Assembly: GCA_026671195.1 (NCBI GenBank)
Contig: JAPOHD010000010.1
Span: 62,569 to 126,568 of the forward strand
DNA length: 64,000 nucleotides
DNA from: Draconibacterium aestuarii
GTDB lineage: Bacteria; Bacteroidota; Bacteroidia; Bacteroidales; Prolixibacteraceae
Direction: 5' to 3'
A model generated the notes under the pieces. The model saw only the letters and a list, made by a program, of their open reading frames with translations, was not told the origin of the DNA and made no database searches. The translations under genes and the position numbers were made by a program. Numbering within the stretch: the first letter of the stretch is position 1; every line of letters begins with the position of its first letter. Positions 1 to 64,000 of the stretch are shown piece by piece.

Positions 1-732
1 GAAGAGACTTTTACAAATATTAAGGCTCCTCTTACTTCAAACAGCCTAAAAAAACTTACTGCTCATTTTAATCTGAACAATAAAGAACAGCTTTATTCGG
101 AACTCGGTATGGGTTTCATTAACCTGGACAACCTGAAAGAAATTATTGGCAAAAAATCGGAAAACAAACTGGTTAAATATTGGAACATCACCTTTGGCGG
201 AGGTGGTAAGAAAAAAGAAGAAGAAGGGAAAACTCAGTCTGAAACAAATGCCACAAAAAAAATTGATAAAAAGAAAACTTTCCTGCTAAAAGAAAACCAG
301 GACAACATTACCTTCTCGCTGGCAAAATGCTGTAATCCTATACCCGGAGAACAAGTAGTTGGCTATTTAAGTACCGACGAGCATGTGGTAATTCATAAAA
401 CAGGGTGTCCAGAGCTGGGGCGTTTTATTGCCAACCAGGGTGAAAAAATAATCAGGGCCGAATGGACAAAATTTAAGCGCCAGTCTTACCTCACTCGTTT
501 AAATCTCGAAGGTTTTGACCGACTGGGAATCGTAAACGAAGTAACCACATTAATTTCAAAAGTGCACAGTATTAATATGCGCTCAGTTAAATTCGACACA
601 CACGATGGCATTTTCCAAGGCGACTTATTTTTATACATCCACAATACCGACGATTTAACCAATCTAATTACTCAGTTAAAGACGATTAAAGGTATCGATA
701 ATGTTTCCCGAATCGAAAACCTGAATGAATAA
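1..732 (+). CDS. rsh: RelA/SpoT-type (p)ppGpp synthetase/hydrolase, C-terminal part (5' end outside window)
   Basis: The frame is open from base 1, so this is the last 243 residues of a longer protein. The piece contains the conserved cysteine motif [10 protein letters not shown] of the zinc-finger/RIS domain, then after a KFKRQSY linker a C-terminal ACT domain ([16 protein letters not shown]). Both are the regulatory half of Rel/SpoT homologues, which bind the ribosome and control (p)ppGpp synthesis and hydrolysis in the stringent response. A lysine- and glutamate-rich linker (KKKEEEGK) precedes the zinc-finger region. The catalytic HD and synthetase domains lie to the left of the window, so whether the protein is bifunctional cannot be judged. 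A Fur-like gene and purA follow on the same strand. Confidence 0.93.
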
Positions 733-766
733 TTTATATTCATTCTAAAAAAATAAAAAAAAATCC

Positions 767-774
767 TATTTTTG
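767..774 (+). promoter_or_regulatory. -7 box (TATTTTTG) upstream of the Fur-like gene
   Basis: TATTTTTG matches the Bacteroidota consensus TAnnTTTG and lies 24 nt before the ATG of the Fur-like gene. No clear TTG box is found 18-21 nt upstream, so only half of the promoter is supported. Confidence 0.4.
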
Positions 775-797
775 CCCTATTTAAAATTGGTTTAATT

Positions 798-1241
798 ATG
801 AATAGCCAGAAGACCCGAGAGACTGTTAGGAATATGTTCACCGAATATTTGGAGAAAAACGGACATCGTAAAACTCCGGAAAGATTTGCAATACTCGATG
901 AAATTTATTGCCGCGAGGGGCATTTCGACATTGAATCGTTGTATATCTCAATGAAAAACAATAATTACCGTGTAAGTCGTGCTACTCTTTACAACACTAT
1001 TGATTTATTACTCGACTGTAAGCTAGTGGTAAAACATCAGTTTGGGAAAAACATTGCCCAGTTCGAAAAAGCATATGCAACGTTACAACACGATCATCTT
1101 ATTGACACTACCTACGGAACTGTTGTAGAATTTTACGATCCCCGTATTCGCGAAATCATTGAAGATGCATGCCTTAAGAATAACTTTAGGCTTTCGCATC
1201 ATACACTCTATATCTATGGAGAAACAACAAACAAAGAATAA
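798..1241 (+). CDS. Fur-family transcriptional regulator
   Basis: 147-residue protein of normal Fur length. The N-terminal winged helix is clear ([16 protein letters not shown], then [15 protein letters not shown] as recognition helix). The C-terminal dimerisation domain keeps metal-ligand-like residues HDH, E in VVEF and the late His pair in [10 protein letters not shown]. The CxxC structural zinc motif that normally follows HDHLI is absent: the sequence reads [10 protein letters not shown]. Fur relatives repress iron, zinc, manganese or peroxide genes; which metal or signal this one senses is not visible. It has its own terminator and lies between the Rel/SpoT gene and purA. Confidence 0.88.
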
Positions 1242-1264
1242 GCAACTCATTCTTAATATATTAT

Positions 1265-1294
1265 AAAATCCTCTTTGTAAAGAGGATTTTTTTT
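1265..1294 (+). terminator. Intrinsic terminator after the Fur-like gene
   Basis: Inverted repeat AAAATCCTCTTT / AAAGAGGATTTT with a 2-nt centre and a run of eight T, 23 nt after the stop codon. This is a classic rho-independent terminator. Confidence 0.85.
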
Positions 1295-1340
1295 GCCTGC
1301 GAATTAAAATTATTACTACTTTTAACTGCTTAATTGAAAG

Positions 1341-1378
1341 CCGTGAAAGGTTAATCTGTACGGGTTAAGTTTTCGCGG
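1341..1378 (+). promoter_or_regulatory. Stem-loop in the purA leader
   Basis: CCGTGAAA (1341-1348) can pair with TTTCGCGG (1371-1378), with one G-U pair, around a 22-nt loop, and is followed by TTTTGTG. It lies 32 nt before the purA start. It could be a leader control element or a weak terminator. I do not recognise it as a known riboswitch. Confidence 0.25.
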
Positions 1379-1410
1379 TTTTGTGTGTAAAATAAAAATC
1401 ATAATTCAAA

Positions 1411-2691
1411 ATGAAGGTAGATGTATTGTTGGGCCTCCAATGGGGCGACGAGGGAAAAGGTAAGATTGTTGATGTTTTAACTCCGAAATATGATATTATT
1501 TCCCGTTTTCAAGGTGGACCCAATGCAGGGCATACCCTTGAGTTCAACAATATAAAACATGTGTTACATACCATCCCATCAGGAATATTCCAGGGCGACA
1601 AAATCAATATTATTGGGAACGGAGTTGTTATCGACCCAATAATATTTAAAAAGGAAATTGAAAGCCTTGGTAAAATCGGTGTCAATATTTCAAAAAAACT
1701 ATATGTGTCGAAAAAGGCACACATGATTCTTCCAACTCACAAAATTTTAGATGCCGCTTCTGAAACGAAAAAAGGCGATTCAAAAATCGGTTCAACCTTA
1801 AAAGGGATCGGACCTACTTACAAAGATAAAATTGGTCGTGATGGATTACGGGTTGGCGACTTGCTTCACAACTTCGAAGAAAAATACACTTCGCGTATTG
1901 AGAACCACAAAATAATGTTGACCGATTTTTTCAAATTCGACTATCAGGAACTACTGGAGGAATGCGAAAAAGAATGGTTCGAGGGAGTTGAACTGTTAAA
2001 GTCGTTCCACATAGTGGACAGCGAGCACATGATTAACAAAGCTTTAAAAGACGGAAAATCGGTGTTGGCAGAAGGTGCACAGGGCACCCTGCTTGATATC
2101 GATTTTGGTTCGTACCCATTTGTTACCAGCTCGAATACAATTAGTGCCGGAGCATGTACGGGTTTAGGTATTGCACCCAACACCATAGGAAAAATATTTG
2201 GTATTTTTAAAGCTTATTGTACCCGCGTTGGAATGGGCCCCTTCCCTACCGAATTATTCGACGAAACAGGAAAAAAACTGCGCGATGCAGGTAACGAGTA
2301 CGGTTCAACTACAGGTCGTCCACGCCGATGTGGATGGCTCGATCTGGTTGCCTTAAAATATTCAGTGATGCTTAATGGCGTTACCGAACTTATTATGATG
2401 AAAGCCGATGTTCTCGACGATTTTGATGTAATAAAAGTATGTGTAGGCTACGAAATTAACGGCGAAGTTGTGGAACATTTCCCATTTGAATTAAACGACG
2501 ATGTAAAACCGGTTTATGTTGAACTTCCGGGTTGGAAAACTGATTTAACGGCCGTAAAAAACCAAAATGAATTTCCTGAAGAATTAAATAACTACATTAG
2601 TTTTATTGAAGACGAGATGGAAATTACGGTTTCAATTGCATCGGTTGGACCCAATCGGGCTCAAACTATTTTTCTGGAAGGAGAAGAATAA
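1411..2691 (+). CDS. purA: Adenylosuccinate synthase
   Basis: 426 residues, the usual length. It catalyses GTP-dependent condensation of IMP with aspartate to adenylosuccinate, the first committed step to AMP, in the cytoplasm. The P-loop-like motif GLQWGDEGKGKIVD carries the catalytic Asp at residue 13. GGPNAGHT supplies the catalytic His. STLKGIGPTYKDK, GAQGTLLDIDFGSYPFVTSS and the C-terminal guanine-binding region (MMKADVLDDFD, GPNR near the end) are all present. The ATG at 1411 matches the family start. The gene stands alone between the terminator of the Fur-like gene and a 216-nt gap before pncB. Confidence 0.97.
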   Translation: MKVDVLLGLQWGDEGKGKIVDVLTPKYDIISRFQGGPNAGHTLEFNNIKHVLHTIPSGIFQGDKINIIGNGVVIDPIIFKKEIESLGKIGVNISKKLYVSKKAHMILPTHKILDAASETKKGDSKIGSTLKGIGPTYKDKIGRDGLRVGDLLHNFEEKYTSRIENHKIMLTDFFKFDYQELLEECEKEWFEGVELLKSFHIVDSEHMINKALKDGKSVLAEGAQGTLLDIDFGSYPFVTSSNTISAGACTGLGIAPNTIGKIFGIFKAYCTRVGMGPFPTELFDETGKKLRDAGNEYGSTTGRPRRCGWLDLVALKYSVMLNGVTELIMMKADVLDDFDVIKVCVGYEINGEVVEHFPFELNDDVKPVYVELPGWKTDLTAVKNQNEFPEELNNYISFIEDEMEITVSIASVGPNRAQTIFLEGEE

Positions 2692-2907
2692 AAAAATTTA
2701 ATATAAAATACAAAACGGCGTTTTTTTTGCCTGATTAGAACTATTAGTTTATAGAAACGAAAGTAGCTGAAATGTAAGGCAAGGTTTAACCAGTAATTTG
2801 AAAATAGAATATACACCATAAAAATTAATTTCAACAAAAACCGCGTTTGAGAAAGATTAAAAGTATTTCTTAACTATCTTTAAAAGATTCCATATTTTGA
2901 GCGGGAG

Positions 2908-4320
2908 ATGATACAATTTGGTACAGAGAAGTTAGGTCTTTACACTGATTTTTATGAGTTAACCATGGCTCAGGGTTATTTTTATTCCAATAAAAAAGAC
3001 CAGCAAGTTACTTTCGACTATTTTTTCAGAGAGAACCCATACAACGGTGGTTTTACCGTTTTTGCCGGATTACAGGACCTTGTTGAATTACTTCCCGATT
3101 TTACTTTCGGCGAATCTGATATCAGTTTTCTAAAAGAACAGGCATTTCAACCGGAGTTTCTTGAATATTTGAAAAACTTTCGATTCAGAGGCAATATTGC
3201 CAGTGTAAAAGAAGGAGAAATAGTGTTTCCGAACGAACCACTTATGAGTATAAAGGGAAACATAATTGAATGCCAGCTTATTGAAAGTTTTTTACTGAAT
3301 ATTATAAACTTTGAATCTCTGATCGCTACCAAAGCTTTTCGGATTAAACTTATTTCGGGTAAAAAATTATTTGCGGAGTTTGGTTTGCGCCGTGCTCATG
3401 GTTTTGGAGCAATACATGCAAGCCGTGCTGCTGCGATTGGAGGAGCCAGTTCCACATCGAACGTGTTAGCCGGAAAAATTTTCGACATACCCGTTTCGGG
3501 AACAATGGCGCATAGCTGGATACAAAGTTTCGACAATGAACTACAAGCTTTCAGGACTTTTGCCGAAGTACATCCATCCAACACTACTTTGCTTGTTGAT
3601 ACTTATAATACTTTGGAATCGGGAGTACCCAATGCCATTATTATCGGTAACGAAATGAAGGAAAAAGGTCTTAAATTAAACGCTATTCGTTTAGATAGTG
3701 GCGACCTCGCCTATCTGAGTAAAAAGGCTCGGAAGATGTTGGATAATGCAGGCCTGAATGAAGTACTGATAATTGCGTCGAATCAACTAAATGAATATGT
3801 TATAAAAACATTATTGCGCGATCAAAATGCCGCAATCGACGGCTTTGGCATTGGCACTGAAATGATTACAGGAAAATCAGATGCAGCTCTTGGTGGTGTT
3901 TACAAACTTGCGGAAATTGAAGGGCAGCCCAAAATGAAATTCTCGGAAAATATCGAGAAAACAACACTTCCCGGAGCAAAACAACTCATCCGGTATTATG
4001 ATAAAGATGGATATTTTTTCAGAGACGGGATTCTTTTGGAAGAGGAGAATCCATCTGAAGTAGAAACCATATACCACCGTGTATATCACCAGAAAAATAC
4101 ATTCATAAAACATTTAAAACAACAATATTTATTTGAACCGGCCGTTTATAACGGTGAATCGAAATTAAACAAACAAACTCCGGCAGAGATTCACAGCTAC
4201 TTGCTTTCGCAATCAGAAAAACTTCCGGATGAACACAAAAGATTTATTAGCCCACACATATACAAAGTTGGAATATCCAACAAATTAATGAAAACCCGAA
4301 ACGCATTAACAATAAGTTAA
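2908..4320 (+). CDS. pncB: Nicotinate phosphoribosyltransferase
   Basis: 470 residues. Family hallmarks are YTDFYELTMAQGYF at the N-terminus, the phospho-acceptor histidine region SGTMAHSWIQSF, LDTYNT-type and RLDSGDL motifs, and FGIGTEMIT for phosphate binding. The enzyme joins nicotinate to PRPP (ATP-stimulated) to give nicotinate mononucleotide, the entry of the Preiss-Handler NAD salvage route. A PLP-dependent enzyme gene begins 19 nt downstream on the same strand, so the two are probably co-transcribed, though I see no pathway link. Confidence 0.95.
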   Translation: MIQFGTEKLGLYTDFYELTMAQGYFYSNKKDQQVTFDYFFRENPYNGGFTVFAGLQDLVELLPDFTFGESDISFLKEQAFQPEFLEYLKNFRFRGNIASVKEGEIVFPNEPLMSIKGNIIECQLIESFLLNIINFESLIATKAFRIKLISGKKLFAEFGLRRAHGFGAIHASRAAAIGGASSTSNVLAGKIFDIPVSGTMAHSWIQSFDNELQAFRTFAEVHPSNTTLLVDTYNTLESGVPNAIIIGNEMKEKGLKLNAIRLDSGDLAYLSKKARKMLDNAGLNEVLIIASNQLNEYVIKTLLRDQNAAIDGFGIGTEMITGKSDAALGGVYKLAEIEGQPKMKFSENIEKTTLPGAKQLIRYYDKDGYFFRDGILLEEENPSEVETIYHRVYHQKNTFIKHLKQQYLFEPAVYNGESKLNKQTPAEIHSYLLSQSEKLPDEHKRFISPHIYKVGISNKLMKTRNALTIS

Positions 4321-4339
4321 TTACGTTACATTGATTTGA

Positions 4340-5440
4340 ATGTTTGAAATACTTAGACCTACTCTGCTAATTGACAAGGAGATTTGCTTACGAAACATTG
4401 AACAAATGGCTTACAAGGCTGCGAAACACAATTTGCGTTTCCGACCTCATTTTAAAACCCACCAATCGGCCCAAATTGGTGAATGGTATAAACTTTATGG
4501 GGTAAAAGCCATTACTGTTTCCTCTGTTCAAATGGCTGAATACTTTGCTGCCCACGGATGGGATGATATTACCATTGCCTTTTCGTTGAACATTTTAGAA
4601 ATTCAAAATATCAACCGACTAGCTGCTGCAATTAAACTAAATGTTTTAGTCGAGAATAAGGAAGCTGCCAATGTTCTCAAAGACAAAGCTTCGTCATCAT
4701 TGGGAGTTTACATAAAAATAGATACAGGTTACAACAGAACCGGCATTCCTTCGTCACGAACCGGTAGCATTGATTCAATTCTCGAAATACTTGATTCCAA
4801 TAAAAAATTGACATTTAAAGGGTTTTTAACCCATACGGGGCACACCTACCAGGCGAAATCAACCAACGAAATTTATAGCCGACATTTTGATGCATTACTT
4901 AAATTACGTTTTCTAAAAAGCAAATACATAAAACAATATCCATCCATTGAGTTAAGTATGGGCGACACTCCCTCTGCCAGTATTTGCAACAATTTTGAAG
5001 GAGTGGATGAATTCCGCCCCGGAAATTTTGTGTTTTACGATTTAATGCAGCACAGTCTTGGCGTTTGCGAAATGAGAGACATTGCAGTAAAGATGGTTTG
5101 CCCAGTGGTTGCCAAACATATTTCAAGAAACGAAATTATTATTCACGGTGGGGCAGTGCATTTTTCAAAAGATACTGTTTTAAATACCGATGGGAAACCG
5201 TTATTTGGCAGAATTAGAATTCAATATAAAGGTGAAAAAGTTTTACTCGACAATAAACATTACTTATCAAAACTTTCTCAGGAACATGGAACATTAAAAA
5301 TAACTCCGGCAAATTACGAGAAAATAAACATTGGCGATTTGATTGAAATAATTCCTGTCCATTCTTGTCTTACAGCCAACCTGATGGGATACATGCAAAC
5401 AACGGAAGGCGAACTTATTAAAATGATGCCAAAGTATTAG
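4340..5440 (+). CDS. D-serine dehydratase/D-threonine aldolase-like PLP enzyme (fold type III)
   Basis: 366 residues. The N-terminal alanine-racemase-type barrel begins LRPTLLIDKEICLRNIEQM, and the PLP lysine is in RPHFKTHQS. The C-terminal part contains IPVHSCLTANLM, the His-x-Cys pair that binds zinc in the eukaryotic D-serine dehydratase (DSD1) family. D-threonine aldolases share this layout but use other divalent metals, so substrate choice (D-serine, D-threonine or 3-hydroxyaspartate) stays open. The His-Ser-Cys motif favours a zinc-dependent dehydratase-like enzyme. It is cytoplasmic and probably in one transcript with pncB. Confidence 0.85.
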   Translation: MFEILRPTLLIDKEICLRNIEQMAYKAAKHNLRFRPHFKTHQSAQIGEWYKLYGVKAITVSSVQMAEYFAAHGWDDITIAFSLNILEIQNINRLAAAIKLNVLVENKEAANVLKDKASSSLGVYIKIDTGYNRTGIPSSRTGSIDSILEILDSNKKLTFKGFLTHTGHTYQAKSTNEIYSRHFDALLKLRFLKSKYIKQYPSIELSMGDTPSASICNNFEGVDEFRPGNFVFYDLMQHSLGVCEMRDIAVKMVCPVVAKHISRNEIIIHGGAVHFSKDTVLNTDGKPLFGRIRIQYKGEKVLLDNKHYLSKLSQEHGTLKITPANYEKINIGDLIEIIPVHSCLTANLMGYMQTTEGELIKMMPKY

Positions 5441-5516
5441 GAAAATTAAAGGCGTAAGTTGAAAAGTGTGTGCATTTACATGTATATAAGTTATTCATAT
5501 CAAATAAAACAGTACG

Positions 5517-5943
5517 ATGAAGCCCAGATTAAACATTGTTACGCTTGGAGTAAAAAACCTGCAAAAATCAAGTGAATTTTACCAAACAGCTCTGAACTGG
5601 AAACCAACCAAAGACAGCGACGACAAAATCGTTTTTTTTTTACCACGGAGGAATTGTTTTAGGATTGTACCCGCTTGACAAGCTGGCAGAAGATGCTGAA
5701 ATTTCACCTGAGCGTAGTGGTTTCCCGGGGATTACACTTGCTATTAACCTCGATTCGAAAGAAGCGGTTGCCGAACTTTACAAAACAGTAATCGAAAAAG
5801 GAGGCAAACCATTGGTTGAACCTCGCCAAACATTTTGGGGCGGATACGATTGCTATTTTGCCGATCCTGATGGCAACGCCTGGGAAATTGCATGGGCTCC
5901 GTTTTGGGAGTTCGATGAACAAGGAAGTCTAAAAATGGAATAA
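5517..5943 (+). pseudogene. VOC (glyoxalase/bleomycin-resistance) family protein, frameshifted
   Basis: The ATG at 5517 starts MKPRLNIVTLGVKNL, a typical VOC N-terminus, and the frame runs to a T10 tract at 5632-5641. The rest of the family sequence (YHGGIVLGLYPLD, later GGYDCYFADPDGNAWEIAW) continues in another frame to 5943. Removing a single T restores one continuous 141-residue protein of normal VOC length with the metal Glu in WEIAW. I infer a +1 slip in the homopolymer: a true recent mutation, a sequencing error, or a site corrected by transcriptional slippage. VOC proteins are metal-dependent lyases or dioxygenases; the substrate is unknown here. Confidence 0.8.
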
Positions 5944-5951
5944 TTTAGTAC

Positions 5952-5986
5952 TATTGAGCAGATGACTTAAAGTCATCTGCTCAATA
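5952..5986. terminator. Bidirectional hairpin between VOC gene and pepD
   Basis: A perfect 16-bp inverted repeat (TATTGAGCAGATGACT and its complement) with loop TAA lies between two convergent genes. T-runs are short on both sides, so termination strength is uncertain. Confidence 0.6.
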
Positions 5987-5995
5987 AACAATCCT

Positions 5996-7459
5996 TTATT
6001 TCGTTGGAATATTCTCCAACGTATTCAGTAAAAAATCCCAATATTTTTGAACGGTTTCAATGTTTACCTTTTCATCGGGAGAGTGCGGGAATTTTATAGT
6101 AGGTCCAATGGAAATCATGTCCCAGTTGGTATAAGTCGAACCTAAAATACCACATTCCAATCCGGCATGCATGGCCAATAATTCGGGTGTTTTGCCAAAT
6201 TGGTCGGAGTATAGATTTTTCATCACCTCCAAAATTTCCGATTCAATATTGGGTTGCCATCCCGGGTAACTTCCGTCTAAAACAACCGATGCACCTGCCA
6301 GTTTAAAAACAGATTCCAAACGCGATGCCAGTGCATCTTTTGCCGTTTCAGAAAAACTTCGAACCAAACAACTTACTACAACATTTTCCTTGCCCGCTTT
6401 TACAGTGGCTAAATTTGTTGATGTTTCAACAGTCCCCGACATAGAGTCGCTCATTCGAACCACATCATTAGGAGCCGCCCAAACAGCACGGGTAAGTTTC
6501 TTTTGGAAACCTTTTTTCATAATTGATTCGGGCATCCCGGCAGTTTCAACCTCAATTAGTAAGTCCGGTTCCACAAGCACCAATTCAGCTTTAATTATTT
6601 CGGCCATTTCTGAAACCTTTTCAATAAAAGCATCAGCCTTTTTTGTTTTTACTGCAACCACCCCAAAAGCTTCACGTGGAATTGCATTACGTAAACTTCC
6701 GCCTTGAATATCTGCTAAAACAACACCAAACGCATTATTAACTTCTTTCAAAATACGGAAGAATACTTTATTGGCATTTCCTCTTCCCAAATGAATATCA
6801 ACACCTGAATGGCCACCTTTTAATCCGGTAACCTTCAGTTTAAAAGCCGATAACTTTTTAGGAATTTTCTTTGTCATTTTCTTTTTGAAAGTGGCAGTTA
6901 CATCAATACCTCCTGCACAGCCAATACTAAAAGTCCCTTCTTCCTCTGTATCGGTATTAATCAGAATATCTCCCTGCAACAAACCTCCTTTTAAACCAAT
7001 TGCCCCATCCATTCCGGTTTCTTCGGTAGCCGTTAACAACACCTCAACCGGACCATGTTTCAACGTTTTTGAAGCAAGCACTGCCAATGCCGACGAAACT
7101 CCAATTCCATTATCCGCTCCCAAAGTTGTTCCGTTAGCGGTAACCCAGTTGCCATCAACAAAAGTGTCAATCGGATCGGTAACAAAATCATGGTCTTTGT
7201 CGCTGTTTTTCTGAGGGACCATATCCAGGTGGCCCTGCAAAATAACTCCTTTACAATTTTCCATACCAGCCGTTGCCGGTTTGCGGATAATTACATTTCC
7301 AACTTCGTCTTTAATGGTTTCTAAGCCTAAATTTTCTCCAAATTTCACTGCCCAATCCTGTACTTTTTGTTCGTGTCGCGACGGACGCGGAATTTGTGTT
7401 AATGCATAAAATATATCCCAGAGTTGCTTTGGCTCCAGGTTTCTGATTTCTTCACTCAT
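5996..7459 (-). CDS. pepD: Aminoacyl-histidine dipeptidase (M20 family)
   Basis: 487 residues, the PepD length. Metal and catalytic motifs of M20 di-zinc peptidases are in order: GHLDMVPQK (His77, Asp79), LGADNGIG (Asp116), ATEETGMDGA (Glu146 general base, Glu147), NTDTEEEG, the lid-domain motif GLKGGHSGVDI, and AMHAGLECGI near the C-terminus. There is no signal peptide, so it acts in the cytoplasm on small peptides such as Xaa-His. A proton-coupled peptide transporter lies divergently 228 nt away, which fits uptake followed by hydrolysis of di- and tripeptides. Confidence 0.94.
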   Translation of the reverse strand: MSEEIRNLEPKQLWDIFYALTQIPRPSRHEQKVQDWAVKFGENLGLETIKDEVGNVIIRKPATAGMENCKGVILQGHLDMVPQKNSDKDHDFVTDPIDTFVDGNWVTANGTTLGADNGIGVSSALAVLASKTLKHGPVEVLLTATEETGMDGAIGLKGGLLQGDILINTDTEEEGTFSIGCAGGIDVTATFKKKMTKKIPKKLSAFKLKVTGLKGGHSGVDIHLGRGNANKVFFRILKEVNNAFGVVLADIQGGSLRNAIPREAFGVVAVKTKKADAFIEKVSEMAEIIKAELVLVEPDLLIEVETAGMPESIMKKGFQKKLTRAVWAAPNDVVRMSDSMSGTVETSTNLATVKAGKENVVVSCLVRSFSETAKDALASRLESVFKLAGASVVLDGSYPGWQPNIESEILEVMKNLYSDQFGKTPELLAMHAGLECGILGSTYTNWDMISIGPTIKFPHSPDEKVNIETVQKYWDFLLNTLENIPTK

Positions 7460-7687
7460 TGAATATTTTTTTATAAAAATTACTGATTCTGTTTATCCTT
7501 AATGAAACCATACTTTCCCGCTTTTTACTTCTGAAGAAAAATTAGTTTCGAGCATCAAAATTCACAATTTTTCTGTAAAATCCACAGAATTAACACGGAA
7601 GAATTCCAAAAGCTGACATGTTTCAAGATTTAATTAGAATATAATTGATATTTTAGCCGACTTATTAAAATAAAATCTTTCTTTATT

Positions 7688-9217
7688 ATGAGTACAGATA
7701 AAAATAAGGCCTTCTTTGGACATCCAATGGGACTTTCCACATTATTTGCCAGCGAGCTTTGGGAACGATTTAGCTATTATGGAATGCGTGCTTTGCTGGT
7801 TCTGTTCCTGACTGCAACTTTTGCATCGGGTGGATTTGAAATGGCGGAACTCGACGCCTTTACAGTTTACGGTATTTTTACAGGATTAGTATACGTTACC
7901 CCGATCATTGGCGGAATGCTGGCCGATAAAATTCTTGGACAACGCAAATCGATATACATTGGTGGATTAACAATGGCAATTGGGCAATTTCTGTTGGCAA
8001 CAAGTGCATGGATGCACGGAACCGATGCCAGCATGGAATTTCGCCAAACTATTTTTTATGCCGGATTAGGAATATTAATATCGGGAAACGGTTTTTTCAA
8101 ACCCAATATTTCTACCATGGTAGGCGAATTGTACGATAACAATGACCCCCGAAAAGATGGTGGATTCACTATCTTCTACATGGGGATTAATATGGGTGCT
8201 TTCCTTTCGCCTTTGGTTGCTGGTAAACTTGGAGAACAAGTAGCATGGCAATACGGATTTCTTGCTGCAGGTGTAGGTATGTTGCTGGGAACTATATGGT
8301 TTTTTGTTCGTAGCCATACGCTTGGACATATTGGAATGCCACCAAAAATAAAATCAGAAAGAGTAAGGTTGGCTGTAGAAGATTGGTTTGGAATACTGGC
8401 ATATGTTGCTGGTGTTGTTGGACTTATTTTTGCGGTTATTCTGGGTTGGGGCGCTATGCCTTCGGTTGTTAGCACTACAATTATTTATGTATTGGCTATA
8501 GGTGGAGTATTATACCTGGCATCATCTATTTTCAGGGGAACTACGGGAAAAACAGAATGGTCGAGAGTTGGTGTTATTCTGGTATTAGCAATTTTCAACA
8601 TCTTCTTTTGGAGTGGTTTTGAACAGGCCGGTACTACCTTTAATATTTTTGCACGCGACAATACACAGCGTTTAATCGGCAACTGGGAAATCCCGGCATC
8701 TTGGTTTCAGAGTATAAATGCACTGTTTATTATACTTTTTGCTCCTGTTTTCAGCATCTTATGGACCAAACTTGAAAAATATAAATTGAATCCCAATACT
8801 CCAATGAAATTTGCATGGGGAATGTCTTTGCTTGCTTTGGGATTTGTGGTAATGGCCATTGCCTTTACACGATCAACTTCGGGCGGCGAAATCAGATTGG
8901 TTAGTCCACTGTGGTTAACCATGGTATTTATGTTGCACACCTTTGGTGAGTTGTGTCTTTCACCTATCGGACTTTCGATGGTTACTAAATTATCGCCGCC
9001 AAAACTGGTGTCTACCATGATGGGAGTTTGGATGGGTTCTTTTGCTGCAGGAAACTTTGTGGCCTCGCAAATGAAATCTATTTCAATGCAACTTGAAAAG
9101 GCGATGGGAACTGAAATACAGGTATTTTGGCTGATTGCCATTCAATCGGCTATTATCGCTGTAATCCTTGTTGTACTGTCTCCCTGGTTAAAAAGAATGA
9201 TGCACGGAATCAAATAA
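7688..9217 (+). CDS. Proton-coupled oligopeptide transporter (POT/PTR family, MFS)
   Basis: 509 residues with about 12-14 hydrophobic helices. The POT signature ELWERFSYYGMRALLVLF (the ExxERFxYY motif, proton and peptide coupling) is at residues 23-40. GNGFFKPNISTMVGELY with FTIFYMGINMGAF follows, as in the second PTR2 signature. It imports di- and tripeptides with protons through the inner membrane. It lies divergently from pepD and is closed by a strong terminator. The exact peptide preference cannot be read from sequence. Confidence 0.94.
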   Translation: MSTDKNKAFFGHPMGLSTLFASELWERFSYYGMRALLVLFLTATFASGGFEMAELDAFTVYGIFTGLVYVTPIIGGMLADKILGQRKSIYIGGLTMAIGQFLLATSAWMHGTDASMEFRQTIFYAGLGILISGNGFFKPNISTMVGELYDNNDPRKDGGFTIFYMGINMGAFLSPLVAGKLGEQVAWQYGFLAAGVGMLLGTIWFFVRSHTLGHIGMPPKIKSERVRLAVEDWFGILAYVAGVVGLIFAVILGWGAMPSVVSTTIIYVLAIGGVLYLASSIFRGTTGKTEWSRVGVILVLAIFNIFFWSGFEQAGTTFNIFARDNTQRLIGNWEIPASWFQSINALFIILFAPVFSILWTKLEKYKLNPNTPMKFAWGMSLLALGFVVMAIAFTRSTSGGEIRLVSPLWLTMVFMLHTFGELCLSPIGLSMVTKLSPPKLVSTMMGVWMGSFAAGNFVASQMKSISMQLEKAMGTEIQVFWLIAIQSAIIAVILVVLSPWLKRMMHGIK

Positions 9218-9238
9218 ATAACTCAACTATTTATAAAT

Positions 9239-9268
9239 AAAAAACCCGGCTAATAGCCGGGTTTTTTA
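9239..9268 (+). terminator. Intrinsic terminator after the POT transporter gene
   Basis: AAAACCCGGC / GCCGGGTTTT stem with loop TAATA, continuing in T6ATT. It lies 22 nt after the stop codon and also separates the convergent DUF4831 gene. Confidence 0.9.
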
Positions 9269-9293
9269 TTTAACTGATAATTCTTTTATATCA

Positions 9294-10403
9294 TTATTTT
9301 ATCGATACCGATTTAATTGCCCCGGTTTCGGGATGAAATTCAACCGCACAATCGCCCTGAAGTAATTCTTCAGGTACTGGTGCAACACTACCAAACTGTG
9401 CTATGGTGGTTCGCGCTGTAGCTATCACATTCATATCGTTAATAATTCTTACAGTGGCAACCCCCGGCATACGATAATAAACTCCTTTTTTTCCAGCGGC
9501 AGGATTTTGAGATTCCACTTCACCAGCATATTTTTTAACCAGATTTTGATCCTGTTCAAACTCAATCATCACCGGCTTACCGGAAAGGTCGCTGGCCGAA
9601 ACCAAACCTTTTTCATCTGAAATGCGAAAAATTACCTGACCTTTCCCCGGTTTCGATTCAGGCACATAATCGAAACTGTAACTTTCCTTTTTGTAGGTTG
9701 TTCTGCCCACAAATAATGTAATGTAGTTTTTCTCAGTTCGTTTTAGCTCTTCCAGGCTAACTTCATATGCTTTCCCATCCGGATACTCACCATCAATTCG
9801 TAAAGCCGCCAAATCGTACTGATTCATGCGACAGTTAAGAATTCGCTTGGCTGCTTCAGCTGCCTTTTGCTCGACACTAACACGCGAAGGCCGGAAATTA
9901 TTGGTTGAATCGCCCGGATAATAAGTTGGCGTATCGGTAAAATAATCAAAAGAGAAACCATCGTCTATATCGGGTTTTTGAAAGGTTTTATTTGATTGCA
10001 TCGCAGGCAAATCAGTAACAATTGCATCAGAATTTATACCTGCCAAACATCCGTTCGGGGCCAAATTCAACATAAAAGCACCATCGCCCATGGCTTTATA
10101 AACCTGCTCCGGATCGGGCTCTGAAAAGGTCTCTATTTTAACCTCGGAGATTGACCAACTTGTTGTTGCACGGTTTTTAGCATTTGTTATTCCCAACAAC
10201 TGCTCGGCATAAGCGGCATAAGGCCCCGGCACAAACACTTCGCGAATGGCCTTCACATGTACTTTAATCCCGGTACGTGGCAGAGCATAAGCAATTCCCT
10301 CCACATAAGCAGGCGTTACCACTGCTTCATCATCTTTCTTTTTTCGTTGTCCGTAAGTTGGAATTACAAACATCAAACAAACTAGTATTGCTAAATATTT
10401 CAT
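9294..10403 (-). CDS. DUF4831 family exported protein
   Basis: 369 residues from the ATG at 10403, chosen because it starts a clean signal peptide, MKYLAILVCLMFVIPTYG, followed by QRKKKDDEA. A longer reading frame extends 31 codons upstream but that stretch is not signal-like. The body (YALPRTGIKVHVKAIR, GCLAGIN, ILNCRMNQYDLAALRIDGEYPDG) fits DUF4831, a Bacteroidota family of unknown function. It is probably periplasmic or outer-membrane-associated. It stands alone with a divergent aat upstream. Confidence 0.8.
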   Translation of the reverse strand: MKYLAILVCLMFVIPTYGQRKKKDDEAVVTPAYVEGIAYALPRTGIKVHVKAIREVFVPGPYAAYAEQLLGITNAKNRATTSWSISEVKIETFSEPDPEQVYKAMGDGAFMLNLAPNGCLAGINSDAIVTDLPAMQSNKTFQKPDIDDGFSFDYFTDTPTYYPGDSTNNFRPSRVSVEQKAAEAAKRILNCRMNQYDLAALRIDGEYPDGKAYEVSLEELKRTEKNYITLFVGRTTYKKESYSFDYVPESKPGKGQVIFRISDEKGLVSASDLSGKPVMIEFEQDQNLVKKYAGEVESQNPAAGKKGVYYRMPGVATVRIINDMNVIATARTTIAQFGSVAPVPEELLQGDCAVEFHPETGAIKSVSIK

Positions 10404-10661
10404 ATTATTAAAATTGTTGGTATTAAAGGTATAATATGGAACTCGCATGTGTTCTATCATCCTCCCTGTTGTATTTATTCTGCATGCTCGTTTCATGGTA
10501 TAAAAATTATTTATTCATTGTAGTACTAAATCAAACTCGATTTAATTTGCTCGTTTTAAGGTTCGAATGACTATTTAAGTAAAAACCCAAAATTATTAAA
10601 AATATTTTGATGTGAGTAGGAAACTTCGTCCAAGGATATTTTAAAGTCGTACTCAGGTTAT

Positions 10662-10669
10662 TAAATTTG
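10662..10669 (+). promoter_or_regulatory. -7 box (TAAATTTG) just before aat
   Basis: TAAATTTG fits TAnnTTTG and ends only 6 nt before the aat ATG at 10676, which would put transcription start at about the first codon. No convincing -33 TTG is seen, so this may be chance. Confidence 0.3.
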
Positions 10670-10675
10670 TATTCT

Positions 10676-11338
10676 ATGATAGAATTTCCCGATCCGAAAT
10701 TAGCCGACGACGACGGTTTGATTGCTCAGGGAGGAGAACTGACTCCCGAGTTTTTGCTGTCGGCCTACTGCCAGGGTATTTATCCGTGGTTTTGCGAAGG
10801 TGAGCCCATTTTATGGTGGTCGCCCAATCCGCGTATGGTTTTATTCCCCGAAAAATTTAAGTTACGAAAAAGCCTGAAGCAGGTAATTAACCGAAATACT
10901 TTCGAGCTGAAAATAGACACTGCATTTGAGGAAGTAATCAAGCACTGCAGTCGAATTCCGCGCGCCGACCAAAATGAGACCTGGATTACCAACGATATAA
11001 TTGAAGGCTATGTAAAATTGCACCAACTGGGTTATGCCCACTCGTTTGAAAGTTATTTCGAGGGTGAACTGGTTGGCGGCTTATACGGCATTTCGTTGGG
11101 CAATTGTTTTTTTGGCGAAAGTATGTTTTTTACCAAAACCGATGCCAGCAAAGTGGCCTTTTATCATTTGGTACAATTTGCCATGAAACACAACTTTGCC
11201 TTTATAGATGCCCAACAGGAAACCGGGCATTTAAAAAATTTGGGCGCCGAGATTATACCACGAACCGACTTTTTGGAGATGTTAGAAAAAGCCTTGCAAA
11301 AAGACACTTTGCAGGGGAAGTGGACGGGGTTGTTGTAA
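10676..11338 (+). CDS. aat: Leucyl/phenylalanyl-tRNA--protein transferase
   Basis: 220 residues from the ATG at 10676, where the protein begins MIEFPDPKLADDDGLIAQGG as in the family; a TTG three codons earlier is less likely. The family pattern is complete: LLSAYCQGIYPWF, WWSPNPRMVLFP, a central ETWITNDIIEGY, GGLYGISLGNCFFGESMF, and FIDAQQETGHLKNLGAE near the end. The enzyme adds Leu or Phe from charged tRNA to the N-terminus of proteins beginning with Arg or Lys, marking them for ClpS/ClpAP degradation (Leu/N-degron route). No clpS lies nearby. Degraded copies of its 3' end occur at 12561 and 14019. Confidence 0.95.
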   Translation: MIEFPDPKLADDDGLIAQGGELTPEFLLSAYCQGIYPWFCEGEPILWWSPNPRMVLFPEKFKLRKSLKQVINRNTFELKIDTAFEEVIKHCSRIPRADQNETWITNDIIEGYVKLHQLGYAHSFESYFEGELVGGLYGISLGNCFFGESMFFTKTDASKVAFYHLVQFAMKHNFAFIDAQQETGHLKNLGAEIIPRTDFLEMLEKALQKDTLQGKWTGLL

Positions 11339-11462
11339 TTCTTATTACTCACGCCTGCAAACCAAATACCTCTGCAATACTTCTTTTTAGGTTGTTAAAT
11401 GCTGTCAAATACATTATAAGATAAAACCAAGCATTCAAAAATCCGTTTAAAAGAATAGTTAT

Positions 11463-11470
11463 TAATTTTG
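11463..11470 (+). promoter_or_regulatory. -7 box (TAATTTTG) of the desaturase gene
   Basis: TAATTTTG matches TAnnTTTG and ends 8 nt before the ATG at 11479. Transcription would begin within a few nucleotides of the start codon. The -33 element is not clear. Confidence 0.4.
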
Positions 11471-11478
11471 CAGAGGTA

Positions 11479-12480
11479 ATGGAAACAAAAGAAAAAAAAG
11501 AACAAGTTAACCCATGGGCGGATTTCTATAAAAACCAGGAGAATTACATAACACCAAGTCTTAAAAAAAGCATATGGCAGGTTATAAATACCTTTGTTCC
11601 TTATGTGGCGTTGTGGGTTGCCATGGCGTATTCTTTGAAAGTTTCGTATTGGCTGACTGCCCTGTTAATTGTAATTGCATCCGGTTTTTTAGTGCGTCTG
11701 TTTATCATCTTTCACGATTGTGGACACGGTTCGTTTTTTAAATCGGAGAAAGCCAATTTAATTGTTGGGGCTTTTTTTGGCATTCTGGCTTTTACCCCTT
11801 ATTACAAATGGCACAACAGCCATATAAAACACCATGCCACTGTTGGTAACCTCGACAAACGTGGTGTTGGCGATGTTTGGACTATGACCAAAGAGGAGTA
11901 TAACAAGAGTAGCAAAAAGAAAAGGTTGTTTTATAAATTGTATCGCCTCCCCATTTTTATGTTTGGCGTTGGGCCGCTTTATGTTTTCCTGATTCAAAAC
12001 CGTATGACCTCAGACTGGATGAATGAAAAAGAAAAAAGGAATGTCTATTTTACGAACCTTATGTTGGTTGTTTTAATTGTTGCAATGGGTTTGAGTATTG
12101 GTTTTGTTCCATTTATTCTGCTTCAGATAGCCGTGATGTACCTGGCTGGAATTGCAGGCTTGTGGCTGTTTTACCTGCAACACCAGTACGAAGATGTGAC
12201 CTGGTATCGCAATAAAGACTGGAATTTCAGAGAAGTTGCACTGGCTGGTAGTTCGTACGTTAAATTCCCCAAAATACTACAATGGTTTTCTGGCAATATC
12301 GGGTTTCACCACATCCATCATTTTAACTCGCGTATACCCAATTACAATCTCGAAAAATGCCACCGCGAAAACGATATATTTCAACAGGTAAAACCGGTAA
12401 CTTTTCTGATAAGCATGAAATCGTTGAAGTTGCGTTTATGGGACGAAAAACTACACAAACTGGTTGCCTACAAACACTAA
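11479..12480 (+). CDS. Membrane fatty acid desaturase
   Basis: 333 residues. The three histidine boxes of membrane di-iron desaturases are present: HDCGHGS (from residue 79), HNSHIKHH (112-119) and HHIHHFNSRIPNY in the last quarter. Hydrophobic pairs lie before and between the boxes (residues about 38-72, 95-108, and two strong segments in the middle), giving about four membrane spans. It introduces a double bond into acyl lipids in the inner membrane using O2 and reduced electron carriers. Regiospecificity is not readable; the compact box spacing resembles DesA/delta-12-like bacterial enzymes. It lies between aat and a decayed aat tail. Confidence 0.92.
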   Translation: METKEKKEQVNPWADFYKNQENYITPSLKKSIWQVINTFVPYVALWVAMAYSLKVSYWLTALLIVIASGFLVRLFIIFHDCGHGSFFKSEKANLIVGAFFGILAFTPYYKWHNSHIKHHATVGNLDKRGVGDVWTMTKEEYNKSSKKKRLFYKLYRLPIFMFGVGPLYVFLIQNRMTSDWMNEKEKRNVYFTNLMLVVLIVAMGLSIGFVPFILLQIAVMYLAGIAGLWLFYLQHQYEDVTWYRNKDWNFREVALAGSSYVKFPKILQWFSGNIGFHHIHHFNSRIPNYNLEKCHRENDIFQQVKPVTFLISMKSLKLRLWDEKLHKLVAYKH

Positions 12481-12560
12481 ACCTGCAATAGAGAACAAGG
12501 ACATTTTCGACGATCTTACCAAAATCAATCCCTCCTTTGGATTATTTAGATGCGCACCGG

Positions 12561-12634
12561 TTACCCGAACCAATTTTTGTAGATACTGAAAGAGACAATA
12601 CAAAAAAACTTTGCAGGAAAATGGACAGGATGAA
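12561..12634 (+). pseudogene. Decayed copy of the aat 3' end (copy B)
   Basis: Aligns with the last 80 bases of aat (11256-11338) by eye: TACC-CGAACC, TTTTTG-AGAT, CAAAAA and then ACTTTGCAGG--AA-TGGAC-GG are shared in order, with small gaps. The frame is broken by a stop and indels, so it is not translated. It begins about 80 nt after the desaturase stop. It shares GGAAAATGGA and the following GGAT with copy C at 14019, more closely than with aat itself. Confidence 0.6.
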
Positions 12635-12663
12635 CAGAACACTGATAGTATGGATTATTCCAG

Positions 12664-13065
12664 CTATTCAACGCTTCTAATACTTTGTTTATTTAGTTTT
12701 AAGTCGATGAAAAACAGGGGGAAGAGAATCGAAATATATGCCAGCAGGTCCCATAGATCAAATGTAGCCTCGTAAACATTAAAAAGCTGCATTGTTTCAA
12801 TGCCAAAGCAGACCAACAGAAAAATTGTCAGTGTCCTTTTAGGTGTAAAAAAGCGTGTCCATACGTTATTGGCGTAAGCGGTAAAAAGTCCGCGAAACAA
12901 AATGTAATTCCAGGCCGGGCCGGTTATATCCAATACATATCCTTTCCAGAAGGCCCCCAAATCGATCCATATTGTTGCCAATCCGGTTCCTGCAAAAACG
13001 ACAAGAGCTATTGCCCAATAGGGTGCGTATTTATCGTGTATAATTTTTGGGTTATCGTGTTTCAT
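12664..13065 (-). CDS. Small integral membrane protein, unknown function
   Basis: 133 residues with four predicted membrane helices (about residues 16-36, 50-64, 80-96 and 103-121). The end, DLWDLLAYISILFPLFFIDL, recalls the last helix of small VanZ-like or DUF2809-like membrane proteins, but the match is weak and I do not assign a family. It stands alone on the minus strand, convergent with copy B of the aat tail. Confidence 0.6.
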   Translation of the reverse strand: MKHDNPKIIHDKYAPYWAIALVVFAGTGLATIWIDLGAFWKGYVLDITGPAWNYILFRGLFTAYANNVWTRFFTPKRTLTIFLLVCFGIETMQLFNVYEATFDLWDLLAYISILFPLFFIDLKLNKQSIRSVE

Positions 13066-13154
13066 AATGGCAATATATAAAATTCCCCGTTAGCCAGGGA
13101 AACTTCCTACTGCCCAACGCATTCCAACTGGTTTAATCGGACAGCTACTTTCCT

Positions 13155-13168
13155 CAAAAACGTTTTTG
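13155..13168. promoter_or_regulatory. 14-bp perfect palindrome between two divergent orphan genes
   Basis: CAAAAACGTTTTTG reads the same on both strands and lies in the 224-nt divergent spacer. It could be an operator or a chance A/T palindrome. Confidence 0.25.
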
Positions 13169-13289
13169 TAACCTTTATGCAAAAGGTGTTGTAAATAAAT
13201 ATGCCAATTCAAACACTGCACTTCAGACTTAGGCGAGAAACGGCGCTAAGAATGTGATAATTTTATTTGTAACCCATCAATTTAAGAAA

Positions 13290-13838
13290 ATGAAAAATAC
13301 GATGAAGTTATTAATAGGAGTGCTTTTAGCAGTTACATTAATAAGTAGTTGCAATAAAGATGATGAAGAAACAGCAACCAGTAATTATTTGAAAATTGCT
13401 GATGCTGAATATGACTTATCGGCAGGATTGCTGGAAAATTTTGGAACAGATAATTGGTATTACGGTTATCTTGGGAAATTGATACTCTATTCAAAAGGCT
13501 TATCATTACAGATAGATGAAGAAAACCATTATGAATTTATTGGAAAGGGGGATGCTATTTATTTTGTATTGTTTTCATCTTCTGAAGATGTTCTCGACAA
13601 TGCCAACTATGTATTCACTTCTACCGAACCTTATTCAATTGGAACGTTCTACGAAGCAGGTTATACGATTAATTTTGACACAGAAGATTGGGATGCTGAC
13701 GAATCAGATGACATTGTAAGCGGAACGGTTAGCATTTCCAAAAGTGGAAACGTGTACAGTATTTCCATTAATTGTACAGGTGAAAATAGTGAAAAAATTA
13801 CCGGATTTTATGAGGGAACTCTTCGCTATTTTAATTAG
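13290..13838 (+). CDS. Putative lipoprotein, unknown function
   Basis: 182 residues from the ATG at 13290; the start 36 nt upstream would be a GTG with a non-signal-like extension. The N-terminus MKNTMKLLIGVLLAVTLISS ends in a lipobox with the lipidated Cys at residue 21, followed by an acidic NKDDEE stretch, which in Bacteroidota is compatible with surface export of lipoproteins. The mature part is rich in aromatic residues and beta-prone repeats (YEFIGKGDAIYFVLF, GYTINFDTEDWD), with a final FYEGTLRYFN. I recognise no family. It is an isolated accessory gene between two decayed aat tails. Confidence 0.7.
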   Translation: MKNTMKLLIGVLLAVTLISSCNKDDEETATSNYLKIADAEYDLSAGLLENFGTDNWYYGYLGKLILYSKGLSLQIDEENHYEFIGKGDAIYFVLFSSSEDVLDNANYVFTSTEPYSIGTFYEAGYTINFDTEDWDADESDDIVSGTVSISKSGNVYSISINCTGENSEKITGFYEGTLRYFN

Positions 13839-14018
13839 TCTGATGATTTTAATAAACCGACCGGCTTAAAAACTACCAAAATAGAATTGAGCATATTGAT
13901 AAAATAAAAAACAGAATACCAGTGCCTAAAATAGTGCCCTGGTGGCACAAATTTGCAATTCGTGCCTTTATTAGTTTCAACTCTTTCGTGTTGCACACCG
14001 ATTACAAATCGAGCGGGG

Positions 14019-14093
14019 GCTGATTTTTAGAGCTATTAAAAACGGCACAGCAAAAACAAACTTTGCAAGGGGAAAATGGATGGGATCAATCTA
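14019..14093 (+). pseudogene. Decayed copy of the aat 3' end (copy C)
   Basis: Matches the end of aat in order: GA-TTTTT-GAG-T-TTA-AAAA, GCAAAAA, ACTTTGCA-GGGGA, TGGA-GGG, with an in-phase-looking TAA at the end. Frameshifts and an early stop show it is dead. Its last bases overlap the 3' end of the convergent gene at 14086. The stretch before it (13839-14018) holds no gene that I can see. Confidence 0.55.
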
Positions 14094-14640
14094 AAGAATA
14101 CACCTCATCAACATAGGCAAGCGTACACATAAGGTAAAGGCTTCGATCGAAATAACGTAAAATGTGGCTTTCGAATACCATAATATCATCGATATAGAAT
14201 TCGGTAAATACTGCTTTCATTTTCTGATACACAGCATATTTAAACGCTTCACTTTCTTGATTCTTCGTGTATTCTTCCCAATATAATTTTTCCACCTCTG
14301 CTCGAAATTCTTCGGCTACTTCTTCTTTCAATTTTTGACAATAGAACTCAGCTTCTGCACGGTCGGAGCCGGGAACAGGAACAGCGTTAAGATCGGCCAT
14401 GGGGCCCACGTTATTGTTTAACCAATGTGCATTACTAAAGTTTTCAAAAATTAAACGGGCATATTTATTACCAAGTTTTAATAGCTCGTTTTCGTAGGTA
14501 TTACGGTTTTTAGCCAAATGCTGAAATACCACCTCGTTTAAAGCCGGCGAAAGCTTTTGGGTAAATCTTTCGAACAAAGCATTGTTATGAGCTTTATTTT
14601 CTTCATGCTGTTTTTTCAGCCGGTTTAAATCATCGAGCAT
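14086..14640 (-). CDS. Cytoplasmic alpha-helical protein, unknown function
   Basis: 184 residues with no signal peptide or membrane span. It is strongly charged and predicted mostly helical, with coiled-coil-like pieces at both ends of the first half (LNRLKKQHEENKAHNNALFERF; EFYCQKLKEEVAEEFRAEVEKLYWEEY). It ends in aromatic-rich IDDIMVFESHILRYFDRSLYLM. I recognise no domain. It stands alone and the following 2.2 kb has no clear gene. Confidence 0.6.
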   Translation of the reverse strand: MLDDLNRLKKQHEENKAHNNALFERFTQKLSPALNEVVFQHLAKNRNTYENELLKLGNKYARLIFENFSNAHWLNNNVGPMADLNAVPVPGSDRAEAEFYCQKLKEEVAEEFRAEVEKLYWEEYTKNQESEAFKYAVYQKMKAVFTEFYIDDIMVFESHILRYFDRSLYLMCTLAYVDEVYSLD

Positions 14641-14989
14641 AGCTTATGGTTTTTGATGAATTATTCTTGCGTTAATTAATGTGCAGCATCAATATTATCG
14701 TTAATTCGTTTATCTCGTTTTAAAAAGTGTTGTTATTCACCCCAATGGGCATGAGAAAAATACCTAATCGACTGAGTTGTTATTAACTTCATTGGCAGGG
14801 TTTCTGGCGGTTCTTGCTTTTGCTTTATTTGGGTGCGTGTATTCAACAATTTTTGGTTTTTTGTTGCTTAAAAATAAACATAAAATCAATTCTAATCTTC
14901 TTTCACTGAGTATTATTCAACATAAATTTTGTACCGTATTTCCGTGTTCTGCCCAAAACCCTCGTTAAGCTCGCGTTTTTACCCGAAAG

Positions 14990-15424
14990 GCTTGTGAAAA
15001 GTTTTAACGCTCTTGCTTTTTACCCGGTAGTGCTGGTAAAACGTGAGACTATACCTCACTTTTTTCCTTGCCGTTCTCGCTTTTTAGGACAATGCCTTTG
15101 CTTTTTTTTAGCTCATCCTCACTATTTTTTAAAAGCGGCAAGCTAAATGCCAGTTTATATGCTGTTTTTTAGATCATGCACGGCGTAAAAAGCCGCGATT
15201 TTCTGTTTTTTTCCTGGCTTTTTGCGGCTTTTAACCCCGCTAATGCATAAAAAAGTCGGGCTATTGGTGTAAAAAATGAGCTGAATGAAGAAAAAAGTGA
15301 GAAGCATGCCGTTCCGAATCGGGTATTTGCATAATTTTTTTGGAGTTACTCTAAAAAAAACAAAACCAGCGCTATAAAAAGCGAAGCCTTTGCCATAAAA
15401 TCGAAGCCTGTTGCAGGTTCGAAA
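14990..15424 (-). pseudogene. Minus-strand quasi-open frame with scattered stops
   Basis: One minus-strand frame reads nearly through this stretch with only a few stops. Pieces read FIALVLFFLE, then RLFYALAGLKAAKSQEKNRK, then ELKKSKGIVLKSENGKEKSE. Composition alternates hydrophobic and lysine-rich parts. It may be a decayed gene or a non-coding repeat whose T-tracts (every 20-45 nt on the plus strand) read as Lys codons. No family recognised. Confidence 0.3.
15188..15232. repeat. Inverted repeat AAAAGCCGC / GCGGCTTTT
   Basis: Nine-base arms at 15188-15196 and 15224-15232 around a 27-nt T-rich loop. It lies inside the T-tract block and could form a hairpin in either transcript. Confidence 0.45.
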
Positions 15425-15723
15425 TAAAGAAAACTCTTAAAGTTGGCGAAATACCCCGTGGTAAACAACGAGAAATTAGTTGATTAAATGGAAAAAGATT
15501 GCTTCAATTCATTCGCAATAACATTATTACTAAAGGATTAAGATTTAAGAGGGGCTTTAGAACTTTGGTCTATTTTGATCAAGTACTGAATAAAAATAAA
15601 ACCTTACTGAGAGCGGGAAACTCCATAGATATGAGGAAACGAGCCTGCGGGTTACAGGATTTGCCAAAAACTTTAATTATAAAGGAGTGAAATCACCCCT
15701 CCGAAGTTGGGTTTTGTGACTAC

Positions 15724-15900
15724 TTACCGCAGTGCTTCGGCACACAGGTGTGAAGATGAAGTGCGAAGGGCAAAAGCAGCCTTGAGCTCGGAAATGTCTT
15801 CCTCGTGCATACTATTTGCATCCCTGTCTGTCAGAATAGGCAGGCAGCCAAATAATATGGCCTCCGGTAAGAGAGAAAGTACTGCTTTTAAACAATAAAT
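15724..15900 (-). pseudogene. 58-codon coding-like remnant without a start codon
   Basis: From a TGA at 15901-15903 a minus-strand frame runs 58 codons to a TAA. It contains PEAILFGCLPILTDRDANS and EEDISELKAAFALR and ends HLCAEALR. The residue mix looks like real protein, but there is no ATG at its head and no family match that I can name. On the plus strand the same DNA carries GTGCTTCGGCAC, a perfect UUCG-tetraloop hairpin, so an RNA role is an alternative. Confidence 0.3.
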
Positions 15901-16020
15901 TCAATGATAAATTGATATTTCTTAACAAGAATAGTAGCGAAAATATTTGCATGAAAAATTGAAATCCACCGGATTTTACGGGTGATCCCGGATCCATTCC
16001 TGAACGTAAGAAATTCCTCA

Positions 16021-16046
16021 AAAAAAACTCCACCCTGAAGGTGGAG
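16021..16046 (-). terminator. Minus-strand terminator-like hairpin
   Basis: Read on the minus strand, CTCCACC / GGTGGAG (loop TTCAG) is followed by seven T. This is a good intrinsic terminator for a transcript coming from the right, yet no minus-strand gene lies there. Confidence 0.55.
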
Positions 16047-16372
16047 CTCATGCCTTTTCGATGCATGTTTTGGGACTGTTGTATAAGGACAATTTTAGTA
16101 CAATTGATTAGTTGAAATGATTTTCTCTATCAACAACAAGTACAAAAATAACATGAAATCAGTTGCCTGAATAAGAATAAAGACTGTTTTATTGAACCAT
16201 GGATATTTCCCAGCGAAACTTATTTTTTTTCAGGGAAGGGAAACAACGGGCAGCAGCTACAAAACATAAGCTTACAAACAAATACGGAATTACAGGTTTT
16301 TAAAAAGTTGTTTCAAAAAATAACTTGTAGCTGTATATTGTTTATTACTCCATTACTATTCTATGTACAAAA

Positions 16373-16401
16373 GCTCCCCGTTGTTTCCAACGGGGAGTTT
16401 T
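16373..16401. terminator. Strong two-way hairpin
   Basis: CTCCCCGTTG / CAACGGGGAG with loop TTTC, flanked by TTTT on the plus side and by CTTTTG on the minus side. It lies about 330 nt from the hairpin at 16021 with no gene between them. Confidence 0.5.
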
Positions 16402-16904
16402 GAATGCTGTAAAATTTAACGGTATTAATCCTTATCAAGAATTAATTTCTTTACCACCTCCTAATCACCTCTAATTATTGTAACAAATCATACCCTAACA
16501 TTCCATTCTATAAATTGAATGCTGTTTTTCACGAATAAAAACAAACTGTTTACAATATCTGAGGGATAAGAATCACAGCTATTTTATATTCGACAGAAAA
16601 ATAGCACAACTTTTAGATAAAGGTAGGTCAGATGTGCTAAACTTTTGGTCATTCAAACTTACTTCTTAGCAAACCACTCCTTTTTATGATTAAACTATCC
16701 AATTTCACAACGAGCAAACAACTACTATTTGAAGCTTCTATTTCATCTTATTATAGCCTGTTAACCATCTCCTTATTAAAGCCCTGTTTTTTATTATCGT
16801 ACAGTCTGTTTTCGCCAACGAACGATTCTATTTTCAAATTTTGATTTATTATATTGCAGGAAACAAAAGATAAAAAACAATACACCCAATTAAAGCGATT
16901 GCTA

Positions 16905-17627
16905 ATGCCAGACTTCAACACGTTTATTATCGACGATGAACCCGATGCCGGGCACCTGTTAAAAAGCTTAATGGAAGAATTTCCTGCCATTCAGGTGAAA
17001 CAGATTTTCATCGATGCTTTAAAAGCCCTGGATGTAGTGATTATGGAGCAGCCAAGGGTAATTTTCCTGGATATTGATATGCCGGAAATAAGTGGGCTGG
17101 AGTTTTTATTACAGGTAAATAAGTTTTCACCTGATACAAAAGTGGTATTTGTAACTGCTTTTAAAAACTATGCTTTGGAAGCCTTACAAAACAATGCATT
17201 CGACTTTATTTGCAAACCTATTTCGAGGGAAGAATTACGTCGCGTGGTTTATAAAATTATAGCTTCGGTGAAGCAGGAAAGTAATAAGACAACCAAAGAC
17301 ACCCCGCAAAGAGTTTTATTAAAAACCGCCGAAGGACACCATTATGTTTCGGTTGAGAATGTTTTGTACCTGGAAGCCGACAGCAATTACACCAACCTGG
17401 TATTAAAGGATGGTAAAAGGTTACTCTCGAGCGTAAACCTGGGAAGAATACACAATCAGTTTCCAAAAGAGGAATTTGTCCGCATCAGCCGGAAACACAT
17501 CATCAATAAAAATTACCTGACGTTTATGAATTTTTGTAAACATTATTGTTTAGTGTCCGACAATGGCGAGGAATACAAACTGGAGGTGAGTTTGAAAATG
17601 AAAGATCTGAAGCGGGAACTGGAATAA
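16905..17627 (+). CDS. LytTR-family response regulator
   Basis: 240 residues from the ATG at 16905; an upstream TTG would add 17 non-homologous residues. The receiver domain (1-120) has the acidic pair IIDDEPD, the phospho-acceptor Asp56 in VIFLDIDMPEISG, Thr in VVFVTAF and Lys in FICKPIS. The C-terminal LytTR DNA-binding domain (about 140-240) contains VENVLYLEADSNYTNL and FVRISRKHIINKNYL. It controls promoters in response to the LytS-type kinase encoded 105 nt downstream. Its targets cannot be read here. Confidence 0.93.
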   Translation: MPDFNTFIIDDEPDAGHLLKSLMEEFPAIQVKQIFIDALKALDVVIMEQPRVIFLDIDMPEISGLEFLLQVNKFSPDTKVVFVTAFKNYALEALQNNAFDFICKPISREELRRVVYKIIASVKQESNKTTKDTPQRVLLKTAEGHHYVSVENVLYLEADSNYTNLVLKDGKRLLSSVNLGRIHNQFPKEEFVRISRKHIINKNYLTFMNFCKHYCLVSDNGEEYKLEVSLKMKDLKRELE

Positions 17628-17628
17628 G

Positions 17629-17660
17629 AAAGTTGGAAGACGGAAGGCCGGAGACGGAAG
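17629..17660 (+). repeat. Purine-rich GGAAG repeat between regulator and kinase genes
   Basis: Several imperfect copies of (T/C/A)GGAAG occur in tandem just after the regulator stop. The word AGAAGTTGGAAG-like recurs at about 37409-37420 in another intergenic gap, so this may belong to a dispersed intergenic repeat. Confidence 0.35.
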
Positions 17661-17732
17661 AAAAAGTGTCAGCCGATATTTCCCCTTTCGACTTTAACCC
17701 ATATCCTGCATTAAAAATATCCTGGATCAAAC

Positions 17733-19820
17733 ATGAAAACCAATCCAAAAAATATCTTTTCCAATCCTTACTTCCAATCTGCTTTTGTAGGTGCTTTGGT
17801 TACTTTACTGGTATTTTTTGTGTGGGATGCACCCATAAAAAAATATGAGATTGAGATAGAACCATTTGACCATAAAGCCTCACATCCGGTACATTGGTTT
17901 GCCGGAGATTTTAACGGAGATGGTTCAACAGAAAAAATAAGATGTCATAATGGTGTTGATTCCAAATCGCTTGATGTGGTGCATTATGATGCAAACGGTA
18001 ATATTACCGAGCACTACCACTTCCCAAAATCAGAATGGAGATACCAACTCAATCCTGCAACTTTTGACATCGATTGTGATGGAACTTTGGAACTTCTGTT
18101 TTTTACAGTGCGTAACGATTCCATCTTTTTTAATGCCTGCAACCTGGTTAGTTTTGAAATAATTATCGACCATCATTATTTTCATTCGTTTGAACAAAAA
18201 CAAAAACAATATGCCCATAATTCAGAGTTCTGTGCATTTGGAGATACAGATGGCAATGGAACATCTGAACTGTTCTTTACTTTCGATGCCGGATTTGGGC
18301 TCTATCCAAGAGGTCTGTTTAAAATGGAGTTCCCTTCGCTGAAAATTACAGCATCCGATACGGAATACATGAATTTAAGTTTTGGTCAGTTTAAAGACTT
18401 TAACAAGGATGGGGTACCCGAAATAATAGCTCAAAGTTATGCCCCCTCAAATGCAACCGAATACGATCATTTTACAGACACCATGAGCTATCTGGCTTTG
18501 TTCAGGTATGATCTTCAGTTTCTGTTTTCGCCAATTCCGAATCCACACAGGTTTTCATCTGTTCAGGCCATTTCGTCGCCTAAACATGATTCTATTTTTT
18601 ATGCCCTCTTCTTTTCCCGTTCCGTTTCTAAAATACCGTTTCAACTCATGGTGTTTAACACAAAAGGTAAAATCGTAAATCAACGGTCGTGGTCAAATAT
18701 TACATCCCCGGAAACCATGTATCCTAGTCTGAAACATGTAAATGGCACACCCAGATTGTTTATAAAAGGTATTGGAGATTTTGCACTAACACCAGATTTA
18801 AAAGGATTACCCGACTATTTGGATAAAGGCACAAGTAATTCAGGAATTCCTCCTCTCTTATACGATTTTAATAAGGATGGATGGGACGAATGGTTTTTGT
18901 GGAACCGGAAAGACGAGATTAGTATTTACAACGAAAAAAATGATGAACTCCTTACTTTCGAATCTCCCTTACCCAGAAATTCCTCTATTCATATCTATCC
19001 GGTTTTAAACCATTACCGATTGGTGAATCATTTAATTGATACCGGCTATGGTTATTTTCTGTTGAGTTATAAGAAAAATCCCTATTACTTTACGCTTTAT
19101 CTGATTTATGCTTTGACATTTGCAACTTCTTCATTGCTAATATTCTTCCTGTTATATTTCCAACGTAAAAGAATAGAAGAACGTTTAAATACCGAAAAAC
19201 AGCTCGCAGAACTTCAATTCAATGCTGTAAAAAACCAGTTAAATCCACATTTTCTTTTTAATGCCCTTAACTCGGTGGCTTATATGATTAACGAAGGGAA
19301 GAAACAGCAAGCATACGATTTTCTTTCGATAAATTCACGGATGATCCAACGCGTAATGAGAGATTCGAAAGAAGTAAAACGCCCTTTAACAGATGAGATT
19401 CAGTTTACAAAAGATTATTTGAGCATTCAACAACACCGGTTTAAAGATCGGTTCTGTAATGAGTTTGAGATTGATCCACAAGTCGATTTAAGACTGGAAG
19501 TTCCGAAAATGTGTATCCATACCTATGTAGAAAATGCGATTAAGCATGGCTTTCGGAATACAAAATCAGGAGGGCTGTTAAAAGTGTACATTACACCTCT
19601 GGTAAACGGGATTAGCGTGTCCATTTCAGATAATGGAATGGGAAGAAAAGCGGCATCGGAGTTCAAAGATTTCTCAGGTAACGGAATTAATATTATGAAC
19701 GAGTTTTACCGATTGTTTGAGAAGTACCATGGCTATAAAATCTATTTTCACATTTCAGATTTAAAAGAATCAACAGGAACTAAAGTTGAATTAAGGGTTC
19801 AAATAGACCGCAAGGTGTAA
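17733..19820 (+). CDS. LytS-type sensor histidine kinase with FG-GAP/VCBS-like extracytoplasmic domain
   Basis: 695 residues. TM1 is at about 15-31 and TM2 at about 452-476. Between them about 420 periplasmic residues carry five calcium-loop-like motifs: DFNGDGSTE (from 59), DIDCDGTLE, DTDGNGTSE (171), DFNKDGVPE and DFNKDGWDE, typical of FG-GAP/VCBS beta-propeller repeats. The cytoplasmic part has the His_kinase motif NQLNPHFLFNALNS with His506, then an HATPase domain with ENAIKHGF and SDNGMG. It should phosphorylate the LytTR regulator upstream. The propeller suggests sensing of an extracellular polymer or a surface partner, which is inference. Confidence 0.9.
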   Translation: MKTNPKNIFSNPYFQSAFVGALVTLLVFFVWDAPIKKYEIEIEPFDHKASHPVHWFAGDFNGDGSTEKIRCHNGVDSKSLDVVHYDANGNITEHYHFPKSEWRYQLNPATFDIDCDGTLELLFFTVRNDSIFFNACNLVSFEIIIDHHYFHSFEQKQKQYAHNSEFCAFGDTDGNGTSELFFTFDAGFGLYPRGLFKMEFPSLKITASDTEYMNLSFGQFKDFNKDGVPEIIAQSYAPSNATEYDHFTDTMSYLALFRYDLQFLFSPIPNPHRFSSVQAISSPKHDSIFYALFFSRSVSKIPFQLMVFNTKGKIVNQRSWSNITSPETMYPSLKHVNGTPRLFIKGIGDFALTPDLKGLPDYLDKGTSNSGIPPLLYDFNKDGWDEWFLWNRKDEISIYNEKNDELLTFESPLPRNSSIHIYPVLNHYRLVNHLIDTGYGYFLLSYKKNPYYFTLYLIYALTFATSSLLIFFLLYFQRKRIEERLNTEKQLAELQFNAVKNQLNPHFLFNALNSVAYMINEGKKQQAYDFLSINSRMIQRVMRDSKEVKRPLTDEIQFTKDYLSIQQHRFKDRFCNEFEIDPQVDLRLEVPKMCIHTYVENAIKHGFRNTKSGGLLKVYITPLVNGISVSISDNGMGRKAASEFKDFSGNGINIMNEFYRLFEKYHGYKIYFHISDLKESTGTKVELRVQIDRKV

Positions 19821-19903
19821 TCTATTGCTGTATCCACTATTCCTGTTCAATCGATACCCCAAAACTGCTCGTATATACCAGAAACACATCCAACGCTTTT
19901 CTC

Positions 19904-19998
19904 CTGTTCGGTGATTGGTAAGCTGAGCGAACAGAAAGATGATATACAAATGAATGGAAATGAAAAAGCCGGAAAGTAAAAACAAACCGGCTTTTCAA
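19904..19998. terminator. Convergent terminator region between kinase gene and rplQ
   Basis: Two hairpins: CTGTTCG / CGAACAG (19904-19935), and AAAAGCCGG / CCGGCTTTT (19965-19995) with T-runs on both strands. The second should end the ribosomal operon on the minus strand and the kinase transcript on the plus strand. Confidence 0.75.
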
Positions 19999-20015
19999 TA
20001 TAGTCAAGAAATACT

Positions 20016-20597
20016 CTATTCTTCTTTCTTTTCTTCAGCTGAATCTTCAGCTTTAGGCTCTTCTGTAGTTTCTTCCGCTTTTGCTTCTGTAGCCGGAGCT
20101 TCTTCCACAACTTCAGCTTCTGCAGTTGCCACTTCGGTTTCAGCAACAGGTGCGGTAGTTTCAGCTTTTTTAGCACCACCACGACGCGAACGACGTTTTT
20201 TAGGTGCAGCAGCTTCTTCTTTTGCAGCCAACATTGCTTCGTTGTAGTCAACCAACTCGATAATACACATTTCGGCGTTGTCACCTAAACGGTTACCCGT
20301 TTTCAGGATACGTGTGTATCCTCCGGGACGATCAGCTACTTTTTCAGCCACATCGCGGAATAATTCCGACACAGCCTCTTTGTCTTGCAAGTAACTAAAT
20401 ACAATTCTGCGCGAGTGTGTAGTATCATTTTTTGCTTTGGTAATTAGCGGTTCAACGTACATACGCAAAGCTTTCGCTTTAGCAACTGTAGTTGAAATCC
20501 TCTTATGCGCGATAAGAGAACTTGCCATGTTCGCCAACATCGCTTTACGATGCGCGGTTTTACGGCCTAAATGATTAAATTTCTTATTATGTCTCAT
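20016..20597 (-). CDS. rplQ: 50S ribosomal protein L17
   Basis: 193 residues. The core (1-120: [39 protein letters not shown]) is standard L17. It is followed by about 70 residues of low-complexity Lys/Arg then Ala/Glu/Thr-rich sequence ending SAEEKKEE. Such acidic tails are common on L17 of Bacteroidota and add no known enzymatic role. It is the last gene of the 32-gene ribosomal cluster, 6 nt after rpoA, and is followed by a terminator. Confidence 0.96.
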
Positions 20598-20603
20598 TGC
20601 CTT

Positions 20604-21596
20604 TTACTCCTTATCAAGTTTATACTTGGAAATATCCATTCCAAAATTCAGTCCCATGTTATCTAAAAGGTCGTCTAATTCTGTTAACGACTTTTTACCA
20701 AAGTTTCTAAATTTCAGCAGATCGTTTCTGTTGTAAGTTACCAAATCGCCCAAAGTATCAACGTCGGCAGCTTTCAAACAATTCAATGCACGCACTGAAA
20801 GATCCATGTCTACCAATTTGGTTTTTAACAATTGACGCATGTGAAGTACTTCTTCATCGAATTCTTCATTTGCAAATTTTTCGTCAGTGTCAAGAGTGAT
20901 CTTTTCATCTGAGAATAACATGAAATGATAAATCAGAATTTTAGCTGCTTCTTTTAATGCATCTTTTGGGTGAATTGAACCGTCGGTGGCAATATCCATA
21001 ACTAATTTTTCATAGTCGGTTTTTTGCTCAACACGGTAGTTTTCAACAGCGTATTTTACCTTTTTAATAGGAGTAAAAATTGAGTCGATTGGAATTACGC
21101 CAAACTCTTCTTCTACAGGCTTGTTCTCAACGGCAGGAACGTAACCGCGCCCTTTGTTGATTGTCAATTCCATGTGAAGTTTCACATCAGGCTCCATTCT
21201 GCAGATAACCAATTCAGGGTTCAGTACTCTGAAACCAGTCATAAACTTGTTAATGTCGCCGGCCGTTAATTCTTCTTGTCCGGTAATTGTAATCGAAACT
21301 TTTTCACTGTCAAAATCTTCCACCTCGTTTTTAAATCGAACCTGCTTCAGATTAAGGATAATATCAGTTACATCTTCAATAACACCTTTAATCGTAGAAA
21401 ACTCATGGTCAACACCTTCTATTTTAACAGTAGTAATTGCATAACCCTCCAACGACGATAACAGAATTCGACGCAGCGCATTACCGATTGTAATACCGTA
21501 TCCCGGTTCTAAGGGACGAAACTCGAATTGTCCGAATTTATCATCGGATTCTAACATTATCACCTTGTCAGGTTTTTGGAATGCTAATATTGCCAT
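20604..21596 (-). CDS. rpoA: DNA-directed RNA polymerase subunit alpha
   Basis: 330 residues. The N-terminal domain for assembly has [31 protein letters not shown]; the C-terminal domain for promoter and activator contact has [25 protein letters not shown] and [16 protein letters not shown]. The alpha dimer nucleates polymerase assembly. It sits between rpsD and rplQ as in the alpha operon. Confidence 0.98.
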
Positions 21597-21615
21597 AATA
21601 ACCTAAGTAAATTTA

Positions 21616-22224
21616 TTATTTTGAATACAACTCTACGATAAGTTGTTCTTTGATGTTTTCTGGAATCTCTTCGCGTTCCGGACGGTTTAAGAATTTACCG
21701 GTCATTAAAGCACCGTCCCATTCCAACCATTCGTATTGTGCACTTCTACGCGAATGCAATGAGGTCGTAATTTCTTCCAATGATTTCGATTTCTCGCGAA
21801 CGCCAACAACGTCGCCAGGTTTAACCGAATACGAAGGAATGTTTACTACATTTCCATTAACCGTAATATGTTTGTGCGATACAAACTGACGAGCTGCTGC
21901 CCGTGTTTTTGCAATACCCATACGGAAAACAACATTGTCCAATCTCGATTCGAGTAATTGTAACAATACTTCACCGGTAACCCCTTTAGCAGCCGAAGCT
22001 TTTTTAAAGAGTCCACGGAATTGTTTTTCCAATACACCATAGGTATATTTTGCTTTTTGTTTCTCTTTCAACTGTAGCCCGTATTCCGACTTTTTCCGTC
22101 TTTTAGCAGACAAACCATGCATCCCCGGAGGATAGTTTTTGTGCTCAAAGGCTTTATCCGGTCCGAAAATCGGTTCACCGAATTTACGTGCTATTTTAGA
22201 TTTTGGTCCTCTATATCTTGCCAT
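21616..22224 (-). CDS. rpsD: 30S ribosomal protein S4
   Basis: 202 residues. It begins [22 protein letters not shown] and has the S4 RNA-binding domain [34 protein letters not shown]. The zinc-binding N-terminal cysteines of some S4 proteins are absent, so this is the zinc-free form. S4 is a primary 16S rRNA binder and in other bacteria represses the alpha operon. Confidence 0.98.
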
Positions 22225-22243
22225 TTCCTTTTCGTTTTAAAAA

Positions 22244-22633
22244 TTAAACACGTCTTCTTTTAGCTGGTCTACAACCATTGTGTGGAAGTGGAGTCACATC
22301 AACAATTTCAGTTACCTGAATACCAATAGTAGCCATAGCTCTAATTGCTGATTCGCGACCGTTACCAGGTCCTTTAACGTATACTTTAACTTTACGAAGT
22401 CCAAGGTCGTAAGCAGTTTTAGCGCACTCTTCTGAAGCTACCTGAGCTGCATAAGGAGTGTTCTTTTTAGAACCACGGAATCCTTTTTTCCCCGCTGACG
22501 ACCAGGAGATAACTTCTCCGTTCATATTTGTCAGCGTAACGATGATATTGTTGAAAGACGAGTGGATATGAGCCATTCCATTGGCTTCAACCACCACCGT
22601 TCTCTTTCTACTTGATCCTGTCTTTTTTGCCAT
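22244..22633 (-). CDS. rpsK: 30S ribosomal protein S11
   Basis: 129 residues with the canonical [35 protein letters not shown] and the C-terminal [18 protein letters not shown]. It lies on the 30S platform. Overlap-free alpha-operon position between rpsM and rpsD. Confidence 0.98.
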
Positions 22634-22645
22634 AATTCAAATTCC

Positions 22646-23023
22646 TTATTTAGTGGCCATTTTCTTATTAGCAACAGTTTTACGTTTCCCTTTACGGGTA
22701 CGTGCATTGTTCTTGGTACTTTGTCCACGAACCGGCATTCCGATACGATGACGGATGCCACGGTAACAACCAATATCCATTAGTCGTTTAATGTTCATTT
22801 GAACTTCAGAACGTAATTCACCTTCAACTTTAAAGTTGTCGCCAATTATTCCACGAACAGCTGCGAACTGTTCATCGTTCCAATCTTGTACCTTCGAGCT
22901 AAGGTCAATTCCCGCTTCTTCAAGAATTTTTTTTGCCCTGCTGCGGCCAATACCATAAATATAGGTAAGGGCTACCTCACCTCTTTTATTATTTGGAATA
23001 TCAACACCTACAATACGTGCCAT
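22646..23023 (-). CDS. rpsM: 30S ribosomal protein S13
   Basis: 125 residues. It begins [31 protein letters not shown] and ends in a basic tail after [16 protein letters not shown], the S13 signature. It contacts tRNA and the 50S bridge in the small-subunit head. Confidence 0.98.
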
Positions 23024-23047
23024 AAATTTAATTTTAACAGATTAACT

Positions 23048-23164
23048 CTACCCTTGTCGTTGTTTAAACTTTGGGTTCTTTTTATTAATCACATACAAAC
23101 GTCCTTTTCTGCGAATAATTTTGCAGTCGTCGCTACGTTTTTTTACTGAAACACGAGTTTTCAT
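23048..23164 (-). CDS. rpmJ: 50S ribosomal protein L36
   Basis: 38 codons: it begins [20 protein letters not shown] and ends NPKFKQRQG. Only one of the four zinc ligands of classical L36 (the Cys in DDCK) remains, so this is the zinc-free form usual in Bacteroidota. It lies between infA and rpsM, in the expected place. Confidence 0.95.
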
Positions 23165-23178
23165 TTTTTGTACAATCT

Positions 23179-23400
23179 TTAGTTTTTGTATCTAAATGTA
23201 ATTCTACCTTTAGTTAAATCGTAAGGAGACATCTCAACTTTAACCTTATCTCCTGGCAAAATTTTAATATAATGCATTCTCATTTTACCGGATATGTGAC
23301 CTGTAATTACATGCCCATTTTCCAATTCTACCCGAAACATCGCGTTCGATAATGCTTCTATAATTGTTCCATCTTGTTCTATGGAAGGTATTTTTGCCAT
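23179..23400 (-). CDS. infA: Translation initiation factor IF-1
   Basis: 73 residues, an S1/OB-fold protein: [30 protein letters not shown], then [35 protein letters not shown]. It binds the 30S A site with IF-2 and IF-3 during initiation. The methionine aminopeptidase gene that often sits between secY and infA in Bacteroidota is not here; the gap to secY is only 64 nt. Confidence 0.97.
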
Positions 23401-23464
23401 AAAAAACTCTTTTACAAATTTTTAAATAAAGTTTAACTTAAAATATTCTATCTACAATTTCATA

Positions 23465-24793
23465 TTACATTCCTCCACCCGGACGTCCTTTAATCCGGCC
23501 TGATTTCATTAGACCATCGTAGTGACGCATTAACAGGTGACTTTCAATTTGCTGTAAAGTATCTAACACAACACCCACTAGAATCAACAGCGATGTTCCA
23601 CCGTAAAAATAGGCGAACGACTGACTGATCCCTGCCATCATGGCAAATGCCGGAAGAATGGTTATCAAACCAAGAAAAATAGATCCTGGTAAAGTGATTC
23701 TCGACATTACAGTATCAAGAAATTCAACAGTTCTCTTTCCGGGTTTAACACCGGGAATAAAACCACCATTTTTCTTCATATCCTCTGCCATTTGAGTAGG
23801 GTTAATAGTAATAGCGGTGTAAAAGTACGTAAAAGCTACCACTAATAAAAATTGTGTAAAGTTATACCAAAATCCGGTGATGTTTGACAATGCTGCCGCT
23901 ACACCACGAAGATTTTCAGAATTTGCAACACCAACAATTGTAATTGGCACCATCATAATTGCCTGGGCAAAAATGATAGGCATTACACCTGCAGCATTAA
24001 CTTTGAGAGGAATGTACTGACGTACTCCACCGTATTGTTTGTTACCCACAATTCGTTTCGCATACTGTACAGGAATCCGGCGGGTTCCTTGAACCAACGC
24101 AATGGAAGCCATAAATACGACGAACAGAACAACAAACTCGATTAGGAACATTACTAACCCGCCACCGTTGATTCGTGATCCAAATTCCTGAACCACAGCC
24201 ATGGGCAAACGGGCAATTATACCAATCATAATAATCAGCGAAATACCATTACCAATTCCTTTATCGGTAATGCGTTCGCCTAACCAAAGAACGAACATCG
24301 AGCCGGCAGTTAATATTACAATTGAAGGGATATTAAACCATAATCCATTCATTGCAAAAGCCGATTCGGGCAGCTGATAATGTAAATTAGTAAGATATGC
24401 TGATGCCTGAGGAATCAAAATAATCACTGTTAAATAGCGAGTAATTTGATTTATTTTCCTTCTTCCTGACTCTCCCTCCTTCTGCAACCTCTGGAAGTAG
24501 GGAACTGCGATACCCATTAACTGGATAACGATTGAGGCAGAAATATACGGCATAATTCCTAAAGCAAAGATAGAAGCCTGTGCAAAGGCACCACCTGAAA
24601 ACATATTGATCAGACCCAGTAACCCATCAGAAGTTTGATTCTCCAGATTTTGTAACTGTGCCGGATCTATTCCCGGTAACGAAACAAACGAGCCTAACCT
24701 GTAAATCAACAGGAGAAACAAAGTTGTTCCAATTCTGAACCTTAGGTCTTCAATCTTATAAATGTTCTTTAGGGTCTCGATAAATCGTTTCAT
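23465..24793 (-). CDS. secY: Preprotein translocase subunit SecY
   Basis: 442 residues with ten membrane helices. Signature segments are LPGIDPAQL near the plug region, LGIMPYISASIVIQLM and GIGNGISLIIMIGI. It forms the inner-membrane channel with SecE and SecG and takes substrates from SecA or the ribosome. It lies directly downstream of rplO as in the spc operon. Confidence 0.98.
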   Translation of the reverse strand: MKRFIETLKNIYKIEDLRFRIGTTLFLLLIYRLGSFVSLPGIDPAQLQNLENQTSDGLLGLINMFSGGAFAQASIFALGIMPYISASIVIQLMGIAVPYFQRLQKEGESGRRKINQITRYLTVIILIPQASAYLTNLHYQLPESAFAMNGLWFNIPSIVILTAGSMFVLWLGERITDKGIGNGISLIIMIGIIARLPMAVVQEFGSRINGGGLVMFLIEFVVLFVVFMASIALVQGTRRIPVQYAKRIVGNKQYGGVRQYIPLKVNAAGVMPIIFAQAIMMVPITIVGVANSENLRGVAAALSNITGFWYNFTQFLLVVAFTYFYTAITINPTQMAEDMKKNGGFIPGVKPGKRTVEFLDTVMSRITLPGSIFLGLITILPAFAMMAGISQSFAYFYGGTSLLILVGVVLDTLQQIESHLLMRHYDGLMKSGRIKGRPGGGM

Positions 24794-24799
24794 TCCGGT

Positions 24800-25246
24800 T
24801 TAGAGTATTTCAGTTGTTCCTTCTAATTTTTCTATTGCTTCTTTCGCGCTTTTTGAAAATGCACTGGCTTTAACGTCTAACTTTTTAGTTAAAGTTCCAC
24901 CACCAAGAATTTTAATTCTATCGTTTTTCGACGCAATACCTGCTTTAATCAAGGATTCTTTGTCGATTACGGTCAGGTTATTCTTTGCGGCTACATTCTC
25001 TAAAACATCAAGGTTGATTGCTTTGTATTCAACACGGTTAATGTTTTTGAATCCCATTTTAGGAACAACACGCTGCAAAGGCATTTGACCACCTTCAAAA
25101 CCGATCTTCCTTGAATAACCCGAACGCGACTTTTGACCTTTATGCCCACGGGTAGATGTACCTCCACGGCCTGATCCTTGCCCGCGTCCAATACGCTTCT
25201 CGGTTTTTGTCGATCCTTCAGCAGGTTTTAAGTTACTTAAATTCAT
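24800..25246 (-). CDS. rplO: 50S ribosomal protein L15
   Basis: 148 residues. The glycine/arginine-rich N-terminus (KRIGRGQGSGRGGTSTRGHKG, GFEGGQMPLQRVVPKMGF) is the L15 hallmark and threads into 23S rRNA. Six nt separate it from secY. Confidence 0.98.
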   Translation of the reverse strand: MNLSNLKPAEGSTKTEKRIGRGQGSGRGGTSTRGHKGQKSRSGYSRKIGFEGGQMPLQRVVPKMGFKNINRVEYKAINLDVLENVAAKNNLTVIDKESLIKAGIASKNDRIKILGGGTLTKKLDVKASAFSKSAKEAIEKLEGTTEIL

Positions 25247-25265
25247 CTTTCAATATTTTGAAATA

Positions 25266-25448
25266 TTATTTAACTTCTTCAACACTAATTAAATGCCTCA
25301 TTTTATTGACCATGCCAATAATTTGAGGAGTAGCTTCATGCTCAATCGGATTGTTTAATTTTTTCAATCCTAAAGCTTCTAAAGTTGCCTTTTGACGCTT
25401 AGTTGCACCAATGCTACTTTTTACTTGTGTAATTATAAGTTTTGCCAT
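25266..25448 (-). CDS. rpmD: 50S ribosomal protein L30
   Basis: 60 residues from the ATG at 25448 (MAKLIITQVKSSIGATKRQK); the longer frame upstream begins inside rpsE and is not the family start. It has KATLEALGLKKLNNPIEHE, typical L30. Confidence 0.97.
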   Translation of the reverse strand: MAKLIITQVKSSIGATKRQKATLEALGLKKLNNPIEHEATPQIIGMVNKMRHLISVEEVK

Positions 25449-25452
25449 AGTG

Positions 25453-25968
25453 TTACCCTTTAAAAACTTTTTGTAATGATACACCTCTTTGCTGAGCTAC
25501 CTGGTTCGCATCTCTCAATTCAAGTAAAGCAGCCATAGTTGCTTTAACAAGGTTGTGAGGGTTTGATGAACCTTTTGATTTCGCCAAAATATCGTGAACA
25601 CCAACACTCTCTAATACTGCACGCATCGCACCACCAGCTTTAACACCGGTACCCGAAGAAGCAGGTTTAAGAAGTACGTTAGCACCACCAAATTTTGCTG
25701 TTTGCTCGTGAGGGATAGTTCCATGTAAAATTGGAATCTTCACAAGATTCTTTTTAGCTGCGTCAACGCCCTTTGCGATAGCGGTTGTTACTTCGCTCGC
25801 TTTACCAAGGCCCCAACCTACAATTCCATCCTCGTTACCAACGATAACAATGGCAGAAAAACTAAACGTACGTCCACCTTTTGTTACTTTGGTTACACGG
25901 TTAATGGCTACCAACCTGTCTTTTAATTCCAGATCGCTTGTTTTTACTTTATTACTAATTTTCGCCAT
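25453..25968 (-). CDS. rpsE: 30S ribosomal protein S5
   Basis: 171 residues. It has the double-stranded RNA-binding-like N-terminal part ([25 protein letters not shown]) and the C-terminal [18 protein letters not shown]. It helps decoding fidelity. Four nt separate it from rpmD. Confidence 0.98.
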
Positions 25969-25974
25969 AATATA

Positions 25975-26331
25975 TTAGAATTTAAGGCCACCTTCGCGGG
26001 CAGCGTCAGCTAATTGTTTAATTCTACCGTGGTATAAATATCCACCTCTATCGAATACAACTTCGGTAATTCCGGCAGCCAACGCTTTCTCTGCTACTAA
26101 TTTACCTACCATTGCAGCTTTTTCAGTTTTGCTTCCAGCGTTTCCGGCAATTGCCTTATCGGTAGAAGCTGCTGCTACTAAAGTTGTTCCTTGTACATCG
26201 TCGATTAGTTGAGCGTAAATTGATTTATTGCTTCTAAAAACACTCAATCGTGGACGCTCTGCTGAACCTGAAACAACTGTGCGAACACGGCTTTTAATCC
26301 TTGCGCGCCTTTGTAATTTTGTTATTGCCAT
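25975..26331 (-). CDS. rplR: 50S ribosomal protein L18
   Basis: 118 residues: basic N-terminus ([34 protein letters not shown]) and the C-terminal [25 protein letters not shown]. It binds 5S rRNA with L5. Confidence 0.98.
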
Positions 26332-26352
26332 AATAATTAATCTTTTAAAAAA

Positions 26353-26907
26353 TTATTTTCCAGCGGCTTTTCCAGCTTTACGCCTCAATATCTCGCCAAC
26401 AAACTTAATACCTTTTCCTTTGTAAGGTTCAGGTTTACGGAATGATCTGATTTTTGCAGCAACCTGTCCAATTAATTGTTTATCGTGACATTTTAATGTT
26501 ACGATTGGGTTACTACGTTTATCTGATACTGCTTCAACTTTTACTTCCTGTGGAAGTTGAATATAGGTATGGTGAGCAAAACCTAATACAAGGTCAAGTA
26601 CGTTATCTGGCAGAACTTCTGCACGATAACCTACACCAACTAATTCTAACTTCACTTCATAACCTTTGGAAACACCTTCAACCATGTTGTTTACCAAAGA
26701 CCGGTACAGTCCATGCATTGATTTTTGGCTTTTTGTTTCGCCAGTCCTTGTTACATTGATAGTGCCGTCTTCAACAGCAACTTCAACTGCAGGATCAATT
26801 TGTTGTGTCAACTCCCCAAGAGGTCCTTTAACGCTAACAACATTGTTGTTAACTTTAACTTCTACTCCTGTAGGAATTGAAATGGGTAATTTACCTATTC
26901 TTGACAT
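26353..26907 (-). CDS. rplF: 50S ribosomal protein L6
   Basis: 184 residues: MSRIGKLPISIPTGVEV, then LVGVGYRAEV and the C-terminal PEPYKGKGIKFVGE. Two L6 domains near the factor-binding centre of the large subunit. Confidence 0.98.
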   Translation of the reverse strand: MSRIGKLPISIPTGVEVKVNNNVVSVKGPLGELTQQIDPAVEVAVEDGTINVTRTGETKSQKSMHGLYRSLVNNMVEGVSKGYEVKLELVGVGYRAEVLPDNVLDLVLGFAHHTYIQLPQEVKVEAVSDKRSNPIVTLKCHDKQLIGQVAAKIRSFRKPEPYKGKGIKFVGEILRRKAGKAAGK

Positions 26908-26922
26908 GACCGTTCCTCCTTA

Positions 26923-27330
26923 TTAATATACGTAACATAAAACTTCTCCACCGATATTTAGCTCGCGAGCTTCTTTGTCGGTAATTACACCTTTCGATGT
27001 GGAGATAATTGCTATGCCTAAACCATTTAGTACACGTGGAATATTTGTGGAATCACAATATTGACGTAAACCTGGTTTACTTATGCGTTCTAACGCTTTT
27101 ATTGCAGATAATTTTGTCTCTGGATTGTATTTTAATGCAATCTTGATGTTTCCCTGGTAGCCTACTTCATCTTCAAATTTGTAGTTCAGGATGTACCCCT
27201 TGTCTTTCAACAATTTGGTCATTTCCTTTTTTACGTTTGAAGCAGGAATATCAACCACGCGGTGTTTCGCCATAATTGCATTTCTTACCCTTGTCAGATA
27301 ATCTGCTATTGGATCTGTTACTTTACTCAT
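26923..27330 (-). CDS. rpsH: 30S ribosomal protein S8
   Basis: 135 residues: [19 protein letters not shown] at the N-terminus and [17 protein letters not shown] at the RNA-binding C-terminal domain. S8 is a primary 16S binder and, in E. coli, the repressor of the spc operon. Confidence 0.98.
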
Positions 27331-27351
27331 TATTCAAGTTTTTTTAAACGA

Positions 27352-27621
27352 TTACCAACTTGCCTTTTTAACTCCTGGAATTAAGCCGTTTGAAGCCATT
27401 TCCCTAAAATTAATCCTGCTGATACCGAATTGACGCATATAACCTTTTGGGCGTCCGGTAAGTTTACAACGGTTATGTAAACGAACTTTCGACGAGTTTT
27501 TAGGAAGTTTTTGCAAACCTTCCCAATCGCCATCCGCTTTCAGCTGGGCACGTTTTTCGGCGTATTTCTCAACTAATTTTGCACGTTTTACTTCGCGTGC
27601 TTTCATTGATTCTTTAGCCAT
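27352..27621 (-). CDS. rpsN: 30S ribosomal protein S14
   Basis: 89 residues, the long zinc-free type without CxxC motifs. It ends [23 protein letters not shown] as the family does and lies three nt after rplE. Confidence 0.98.
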
Positions 27622-27623
27622 TA

Positions 27624-28181
27624 CTAGTTCTTTTTAACGTTTTTAAATGGTAAACCTAATTCTTTCAACAAAGCAAAACCTTCTTCATCGGTATTTGCAG
27701 AAGTGACAAAGGTAATGTTCATCCCGTTGATTTTACTTACTTTATCAAGTACAATTTCCGGGAAAACGATTTGTTCGGGAACACCTAGCGTATAGTTTCC
27801 GCGTCCGTCCATTTTGCTTTCTATACCGCGGAAATCGCGGATACGTGGCAAAGCCACAGCAATTAAACGATCCAGAAATTCATACATTTGGTCGCGACGT
27901 AATGTAACACGCACGCCAATTGGCATTTTTTTCCTCAACTTGAAATTAGAGATGTCCTTTTTAGACAAAGTTTGTACGGCTTTCTGGCCGGCGATCATTG
28001 TCATTTCGGTTGTGGCAACATCAATCAACTTTTTATCGGCGATTGCTGCTCCTACACCCTGGTTAAGAACTATTTTTTCTAATTTCGGAACCTGCATTAC
28101 AGAAGAGTAATCGAACTCCTTCTTAAGTGCAGGGATTATTTCTTCCTGATATTTCTTTTTAAGAGTTGGTACGTAAGCCAT
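27624..28181 (-). CDS. rplE: 50S ribosomal protein L5
   Basis: 185 residues: [36 protein letters not shown] and [17 protein letters not shown]. It carries 5S rRNA to the large subunit. Its start codon overlaps the rplX stop by one base (TAATG), so translation is probably coupled. Confidence 0.98.
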
Positions 28182-28504
28182 TACTTTATTTCCTCCCCTG
28201 ATTTTTTCGAAATACGAACTAATTTACCATCATCATTCAATTTCCTACCAATACGTGTAGCTTCTCCGGTTTTAGGATCAACTAACATAAGGTTAGAAAT
28301 ATGCACGGGTGCTTCTTTTTCAACGATACCTCCCTGTGGCGTTTCCGCATTTGGTTTGGTATGTTTTTTCATTAAATTCACACCTTCTACAATTGCTCTG
28401 TCGGTTTTTCGGATTACTTCCAACACACGACCTTTTTTGCCGTTGTCGTTTCCAGTAATCACAACCACAGTGTCACCTTTTTTTATGTGTAACTTTTTCT
28501 GCAT
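28181..28504 (-). CDS. rplX: 50S ribosomal protein L24
   Basis: 107 residues with the KOW motif [23 protein letters not shown] and [22 protein letters not shown]. It is an early assembly initiator of the large subunit. Confidence 0.98.
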
Positions 28505-28521
28505 TTTGAGCTTTTTTCTTA

Positions 28522-28887
28522 TTACAATACTTCTGGTGCGAGTGAAATAATCTTCATATTCTTCTCGCGCAATTCACGTGCAACAGGCCCAAAAATACGC
28601 GTTCCACGCATTTCGCCGGCTTGGTTTAACAATACCACAGCATTGTCGTCGAAACGAATATAAGAACCATCCTGACGACGATTTTCTTTTTTCGTACGAA
28701 CTACAATAGCACGTGAAACTGATCCTTTTTTAACCTCGCCGCCTGGCATTGCACTTTTTACAGTAACCACTACAGTGTCGCCCAATGAAGCATAACGTTT
28801 GCGGGTTCCGCCTAAAACACGGATTACCAAAACTTCTTTTGCTCCACTATTATCGGCTACTGAACATCTTGATTCTTGTTGTACCAT
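28522..28887 (-). CDS. rplN: 50S ribosomal protein L14
   Basis: 121 residues: [42 protein letters not shown] and [14 protein letters not shown]. It starts with MVQQESRC and lies 2 nt after rpsQ. Confidence 0.98.
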
Positions 28888-28889
28888 GA

Positions 28890-29156
28890 TTACTTAGCTC
28901 TTTCAATTATTTCAACTACTCTCCAACATTTGGTTTTACTCAAAGGACGAGTTTCCATAATCCTTACTGTATCACCTTCGTTGCAATCATTTGTCTCATC
29001 ATGGACATGGTATTTCGTAGTTTTGTTAACGAACTTACCATAAATAGGGTGCTTCACTTTTTTCTTTTCAGCAACCACAATCGATTTGTCCATTTTATTA
29101 CTAACAACGATACCGATTCTCTCTTTACGGAGATTTCTTACTTTATTTTCTTCCAT
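28890..29156 (-). CDS. rpsQ: 30S ribosomal protein S17
   Basis: 88 residues: OB-fold with [30 protein letters not shown], and [21 protein letters not shown]. Standard position between rpmC and rplN. Confidence 0.98.
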
Positions 29157-29163
29157 CGTTGAA

Positions 29164-29367
29164 TTAATTCTGATTTTCGTTTAATTCCCTTTCGCGAAGA
29201 ATTGTTTTCAACCTTGCGATCGTTTGCTTGCTTTCCTTCAATTTATTCGGGTTTTCAAGCGGCGATACTGCGTGGTTCAATCTTAGGCGAACAAGATTTT
29301 CTTTTTCAATCTGTAAGCGTTCGACGATCTCTTTGCTCGTCAATTCTTTGATTTCTGTTACTTTCAT
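29164..29367 (-). CDS. rpmC: 50S ribosomal protein L29
   Basis: 67 residues, two helices: [28 protein letters not shown] and the [11 protein letters not shown] signature. It lies near the polypeptide exit. Confidence 0.97.
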
Positions 29368-29381
29368 GATTCACCTAATTT

Positions 29382-29804
29382 TTATTCTTCAACATAATCA
29401 CGTCTTACCACAAACTTTGTTTGTACCGGTAATTTCTGAGCAGCTAATCTTAAAGCTTCTTTGGCCATTGCAAATGGCACACCTTCTGCTTCAATTATGA
29501 TTCGCCCCGGAGAAATCGGTGCAACAAATGCTTCAGGAGCTCCTTTACCTTTACCCATCCTTACTTCGGCTGGTTTTTTGGTAATTGGTTTATCGGGAAA
29601 AACCCTAATCCATATTTGACCACGACGTTGCATGTGACGAGTTACCGCAACCCTTGCTGCCTCAATCTGGCGACCCGTAAGCCACGCTTCATCCAACGAC
29701 TTTATTCCAAATGAACCGAATGCTAATTGGTTTCCGCGTTGAGCGTTACCTTTCATTCGACCCTTTTGTACTCTTCTAAATTTTACTTTTTTCGGCTGTA
29801 ACAT
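29382..29804 (-). CDS. rplP: 50S ribosomal protein L16
   Basis: 140 residues: [47 protein letters not shown] and [10 protein letters not shown]. It is needed for peptidyl-transferase centre assembly and A-site tRNA contact. Confidence 0.98.
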
Positions 29805-29831
29805 CCTTAATTAAATTGTGAGTGTTAAACC

Positions 29832-30551
29832 CTATTTTCGTCTTCTGTTACGGTTACCGCCGCCGCCTTTATTTGCACCACCTGGACGTCCTGATTTCTG
29901 TCCAAGATTAGGTGAAAGGTCGCGATTTCCATAAACCATACCCTTACAAATCCAAACTTTAACACCGATTAAACCGGTTTTAGTTAGGGCTTCAGCCAAT
30001 GCGTAGTCAATATCTGCACGCAAGGTATGAAGTGGAGTACGGCCGTCTTTATACATTTCAGAACGAGCCATTTCTGCTCCGTTTAACCTACCAGAAACCA
30101 ATACTTTGATTCCTTCGGCTCCCATTCTCATGGTTGAAGCGATGGCCATCTTAGTCGCCCTGCGGTAAGCAATCTTACCCTCGATTTGACGTGCAATGTT
30201 AGTTGCAACGATTTTCGCGTCGAGTTCCGGACGTTTAATCTCGAAAATGTTGATTTGAACCTCTTTGTTGGTAATTTTCTTTAATTCTTCTTTCAACTTG
30301 TCAACTTCTTGACCGCCTTTACCAATAATAATACCAGGGCGTGAAGTATGAACAGTGATGGTAATCAGCTTCAAGGTACGTTCAATAACGATTCTTGAAA
30401 TACTGGCTTTGGCCAAACGAGCGTTCAGGTATGTCCTGATCTTTTGGTCTTCAACCAGCTTGTCGCCGTAATTATCACCACCGAACCAATTTGAGTCCCA
30501 TCCCTTGATGAATCCCAAACGATTTGCTATCGGATTTACTTTTTGTCCCAT
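29832..30551 (-). CDS. rpsC: 30S ribosomal protein S3
   Basis: 239 residues: [22 protein letters not shown], the KH domain with [18 protein letters not shown], and [23 protein letters not shown]. It ends in a Gly/Arg-rich tail. It guards the mRNA entry. Confidence 0.98.
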
Positions 30552-30556
30552 TATTA

Positions 30557-30976
30557 TTAATTAAGATTTTCTTCAACAACACTTTCTTTCCTGTCAACGT
30601 ATAAAGTTACGTGGTTCGAGCGTTTTCTGATTCGGTGAGCACGGCCTTGTGGAGCCGGACGCAAACGTTTCAAAATACGACCTGAATCTACCATAATCTG
30701 TGATACGTATAGTTCACTTTCTTCTAAACGAATTCCTTCGTTTTTAGCCTGCCAATTGGCTACGGCTGAAAGCAGAAGTTTTTCTACCCTACCCGATGCT
30801 TCTTTTGAAGAATACTTCAATACATCAAGCGCTTTGTTTACTTCCATTCCGCGAATCATATCGGCAACAAGCCTCATTTTTCTTGGAGAAGTAGGGCAAT
30901 TTTTCAAAACAGCAAAATATTGTTGTTTCTTTTCTTCCTTTCTTTTCTCTGCTGCTAGTCTTTTTCTGGCACCCAT
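30557..30976 (-). CDS. rplV: 50S ribosomal protein L22
   Basis: 139 residues with a lysine-rich N-terminal extension ([20 protein letters not shown]) ahead of the core [24 protein letters not shown]. The hairpin motif [17 protein letters not shown] lines the exit tunnel. Confidence 0.98.
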
Positions 30977-31008
30977 TTTCTTTTCTTTTTAAAATTAATA
31001 GTTATGCC

Positions 31009-31278
31009 CTAACGCTTTTTATTTCCACCATGACCCCTGAATGTACGGGTTGGAGCAAATTCGCCTAAACGGTGACCTACCATGTTTTCGGTAACATACA
31101 CCGGGATGAATTTATTTCCGTTATGTACAGCAATTGTATGACCTACAAAATCAGGAGAAATTACTGATGCTCTGGCCCATGTTTTCACTACCGATTTTTT
31201 GTTGGCATCATTTAGCGCCAAAACTTTTCTTTCAAGTTTGAAATCGATAAAAGGACCTTTTTTTAATGAACGACTCAT
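31009..31278 (-). CDS. rpsS: 30S ribosomal protein S19
   Basis: 89 residues: [41 protein letters not shown] and [16 protein letters not shown]. It lies in the head of the small subunit with S13. Confidence 0.98.
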
Positions 31279-31293
31279 AATTATTCCTCTTTA

Positions 31294-32118
31294 CTATTTT
31301 TTCCTACGTTCTACAATATACTTGCTGGAAGCCTTCTTTTTCGAACGGGTTTTGTACCCTTTCGCAAGAACACCTGTACGTGAGCGTGGGTGTCCACCTG
31401 AAGATTTACCTTCACCACCACCCATTGGGTGATCAACTGGGTTCATCACAACACCACGAACGCGTGGTCTTCTTCCTAACCATCTTGAGCGACCGGCTTT
31501 ACCCGATTTCTCTAAGTTGTGTTCTGTATTTCCAACAGTACCTACTGTAGCCCTACAGGACGTAAGTACCATACGAGATTCGCCTGATGGTAATTTCAAA
31601 ATTGCGAATTTACCATCACGTGAGGTCAGCTGTGCATAAGCACCTGCACTACGAGCCATAACACCACCCTGTCCAGGGTGAAGTTCAATGTTGTGAACCA
31701 AAGTACCAAGAGGTATTTCAGCCAGGGGAAGAGCATTTCCAACTTCAGGATCACTTCCTGTACCGCTCATTACAGTTTGGCCAACTTGCAACCCGTTAGG
31801 CGCCAACATGTAACGTTTTTCGCCATCTTCATATCTCAGAAGGGCGATACGAGCAGTACGGTTTGGATCGTACTGAATGGAATCGACAACAGCTGCAACT
31901 CCGTCTTTATTGCGCATAAAGTCAATAATACGGTATTTGCGTTTGTGTCCCCCGCCTCTATACCTCATTGTCATACGTCCTTGGTTATTACGACCACCGG
32001 ACTTTTTGAGGGGCTCCAACAATGATTTCTCAGGCGTAGATGCAGTAATGGTATCAAAAGCCCCAATTATCTTGTGCCTTTGACCCGGAGTTACTGGTTT
32101 TAATTTTCTTACTGCCAT
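31294..32118 (-). CDS. rplB: 50S ribosomal protein L2
   Basis: 274 residues: [21 protein letters not shown], then [19 protein letters not shown] with the histidine region important for peptidyl-transferase assembly. Standard L2 length. Confidence 0.98.
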
Positions 32119-32124
32119 TTTATA

Positions 32125-32415
32125 TTAAATATTACTATAAAAGTCGATACTATCTCCTTCTACCAAAGTAACAATTGCTTTTTTGTATGCTTTTGTTTTA
32201 CCGGTAATTACACCACCTTTGGTATATCTTGATTTCACTTTACCACCGTAAACCATGGTATTCACGTTTTCAACCGACACATTATAAAGGCTTTCAACGG
32301 CCTTTTTAATTTGCGGTTTACTTGCTCTGCGATCTACCACAAAACCGTAACGGTTAAAACGTTCCGACATGTCGGTCATTTTTTCGGTAACTAATGGTTT
32401 TACTAAAATTTCCAT
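32125..32415 (-). CDS. rplW: 50S ribosomal protein L23
   Basis: 96 residues: ILVKPLVTEKMTDMSERFNRYGFVVDRRA, then KKAVESLYNVSVENVNTMVYGGK. It forms the dock for trigger factor and SRP at the tunnel exit. Confidence 0.97.
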   Translation of the reverse strand: MEILVKPLVTEKMTDMSERFNRYGFVVDRRASKPQIKKAVESLYNVSVENVNTMVYGGKVKSRYTKGGVITGKTKAYKKAIVTLVEGDSIDFYSNI

Positions 32416-32427
32416 TTCTTTTTTCCG

Positions 32428-33057
32428 TTAAAGTTTAAATGCTTCTTCAATTTTCGCAACAGAACCTTCCAAAAGCACAATGGCTTTTGCGTTCAATATC
32501 TGATAAGTACTTAACTCTGAAGCAATTACAACTGATACGTCCTGCAGATTTCGCGACGACAAATATATATTATTATTTTCAGTTGGTAAAACGAAAAGTG
32601 CCTTTTTTTCAGCTATTTGCAAATTGCTTTTTAAAGTCATCATCTCTTTTGTTTTTGGAGCTTCAAAATTGAAGTCCTCAACGACCAAAATGCTGTTTTC
32701 GTTTGCCTTATAAGTTAGAGCTGATTTACGGGCCAGTTGCTTCACTTTTTTGTTCAGCTTGAAACCGTAACTACGAGGACGTGGACCAAAAACGGTACCA
32801 CCACCGCGAAATAATGGAGACTTAATGCTACCTGCACGAGCTGTACCTGTACCTTTTTGTCTTTTAATTTTGCGAGTACTTCCTGCTATTTCAGCACGTT
32901 CTTTACTTTTGCTTGTACCCTGGCGCTGATTAGCCATGTATTGTTTTACATCCAAATAAATGGCGTGATCGCTGGGCTCGATACCGAAAATCTGGTCGTT
33001 TAAAGTGACTTTTTTTCCGGTTTCTTTTCCTTCTTTGTTCAGTACACTTAGTTCCAT
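32428..33057 (-). CDS. rplD: 50S ribosomal protein L4
   Basis: 209 residues: [42 protein letters not shown] and [15 protein letters not shown]. Its start overlaps the rplC end by 10 nt, which suggests coupled translation. In E. coli L4 represses the S10 operon. Confidence 0.98.
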
Positions 33058-33677
33058 TGTTTTCTAATAATTAAGTATGAACCTTTGGCTCCAGGTACTG
33101 AACCTTTAACCACTAATAAATTCTTTTCAGGCATAACTTTTACCACTTCAAGGTTTTCGATTGTAACAGTTTTGCCACCATCTCTACCTGCCATGCGCAT
33201 ACCTTTAAAAACACGTGAAGGCCAAGATGAAGCTCCGATAGAACCCGGTGCTCTTAACCTGTTGTGCTGTCCGTGTGTTGCATCGTTCACACCACGGAAG
33301 TTGTGTCTTTTTACAACACCCTGGAAACCTTTTCCTTTTGAAACACCAACAATGTCAACATAATCCATTTCGTGGAAAATACCAACATTTACTTCTTGTC
33401 CCAATTCAAATTCTTCCTGGAAGGTGTTGTGAAACTCTACTACTTTACGCTTTGGTGTTGTTCCGGCCTTTTTAAAGTGACCAAATTCAGCTTTTGTGGT
33501 GTGCTTTTCTTTTTTGTCACCATAAGCCAACTGAAGCGCTTCGTAGCCATCGGTTTCGGCGGTCTTAACTTGTGTAACCACACAAGGTCCGGCCTCAATC
33601 ACAGTGCATGGGATGTTTTTCCCCTCAACACTGAATACGGATGTCATTCCGATTTTTTTTCCAATAATACCAGCCAT
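33048..33677 (-). CDS. rplC: 50S ribosomal protein L3
   Basis: 209 residues: [15 protein letters not shown], then [49 protein letters not shown]. It directly helps form the peptidyl-transferase centre. Confidence 0.98.
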
Positions 33678-33698
33678 TTTTCGACTACTTTTAAATTA

Positions 33699-34004
33699 TC
33701 AAACTTTAATTTCTACTTCAACGCCACTTGGAAGCTCCAGCTTCATAAGTGCATCGATTGTTTTTGCGGTTGAGCTATAAATGTCAATCAACCTTTTGTA
33801 AGAAGACAACTGAAACTGTTCCCTCGATTTTTTATTTACGAAGGTTGAACGTAATACAGTAAATACTCTTCGGTGTGTAGGAAGTGGAATAGGACCACTT
33901 ACTACTGCACCTGTAGTTTTTACGGTTTTTACGATTTTCTCAGCCGACTTGTCTACCAAGTTGTGATCGTACGATTTTAGCTTAATCCTGATCTTTTGAC
34001 TCAT
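33699..34004 (-). CDS. rpsJ: 30S ribosomal protein S10
   Basis: 101 residues: [22 protein letters not shown], then [17 protein letters not shown]. Besides its 30S role it binds NusB in antitermination. It follows fusA by 21 nt; no tuf gene lies between, as is common in Bacteroidota. Confidence 0.98.
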
Positions 34005-34025
34005 AAGAGAAAATTGTTATAATTA

Positions 34026-36137
34026 TTATAATAAATCTGTCTTACCTTGAACGTCTTCAAGTACTTTCATTGCCAAACCTTTTGGCACTTCAGCGTAGTG
34101 GCTGAACTCCATAGAAGAAGTTGCTCTACCCGAAGAAAGTGTACGTAATACAGTAACGTATCCAAATTGTTCGGCAAGTGGCACTTTAGCATTTATTACT
34201 TTAGCACCTGCTTTGTCTTCCATTCCGGCTACTTCACCTCTACGACGATTCAAATCACCAATAATATCTCCCATGTATTCTTCCGGAGTAACAATCTCCA
34301 GTTTCATGATAGGTTCTAATAATTTTGGACCTGCTTTTGAAGCACCGTTACGGAACGCCTGTTTGGCACAAATTTCGAATGACAACTGGTCTGAATCCAC
34401 AGGGTGGAACGAACCGTCAATCAAAGTTACTTTTAAACTATCAACCTGGAATCCGGCAAGAGGTCCGTTACGTAAAGCTTCTTCAAAACCTTTTTGAACA
34501 GAAGGAATGTATTCTTTAGGAATACGTCCACCTTTTACTTCGTCAACAAACTCTAACCCTTGTTTGCCTTCTTCACATGGTTCAATTTTAACAATAATGT
34601 CTGCAAATTTACCACGTCCCCCAGTTTGTTTCTTGAATACTTCGCGGAACTCAAGTGATTGGCTAATCGCCTCTTTGTATGCAACCTGAGGAGCTCCCTG
34701 GTTACATTCCACTTTAAATTCGCGACGCAAACGGTCAACCAAAATTTCTAGGTGAAGCTCACCCATTCCACGAATTACAGTTTGACCTGAATCTTCGTCG
34801 GTATGTACCTGAAATGTTGGATCTTCTTCAGCTAATTTTGCCAATCCGTTTCCTAACTTATCAACATCTTTTTGTGATTTTGGCTCAATTGCCACACCAA
34901 TTACAGGTTCAGGGAAGTCCATACTTTCCAAAACAATTGGGTGTTTCAGATCACAAAGAGTATCTCCGGTACGAATATTTTTAAAACCTACTGCGGCACA
35001 AATATCACCTGCTTCGATTACATCTTTGGCATTTTGTTTATTCGAGTGCATCTGGAACAAACGCGAAATACGTTCTTTTTTACCAGTACGTGTATTTAAC
35101 ATTGAACCACCTGCTTCAATCTTACCAGAATAAACGCGCATAAAACACAATCTACCAACAAATGGGTCGGTAGCAATTTTAAATGCCAATGCAGCAAATG
35201 GTTCATCAACGTCAGCATGACGAGTTACTTCTTTATCTGTTCCAGGCTCAGTACCTGTAATATCACCACTATCCAATGGACTTGGTAAGAAAGCACAAAC
35301 GTTGTCCAACAAACGCTGAACACCTTTATTCTTAAATGCTGAACCACACATCATCGGAATAATTACTCCTTCCAATGTTGCTTTACGGATCACAGCTATC
35401 ATTTCTTCTTTGGTAATTGATTCCGGATCTTCGAAATAACGTTCTAAAAGTTCGTCATCAACTTCGGCAACCGACTCAACCAATTTACCTCTCCACTCTT
35501 CAGCTTGTTCCAACAAATCTGCCGGAATTTCTTCCAGACTGTATGTAGTACCTTTATTTTCATCATCGAACCAGCGAACCGCTTTCATTTCGATAAGGTC
35601 GATAACCCCTTCGAATTTTTCTTCAGCACCGATAGGAATTTGAACTGGTACAGGGTTAGCACCTAATTTTTCAATGATGTCATTGTAGACTCCGAAAAAA
35701 TCGGCACCTGAGCGGTCCATTTTATTTACAAAAGCGATACGCGGCACACCGTACTTTTCAGCCTGACGCCAAACAGTTTCCGATTGCGCCTCTACACCAC
35801 CAACCGCACAGAAAAGTGCAACAGTACCGTCAAGAATACGCAACGAACGCTCAACCTCTACGGTAAAGTCAACGTGTCCGGGAGTATCGATAATATTAAT
35901 TTTATGCTCTTGATCTTTGTAGTTCCAGAACGTAGTAGTTGCAGCAGAAGTAATTGTAATACCTCTTTCCTGCTCTTGCTCCATCCAGTCCATAGTTGCG
36001 GCACCATCGTGCACTTCACCAATTCTATGGGTCAATCCGGTATAAAATAAAATACGCTCCGATACGGTAGTTTTACCGGCATCGATGTGCGCCATAATAC
36101 CAATATTCCTTGTATATTTCAGATCTTGCTTAGCCAT
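34026..36137 (-). CDS. fusA: Elongation factor G
   Basis: 703 residues. GTPase motifs are G1 [10 protein letters not shown]2 [10 protein letters not shown]3 [16 protein letters not shown] and G4 NKMD, followed by EF-G domains II-V (GMGELHLEI, then [16 protein letters not shown]). It moves tRNAs and mRNA through the ribosome and recycles ribosomes with RRF. This is the canonical housekeeping copy; a divergent paralogue is at 57390. Confidence 0.98.
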
Positions 36138-36185
36138 TTTTTACCTATTTTCTAATATTTACTAAACTATATACTATTAACTAAA

Positions 36186-36662
36186 CTAAAATCTGAAGTG
36201 TGCGAATGCACGGTTAGCTTCGGCCATTCTGTGGGTATCTTCTTTTTTCTTGTAAGCACCACCTTCTTCGTTGAATGCAGCAACAATTTCTGCAGACAAT
36301 TTATCGGCCATTGATTTGCCTGAACGTTTACGCGCAAACAAAATCATATTTTTGATACTGATTGATTGTTTTCTCTCAGCTCTTACTTCCATTGGCACCT
36401 GAAAAGTAGCACCACCAACGCGGCGGCTTTTTACTTCAACTGCAGGAGTAATGTTCTCCAATGCTTTTTTCCAAACATCAAGAGGAGACAGCTCAGTTTC
36501 TTTTACTCTTTTTTCTACCAAATCAATAGCCTGGTAAAAAACGGTGTAAGCTGTTGATTTTTTTCCATCGACCATAAGGTCGTTTACAAATCTGGTTACC
36601 AACGTGTCGTTGAATTTTGGATCCGGCAAAAGGATCCTCTTCTTTGGTTTCGACTTTCTCAT
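36186..36662 (-). CDS. rpsG: 30S ribosomal protein S7
   Basis: 158 residues: [25 protein letters not shown], the [19 protein letters not shown] motif and [17 protein letters not shown] at the end. S7 organises the 30S head and in E. coli represses translation of the str operon by binding between rpsL and rpsG. Confidence 0.98.
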
Positions 36663-36706
36663 TTTAAAACTTTTTAGTGTTATCTAAATCGGCTGCCCTT
36701 AAGGCG

Positions 36707-36730
36707 GTCTTCAATTTTCCTCCGGAAGAC
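36707..36730 (-). promoter_or_regulatory. Stem-loop in the rpsL-rpsG spacer, possible S7 target
   Basis: In the 143-nt spacer the minus strand reads GTCTTC, a 12-nt loop, then GAAGAC, followed by GCCTTAAGGGC which can form a second small stem. This is where E. coli places the S7 translational operator. Similarity of role is inferred from position only. Confidence 0.35.
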
Positions 36731-36805
36731 ATTTTAAGAGGATCCTTTACTCAACCAAACCACTAGAAATAACAATAGTTAATTACTCTTCTTTACTTTT
36801 TCTGT

Positions 36806-37180
36806 TTATTTTTTCGGTCTTTTAGCACCGTACTTAGAACGACGTTGCGTACGTCCTTCAACACCAGCGGTATCAAGCGCACCACGAATTAAGTGATAAC
36901 GAACACCTGGAAGGTCTTTTACTCTACCTCCACGAACAAGCACGATTGAGTGTTCCTGCAGGTTGTGACCCTCTCCCGGAATGTAAGCATTCACCTCTTT
37001 CCCATTGGTTAACCTTACCCTTGCAACTTTACGCATTGCCGAGTTAGGTTTTTTTGGTGTAGTTGTATAAACACGAACACATACTCCACGACGTTGTGGG
37101 CATGAATCTAAAGCAGGAGACTTACTTTTCTCCACTTTACTTTGTCTTCCTTTTCTAACTAACTGTGAAATAGTTGGCAT
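36806..37180 (-). CDS. rpsL: 30S ribosomal protein S12
   Basis: 124 residues: [55 protein letters not shown] and [30 protein letters not shown]. The residues where streptomycin resistance arises look wild type (Lys in TPKKPNS; Lys in RVKDLPG). First gene of the cluster. Confidence 0.98.
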
Positions 37181-37228
37181 AACTACCTGTTTTTTATATA
37201 GTTAATAATAATTTCTAAAAATGGACTG

Positions 37229-37258
37229 CAAAATTATGCAAAAATCCTTAATAATCAA
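37229..37258 (-). promoter_or_regulatory. Promoter candidate P1 for the ribosomal cluster
   Basis: On the minus strand TTG (37256-37258), 19 nt, TAATTTTG (37229-37236) fits the Bacteroidota consensus. It lies 49 nt before the rpsL start. Confidence 0.55.
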
Positions 37259-37302
37259 TCGTTTCGAGACGAAAATGCACACTTTCCCCTTAAAACGGCT
37301 CG

Positions 37303-37331
37303 CAAAAGTACGAATTTTAATTAAACTACAA
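37303..37331 (-). promoter_or_regulatory. Promoter candidate P2 for the ribosomal cluster
   Basis: On the minus strand TTG (37329-37331), 18 nt, TACTTTTG (37303-37310). It lies about 120 nt before rpsL and in tandem with P1. The remaining spacer to 37565 contains only a purine-rich GGAAG stretch (37380-37420) and no gene. Confidence 0.5.
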
Positions 37332-37565
37332 TAGGTTTTAATCTTTTTTTGCAAAAAATTAAGATTGAAATGAATTGAGGGAGAGGGAGGTTAGAAGGCT
37401 GAAGCAAGAAGTTGGAAGTGCTAAAACAGCCACAGATTACTTCCAATTACGATTGCCAAAGATTGATGCAGATCGAAAAAGATTAAACAAGTTTAATACA
37501 AAACGCTATTCCTATTTTCTTAAAGATACGATTCCTCTACAAAACTAAACACTGATTCCTGCTCA

Positions 37566-38867
37566 CTATTTCACCCTCTCTTTCCAAAGAGCTTTTAACG
37601 GATTAAAGAAACGCTGGATTAAACGCAGATCTTCCGTTACTATTTCGGCCTGCCCCATTAACTGATTTTGCATTTGAAGATCATTGTCATAATTGGTAAC
37701 CAGCCCGTTGGGGAACCCAACTTCAACCATATAAAAATTATCTTCGGGCACCAGCGACACACTTTTCACCTTGCCCCGAACCAGTCCGAATTCCATATAC
37801 GGATAATTATCAAACTTCACATTCACATCTAGCCCTTCCTTCACTTTTCCCGAACCGCGAACCGGCAACTCCACTTTCCCAAGTACCTCGCCGACATTCT
37901 CAGACACAATAGTAAAGGCACGGTCGCCTTCGTTGAGGTTTTGGTTTTCGGCATAAAAGTTATTGAACGAAACCACTCCATTAATTGGCGACCGAATTAA
38001 GAAAGTAAGATTCCAGTTACTTACTTCGCTTTTTAAGTTATTAAAAGCCTCGATAAGTGCCGACTCGTATTGAATTTTATTGTCATGAAACGCTTTATCG
38101 TTTTCAATAATTCGCTGATCGAGTTCACTTATATCGATTTGTTTTTGTGCCAAATCAGAACGCAATCCATCCAATTCCGATTTTTTAGATAACATTTCCG
38201 ACTCTGCTTTTTCCAACTCGGTATTTGAAACCACTTCGCCTGCAAGCAGTTTTTTTTGACGTTCGTAATTTCGTACTTTTATTTTATACTCTTTGTCAAC
38301 CGCCACCTTTTGTTCCCAAAGCCTGTCATACAAAATCCGCGCATTTTTTAGCTGATCTTTGTAAGATTCCTCCTTCAACTTGTAATAATTTCTCTGATTA
38401 AATTCATTCAGCTCTTCGTACTTCGTTAAAAACTGCGAGTAATATTCCTGAAGCGATCCAAGCTGCAGGCTTTTATTAAATCTCGTAGCCACTGAAAAGT
38501 TCAGCGTATCAAAAGAAGGCTGTATCAATGATATTACCTGATCCAAATCCAATACATCGTTATAATCTGCAGGATTCTCAATCAAAGCGATCATCTGCCC
38601 CGCCACAACCTTATCTTTATCTTTTACAAAAAGTTTGTGAATTTTACCTGTAGCCCTGGCCACCAGAGTCGCCGGTGGATTTTCTGTTGTCACCACAATA
38701 TTCGAGCGTAAGATATCGGGGTAGTGAAAAACAAACGAGAAGATAATGATCAAGGCAAAAATAGCTGCAAAAACCAAGATACCATAGCGTACCAGCCCCG
38801 ACGGAACTCCCCCAAGAATTTCCTGAACCTCGCCGGAACGTATTTCTATTTTTTTGTCATCTTCCAT
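37566..38867 (-). CDS. HlyD-family membrane fusion protein of a peptide exporter
   Basis: 433 residues. A single TM at about 29-49 anchors it in the inner membrane. It is followed by half a biotinyl-lipoyl domain (VARATGKIHKLFVKDKDKVVAGQMIALIE), a long coiled coil (about 130-265) and the second half with IRSPINGVVSFNNFYAENQNLNEGD, then a beta-barrel part. It links the ABC exporter encoded 13 nt upstream to an outer-membrane channel, which is not encoded nearby. Together they make a type I secretion or bacteriocin-type exporter. Confidence 0.9.
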   Translation of the reverse strand: MEDDKKIEIRSGEVQEILGGVPSGLVRYGILVFAAIFALIIIFSFVFHYPDILRSNIVVTTENPPATLVARATGKIHKLFVKDKDKVVAGQMIALIENPADYNDVLDLDQVISLIQPSFDTLNFSVATRFNKSLQLGSLQEYYSQFLTKYEELNEFNQRNYYKLKEESYKDQLKNARILYDRLWEQKVAVDKEYKIKVRNYERQKKLLAGEVVSNTELEKAESEMLSKKSELDGLRSDLAQKQIDISELDQRIIENDKAFHDNKIQYESALIEAFNNLKSEVSNWNLTFLIRSPINGVVSFNNFYAENQNLNEGDRAFTIVSENVGEVLGKVELPVRGSGKVKEGLDVNVKFDNYPYMEFGLVRGKVKSVSLVPEDNFYMVEVGFPNGLVTNYDNDLQMQNQLMGQAEIVTEDLRLIQRFFNPLKALWKERVK

Positions 38868-38880
38868 TTGTCAATAGTCA

Positions 38881-41070
38881 TTAATTTCCAAGTTCGAGCT
38901 GATTTTTCACCAATTCAAAATATTTCCCCTTTTTCGCAATCAGTTCTTCATGATTTCCACGTTCCACAATTTCGCCGGCTTCCAGCACCACAATCTGGTC
39001 GGCATTTCTCACTGTACTTAAACGATGTGCCACAACAACCACTGTTTTTCCCTTTGAGAACTTATCCATGTTCTCCATAATCATTTTTTCGTTGTTGGCA
39101 TCAAGTGCATTGGTCGCCTCATCCAAAAACAGGTATTTTGGCGACTTATAAATGGCACGTGCAATTAATATACGTTGTTTTTGCCCCTGACTCAAACCAA
39201 CTCCTTCCTGACCAATTTTTGTATTGTAACTTAAAGGAAGCGATTCGATGTAATCCTGAATATTTGCCATTTTTACTGCATTCAACAAACGCGTTTCATC
39301 TATCAGCTCATCGTTTACAATAATATTTTTGGCAATGCTATCCGAAAAGATAAAACCATCCTGCATTACAACACCACAATTGTTTCGCCACATTTTAGGG
39401 GAGAAATTTGCCAAACGGATTCCCCCAATTTTAATATCGCCACTACCCGGAGGATAAAATCCAAGCAGCAATTTTATGAGTGTAGTTTTTCCACTGCCGC
39501 TGGTTCCAACAATTGCAGTTACTTTATTTTCCGGAATTTCCAGATTTATATTATTTAATACTTTTGGAGAACGAGGTCCTTCGTATTGGAATACCAGGTT
39601 GGAAACTGAAATATCCTTTTTCTCTGGCAAAAGTTTAACATTCGCGGCACTGGATTCGCTTTCGTCTTTTTTATCATGAATTTCGGCCAAACGCTCCAGA
39701 CTGATTTTTGCATCCTGCGCATTGTGCATAAAACTAATTAACTGACGAAGCGGAGAATTCAACTGCCCTATTATATATTGTATTGCCAACATCATACCTA
39801 ATGTCAACTCACCATTTACAACCGCTGTTGCCGATATAATAATAATAAGTATGTTTTTTGTTTCATTAATAAACACCGATCCAGCATCCTGGTACTGTTG
39901 CAGCGACAAACTTTTTACGCTCACCTTAAACAATCCGGCCTGAACACGCTCCCACTCCCAGCGTTTTTCCTTTTCATAATTGTTCAGCTTAATTTCCTGC
40001 ATTCCATTGATTATCTGTATCAGTTTACTCTGATTTTCAGAGAGTTTGGAAAAGCGTTTAAAATCAAGCTCGCGGCGGCGTTTCATAAAAATGTAAATCC
40101 AGGCAAAATAAAGTGTCGAGCCCAAAAGGAAAATAAAAAAGATGGTCCAACTGTAAATGGCCAAAACAATGGCAAAAATAACCAAACTAAATACCGAGAA
40201 CAATACGCCAATGGATTGGGCAGTTAAAAAACGTTCAATCCGGTCATGATCTTCTATACGTTGCAAAATATCGCCAATCATTTTCGAATCGAAAAAGCCC
40301 AGCGGCAGTTTCATTAACTTGATAAGAAAATCGGAAATGATGGAAATATTAATTCGGGTACTGATATGCAGTAAAATCCATGATCGTATAAACTCTACCG
40401 ACATCCGGCTAATAAACAAAACCAGTTGCGCAATAAGTACCAAATAAATAAATCCGATATCCTGGTTGTTTATACCAATATCAACCACACTTTGGGTAAG
40501 GAATGGCAAAACCAATTGAATCAAACTCCCGAGGAAGAAGCCCAAAATAAGCTGAATAACGAGCTTCCGATAAGGTTTCAGGTAGTTTAATACAAAACGA
40601 AAACCTGTACGACTTACCTTTTCATCGGCCTCCTGGTAAAATTCAGGAGATGGCTGCAACAACAAACAAATTCCCTTCTCTTCTCCATTTGCAACCGTCG
40701 ACACCCAATGCTCACAAAACTCTTTCTCGGTATATTCCAAACGCCCAAAAGCCGGGTCGGCAACAAATACTTTGCCTTTGTGAAATTTGTAAACCACCAC
40801 AAAGTGCTCTTGCCCCCAATGCACAATACAAGGCAACGGTGCCTCCTTTTTAAGTTGTTCGAAGGTAATTTTCACTCCCATCGACCGCATCCCGATCGAC
40901 TCGGCAGCATCGCTGATTCCAAGCAAGGAAACACCCTCCCTGGTAATGTATGATTTTTCTCGAAGTGATTCGGTGCTAAAATGTTTCCCGTAATATTTGG
41001 CCACCATACGCAGACAGGTGGGACCACAATCCATGGCATCAAACTGCTGAAAAAACGGGAACTTCGACAT
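38881..41070 (-). CDS. C39-peptidase-containing ABC exporter (bacteriocin/peptide type)
   Basis: 729 residues. The N-terminal C39 cysteine protease domain has the catalytic Cys15 in FDAMDCGPTCLRMV and the His in CIVHWGQEHFVVVY with the following DPAFGR. Six membrane helices follow (about 165-430). The ABC domain has Walker A GTSGSGKTT, signature GLSQGQKQR, and Walker B YLFLDEATNALD. Such proteins cut double-glycine leaders and export the peptide. No precursor with a GG leader is visible within the flanks. The HlyD partner is just downstream. Confidence 0.93.
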   Translation of the reverse strand: MSKFPFFQQFDAMDCGPTCLRMVAKYYGKHFSTESLREKSYITREGVSLLGISDAAESIGMRSMGVKITFEQLKKEAPLPCIVHWGQEHFVVVYKFHKGKVFVADPAFGRLEYTEKEFCEHWVSTVANGEEKGICLLLQPSPEFYQEADEKVSRTGFRFVLNYLKPYRKLVIQLILGFFLGSLIQLVLPFLTQSVVDIGINNQDIGFIYLVLIAQLVLFISRMSVEFIRSWILLHISTRINISIISDFLIKLMKLPLGFFDSKMIGDILQRIEDHDRIERFLTAQSIGVLFSVFSLVIFAIVLAIYSWTIFFIFLLGSTLYFAWIYIFMKRRRELDFKRFSKLSENQSKLIQIINGMQEIKLNNYEKEKRWEWERVQAGLFKVSVKSLSLQQYQDAGSVFINETKNILIIIISATAVVNGELTLGMMLAIQYIIGQLNSPLRQLISFMHNAQDAKISLERLAEIHDKKDESESSAANVKLLPEKKDISVSNLVFQYEGPRSPKVLNNINLEIPENKVTAIVGTSGSGKTTLIKLLLGFYPPGSGDIKIGGIRLANFSPKMWRNNCGVVMQDGFIFSDSIAKNIIVNDELIDETRLLNAVKMANIQDYIESLPLSYNTKIGQEGVGLSQGQKQRILIARAIYKSPKYLFLDEATNALDANNEKMIMENMDKFSKGKTVVVVAHRLSTVRNADQIVVLEAGEIVERGNHEELIAKKGKYFELVKNQLELGN

Positions 41071-41141
41071 AATAAGGTTTTGAGTTGGAAAGATAGAAAA
41101 AAAAATGTGTGATAAAATAGAATAAATCCCCTACTTATGAA

Positions 41142-41432
41142 CTAGACAATGAGGAAAACTAAAAAAAGTAAGGCAGGCAAAAATCCCAACAATGCGAGCT
41201 GTCTGGCTTTTGCCTGGTACTTTTCTTTTTCATTCAAATAATAAAAAATACCGATGGGTAAAAGTGCAATCGACAAACTAACTCCCACAAAATTAAAAAA
41301 CTCATCGCGATCGGTTAAAAATGTAAGTCGATGTACACCTTCGTCGAAATACCAGATACCGGCCGATAATATAGCTGCAATTAGAATGTTTAGAATTGGA
41401 AAAATCCGGCAGCAAAGTTTGTTTTTTGTCAT
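41142..41432 (-). CDS. Small membrane protein, unknown function
   Basis: 96 residues from the ATG at 41432 (MTKNKLCCRIFPILNILI); the frame could begin five codons earlier at a TTG. Three hydrophobic segments (about 10-27, 44-63, 77-95) are separated by short charged loops. It lacks a double-glycine leader, so it is unlikely to be the cargo of the neighbouring exporter. It lies 71 nt upstream of that gene on the same strand. Confidence 0.5.
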   Translation of the reverse strand: MTKNKLCCRIFPILNILIAAILSAGIWYFDEGVHRLTFLTDRDEFFNFVGVSLSIALLPIGIFYYLNEKEKYQAKARQLALLGFLPALLFLVFLIV

Positions 41433-41525
41433 GGTGCAATTTAGCAAAGTGAAAATAAACCAACAAAAATAATTATTAGCAGGAGCATTAAAAGTTATTA
41501 TCTTGCAATTTGAAAAATAGGATGC

Positions 41526-42206
41526 ATGAAGATTCTTATAATCGAAGACGAAATTGCCTTATCGGATGCAATATTTCAATACCTGACCGACGAAGGTTAT
41601 GTATGCGAAACAGCGTATGATTTTAACTCCGCTGCTGAAAACATTGAGTTGCATTCATACGATTGTATATTGGTCGATATTAATCTGCCGGGAGGCAGTG
41701 GGCTTGATCTTATTCGGTCGGTAAAAAACGACAATAAGAAAATGGGGATCATTATCATTTCGGCACGCGACTCGCTGGACAACAGAATTGAAGGACTGGA
41801 AATTGGTGCCGATAACTACCTTACAAAACCCTTTCATTTGGCAGAATTAAATGCACACCTTAAATCGATTAACCGGCGCATAAATTTCGATGGCAACAAC
41901 CAGGTACTGGTAAACGAAATTAAAATCCTACCCGATTCGCACCAGGTTTTTGTACACGACAAAGAACTACAACTCACTAAAAAGGAATATGAATTGCTAC
42001 AGTTTTTTGTGGCAAACAAAAACAAAGTAATTACAAAAACAGGTTTGGCAGAACATCTTTGGGGTGACTACATGGATATTGCCGACTCGTTTGATTTTAT
42101 ATACGGACACATTAAAAACCTTCGCAAAAAACTTATAAAAAAAGGCTGCAAAGACTACATAAAAACCATCTACGGAGTTGGATACAAATTCGATCTTCAG
42201 CAATAA
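41526..42206 (+). CDS. OmpR-family response regulator
   Basis: 226 residues. The receiver domain has IIEDE, the phospho-acceptor Asp51 in ILVDINLPGGSG, Ser in IIISARD and Lys in NYLTKPFH. The C-terminal winged helix shows LQLTKKEYELLQFFVANKNKV and DFIYGHIKNLRKKL with the final YIKTIYGVGYKF. The partner kinase starts 39 nt downstream. It is divergent from the exporter block and may control it, which is inference from position. Confidence 0.93.
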   Translation: MKILIIEDEIALSDAIFQYLTDEGYVCETAYDFNSAAENIELHSYDCILVDINLPGGSGLDLIRSVKNDNKKMGIIIISARDSLDNRIEGLEIGADNYLTKPFHLAELNAHLKSINRRINFDGNNQVLVNEIKILPDSHQVFVHDKELQLTKKEYELLQFFVANKNKVITKTGLAEHLWGDYMDIADSFDFIYGHIKNLRKKLIKKGCKDYIKTIYGVGYKFDLQQ

Positions 42207-42245
42207 TTATGGTTCAAAAAAATACACTGTAAACGTAAGACCACA

Positions 42246-43508
42246 ATGAAATTACTCACCAAAATAAGTCTCAATTTTCTTTCCATATCGCTTTTTATTT
42301 TTCTGGGGGGATTGATTGTATTTTATTTTGTGCTCCGTCAGCAGGTTAACGAAAACATCAATATTGAACTACAGAAAAGACAAGCATCTATTCTTAACCA
42401 GATGCAAACTGCACACGGTGCTCCCGCCACACCGTCCGGGATTGAACAGAAAATTGTTATTGCCCCTATAACCGAAAATTACAAACCTGAAGTAAGTTAT
42501 TCGGACACCTTGATTTTTGACAACGAAACAAACCGGCACATTGCCTACCGACAATTACAATTTATTACAGAAATAAACCAGCAAAAATTCCTGGTAAAAA
42601 TCTTTAAATCGCACGCCGAGACCGACAACCTGATTGTGCGAATTATTTTATTAATGACCATTCTGGTGGTTGCACTTATTTTTGGGCTTCTGATATTAAA
42701 CCGGCACATATCGCAAAAAACCTGGAAAGCTTTTTACAATACCATTTATAAGATTAAGAATTACGATTTAAACTCGCACGAAGATTTCCAACTGAAAGAA
42801 AGCGATATCAAAGAGTTTAACGACTTGAACAGTGTACTCATTTCCATGACCGATCGCATAAAAGACGATTATTACAATTTGAAAGAATATACCGAAAATG
42901 CCTCACATGAAATACAAACTCCAATTGCAGTAATTAATTCAAAAATGGAACTGCTGCTTCAAGCCGAGTACCTGAAAGAAAAAGAATTAAAAACAGTAAG
43001 CGATGCATACGAAGCCTGTACAAAACTTTCGCGGTTAACCAGCACATTGTTGCTGCTTTCGAAAATTGGCAACCGACAATTCCCCGAAACAGAAAAAATC
43101 GATTTCAAAAAAATAATTGAAACACAACTGAAGGAGCTGGAAGATGTGATCGTCAATAAAAAAATCACTGTTAAAGGACCTGAGAGCAGTCATTTGATAG
43201 AAATGAATCCGTATCTGGCCGAAATACTGATTTCGAACCTGATTAAAAATGCCATTCGCCACAACACAAAAAAAGGAATTATTTCGTTCTCAATCTCGGA
43301 AAATAAATTGGTTGTTTCCAATAGTGGAGAAGAAATAAAAGGCGATCCCAACCAACTGTTTAAGCGCTTTTATAAATCTTCTGCATCCGACAAATCTATT
43401 GGACTAGGACTTGCAATTGTTCAAAAAATATGTGAGGTTTCGGGCTTCAGTGCAATTTATTCTTTTGAAAACAAAATGCACACTTTTACTCTTCATTATA
43501 ATTCTTAA
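42246..43508 (+). CDS. Sensor histidine kinase (HisKA/HATPase)
   Basis: 420 residues. TM1 is at about 10-30 and TM2 at about 130-152, with a periplasmic loop of about 100 residues between. Phospho-acceptor His221 lies in NASHEIQTPIAVINSKMELL. The ATPase part has the N box LISNLIKNAIRHN and the G2 motif GLGLAIVQKI; the G1 box is weak (VVSNSGEEI in place of DNG), and the domain is short, as in several Bacteroidota kinases of this type. It pairs with the OmpR-type regulator upstream. The signal is unknown. Confidence 0.9.
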   Translation: MKLLTKISLNFLSISLFIFLGGLIVFYFVLRQQVNENINIELQKRQASILNQMQTAHGAPATPSGIEQKIVIAPITENYKPEVSYSDTLIFDNETNRHIAYRQLQFITEINQQKFLVKIFKSHAETDNLIVRIILLMTILVVALIFGLLILNRHISQKTWKAFYNTIYKIKNYDLNSHEDFQLKESDIKEFNDLNSVLISMTDRIKDDYYNLKEYTENASHEIQTPIAVINSKMELLLQAEYLKEKELKTVSDAYEACTKLSRLTSTLLLLSKIGNRQFPETEKIDFKKIIETQLKELEDVIVNKKITVKGPESSHLIEMNPYLAEILISNLIKNAIRHNTKKGIISFSISENKLVVSNSGEEIKGDPNQLFKRFYKSSASDKSIGLGLAIVQKICEVSGFSAIYSFENKMHTFTLHYNS

Positions 43509-43527
43509 AAGACACAAAAAACATCAA

Positions 43528-43541
43528 TTGATTAATATCAA
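43528..43541. promoter_or_regulatory. FNR-like palindrome TTGAT-TAAT-ATCAA
   Basis: A perfect match to the FNR consensus TTGAT-N4-ATCAA, 20 nt after the kinase stop and 274 nt before hemA. It could be an operator of a Crp/Fnr-family protein acting on the haem operon, or just a weak terminator hairpin (7-bp arms). No promoter could be placed next to it with confidence. Confidence 0.3.
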
Positions 43542-43775
43542 TTTGTTCTAAATAAAATTTGCATCCTTTACGAATTCTATTTTACAACGCGGAATACACT
43601 AATCACACACAGCACTAATTTACAGATTCTTACAACTAGACACCAACAGTAATAATCCAAAAATATCTGTCATTTTTAATCCAAAATCCACCGATTTATT
43701 CCTTTTAATTTTGACTTAAAACGGTTTCTTTTCCAATTCTGATTTTTCCTACAGATTTTCTACAGATTGTTTTAA

Positions 43776-43783
43776 TAAGTTTG
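43776..43783 (+). promoter_or_regulatory. -7 box (TAAGTTTG) upstream of hemA
   Basis: TAAGTTTG fits TAnnTTTG and lies 31 nt before the hemA ATG. The -33 TTG is not evident. A second weaker candidate, TAATTTTG, is at 43706. The rest of the 306-nt gap (43509-43814) holds the FNR-like palindrome, a TACAGATT direct repeat near 43750-43769 and no gene. Confidence 0.4.
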
Positions 43784-43814
43784 ATTTGAATTCTAAAAGA
43801 AAAGACAAGCAAGT

Positions 43815-45068
43815 ATGATAGGATTACTTGGATTAAACCACAAAACAGCTCCAATTAAAGTTCGCGAAAGATTTGTTTTCTGCGAAGAAGACGTGAAGCG
43901 TTTCGTGCCACAATTAATCGAAATAGGCTTAAACGGTGCAATTGTTGTTTCAACGTGCAACCGAACCGAAATATATTTTGACTATTCAGGAACAGACATC
44001 CATGGTTTTACCGACACAATTGAAACAAAACTTTTTGAATGGAGACGATCGGATAAAAGTGTAAGTGCACATTTCTACCGCAAATACCAGGAAGAAGCCT
44101 CAAAACATTTGTTCAGAGTAGCTTCGGGACTCGACTCAATGGCACTTGGCGAATACCAGATTGTTGGGCAGCTTAAAGATGCCTTTGCCATTGCTGAGAA
44201 ACACGCGATTAACAGTTCTACTTTAATTCGTTTGTTCAACAAAGCTTTTGAAGCCGGGAAAAAAGTAAGAACACAAACCGAACTATCAAAAGGAGCTGTT
44301 TCGATAAGTTATGCAGCCGTTGAATTGGCCAATAAAAAATTACACAATCTCACATCGCACCCGACTTTGCTTGTTGGTGCCGGCCAAACCGGAGAGCTTA
44401 CATTACAAAACCTGATTAAAAAAGGTTGCAGCAAATTTACCATCATCAACCGTACTTTCGAAAAAGCCTGCGAACTGGCAGACCGCCACAAAGGTGTTGC
44501 AAAAGATTTTTCGGAATTGGAAAATGAACTGATCAAAAACGATATTGTAATTGCATCAACTGCATCGAAAAAAGCATTGATAACAAAAGATATGGTAGAA
44601 AAAGTGATGATCGAACGGCAAAACAAACCTATGTTTTTTGTCGATCTTTCGGTACCTCACAACATTGCCACCGATGTAAATGATCTTGAAAATGTTTTTC
44701 TGTTTGATGTGGATGATTTGAATGCAGTTGTTGACGAAACCTTTGGAAAACGTCAGGGAGAAATTAAAAAGGCAGAAAAAATTATTGCTGAAGTGGTTAA
44801 CGAATTTTCCGACTGGCAGTACACACGGAATTTAACTCCAACTTTTCAAAGTATAAGCGACAATTTCCAAAAAATAAATAAAACCGAACTCGAAGGTTTT
44901 ATGAAACGTCAGATAAACAATGATGGTGAAGACGCTTCGTTGTATGCCGACCACATCACCAACAAATTTATCCGTTTGATGATCAAAAATGTTAAATCGA
45001 TTACCGATAACGGTCGTAAAAAAGAATACATCGAACTTGTTAACGACCTGTTCAACCTTGCTCCATGA
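43815..45068 (+). CDS. hemA: Glutamyl-tRNA reductase
   Basis: 417 residues. It begins MIGLLGLNHKTAPIKVRERF with catalytic Cys48 in STCNRTEIYF. The NADPH domain shows LLVGAGQTGELTLQNL and INRTFEKA, and the C-terminal dimerisation helices follow. It reduces Glu-tRNA to glutamate-1-semialdehyde, the first committed step of the C5 route to 5-aminolevulinate. It heads the operon hemA-hemCD-hemB-hemL-hemE. Confidence 0.97.
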   Translation: MIGLLGLNHKTAPIKVRERFVFCEEDVKRFVPQLIEIGLNGAIVVSTCNRTEIYFDYSGTDIHGFTDTIETKLFEWRRSDKSVSAHFYRKYQEEASKHLFRVASGLDSMALGEYQIVGQLKDAFAIAEKHAINSSTLIRLFNKAFEAGKKVRTQTELSKGAVSISYAAVELANKKLHNLTSHPTLLVGAGQTGELTLQNLIKKGCSKFTIINRTFEKACELADRHKGVAKDFSELENELIKNDIVIASTASKKALITKDMVEKVMIERQNKPMFFVDLSVPHNIATDVNDLENVFLFDVDDLNAVVDETFGKRQGEIKKAEKIIAEVVNEFSDWQYTRNLTPTFQSISDNFQKINKTELEGFMKRQINNDGEDASLYADHITNKFIRLMIKNVKSITDNGRKKEYIELVNDLFNLAP

Positions 45069-45155
45069 AACGAGAATGCAATAATCTTTTCACACAAGTG
45101 AATAACTACACGCGAGTTCCATCGAATACCTTCGAATATTTTGAATCATAATGAG

Positions 45156-46874
45156 ATGAAAAACACAATTCGTATTGGCACACGAGGCAGTAAACTTGCC
45201 TTGTATCAGGCTTATCGGGTAAAAGAATCGCTGGAACAGAAATTCCCTGAAAAAGTTTTTGAGATAGTTATTGTAAAAACAAAGGGCGACAAAATTTTGG
45301 ATGTGCCACTTTCGAAAATTGGCGACAAAGGCCTTTTTACAAAAGAACTGGAAGTGGCCATGTTCAACGACGAGATCGACATGGCAGTGCACAGTTTAAA
45401 AGACCTGCCAACTGTTTTTCCTGTAGGAACAAAACTGGGTGCAGTACTTGAAAGAGGTACCGTAAACGATGCGCTGGTAAGCAAAAATCACCTGAAAATT
45501 TCTGAATTTACGGCTGAACATACCGTTGCAACTTCAAGTTTGCGTCGCAAAGCACAACTGTTAAAACGTTATCCTAATCTAAATATCGTTGAAATCAGGG
45601 GCAATGTAAACACCCGAATCCGCAAAATGGAAGAGGGATATTGCGACGCTATGATTATGGCTGCGGCCGGACTGCAACGCCTGGAGATGGATGCTTATAT
45701 TACAGAAATTATTGATCCGGAAGTTATGATTCCGGCATGCGGACAAGGTGCCATGGCCATTGAAATAAAAGACAACGATCCGGAAATTGAAAAGCTGGTG
45801 GGCGCTATTAATCATGAAGAAACTATGATAACCAGTTCGGCAGAACGTGCCTTTTTAAATACCCTGGAAGGTGGTTGCCAGATTCCCGTTGGGAGTACTT
45901 GCAAAATCATTGGTGACCAGGTAAAAATTACAGGCTTTGTTTCCAGTATCGACGGAAGTAACTTTTTAAAAGAATCGGCAAGCGGACCTGTTGGAAATGC
46001 CAGGCAAATAGCGATCGATCTGGCTAAAAAATTATTCGCCGCCGGAGGAAAAGAAATACTCGATTCCATTCGAACAGAAAACTTCCCGGCGCAAAAAGTT
46101 GAACTTCCTTTACAAGATAAAATTATAATATCCACTCGTCCTGCCGATGCCAACGACGATCTTCCGCAACTATTAAAAAATGCAGGAAGTAAGGTTGTTT
46201 CACTGCCCATGATTCAAATCGAGCCAGCAAGTCTTACCTCTGTCGAAATTGACAAGCTTAAAAATCTTGATCAATTTAACTGGGTGATTTTTACAAGCAA
46301 AAACGGCGTGGCTTCCTTTTTCAAACAGTTGATTGAGATTAATGGCAACACCACTTTGCCTGCTTCTTTAAAAATTGTTGTGATCGGGGAGAAAACAGCA
46401 GCTGAACTCGATTATTATGGTTACGCACCTCATCTTGCAGGCGAAAAAAATACGTCGCTGAACTTAATAAATGATTTGATTGACAAGTACAATCCACAGG
46501 GGCAGAACTTCTTATTGGTTCTTGGAAATCTGGCGGACAACTCCATCGAAAACAGGCTTTCGCAAACAAACGTGGTAAGCAGAATAAATGTTTACAACAC
46601 AGTAAAACCAGCCAAAGCTGATCAAAAAATATTGGACCTTGTAGCAAACGACAACTACGATCTGATCATTTTTACAAGTCCTTCCACGTTCAATAATTTC
46701 TGCTATTTTTACGGAACCGCGAATATTTCGAGATTAAAAATTGCCAGCATTGGCACAACAACTACATCGGCCATTAAGGCAACTGGAGTTAGTCCTTTAA
46801 TTACAGCTAATAAATCGAATGCCGGGGGACTTTACACATCAATTATTAATTATTACCAATCAGAACAAAAATAG
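45156..46874 (+). CDS. hemC-hemD: Fused hydroxymethylbilane synthase / uroporphyrinogen-III synthase
   Basis: 572 residues from the ATG at 45156 (MKNTIRIGTRGSKLALYQAY); a TTG five codons earlier is less likely. Residues 1 to about 305 are HemC: KTKGDKI, GDKGLFTKELE, DMAVHSLKDLPT, SSLRRKAQLL, EIRGNVNTRI and dipyrromethane-carrying Cys241 in GGCQIPVG. From about 320 the two-domain HemD fold follows: IIISTRPADAND, WVIFTSKNGVASFF, VIGEKTAAEL, and LIIFTSPSTFNNF. One polypeptide thus joins four porphobilinogens and closes the macrocycle, avoiding release of unstable hydroxymethylbilane. No frameshift or stop lies between the halves. Confidence 0.93.
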   Translation: MKNTIRIGTRGSKLALYQAYRVKESLEQKFPEKVFEIVIVKTKGDKILDVPLSKIGDKGLFTKELEVAMFNDEIDMAVHSLKDLPTVFPVGTKLGAVLERGTVNDALVSKNHLKISEFTAEHTVATSSLRRKAQLLKRYPNLNIVEIRGNVNTRIRKMEEGYCDAMIMAAAGLQRLEMDAYITEIIDPEVMIPACGQGAMAIEIKDNDPEIEKLVGAINHEETMITSSAERAFLNTLEGGCQIPVGSTCKIIGDQVKITGFVSSIDGSNFLKESASGPVGNARQIAIDLAKKLFAAGGKEILDSIRTENFPAQKVELPLQDKIIISTRPADANDDLPQLLKNAGSKVVSLPMIQIEPASLTSVEIDKLKNLDQFNWVIFTSKNGVASFFKQLIEINGNTTLPASLKIVVIGEKTAAELDYYGYAPHLAGEKNTSLNLINDLIDKYNPQGQNFLLVLGNLADNSIENRLSQTNVVSRINVYNTVKPAKADQKILDLVANDNYDLIIFTSPSTFNNFCYFYGTANISRLKIASIGTTTTSAIKATGVSPLITANKSNAGGLYTSIINYYQSEQK

Positions 46875-46894
46875 AACAATAAAATAGCACAGAT

Positions 46895-47875
46895 ATGATA
46901 TTTCCGGAAACAAGATTAAGAAGATTAAGATACAATACAGTATTACGCAACATGGTAACCGAGACCAAATTATCGGTTGATGATCTGGTTATGCCACTTT
47001 TTGTTTGTGCCGGCACCAACGTCAGAAATCCAATCAGTTCAATGCCCGGTAACTATCAATTGTCGGTTGAGAACCTTGTGGAAGAATGCAAAAAGGTTTA
47101 TGAATCAGGAGTTAAAGCGGTTCTGTTATTCGGCATCCCGGCAGAGAAAGACGAAGACGGAACGGTAGCCTGTCAACACAACGGGATTGTGCAGCAAGCT
47201 ATTCGTGCCATAAAGGCTGAAATTGCCGATATGTATATTATTGCCGATGTATGCAATTGTGAATACACCACACACGGACATTGCGGAACGATTATAGACG
47301 GCGACGTTGACAACGACAGTACACTGGAAACACTGGCTGCACAATCTGTTTCGCTGGCAGAAGCGGGCGCCGACATGATTGCCCCCAGCGATATGATGGA
47401 CGGACGAGTAGGAAGAATCAGGGAAGCACTGGATGAGAATAAATTTGAGAAAATTCCGATTATGGCTTACTCCGCAAAATATGCTTCCGGTTTTTACGGC
47501 CCGTTCAGAGAAGCTGCCGAGAGTGCTCCCAAATTCGGAAACCGGTCGACTTACCAAATGAATCCGGCCAACTCTGACGAGGCGCTTCGTGAAGTAGAAC
47601 TCGACATTGCAGAAGGTGCAGATATTGTAATGGTTAAACCTGCCCTTTCGTACCTCGATGTGATTTACCGGGTAAAAACCGAATTTCGGATGCCCACAGC
47701 CGCCTACAATGTGAGTGGTGAATTTTCGATGTTAAAAGCAGCCGAAGAAAGAGACTGGATCGACGGTGCGCGGGTAATGATGGAAATCCTGACATCGATA
47801 AAAAGAGCCGGAGCCGACATTATTATTACCTACTCAGCAGTTGATGCGGCTAATATTTTAAACGGAATTAAGTAG
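46895..47875 (+). CDS. hemB: Delta-aminolevulinic acid dehydratase (porphobilinogen synthase)
   Basis: 326 residues. It joins two aminolevulinates to porphobilinogen. The cysteine cluster [17 protein letters not shown] marks a zinc-dependent active site. Schiff-base lysines lie in [17 protein letters not shown] and [14 protein letters not shown]. It lies 20 nt after hemCD and 7 nt before hemL. Confidence 0.97.
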
Positions 47876-47882
47876 ATTAAAC

Positions 47883-49175
47883 ATGCAGTTTTCAAAAAGT
47901 ATAGAAGCTTTTCAACAAGCTCAAAAATCAATACCCGGAGGAGTGAACTCTCCTGTTCGGGCTTTTAAAAGTGTAAAATTAAATCCAGTTTTTATTGAAA
48001 GCGCCAAAGGAGCGACCATCGTCGATATCGATGGGAATACATATACCGATTTTGTTGCATCGTGGGGACCACTGATTTTTGGGCACGCACACGAAAAGAT
48101 TGTTGCTGCAATAAATGACGCAGCACAAAAAGGTACAAGTTATGGTGCACCAACAACCTCCGAAACGGAAATGGCCGAATTGATTGTTGAGATGGTGCCA
48201 TCAGTTGAAAAAGTAAGAATGGTAAACTCGGGCACGGAAGCAACAATGAGTGCAATCCGTTTGGCACGAGGTTACACAGGCCGCGAAAAGATATTAAAGT
48301 TTGTAGGTAATTACCACGGACATGGCGATAGTTTTCTCATAAAAGCAGGCTCGGGAGCAATCACTTTGGGTTTACCCGATAGTCCTGGAGTAACAGCCGG
48401 AAATGCAAAAGACACACTGCTGGCCAATTACAACGATCTTTATTCAGTAGAAAAGATATTTGAAGAAGAGAGGCAAAATATTGCAGCAATAATTGTTGAA
48501 CCGGTTGCCGGAAACATGGGTGTTGTTGTACCTGAAAAAGGATTTCTGCAGGGACTTCGTGAAATTGCAACAAAAAACGGTTCACTTCTCATTTTTGATG
48601 AAGTAATTACAGGTTTCCGCCTGGCAAAAGGGGGCGCACAGGAATATTTTGGCGTGATGCCTGATATCACCACTTTGGGGAAAATTATTGGTGGTGGGTT
48701 ACCGGTTGGCGCTTATGGTGGCCGTAAAGAAATTATGGATCAGCTGGCTCCAGTCGGACCGGTTTACCAGGCCGGAACTTTATCCGGAAATCCACTTGCC
48801 ATGGCTGCCGGAAGTACCATGCTAAAGTTAATTCTAAACACTCCGGACTTTTATTCGGAACTGGAAAGAAAAGCAAAAAAATTGCATAAAGGAATATTAA
48901 GCAACCTCGAAACAACCGGAATAAATGGTGTTGTAAATAGGGTTGGATCGATGATGACACTATTTTTTACAAACGAAGAAAAAGTGAGCTCATTTGATGA
49001 AGCAATGAATTCGAACACCGATCGATATGCAGAATACTTTAAACTTTCGCTTGAAAGCGGCATTTACATTGCACCATCGCAGTTCGAATGTTTGTTTGTT
49101 TCGTACGCACACACCGACGAAGATATTGACAACATAATTGCTGCAAATTTAAAAGCATTAAAAAAACTAAGCTGA
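47883..49175 (+). CDS. hemL: Glutamate-1-semialdehyde 2,1-aminomutase
   Basis: 430 residues. Class III aminotransferase fold: [14 protein letters not shown] at the N-terminus, [30 protein letters not shown] and the PLP lysine in [18 protein letters not shown]. It converts glutamate-1-semialdehyde from HemA to 5-aminolevulinate. Confidence 0.97.
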
Positions 49176-49186
49176 ATCTGAAATAC

Positions 49187-50218
49187 ATGGAAAAGGGAAT
49201 TTTTGTAAGAACACTTGAGGGAGAAAAAACGGAACGGCCACCGGTGTGGTTTATGCGTCAGGCAGGAAGAGTATTACCATCGTATCTGGAAATGCGCAAA
49301 GACTATAGTTTTAAAGAACTGATGCGCGATCCGGAACTGGCGGCAAAAGTTACATTACTCCCTATTTATGATCTGGGAGTGGATGCAGCGATCCTCTTTT
49401 CCGACATACTTGTTATTCCTGAAGCACTTGGAATGGATCTGGCATTTACCGATTCGGGGCCTCGTTTCACCACTGCTCTGAAAGATCTACCGAATCCGGT
49501 AAAATCCTTGAATGCCGATGCATCGAAACTGGAGTACATTTATGATGCGATCGACAAAATACAGGAAACAAAACCTGCCGACATTCCGCTTATCGGATTT
49601 TGCGGCGCACCGTTTACTACACTGTGCTACATGGTTCAGGGTTTAGGTACCAATCACACTTTTCCCGATGCGGTTTCGTTGCTGTACAAAGATAAAAAAC
49701 TGGCAAAACAACTGTTAGGTGCCATTACCGATCTTTCGATAGAATACGCTTTAAACCAGGTAAAACACGGCATTTCAGCTTTTCAGATATTTGAAACCCA
49801 TGCGGGACTGATTCCATCGGATTTATACATGAAATTGATTATGCCTTTTGTTCGAAAAATTTCTGCTGCCGTAATGAATGCAGGCGTCCCAACCATATTT
49901 TTACCCAAAGGTTTGGGAGTAGGATTAACACAGCTGCAACCCGGCGATGCCGATATTATAAGCATCGATTGGCAGGTGCCAATTAAAGAAGCGCGAAAAA
50001 TGGTTCCCAAAGAAATGGGACTTCAAGGAAATTTAGATCCACGAATTCTACTGGCCGATCAAAATGTTATCGAAAACAAACTGGAAGAATACCTTTCGTT
50101 TGGAGCAGAAGAAAGCAACTGGATTTTTAACGTCGGGCATGGATTTATTCCCGGTATTCCGGTTGAAAATGCCAAATTTGTAGTCGACTGGATTAAAAAA
50201 GCAAACTGGAACAGATAA
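49187..50218 (+). CDS. hemE: Uroporphyrinogen decarboxylase
   Basis: 343 residues: RPPVWFMRQAGRVLPSYLEMR (substrate-binding Arg pair), FSDILVIPEALGM, GFCGAPFTTLCYM, and FETHAGLIPSDLY. It makes coproporphyrinogen III by four decarboxylations. Eleven nt separate it from hemL, and a 4TM gene starts 3 nt after its stop. Confidence 0.97.
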   Translation: MEKGIFVRTLEGEKTERPPVWFMRQAGRVLPSYLEMRKDYSFKELMRDPELAAKVTLLPIYDLGVDAAILFSDILVIPEALGMDLAFTDSGPRFTTALKDLPNPVKSLNADASKLEYIYDAIDKIQETKPADIPLIGFCGAPFTTLCYMVQGLGTNHTFPDAVSLLYKDKKLAKQLLGAITDLSIEYALNQVKHGISAFQIFETHAGLIPSDLYMKLIMPFVRKISAAVMNAGVPTIFLPKGLGVGLTQLQPGDADIISIDWQVPIKEARKMVPKEMGLQGNLDPRILLADQNVIENKLEEYLSFGAEESNWIFNVGHGFIPGIPVENAKFVVDWIKKANWNR

Positions 50219-50221
50219 AAT

Positions 50222-50680
50222 ATGACAACAATTCTTACCGAAATATTCTCACACGATACTGTAAAAATAGTTCACTACCTTATTAGTGTTTCATTTCTCT
50301 TCTTTGCAGTATTACTTGTTGTGAGATCGGTAAGAGGCATTTCCAAAAGAGTACCTTACAAGGCTTTCGACAAATTTCTGGCAGTGGCTTTTATCGTTGC
50401 ATTGTATCTACAGTTAATTCTCGGTCTGTTTCTGTTTACAAATCTTGGCACAGGTCTCGACTTTCATTATATGCCAAACGAAGGCAGCGATATGGTATCG
50501 AAAAGATTGTGGCCGGTTGAACACATTGTATTGATGTTGTTTGCACTTTTTATTGCCAACCTGGGTTTAATTTTTTCTTTTCAAACCCGGGAAAGTCAAA
50601 GCCGGTTCAAAAAAATATTAATCTACTACACAATTGCAATTGCTCTTATTGCCTTTTCGTTGATATCCGTTTACGCGTAA
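50222..50680 (+). CDS. Four-helix membrane protein tightly linked to hemE
   Basis: 152 residues with four membrane helices (about 18-36, 52-73, 98-121 and 130-150). Histidines His18 and His101 sit in or at the edges of the first and third helices, and His82 in the loop, as would suit a b-type haem or porphyrin ligand. Its size and topology recall HemJ-type protoporphyrinogen oxidases, but the HemJ sequence motifs are not clearly present, so I do not assign that name. The 3-nt spacing to hemE argues for a role in the same pathway or in haem use. Confidence 0.6.
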   Translation: MTTILTEIFSHDTVKIVHYLISVSFLFFAVLLVVRSVRGISKRVPYKAFDKFLAVAFIVALYLQLILGLFLFTNLGTGLDFHYMPNEGSDMVSKRLWPVEHIVLMLFALFIANLGLIFSFQTRESQSRFKKILIYYTIAIALIAFSLISVYA

Positions 50681-50704
50681 AACTCATCACCCTCGATTAA
50701 CTCT

Positions 50705-51430
50705 TTACTCTTCCTTTCTCAGATAAATTAATGCGGGTGTTTTAATCGGACTTTCATCGTTTAGCTGAACCATCTCCTGAAGATTCCCCTGGTATAATTT
50801 TGAATCGCTGCGCCCCGAACGCGACACAATGGTAGTATGAATAGTTTCCCTGTGAATGGAATCAAGCGCCTCATAAATTTCTTCGAGTACCTTTGTTCCC
50901 ATATAAATAACCGCTGTTCCCCTGTTCTCAACAATACTCAGCAATTGATTCACGCTTAAAAGTTTTCCCATCACATCGCGTCCCGAAAGCAGGTGCAGCG
51001 AATTACTCCCGCGGCGATCGGTTAACGAAATACCAAATTCGGCCGATGCAGCATTAAAAGCCGAAATTCCCGGAACAAGTTCAAAAGGAATGTTGTGCTC
51101 CTTCAAAAAAGAAGTTTCCTCGGCCCCCCGGCTAAAAATCATCGGATCGCCGGATTTAACACGCACAACCACCTTTCCCAATTGCGCATGTTTCAATAAT
51201 TTTTTATGAATTGAGTTTTGCCGCTCAGTAACATCAATACCGTCTCCGGCCCGTTTACCAACAAAAATATGCTCAGCACTTTCCGGAAAGAGCTCCCGAA
51301 CATCCCTCGAAATCAAAGCATCGTATAAAATTACATCGGCTTGTTTTATACAGTTAAATGCTTTTACTGTTAACAGATCCGCCGGTCCGGGCCCCGCTCC
51401 TACAATGTATACTTTTCCTGTGTTTTCCAT
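50705..51430 (-). CDS. cobA: Uroporphyrinogen-III C-methyltransferase
   Basis: 241 residues. SAM-dependent tetrapyrrole methylase motifs: VYIVGAGPGPADLLTVKA, VRVKSGDPMIFSRGAEE, PGISAFNAASAEFGISLTDR. It methylates uroporphyrinogen III twice to precorrin-2, the branch to sirohaem. It is the last gene of the sulfite operon, 6 nt after the SDR gene, and converges with the hem operon that makes its substrate. Confidence 0.94.
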   Translation of the reverse strand: MENTGKVYIVGAGPGPADLLTVKAFNCIKQADVILYDALISRDVRELFPESAEHIFVGKRAGDGIDVTERQNSIHKKLLKHAQLGKVVVRVKSGDPMIFSRGAEETSFLKEHNIPFELVPGISAFNAASAEFGISLTDRRGSNSLHLLSGRDVMGKLLSVNQLLSIVENRGTAVIYMGTKVLEEIYEALDSIHRETIHTTIVSRSGRSDSKLYQGNLQEMVQLNDESPIKTPALIYLRKEE

Positions 51431-51436
51431 TTCCTA

Positions 51437-52276
51437 CTAAATTCGGTAAGCCCACTCTTCCACCTCTTTTAAATAATCCATCGGACTTTGATATTTAAAT
51501 TTATAGTCCAATGCATTTATCAATTTATCGCTGTTTACGATCTTATAATTCTCCTTCGTATTCGAAAAAACCGGGGCTGGCAATTCACTTATTTTAGCTG
51601 CTTTGCTGTAAAATTCTCGTTTAACAGGATGTTCCGGACTGGATGCATTAAAGGTTTCTCCCCAAATATCCTTTTCAATAATTTGAGTAATAATCCCCAC
51701 ACAATCATCTCTGTGAATCAGGTTCACCGGAGTTTCTCCAGCAACCTCCGATTTATATATCAGAAATTTTACCGGATTTCTGTCGTAACCAATCAAACCG
51801 CCAAAACGAATAACTGTGGTTTTAAATTTCGGATTGTGGGTTAACACCTTTTCGGCCTTAATCAAGGCACGTCCGCTTTGTTTCTCAGGACTTCCTTCAT
51901 CGCCTTCCCTCACTTCTTTATTTTGGGATTCGTAAACCGACGAAGATGAAATAAAAAGTACTTTAGAAATACCTATTTCTTCGGCCTTTTGTGCAATCTG
52001 ATTTACTTTTTGCGGATAAGACTCTTCTACACAATCGGTTCTGGTAGGCGGAATTGAGACAATTAATACATCAGTACTAAAAAAACTGTTGTAGTCCACT
52101 TCCACTCCCTTTGGTTTTACTTTTACATAAAAGGTACTTATTCCGGTCATCTCCAAATCATTGCAACTCTTGGTCGAACTGGTTGATCCTTTTACGTTCC
52201 ATCCTTTGCGTAGCAAGGATTTGCCAAGGGCAGTACCCAGCCATCCACATCCTAATATTGAAACAGTTGTACTCAT
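51437..52276 (-). CDS. NAD(P)-binding SDR/epimerase-like protein (YeeZ type)
   Basis: 279 residues. The N-terminal Rossmann glycines SILGCGWLGTALGKSLL, LFISSSSVYESQ in the position of the active-site Ser/Tyr region, and LIHRDDCVGIITQII are typical of extended SDR proteins related to E. coli YeeZ. A canonical YxxxK pair is not seen in full. It lies between cysI and cobA in the sulfite/sirohaem operon; its substrate is unknown. Confidence 0.75.
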   Translation of the reverse strand: MSTTVSILGCGWLGTALGKSLLRKGWNVKGSTSSTKSCNDLEMTGISTFYVKVKPKGVEVDYNSFFSTDVLIVSIPPTRTDCVEESYPQKVNQIAQKAEEIGISKVLFISSSSVYESQNKEVREGDEGSPEKQSGRALIKAEKVLTHNPKFKTTVIRFGGLIGYDRNPVKFLIYKSEVAGETPVNLIHRDDCVGIITQIIEKDIWGETFNASSPEHPVKREFYSKAAKISELPAPVFSNTKENYKIVNSDKLINALDYKFKYQSPMDYLKEVEEWAYRI

Positions 52277-52343
52277 GATTGTATGTATTTATTGTTTTTT
52301 GAATTTAATTTCACCTACTTTTTTAATAGGCAACAGCAGGATT

Positions 52344-54044
52344 TTAGTGCTTAAAATCTTTCCCCTCTTTAATTTCCTTCACATATTCTTTACGAATCAC
52401 AAAATCGCCAAAGTGCTCTCCTTCGGATCTGTTCGCTGCAAAATCTGCAATTAGCATTCGTACCTCTTTCAGAATCTCTTCTTCCGGAATGGTTTCGCGG
52501 TACAGCGTATTCAACCGTGTTCCTTCAAAACTTCCACCCAGGTACAAATTATAATACCCCGGAGATTTTCCGATCAAGCCGATTTCTGCCAGGTAAGGTC
52601 GTCCGCAACCATTGGGACAACCGGTCATTCGAATTACTATTTCTTCTTTAAAGAGGTTAAAGTCATTAAGAATGAGTTCAACTTTTGATATCAGGGTAGG
52701 TAAATAGCGCTCGGCCTCGGCAAATGCCAACGGACAAGTTGGTAGTGCCACACAGGCAATTGAGTTTTTACGCAGTCCGGACAGTTCAGATGGTGCGACT
52801 CCATTTTTTTTCAAAATCGTGTCCACCTTCTTTTTCACCTTTTCGGAAACGCTACTCACAATAAGGTTCTGGTTTCCGGTAAGAATAAAATCGCCGTCAC
52901 TAATTTTGGCAATTTCGCGCAAAGCGGTTTTAATGTTTTGCTTGCCGTCATCTTTAACACGCCCACCTTCAACAAAATACGTCAAATGCCATTTTTCGTC
53001 CGTTCCTTTTTTCCAGCCAAAATCATCACCATTCCGTTCGAACTTAAATGCTCTTGCCGGCTCGAGTTTGTATCCCAAACGCTGCTCCACCTCGCTTGTA
53101 AAAACCTCAACACCCATTCTGTCGATGGTATATTTAAGGCGTGCCTGTTTGCGATTTTTACGATTCCCGTTGTCCCGTTGTGTCAGAAGCACTTTTTCGG
53201 CTACATCAACAACTTGCCCGGGCGTACAAAAACCAATTACTGTTCCAGTTCGCGGATAGGTTCCAGACATTCCAAAAGTAGAGCCAAAACCGCCACCAAC
53301 CGACACGTTGTATCCCACAATTTTAGCGTTTTCAATAATTGCAATAAATCCTAAGTCCTGCGAAAAAACATCTGAGTCGTTATTGGGCGGAATTACAATT
53401 CCGATTTTAAATTTACGAGGTAAATACCGGTCGCCATACAATGGCTCCACATCGGTTTTGCTATCGGCAATTAGCTTTTTATCAAGCCAGATTTCATGAT
53501 AAGCAGTGGTGTTCGGTAATAAATGCTCACTCACTTTCTGTGCCAGATCAATCACCTCCGAATGGAACGCCGACTCCGCAGGATTAGCATGACACATCAC
53601 ATTTCGGTTCACATCGCCACACGCCGCAATGGTATCCATCAAACTATCATTCATTTCCTGAATGGTCTTTTTCAGGTTCTTTTTTAGAACACCATGCAAC
53701 TGAAAGGTTTGACGAGTAGTTAGTTTTAAGGTGTTATTGGCATATTTCTCTGCAAGCGCATCCATTTTTAGCCATTGTTCCGGTGTAAACCGTCCACCTG
53801 GCATTCTTAAACGAATAAGAAACGAAAATGCCGGTTCCAGTTTTTGTTTTTTACGCTCTTTGTCTAAATCGCGGTCCCACTGCAAATACATGCCATGAAA
53901 CTTTGAGATTTGGGTATCGCCGTCGGCAATTGCCCCGGTTATTGGATCGGCTAAACTTTCGACTAAAGTACCACGCAAATAATTGCTGTCGTACTTTAGT
54001 TTTTCCACTTCTGAAAGTTCCTTCCAGTTAATAGTATCGGTCAT
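52344..54044 (-). CDS. cysI: Assimilatory sulfite reductase, haemoprotein beta subunit
   Basis: 566 residues, close to E. coli CysI. Substrate-binding basic region (MRTPGG-like RLRMPGGRFTPEQW) and TTRQTFQLHGV are present. The 4Fe-4S/sirohaem cysteines are in ACVALPTCPLAFAEAERYLP and MTGCPNGCGRPYLAEIG. It reduces sulfite to sulfide with six electrons supplied by CysJ. Directly downstream of cysJ. Confidence 0.96.
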   Translation of the reverse strand: MTDTINWKELSEVEKLKYDSNYLRGTLVESLADPITGAIADGDTQISKFHGMYLQWDRDLDKERKKQKLEPAFSFLIRLRMPGGRFTPEQWLKMDALAEKYANNTLKLTTRQTFQLHGVLKKNLKKTIQEMNDSLMDTIAACGDVNRNVMCHANPAESAFHSEVIDLAQKVSEHLLPNTTAYHEIWLDKKLIADSKTDVEPLYGDRYLPRKFKIGIVIPPNNDSDVFSQDLGFIAIIENAKIVGYNVSVGGGFGSTFGMSGTYPRTGTVIGFCTPGQVVDVAEKVLLTQRDNGNRKNRKQARLKYTIDRMGVEVFTSEVEQRLGYKLEPARAFKFERNGDDFGWKKGTDEKWHLTYFVEGGRVKDDGKQNIKTALREIAKISDGDFILTGNQNLIVSSVSEKVKKKVDTILKKNGVAPSELSGLRKNSIACVALPTCPLAFAEAERYLPTLISKVELILNDFNLFKEEIVIRMTGCPNGCGRPYLAEIGLIGKSPGYYNLYLGGSFEGTRLNTLYRETIPEEEILKEVRMLIADFAANRSEGEHFGDFVIRKEYVKEIKEGKDFKH

Positions 54045-54106
54045 AATTTTTCGGGTTATATTTTTACAGGGTGCGCCTTTGGATGGTCAGTCCGCGCACC
54101 CATCAA

Positions 54107-55909
54107 CTAATAAACATCGGTTTGAAAACGTTTCTCACGTTTTAGATTTTTTACATATTTTTCGGCTTGTTCTTCTGTTACACCTCCCTGTGCTTGAATA
54201 ATTTCCAGCAAGGTTTTATTTACGTCCTTTGCCATGTATTTCATATCGCCACACAAGTATAAATGAGCTCCATTTTCAATCCATTCAAATACCTCTTTCT
54301 GGTTCTCTTTTAATTTCTGTTGTACATAAACTTTCTCTTCCTGGTCGCGCGAGAATGCCACATCGAGTTTGGTCAAATGTTCCGACTTTAATAGCTTTTG
54401 CCATTCGGTCTGGTACAGAAAATCGGAATTAAAACGACGGTCGCCAAAAAACAACCACGACTCTCCTTTAATTCCAAGGCTTTCGCGATGCTGCATAAAA
54501 GCGCGGTAAGGAGCCACTCCGGTCCCAGCTCCAACCATGATTATTTTAGACCCGTTTGCCGGCAACTTAAACGATGGATTTTTATCTATATAAATTGGCA
54601 ACTGGTCGTCAACTTCAATTGAATCAGCAAGATGTGACGAGCACGCCCCGTTTCTTAAACGATCTTTTCGTTCGTAGCGCACAACCGAAACCGTTACATG
54701 CACCTCTTCTCCAACACTTTCCATACTCGATGAAATTGAATACAAACGCGGCGGAATGGGACGCAATACTTCTGCAAGCTTATTGGCATTCCATTCAAAA
54801 GGAAAATCTTCAAGCAGATCAAGCACATCGTGTCCGTACAAATAATCGTCAGACAACTGATCATCGTTGATAATCTTTTCCAACGCAGGATTCTTTACTT
54901 TCTCCTGGTACTTTTTCAGCACATCAAAAGTCAGCGTTGTAATTTCCAAATGATGAGTCAGTGCTTCTTTAATACTTAACTCTTCTTCTTTTACATCTAC
55001 TTTTTGTTCCGGATTAAAACCGGTTTTCTCAAGAATCTGCTCCACCAGCGATTCCGGATTTTTTGCAAAGACTCCCAGCGAATCTCCCGGCTCGTACTCC
55101 AGCCCCGAACCTTCAAGCGACAATTCTACATGGTACACTTCCTTATCCGAATCGCGCCCTGTAATTTTCACTTTTTCGAGAACCGTGGCCATGTAAGGAT
55201 TTGTTTTTGAAAACTCATCAAAAGCCAACGAACTTCCCTCCGAAACAGAATAGGCAGGAGTTACCGCTGATACCGGTGATTGTGTTGCCGACTGTGCCGC
55301 CGATAAACTAACCAGAAAATTGTTCATCCAGATTTCAGCATCCCTGTCGTAATCCACATCGCACTTTACCAACGAACAAACCGAATATGCACCTAAATCT
55401 TTTAAAGCCGAATAAATATCTTCACCGGTTTTACAAAAGTGTTTATAGGTTTTATCGCCCATGGCCAAAACCGAATAATTCAGATTCTCCAGTTGCGGAG
55501 CGCGTGTTCCGGTAACAAATTTGTAAAATTCTTCAGCCATGTCAGGCGGTTCTCCTTCGCCGTGTGTACTCACAATTATGGCTACATTTTCTTCTTCTTT
55601 AAGCTTTTTGTAGTTAAAATCGTACATGCTTAAAACCTGCGCATTGATATTCTTATTCGCAGCTTTTTCGGCTAGCTTTTCGGCCAGCCCTTCCGAATGT
55701 CCGGTTTCGGTACCATAAAGAATTGTAAGCTTTACCGAGCTTTCAAGCTGCGCTGCTGGTTGCGAAGGCACTGCTACATCCCCATCGGTAGCCAACCTTC
55801 CTTCGAGGTAGCCACTCAACCATAAAATCTGCTCTTTTGTTAATGCGGGCAACAGCTGATTTAAAGTTGTTAACTGCTGCTCGTTAAATGGATTTGTTTT
55901 CAAACTCAT
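54107..55909 (-). CDS. cysJ: Assimilatory sulfite reductase, flavoprotein alpha subunit
   Basis: 600 residues. The flavodoxin-like FMN domain starts at about 66 (LTILYGTETGHSEGLAEKLA, STHGEGEPPDMAEEFY). The FAD domain contains RLYSISSSMES and LRNGACSSHLAD; the NADPH domain has GAGTGVAPYRAFMQHR and ends FQTDVY. It moves electrons from NADPH to CysI. Confidence 0.96.
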   Translation of the reverse strand: MSLKTNPFNEQQLTTLNQLLPALTKEQILWLSGYLEGRLATDGDVAVPSQPAAQLESSVKLTILYGTETGHSEGLAEKLAEKAANKNINAQVLSMYDFNYKKLKEEENVAIIVSTHGEGEPPDMAEEFYKFVTGTRAPQLENLNYSVLAMGDKTYKHFCKTGEDIYSALKDLGAYSVCSLVKCDVDYDRDAEIWMNNFLVSLSAAQSATQSPVSAVTPAYSVSEGSSLAFDEFSKTNPYMATVLEKVKITGRDSDKEVYHVELSLEGSGLEYEPGDSLGVFAKNPESLVEQILEKTGFNPEQKVDVKEEELSIKEALTHHLEITTLTFDVLKKYQEKVKNPALEKIINDDQLSDDYLYGHDVLDLLEDFPFEWNANKLAEVLRPIPPRLYSISSSMESVGEEVHVTVSVVRYERKDRLRNGACSSHLADSIEVDDQLPIYIDKNPSFKLPANGSKIIMVGAGTGVAPYRAFMQHRESLGIKGESWLFFGDRRFNSDFLYQTEWQKLLKSEHLTKLDVAFSRDQEEKVYVQQKLKENQKEVFEWIENGAHLYLCGDMKYMAKDVNKTLLEIIQAQGGVTEEQAEKYVKNLKREKRFQTDVY

Positions 55910-55917
55910 TTTGTAAT

Positions 55918-56364
55918 TTAATTTATCTGTAATTTGTCTTTAATCAGGTTTCTAATTCGAATCGATTCATATACATTTTCGCCATTCGATGCTACCGCAA
56001 TTGTTATATTGCCTTGTTTGTGTATGGCCGGCGATACAAACTGACAGAGGTCAGGTTTGTCGTGAATATTTACCAAAACTCCGGCTTTGTTACAATCCTT
56101 TACTATTTGTTTGTCCAGCTCATCGTTGTTTAAACAGGAATAAAGCATCAGGTACTTTTTAAGGTACTTTTTATGATACGCCACTTCGTAAAACTTCACC
56201 CCACTATTTTTAATTTCATCGCAAACTTTTAAAGCCAGTACCTCAACTTCAGCATCAAATCGCTGAAGTATTTTAAGCTTTTTAAAAGCATCCTGCCCCC
56301 CGCCAACAATCAGTATTTTCTGGTCCGCAATATTTATCGATATGGGTAAAAAATTCTTTTTCAT
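55918..56364 (-). CDS. Precorrin-2 dehydrogenase-like protein (MET8/CysG N-domain type)
   Basis: 148 residues, shorter than MET8 or full CysG. The NAD-binding glycines KILIVGGGQDAFKKLKIL and the segment VNIHDKPDLCQFVSPAIHKQGNITIAVASNG, which contains the Asp equivalent to the CysG catalytic region, are present; the C-terminal helical domain is truncated. It oxidises precorrin-2 to sirohydrochlorin and may insert Fe2+ to give sirohaem. No separate ferrochelatase gene is seen in the operon. Confidence 0.85.
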   Translation of the reverse strand: MKKNFLPISINIADQKILIVGGGQDAFKKLKILQRFDAEVEVLALKVCDEIKNSGVKFYEVAYHKKYLKKYLMLYSCLNNDELDKQIVKDCNKAGVLVNIHDKPDLCQFVSPAIHKQGNITIAVASNGENVYESIRIRNLIKDKLQIN

Positions 56365-56430
56365 TGCTTCATTTTTTCATTCATAAATCGACTTTACTCT
56401 ATACTACGGATCAACGTAAAAACGAAAACC

Positions 56431-56454
56431 GTCAGACTGAGCAAAGTCGAAGTC
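56431..56454. repeat. Dispersed-type repeat after the DUF2061 gene
   Basis: Reads GTCAGACTGAGCAAAGTCGA and on to AGTC; this word is of a kind often scattered in intergenic DNA of Bacteroidota. It abuts the stop codon of the DUF2061 gene and lies inside the sulfite operon spacer. Only this one copy occurs in the window, as far as I could see. Confidence 0.35.
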
Positions 56455-56710
56455 AAATTTCATATTCAATCGGCGTTTCTTTAACACGACCGAAGTTGGT
56501 TTTGTTCCAGGCCCGCTCATGAAAAAAGTAAAGTATCATTTTTGTAAATACTTCAACTCCTCCAATTGTTACTGCAAAATTTATATCTCCAACTACAATC
56601 CACGATATTATTATGGTATCGATGGTTCCGAGTGTTCGCCACGAAATTGTTTTCAGAATACTCCGTCTCTTTCGATCAACCAGTTTTACATCATTTTCGA
56701 CTCTACCCAT
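56453..56710 (-). CDS. DUF2061 small membrane protein
   Basis: 85 residues: RRSILKTISWRTLGTIDTIIISWIVVGDINFAVTIGGVEVFTKMILYFFHERAWN fits DUF2061 (shown here only in part: core motifs ISWRTLGTIDT and YFFHERAWN). Two membrane helices are expected. DUF2061 proteins often accompany sulfate/sulfite assimilation genes; the function is unknown. It is the first long gene after the attenuator leader, about 100 nt beyond the terminator. Confidence 0.85.
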   Translation of the reverse strand: MGRVENDVKLVDRKRRSILKTISWRTLGTIDTIIISWIVVGDINFAVTIGGVEVFTKMILYFFHERAWNKTNFGRVKETPIEYEI

Positions 56711-56810
56711 TTAATTGAGTTGTTTTAAAAAATTTGAATCTCATATTAAATTATCACTCCTACTTGCCTACTTTTGTTAGATATGCTAAAACCTGCATAT
56801 AACCGCTTTA

Positions 56811-56844
56811 AAATAAAAAAGCCCTCCTGCAACTGCAGAAGGGC
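56811..56844 (-). terminator. Leader terminator of the sulfite operon attenuator
   Basis: On the minus strand GCCCTTCTGCA / TGCAGGAGGGC forms an 11-bp stem (one G-U pair) with a 2-nt centre, followed by TTTTTTATTTT. It stands between the leader reading frame and the first long operon gene, so it must be bypassed for operon expression. Confidence 0.9.
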
Positions 56845-56960
56845 GAATAAATTATAGTAGTTATGAGCTATTTACATATCAATATCCTTCTGCAAAAATT
56901 CAGTACTGCAACACATACACATCATACATGTCATCGAATTCAATTTTATTTCAGAAGAAT
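56834..56960 (-). promoter_or_regulatory. Competing leader pairings (antiterminator) of the sulfite operon
   Basis: TGCAGAAGG (plus positions 56886-56894), inside the last third of the leader frame, is the exact complement of CCTTCTGCA in the 5' arm of the terminator (56834-56842), so it can form a 9-bp antiterminator. The same segment can instead pair with ATTCTTCTG (56952-56960, leader codons 4-7) over 9 bp with one G-U. The three pairings exclude each other as segments 1:2, 2:3 and 3:4 do in trp-type attenuators. Confidence 0.75.
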
Positions 56961-56970
56961 TTGTTTTCAT
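56872..56970 (-). CDS. Cys/Met-rich leader peptide of the sulfite reduction operon
   Basis: A 32-codon frame from ATG at 56970 to TAA at 56872. Codons 13-21 read MTCMMCMCC, four Cys and four Met in nine, followed by STEFLQKDIDM. It begins about 32 nt after a well-placed promoter and ends just ahead of an intrinsic terminator. I read it as an attenuation leader whose translation rate over Cys and Met codons reports charged tRNA-Cys and tRNA-Met. The product itself probably has no function. Confidence 0.8.
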   Translation of the reverse strand: MKTNSSEIKLNSMTCMMCMCCSTEFLQKDIDM

Positions 56971-56986
56971 ATCAATTAATCGCAAA

Positions 56987-57002
56987 AGTGACTTTTGTCA
57001 CA
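56987..57002. promoter_or_regulatory. Crp-like palindrome at the sulfite operon start site
   Basis: AGTGACTTTTGTCACA resembles the Crp core TGTGA-N6-TCACA and contains the exact inverted repeat GTGAC-TTTT-GTCAC. It lies where transcription from the promoter at 57008-57036 should begin, so it may be an operator or a 5'-end hairpin of the leader RNA. Confidence 0.45.
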
Positions 57003-57007
57003 CTTTG

Positions 57008-57036
57008 CAAATGTAAATCTTTATTTCACACCACAA
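57008..57036 (-). promoter_or_regulatory. Promoter of the sulfite reduction operon
   Basis: On the minus strand TTG (57034-57036), 18 nt, TACATTTG (57008-57015) matches the Bacteroidota consensus. Expected start is near 57002, giving a 32-nt 5' region before the leader ATG. Confidence 0.65.
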
Positions 57037-57297
57037 TGTCTTTTATTGTTTTTTTTTTGTCGGCCCCAGATTAATTAACATTACCAATAAGCAAAATCCC
57101 CCGATCTTAACACATATTTTGTTTTTTCATGACATAAATACTATGAATAGTAAGTATATTATATCCAGCACTTATTTATAACCATTTCAGACAATAACAT
57201 TTATTAACAAACCACTATTCAACACTGGATTAAAGTCTTTTACAGAATTTACACGGGAGGGCCAGATAATATATTTTTCTGTGCTGATTTATGCCTC

Positions 57298-57327
57298 TTG
57301 ATTGTTAATAAATTATTACTATTTTTG
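57298..57327 (+). promoter_or_regulatory. Promoter of the EF-G paralogue gene
   Basis: TTG (57298-57300), 19 nt, TATTTTTG (57320-57327): a close match to the Bacteroidota consensus, 62 nt before the ATG. The spacer between this and the sulfite promoter (57037-57297) has no gene that I can see. Confidence 0.65.
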
Positions 57328-57389
57328 AGATCCTTGCTTCGAAAAAAGAAGAATACAGGGATTTAACAAATCAATAAAACTGATATAAT

Positions 57390-59546
57390 ATGAAGGTTTA
57401 TAAAACTGAAGAAATTCGGAACATTGCTTTAATCGGTAATGCCGGCAGTGGGAAAACCACCCTTGCAGAAGCTATGCTTTTTGAGGGTGGAGTTATAAGT
57501 CGCAGAGGTGAAGTAACCGCAAAAAATACGGTTTCTGACTACACCCAAATTGAGCAGGATTATGGCAATTCTGTTTTCTCTACATTATTATATACTGAAT
57601 ACAACGGAAAAAAGATTAATATTTTGGATACTCCCGGGATGGATGATCTTTGCGGAAGCGTTGTACAAGCATTAAGTGTTACCGCACTTAGTTTAATTAC
57701 AATTAATGCATCGAACGGTGTTGAAGCTGGAACAGAAGCCGCCGGTCGCCAGGCCGAACATGCCGACACTCCGCTTGTTTTTGTATTCAATCAGTTAGAT
57801 CACGACAATTCGAATTTCGACAGTACTTTAGACCAATGTAAAGCCGCATTTGGAAACAAAGTTACGGTTGTACAATACCCTGTTGATGCGGGCACTTCTT
57901 TTTCTTCAATTATCGATGTTTTGAAGATGAAGATGTACAAGTATCCAAAAGACGGTGGCCAACCTGAAATTCTTGACATCCCTGCTTCTGAAAAAGATAA
58001 AGCCGACGAACTACACAACGAATTGGTTGAAATGGCAGCCGAAAACGAAGAAGCTTTAATGGAGCTGTACTTTGACAAAGGAACACTTTCGGAAGACGAA
58101 ATGCGCAAAGGAATCAAGCTGGGAATGTTGGAACGTAGTATTTTCCCAGTATTCTGCACCTGTGCAAAACAAAATAAAGGTGTTGGGCGCTTAATGGAGT
58201 TTATCACCAATATCTCTCCTGCTCCGAGCGAGAAAAAGATGACCGAAATTGTTGCCGGGAAACAAGTAAAAATGGATGCTTCGGATTTACCAAGCATTTT
58301 TGTTTTCAAAACAGCAGTTGAACCACACGTTGGCGAGATTACTTTTTTTAAGGTAATGTCGGGAACCGTAAAAGAAGGTTTGGATTTAGTAAATAGCAAA
58401 TCGGGAAATAAAGAGCGCCTCTCACAGGTATTTGTATCGGCCGGTAAAAACCGCGAAAAAGTGGAACAACTTGTTGCAGGTGATTTGGGTTGTACGGTTA
58501 AATTAAAAGACACCAAATACAACCAGACGTTGTCGCCAAAAGAAGCCGCAATAAAATTCAAAGAAATTACATTCCCTGCGTCGCGCCATACAGTTGCTGT
58601 AAAAGCCAAAAACGATTCGGACGATGAGAAAGTAGGTGAAATACTAAGTAAAATTAAATACGAAGACCCCACCTACGTAATTGAATATTCAAAAGAATTA
58701 AAACAATTGCTGGTTCATGGGCAGGGCGAGTATCATTTAAATATTTTAAAATGGTATTTTGATACCATCTACAAAATTGATGTTGATTATTTAGCGCCAA
58801 AAATTCCTTATCGTGAAACAATTACCAAGTTTGCCCAGGCCGACTACCGTCACAAAAAACAATCGGGTGGATCGGGTCAATTTGGTGAAGTTCATTTAAT
58901 TATTGAACCCTACACTCCTGGCTCAGAACCTAAAAAAATGTTCAAATTTGGCGATAAAGAGCAAAAATTATCTGTTCGCGCCGTTGAAGAACACGAATTA
59001 CCCTGGGGTGGAAAATTAATCTTCTGCAACTGTATTGTTGGTGGTTCCATCGATGCCCGTTTCCTTCCGGCTATTTTAAAAGGAATTATGGAAAAAATGA
59101 ATGAAGGACCTTTAACCGGTTCGTATGCCCGCGATATCCGTGTTTATGTTTATGACGGTAAAATGCACCCGGTTGATTCAAACGAAATTTCGTTTAAACT
59201 TGCCGGACGTAATGCATTCAGCATGGCCTTCAAAAATGCCGGGGCAAAAATTCTTGAGCCTATTTACGACCTTGAAGTTTGGACACCATCAGACCGTATG
59301 GGTGATGTAATGAGTGACCTTCAGGGGCGTCGTGCCATGATTATGGGTATGGGTTCGGAAAAAGGCCTGGAGAAAATTTCCGCCAAAGTTCCATTAAAGG
59401 AAATGAACAAGTATACCACTTCGCTGAGTTCGATTACAGGTGGACGTGGTGTATTTAAAATGAAATTCGACGATTACGAAAAAGTACCTGCAGATGTTCA
59501 AGACGAATTGCTGAAAGCATACGAAGCAGAGCAGGAAGAAGAATAG
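57390..59546 (+). CDS. Elongation factor G paralogue (EF-G2-like GTPase)
   Basis: 718 residues with EF-G domains I-V. G1 is GNAGSGKTT (16-24), G3 is DTPGMDD instead of DTPGHVD, and G4 reads NQLD in place of NKMD. The switch region RGITI of EF-G is replaced by a different stretch (DYTQIEQDYGNSV). The C-terminal part is EF-G-like (MGDVMSDLQGRRAMIMGM). Such paralogues replace or assist EF-G in some steps (recycling, stress or slow growth); in Bacteroides thetaiotaomicron a second EF-G without GTP hydrolysis has been described as working under carbon starvation, and whether this one is equivalent is inference. It has its own promoter and terminator. Confidence 0.9.
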   Translation: MKVYKTEEIRNIALIGNAGSGKTTLAEAMLFEGGVISRRGEVTAKNTVSDYTQIEQDYGNSVFSTLLYTEYNGKKINILDTPGMDDLCGSVVQALSVTALSLITINASNGVEAGTEAAGRQAEHADTPLVFVFNQLDHDNSNFDSTLDQCKAAFGNKVTVVQYPVDAGTSFSSIIDVLKMKMYKYPKDGGQPEILDIPASEKDKADELHNELVEMAAENEEALMELYFDKGTLSEDEMRKGIKLGMLERSIFPVFCTCAKQNKGVGRLMEFITNISPAPSEKKMTEIVAGKQVKMDASDLPSIFVFKTAVEPHVGEITFFKVMSGTVKEGLDLVNSKSGNKERLSQVFVSAGKNREKVEQLVAGDLGCTVKLKDTKYNQTLSPKEAAIKFKEITFPASRHTVAVKAKNDSDDEKVGEILSKIKYEDPTYVIEYSKELKQLLVHGQGEYHLNILKWYFDTIYKIDVDYLAPKIPYRETITKFAQADYRHKKQSGGSGQFGEVHLIIEPYTPGSEPKKMFKFGDKEQKLSVRAVEEHELPWGGKLIFCNCIVGGSIDARFLPAILKGIMEKMNEGPLTGSYARDIRVYVYDGKMHPVDSNEISFKLAGRNAFSMAFKNAGAKILEPIYDLEVWTPSDRMGDVMSDLQGRRAMIMGMGSEKGLEKISAKVPLKEMNKYTTSLSSITGGRGVFKMKFDDYEKVPADVQDELLKAYEAEQEEE

Positions 59547-59582
59547 ACCATTTTCTAATCCATTTTACTATAAACTAAAAAG

Positions 59583-59615
59583 CCTCGGTCCTTAAATTGG
59601 ATCGGGGTTTATTTA
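59583..59615 (+). terminator. Terminator after the EF-G paralogue gene
   Basis: CCTCGGTCC / GGATCGGGG stem, nine pairs with two G-U, loop TTAAATT, then TTTATTTA. It lies 36 nt after the stop codon. Confidence 0.75.
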
Positions 59616-59729
59616 TACCGCTATTTATTATTTGCCCAAAGCACTAATTGGAAAAATCAGGAATAAATTGAAAATTTGCCGAAACAACTTTCCCAAAGTC
59701 CACCACAAGCGATTTTTAATTAGCAAGCC

Positions 59730-60197
59730 ATGAAAAAAACAAATACCATGCGTATTCTTGACCGGGCAAAAGTAGAATACAATGCAATTTCTTACAATGT
59801 TGATGAGTCAGACCTAAGTGCTGTTCATGTGGCAGAAAGTTTGAACCAGGATATTTCGAAGGTATTTAAAACGCTGGTTCTCGAAGGCGATAAAACAGGT
59901 TATATTGTTGCTTGTATTCCAGGTGCAAAAGAAGTTCACCTAAAAAATCTGGCTTCGCTTAGCGGCAATAAAAAGTGCGTTATGATACCTATGAAAGATA
60001 TATTAAAAGTAACAGGGTACATCCGCGGAGGCTGTTCTCCATTCGGCATGAAAAAACAGTTTCCGACTTTTGTTGACGAAAGCGCAATTCGTTTCGATAA
60101 AATATATGTAAGTGCTGGTGTTCGGGGTATACAAATAGAAATAACACCTACCAACCTAATTCGGTTAACAAATGCAAAAACCGGTCAGTTAACCTAA
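59730..60197 (+). CDS. ybaK: YbaK/EbsC-type Cys-tRNA(Pro)/Cys-tRNA(Cys) deacylase
   Basis: 155 residues. The INS-superfamily motifs are clear: VFKTLVLEG with the conserved Lys47, and GYIRGGCSPFGMKKQFPTFVDE. It hydrolyses Cys mischarged onto tRNA(Pro) in the cytoplasm, protecting translation. It stands alone after the EF-G paralogue terminator. Confidence 0.9.
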   Translation: MKKTNTMRILDRAKVEYNAISYNVDESDLSAVHVAESLNQDISKVFKTLVLEGDKTGYIVACIPGAKEVHLKNLASLSGNKKCVMIPMKDILKVTGYIRGGCSPFGMKKQFPTFVDESAIRFDKIYVSAGVRGIQIEITPTNLIRLTNAKTGQLT

Positions 60198-60211
60198 AAG
60201 CAGATTTGTTG

Positions 60212-60808
60212 TTACCTCTTCTTCAACTCCATCCTGGTTTTATGGAGTTCCATATTCATTTTGGTATAGCGGTCGAGCGAATTCTTTTTGTGAGCCTCAA
60301 ATTCATCCTTTAATTCCTGGTATTCCTTTTTGGTACGAACCGTAACTGTATTGCTTCTTTTGAACATCATAAAAACAATACCAGCCAATACCAAAACGCC
60401 AAGAATAAATGTGTACATCGTAAAAGAGTAAACATCTTTATTAATCTGCATTCCCAAAACCTTTATCGAATTCTGGTTTTTGATGCTTTCATCAAGCTGC
60501 GTCTGAAGCTCCCCGGTTTGACTTTTATTCGTACTCAATTCCTGCTTCAAATCGGCAATCTCAGCCCGATCATCCTTCGCGGCCTTTTCCAGTAGCTCAA
60601 TTGAGTCGGTAATTGCCTTGTATAACTCATCAAGCTGTGCCGGTTTCATAAAATAAGAACCATTCCAGAAATTGACGTTTTGTTTAAACACCTCGAACTG
60701 CTGTTCCAGATTCTTCTCACTTTTCCATGCATTTATATCTTTTTTCTGAGCAAAAGACACAAATGAGACAAACATTAACAGTATTGTATATAAAGCAAAT
60801 CTTTTCAT
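60212..60808 (-). CDS. Signal-peptide, coiled-coil, single-TM protein of unknown function
   Basis: 198 residues. The signal peptide MKRFALYTILLMFVSFVSFA precedes an alpha-helical periplasmic part (about 65-110, heptad-like: ELLEKAAKDDRAEIADLKQEL). A TM lies at about 131-150, followed by a basic cytoplasmic helix (KKEYQELKDEFEAHKKN). It may be a scaffold or regulator at the membrane. No family recognised. It converges with ybaK, 14 nt apart. Confidence 0.65.
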   Translation of the reverse strand: MKRFALYTILLMFVSFVSFAQKKDINAWKSEKNLEQQFEVFKQNVNFWNGSYFMKPAQLDELYKAITDSIELLEKAAKDDRAEIADLKQELSTNKSQTGELQTQLDESIKNQNSIKVLGMQINKDVYSFTMYTFILGVLVLAGIVFMMFKRSNTVTVRTKKEYQELKDEFEAHKKNSLDRYTKMNMELHKTRMELKKR

Positions 60809-61181
60809 CTTATTAAAACGTTTTATTACATGATAGAAATTGGAATTCCCTTATTATTTGAATACTTCCTGATTTAGAAAATTCAACATGGTCATTCCTG
60901 TTTCTAAATACAAATATTCAATTAACGAACAATCATTACAAATGTTGTATTCTTTCTATGATAAGCTATCTACATGAACAACTAACACATTTTGCAAGAC
61001 CTTGCATTTAAAATGATATTCTTAAATTTCACATTAAAGTGCAAATGTAGATAAATCAACTAATTAATAGTAATAAATCCAGGTCCGACAAACCTGTCTC
61101 TAGGGCAAAAACTTCTGCATCGCGCTTAAAAAGAGCGATTCAAAGCACGGTATAAATTTTATTAAAAAAGTAAAAATAAGC
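60809..61181. other. 373-nt spacer with no gene
   Basis: A/T-rich. It holds a -7-like TACATTTG on the minus strand (61042-61049) with no -33 partner, far upstream of the 60212 gene, and an imperfect ATCGC...GCGAT inverted repeat near 61118-61138 behind the T9SS protein gene. I see no other signal. Confidence 0.5.
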
Positions 61182-62492
61182 TTAATCTTTATTACGAAAG
61201 AGATGGACAAAACCACTTTTTGTTCGTTTTTTCCCATCGCGGCCCCTGCCAACAACATCGTAATAATAGACGCCCGGGCTGGCATATTTGCCTCCTATTC
61301 TTCCATCCCAAACCGATTCAGTTTTGGCTCCTTCAAATCCTTGAATACTCCCACTTTTCCAATAATGCACCCGTCGGCCCCATCGATTATAAATATTAAT
61401 CTCAAGACTTTTCATAGAAGAAAACCATACAATGAACTGATCGTTATTACCATCGCCATTAGGTGTAAATACATTGGGAGCACGTATAAAAGAAGTATCC
61501 GCAATAATATAATTCTCCAAAGCAAAGGTATCAACACAAGTATACAACTCCGACACATGTTTGGAAACAAGTTTTACCCAATATGCACCTGAATTTTGGT
61601 ATGTATATACAGGTGAATCGTCATAAGCTACAAATTCAATGCTATCAACAGGTTCAGGAGAACCTTCCGACTCAGCAATTATATCATCCATGTTGCGATA
61701 AAAAAACCACTCATAATATCCCGCCGATCCGTTTTCTGATTCGTTAATAAAAGTCACCGTTAATGGAGCCTCTCCTGTCAACTTATTTGAATCAGTCCAG
61801 TTGGCATCTACCGAAAACTTAGCTTGTGTTACAATCGATTCGTATGGCGCAACAGAAGTTCCTTCGCAACCAAATCTATCGAATACAACTAAAGTATAAT
61901 CTGTATTTTCATAGGGAGGATTGAAAAATTGCATATTTAAAAGTGATGAAATTTTATTACCATCCACCTGCCATTCTGCCTGCACATCTTTGTACACCTC
62001 CTGTTCAGTATTATCGCTTAAATCGTAATAATTTAATACAGCCGTTTGAAAAGCGCCATGTAACCAAAACGACTCACAATTTGAATCCGAAATAGATGCT
62101 TCCGCCTCCGTCCAGTTGTTAAAAATCCAGGCGCGATCAATGTCAGTTACACCACCCAAAGTTATGGTCGATCGATAACAACCATCTGCTAAATTGTTAA
62201 TTTGTGAACTAGTGGCTTCAGAGCTTTCCTGAAAAAACAATTCAAAAGTACCCGACACCTCGTTATACTTTTCCCAAAGAAAGGTTTTTGTTCCCTGCAG
62301 CTCAGTAGTTACGGTTAAACTTCCAATTTCTGCCAGCGAATCACTTGCGCAGAAAATAAAGATATCGTCGGTTTCAGGAAATACCGGATAGGATGTAACA
62401 TCGCTAGCGTCGGCTGTAGAGGCAGATATTTGTGCCTGTAATGTACTCGAAAACAGCAGAAGTGTGATCAGGAAATAAAGACTTCTCTTCAT
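61182..62492 (-). CDS. Exported PKD-domain protein with CHU_C/type B type IX secretion sorting domain
   Basis: 436 residues from the ATG at 62492, which starts the signal peptide MKRSLYFLITLLLFSSTLQA. An upstream start would add 22 non-signal residues. The middle has a PKD-type domain (KLTGEAPLTVTFINES, GYYEWFFY, YTYQNSGAYWVKLVS). The last about 90 residues are the gliding-motility-associated C-terminal domain: APNVFTPNGDGNNDQFIVW, INIYNRWGRRVHYW, WDGRIGGKYASPGVYYYDV. It is exported by Sec, then by the type IX system to the surface or medium. The PKD part may bind other proteins or glycans. Confidence 0.92.
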   Translation of the reverse strand: MKRSLYFLITLLLFSSTLQAQISASTADASDVTSYPVFPETDDIFIFCASDSLAEIGSLTVTTELQGTKTFLWEKYNEVSGTFELFFQESSEATSSQINNLADGCYRSTITLGGVTDIDRAWIFNNWTEAEASISDSNCESFWLHGAFQTAVLNYYDLSDNTEQEVYKDVQAEWQVDGNKISSLLNMQFFNPPYENTDYTLVVFDRFGCEGTSVAPYESIVTQAKFSVDANWTDSNKLTGEAPLTVTFINESENGSAGYYEWFFYRNMDDIIAESEGSPEPVDSIEFVAYDDSPVYTYQNSGAYWVKLVSKHVSELYTCVDTFALENYIIADTSFIRAPNVFTPNGDGNNDQFIVWFSSMKSLEINIYNRWGRRVHYWKSGSIQGFEGAKTESVWDGRIGGKYASPGVYYYDVVGRGRDGKKRTKSGFVHLFRNKD

Positions 62493-62804
62493 AAAAAATG
62501 GTTCTTTAAGATACAATATTAACGTATAATTTTTATATAATTGTTTCTTCCACCACAAAAATAGTAAAATTAAGAGCCTGATATTTTATTCTCACCAAAA
62601 GAAGCAGTTTGAACAAAATGGCGCGTCACCCATTTGTTAATAAATGAAGTAAAACTGATCTTCAAAAAAAGTGAAAGATGATGTACTTTTGTGCTGTAAA
62701 ATTTATTCTGCAACAACTGCTGAAACCCAACAATTTGAAAGACATTCAATTCCGGAAGTAGATTTGCATTGAATATACAATTTAAATTGCAGGCAGTTAT
62801 TGTA

Positions 62805-62812
62805 TATATTTG
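62805..62812 (+). promoter_or_regulatory. -7 box (TATATTTG) of the helicase gene
   Basis: TATATTTG fits TAnnTTTG and ends 30 nt before the GTG start. No clear TTG at the required distance. The rest of the 350-nt spacer to 62493 holds no gene that I trust. Confidence 0.4.
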
Positions 62813-62842
62813 CCGCACACAACAACAAAAAGAAAAATTAAC

Positions 62843-64000
62843 GTGTTCGATTATTTAAAAGAACTTAACGAATCTCAGCGGGAAGCAGTTTTACGCACCG
62901 AAGGCCCCGCACTTGTTATTGCCGGTGCAGGCTCAGGAAAAACGCGTGTTTTAACCTACCGGATTGCCAATTTGCTAAAACAAGGTGCACGCCCGTCGAG
63001 CATATTATCACTTACTTTTACCAACAAAGCCGCCCGCGAAATGAAAGAACGTATTTCGGCGGTAGTGGGCGAAAATACCGCGCGATATCTTTGGATGGGA
63101 ACTTTCCACAGTATTTTTGCACGCATCCTTCGTTACGAACACGAAACACTTGGTTACCCATCGAATTTTACAATTTACGACAGTGCCGACAGTAAAAGTC
63201 TGATAAAAACCATTATTAAAAGTTTACAGCTCGACGATAAAAGTTATAGACCCAATGTGGTGGCAAGCCGTATTTCAATGGCAAAAAACAACCTGATTAC
63301 ACCCAGCGTTTATGCCAATTCGGCTGAAATACGTAACGTGGACAAAAATATGCGCATGCCGGCCATTGCAACGATTTATAAAGAATATGCCAGACGTTGT
63401 TTTCTCTCGGGGGCTATGGATTTCGACGATTTGTTGTTAAAAACCAACCTGCTTTTTCGCGACCATCCCGATGTGCTGCAAAAATACCAGGAACGATTTG
63501 GTTATGTGATGGTTGACGAGTACCAGGATACCAACTACTCGCAATATCTGATTGTGAAAAAACTGGCAGCTGCCCACAAAAACATATGCGTGGTGGGCGA
63601 TGATGCCCAAAGCATTTACTCGTTCCGCGGAGCTCGCATCGAAAACATTCTGAACTTTAAAAACGATTATCCGGAGCACAAAGTTTTTAAACTCGAACAA
63701 AATTACCGTTCAACACAAACCATTGTAAATGCCGCAAACAGCATAATCGCACAAAACAAAAAGCAAATTCCTAAAAATGTTTTTTCTGAAAAAGAAGTTG
63801 GAAAGCCAATTAAAATAATCTCGGCATTAACCGATAACGAAGAAGGTTTTTTGGTGGCTCAGGAAATTGCACAAACTCAGTTACGCGACCATTACAAATA
63901 CGAGGATTACGCCATTTTGTACCGTACCAACGCACAGTCTCGTATTTTTGAGGAATCGCTGCGAAAAAGAAATATACCTTACAAAATATACGGAGGATTA
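62843..64000 (+). CDS. UvrD/PcrA-type superfamily 1 DNA helicase (3' end outside window)
   Basis: 386 residues are visible from a GTG start at 62843 (MFDYLKELNESQREAV); no in-frame ATG suits the family N-terminus better. The Walker A motif VIAGAGSGKTRVLTYRI, TFTNKAAREMKER, GTFHSIFARILR, the DEXX-type MVDEYQDTN, GDDAQSIYSFRGA and LEQNYRSTQTIVNAA follow in SF1A order, so domains 1A, 1B and part of 2A are present. It unwinds DNA 3' to 5' in repair and replication restart. The frame is open to the window edge. Confidence 0.95.
   Translation, partial: MFDYLKELNESQREAVLRTEGPALVIAGAGSGKTRVLTYRIANLLKQGARPSSILSLTFTNKAAREMKERISAVVGENTARYLWMGTFHSIFARILRYEHETLGYPSNFTIYDSADSKSLIKTIIKSLQLDDKSYRPNVVASRISMAKNNLITPSVYANSAEIRNVDKNMRMPAIATIYKEYARRCFLSGAMDFDDLLLKTNLLFRDHPDVLQKYQERFGYVMVDEYQDTNYSQYLIVKKLAAAHKNICVVGDDAQSIYSFRGARIENILNFKNDYPEHKVFKLEQNYRSTQTIVNAANSIIAQNKKQIPKNVFSEKEVGKPIKIISALTDNEEGFLVAQEIAQTQLRDHYKYEDYAILYRTNAQSRIFEESLRKRNIPYKIYGGL

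Follow-up and report, generated by a model that had tools for sequence, protein, structure and literature searches.

The E. coli trp, his and phe operons have attenuators with a short leader ORF; in trp, the stall codons overlap segment 1 of the leader RNA, so that a ribosome halted there masks it. Polycysteine leader ORFs of mycobacteria were reportedly described by Canestrari et al. in 2020. In the available portions of the published work, the mycobacterial ilvB1 attenuator follows the trp logic (PMC13236596), and polycysteine leader ORFs lie ahead of cys genes in mycobacteria and other Actinobacteria (PMC1262725, PMC9094748), where the accessible text reports no conserved terminator hairpins (PMC1262725). 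According to excerpts of a further source, the uORFC-8-2 motif before cysS in Rhodobacterales combines two tandem Cys codons with an intrinsic terminator, and attenuation has been proposed for it (PMC8632094). For the rimP-leader, a second terminator in tandem, with an antiterminator, is described before one gene in the text available (PMC2965389). Within Bacteroidota, leader-peptide attenuation has been raised in a general way for Flavobacterium psychrophilum (PMC9723704) and leader-like sORFs hint at it in Bacteroides thetaiotaomicron (PMC7366714) so that, going by the accessible parts of these papers, such regulation does not come as a complete surprise in this phylum.

The locus described here lies in a 64-kb stretch of DNA, referred to as the window. 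It resembles the E. coli attenuators in its end-product codons, the exclusive pairings 1:2, 2:3 and 3:4, the intrinsic terminator and the modelled placement of a stop-codon ribosome on segment 2. Unlike them, it mixes two sulfur amino acids, has segment 1 upstream of the stall codons, and belongs to a different phylum and pathway. With the actinobacterial leaders it shares a Cys-codon ORF before cys genes; unlike these, as presented in the accessible text, it unites leader, intrinsic terminator and antiterminator, with Met codons added. The uORFC-8-2 motif, as excerpted, likewise joins a Cys-codon uORF to an intrinsic terminator with ribosome-mediated attenuation proposed, but is alphaproteobacterial, contains Cys only and precedes a cysteinyl-tRNA synthetase gene, whereas the leaders reported here precede genes for sulfite reduction, cysK, metY, cysH and cysDN in Bacteroidota. 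The F. psychrophilum and B. thetaiotaomicron cases come from the same phylum and suggest the same general mechanism, but the accessible parts of these papers name no Cys or Met leader, although Table S7 of PMC9723704 could hold one. The rimP-leader also has two terminators in series with an antiterminator, but its accessible description includes no leader peptide, whereas here each of two units has its own ORF.

The original prediction took a mixed Cys/Met leader before sulfite reductase in Bacteroidota to be undescribed as far as was known, and none appears among the literature matches listed. In the mostly open-access literature searched, taken without supplements, the matches listed include neither a Cys/Met or Met leader in Bacteroidota nor tandem leader-peptide attenuators. 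As far as this literature goes, the mixed Cys/Met sensing proposed below, the Met-dominated and tandem leaders and their spread over Bacteroidota sulfur genes are new.

The leader and its operon

The operon proposed earlier, DUF2061 - precorrin-2 dehydrogenase - cysJ - cysI - SDR - cobA, was confirmed with Pfam and NCBIfam models (Table 1), and is divergent from and head to head with an elongation factor G2 gene. Ahead of it, a minus-strand ORF encodes MKTNSSEIKLNSMTCMMCMCCSTEFLQKDIDM (32 codons), in which MTCMMCMCC was correctly placed at codons 13–21. The strong intrinsic terminator predicted downstream of the frame was also found; its stem-loop is GCCCTTCTGC-AGTT-GCAGGAGGGC, followed by T6, with a folding energy of -18.4 kcal/mol. 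As had been noted, segment 2 exactly complements segment 3 in the 5' arm of the terminator, and segment 1, near the start of the frame, pairs with CAGAAGGAT over 9 bp including one G-U. The three exclusive pairings (1:2, 2:3 and 3:4) are all present at this locus. The distance from the last Cys codon to the first base of segment 2, originally given as 16 nt, is 13 nt.

Table 1. Features of the leader locus and its neighbours, with positions in the window
Feature	Position	Strand	Evidence or remark
Elongation factor G2, divergent gene	57390..59546	+	NF058620
TACATTTG, match to Bacteroidota -7 promoter box	57008..57015	-	45 nt upstream of leader ATG
TGTGACAAAAGTCACT palindrome, CRP/FNR-like operator candidate	56987..57002		between promoter box and leader ORF
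Leader-peptide ORF, 32 codons + stop	56872..56970	-	homologous ORFs in relatives
Segment 1, ATTCTTCTG, codons 4–7	56952..56960	-	pairing analysis (pairs with segment 2)
Regulatory codons 13–21, MTCMMCMCC	56908..56934	-	read from sequence
Segment 2, TGCAGAAGG, antiterminator 5' side, codons 26–29	56886..56894	-	covariation, cognate-duplex tests
Segment 3, CCTTCTGCA, common to antiterminator and terminator 5' arm	56834..56842	-	covariation, folding
Intrinsic terminator (stem-loop 56844-56821, U tract 56820-56815)	56815..56844	-	sequence and folding
DUF2061 membrane protein, first structural gene	56453..56710	-	PF09834, 3e-22
Precorrin-2 dehydrogenase (siroheme synthase / CysG N-terminal domain)	55918..56364	-	TIGR01470
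cysJ, sulfite reductase flavoprotein	54107..55909	-	TIGR01931
cysI, sulfite reductase hemoprotein	52344..54044	-	TIGR02041
SDR-like NAD(P)-binding protein	51437..52276	-	weak matches
cobA / CysG C-terminal domain, uroporphyrinogen-III methyltransferase	50705..51430	-	TIGR01469

Such an ORF is rare by chance. Among ATG-initiated ORFs of 12–60 codons on both strands of the window, it is the only one with at least 5 Cys+Met per 10 residues, and its best 10 residues contain 8. One hundred dinucleotide shuffles of the window together yielded 38 ORFs that reached 5, none that reached 8, and none of these shuffled Cys/Met ORFs had a terminator downstream. Eight of the leader peptides were compared with the NCBIfam HMMs and matched no leader-peptide family at E-values up to 10.

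Upstream, TACATTTG matches TAnnTTTG, which we take to be the consensus of the Bacteroidota -7 promoter box. Of 35 leaders, 29 have the same motif 32–61 nt ahead of their ATG; in five others it is seen only beyond 110 nt and in the last it is absent within 130 nt. The palindrome TGTGACAAAAGTCACT can be likened to what is presumably the CRP-type consensus, TGTGA-N6-TCACA, and [AT]GTGA-N6-TCAC is found in 11 of the 35 leaders, ten from the window's genus and one from a sister genus. This palindrome may provide a second, protein-mediated layer of control.

Conservation in relatives

A search of 100 family genomes for the DUF2061 protein gave 53 matches in 47 of them; 50 of these places were read and three matches were left unfetched. 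All 39 of the best matches (at least 90 bits) have a Cys/Met leader at the head of the operon. A Cys/Met ORF with a terminator lies directly upstream of DUF2061 in 35 of the 50 places, and in four further loci the leader is located farther upstream, before a hemA-like gene or cysD: it precedes a glutamyl-tRNA-reductase-like gene in L006 (L081), is about 900 nt from DUF2061 in L020, and precedes cysD in L035 and L036. By contrast to the best matches, all 11 low-scoring copies read (L040–L050) lack a leader within 650 nt. In addition, 84,980 named genomes were searched with an exact pattern that included CAGRRG and CTTCTG, which returned 54 stretches. Of these, 36 have a Cys/Met ORF and terminator and come from Prolixibacteraceae and relatives, including Draconibacterium, Maribellus, Mariniphaga, Sunxiuqinia, Mangrovibacterium, Tangfeifania, Anaerophaga and Thermophagus, as well as MAGs, one of them labelled Odoribacter. 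The other 18, mostly from other phyla and including one Flavobacterium, are without such a terminator.

Thirty-four leaders were aligned, with that of L039 (G043) left out. Here, the alignment across relatives proposed in the original prediction bore the idea out: Cys/Met codons and terminator persist together with the 2:3 complementarity, and there are covarying pairs. A Met between two Cys codons (CMC) is invariant (34/34); the Cys preceding it is present in 33 leaders and the two Cys following it in 29 and 24. The sulfite-reduction leaders use TGT 188 times and TGC 37 times, and at the best-kept Cys columns TGC accounts for 1/33, 1/29 and 5/24 of the Cys codons, a synonymous change so slight that it is weak evidence for translation. 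When gaps were checked for keeping the reading frame, 30 of length 4 turned up within the coding region; these resemble an alignment artefact.

The omitted leader of L039, MNIQKLHTASCCSCTFMCMMCCCCCM, has a different terminator, CCTTTTGTAT, no clear 2:3 pairing, and stall codons that reach the stop codon.

A covariance model of the leader, R1, finds the sulfite-reduction leaders well, and 16 of the 29 class-wide loci read have a Cys/Met ORF and terminator. Many of its weak matches are plain terminators, and the genome tallies at loose cut-offs (88/100 and 51/395) are unusable as attenuator counts for this reason.

Alternative pairings and modelled positions of the ribosome

The pairing tests used the aligned leaders and a set of 116, which were obtained by scanning 246 of 276 loci, with 30 duplicates left out. 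As both groups were chosen by Cys+Met content, the split between Cys and Met, the pairing and the spacing are the freer tests; the leaders are related and hence are not independent of one another. In the alignment of 34 leaders, 96.7% of the cells of the 2:3 helix are paired and 18 cells are changed on both sides; for the 3:4 helix the values are 97.9% and 17. Two of the 2:3 pairs covary, as G-U/G-C/U-G/U-A and G-C/A-U. None of 500 shuffles reached the values for 2:3 of cells paired, cells with a double change or covariation score; the remaining two of the five measures, the counts of pairs with a double change and of pair types, were not above the shuffles. The terminator helix 3:4 gives the same pattern against 500 shuffles.

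The sequences of the segments themselves vary by operon, being CAGAAGG:CCTTCTG here, CGGGAAGG:CCTTCCTG for cysK and GCGGAAGG:CCTTCCGC elsewhere. In the 116 leaders, cognate 2:3 duplexes have a mean energy of -13.9 kcal/mol compared with -8.2 kcal/mol for dissimilar, non-cognate ones, and the cognate duplex is in the best 5% for 85 of them. Because the exact pattern required CAGRRG and CTTCTG, the rows that it supplied are partly selected for 2:3 pairing; with these removed, 79 of 84 leaders are better than their own non-cognate mean and 56 are in the best 5%, leaving 28 outside it. The fit of segment 1 to segment 2 exceeds that of shuffled segment-1 regions (p below 0.05) in 27 of 35 leaders; in L033, CTCCTG faces CAGGAG, in place of the CTTCTG that faces CAGAAG in others.

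The median distance from the last Cys/Met codon to the start of segment 2 is 12 nt (IQR 9–13; 110 of the 116 leaders have the helix), and the helix starts at 6–16 nt in 89% of cognate cases. This spacing is partly forced by the layout, since 57% of non-cognate helices start in the same range. A ribosome covers positions -14 to +15 around the P site in the footprint model used. With A-site stalls placed at codons 13 and 15–21, segment 2 is wholly free in the model and 9 of 9 antiterminator pairs form; with the ribosome at the stop codon, 6 of the 9 bases of segment 2 are covered and no antiterminator pairs form. Thus, the two modelled positions lead to opposite pairings. The modelled footprints of stalls at codons 13–21 never touch segment 1, and the caution in the original prediction that a stalled ribosome would leave this segment uncovered was right.

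Similar leaders across the sulfur genes

Loci for four further genes were located by tblastn, and the 30 best were taken for each of cysK, metY, cysD and a nitrite/sulfite-reductase-like gene. A leader with a terminator precedes cysK in 24 of its 30 best loci (19 at a stricter cut-off), with one more, L202, having a weaker peptide; the other five (L199, L207, L208, L212 and L213) are without a leader. The window's own genome has such a second leader ahead of cysK, MKNTCYNMMMCCCFLQSGRGVIIM, which has a CCC core and the cysK segments given above; two stretches of this genome around cysD and metY were scanned and no leader was found in them. Of 198 genomes of the class, 47 contain a match to the NirA-like nitrite/sulfite reductase, and 14 of the 30 best loci for this gene have a leader and terminator, two of them weak (L285 and L304), while three more (L287, L305 and L306) have a peptide and no called terminator. 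For metY the count is 3 of 30, all in metY-metX-thrA operons of three genera, and for cysDN it is 2 of the 30 best cysD loci, both in one genus; the other 27 metY and 28 cysD loci have no leader with a terminator within 600 nt, although five of these 27 metY loci carry a Cys-rich ORF that lacks a called terminator. Single or few loci in the family or class have Cys/Met leaders before OsmC-cysK, cysH and metY. As a control, the rest of the four anchored sets gave one hit to a leader with a terminator in 792,713 strand-bases.

The composition of the peptides differs between these genes. The best 10 residues contain on average 3.7 Cys and 3.7 Met for sulfite reduction (56 peptides), and 3.5 Cys and 2.5 Met for cysK (19 peptides). 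In the metY-metX-thrA leaders (six peptides from three loci) the means are 0.3 Cys and 6.7 Met, with five of the six lacking Cys. Composition therefore follows the branch of the pathway, although not strictly, because Met is present in the cysK leaders as well.

Two complete leaders in series, each unit with its own ORF, are found at 15 distinct loci (17 rows, two of them duplicates). In L155, L156 and L157 (L097, L090), from three genera, two Met-rich leaders, each with its own terminator, are in series before metY-metX-thrA. Nine loci from other Bacteroidia (L215, L218, L220, L221, L222, L224, L229, L233 and L235) have tandem Cys/Met leaders before NIR_SIR-type genes, this family having been checked in L222 and assigned by look in the other eight. 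In L215, L218 and L220, MMCCMMC closes the first leader, whose segment 2 is found past the stop codon.

Proposed mechanism and alternatives

Together, the sequence comparisons and modelled footprints make it very probable that this leader is a trp-type, ribosome-mediated attenuator of the sulfite-reduction/siroheme operon that responds to charged tRNA-Cys and, with less certainty, to charged tRNA-Met. When Cys and Met are plentiful, a ribosome translating the ORF would reach the stop codon and cover most of segment 2, or 1:2 would pair; with segment 2 occupied, the 3:4 terminator would form and transcription would stop ahead of DUF2061. A shortage of either amino acid would halt the ribosome at codons 13–21, between segments 1 and 2; segment 2 could then pair with segment 3 while segment 4 is still to be transcribed, and the operon would be read. 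The 1:2 pairing would function as a default lock when the ribosome is absent or after its release at the stop codon. The uncovered segment 1 counts against the model but is not fatal to it, since the stalled ribosome would sit between segments 1 and 2 and hold them apart, and segment 1 would be covered by a following ribosome as it initiates at the start codon.

The element has in common with trp-type attenuators a short ORF with codons for amino acids of the pathway (Cys/Met, Met-dominated or Cys-rich cores), an intrinsic terminator between this ORF and the first structural gene, a 2:3 pairing that excludes the terminator and covaries (three of five measures beyond the shuffles), and a 1:2 protector pairing. 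In the model, it also has a segment 2 that is covered by a stop-codon ribosome and freed by a stalled one. Stall codons that overlap segment 1 are not seen with these footprints; as stalls at codons 13–21 never touch that segment, the element would be a variant that works like trp. Of the attenuation originally proposed, the part that concerns Cys is strongly supported. Met sensing is supported too and is the weaker part: the Met codon is invariant and the metY-metX-thrA leaders are Met-dominated, while the share of Met in the response can only be surmised as the cysK leaders also carry Met.

The leader might instead sense cysteine only, with the Met codons arising from expansion of ATGTGT-type repeats or kept as spare start codons, a reading that we regard as possible but rather unlikely. 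The MCMCMC runs are indeed (ATGTGT)n, and Cys is present in the best 10 residues of all counted cysJI, cysK and nitrite/sulfite-reductase-like leaders. Met varies in the cysK leaders, being absent from the best 10 residues in 1 of 19, and several leaders in other Bacteroidia are CCC or CCCC with few Met. However, the central Met is present in 34 of 34 leaders while the two Cys that follow it vary (29/34 and 24/34), and Met also occurs as MM and MMM, beyond the hexamer repeat. The Met-dominated metY-metX-thrA leaders argue that Met codons can be the sensor.

Two other readings set tRNA sensing aside. In one, which is very improbable, the peptide itself would act, as a metal- or thiol-binding product or the precursor of a modified natural product, and the terminator would merely be its 3' end. 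The CMCC core does resemble a metal-binding motif. Modified peptide precursors exist in Bacteroidota according to the available text of one report (PMC12636315), but the operon genes tested with Pfam and NCBIfam include no modifying enzyme. Moreover, the residues outside the core follow the RNA pairing (CAG AAG of segment 2 and the Ser/Thr-Ser codons of segment 1), and operons with different products have different cores. Segment sequences differ between operons while complementarity is kept, which argues against a riboswitch or protein-binding RNA element in place of a translated leader. That explanation, to which we give slightly less credence still, would account for the strong 1:2 hairpin that forms without ribosomes. 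However, what is conserved is a reading frame that carries Cys/Met codons, and no Rfam family reached its gathering score in the window, the best match near the leader being 28 bits against a cut-off of 65.

Implications for sulfur regulation in Bacteroidota

Little was found in print on the regulation of sulfur assimilation in Bacteroidota. The attenuator proposed here may be one of many: Bacteroidia could run much of the sulfur regulon by such elements, with the codon mixture naming the end product to which each responds (a Cys-rich mixture before cysK, Met before metY-metX-thrA and the two together before the shared sulfite-reduction trunk). These would include the first sensors of elongator tRNA-Met and 15 tandem loci that would sharpen or combine the response. 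We consider the case for this broader scheme to be evenly balanced. If it is true, DNA alone would tell which sulfur genes answer to cysteine, methionine or both. An attenuator working through Met codons would demonstrate the sensing of elongator Met-tRNA even though Met starts every protein, and the tandem leader peptides would offer a simple natural system for two attenuators in series. In Bacteroidota, most translation starts do without Shine-Dalgarno pairing; attenuation, if it works there, would mean that transcription and translation are coupled in this phylum.

The DUF2061 membrane protein recurs in cysJI (in the window), cysDN (L088) and hemA-siroheme (L081) operons, a pattern suggesting that it takes part in sulfate/sulfite assimilation. 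Upstream of one type of metY (L161, L168, L170, L171 and L176) there is a Cys-rich ORF (CCC or CCCC, then RMC), which is 118–168 nt from the gene and has no called terminator; this is perhaps a leader of another, non-terminator kind. Finally, Cys/Met leader-like ORFs are present in L219, L230, L093 and L089 near genes for a peroxiredoxin, a 4HBT thioesterase, a DUF4395 protein and one further gene, and these are possibly further members of the group or possibly chance occurrences.
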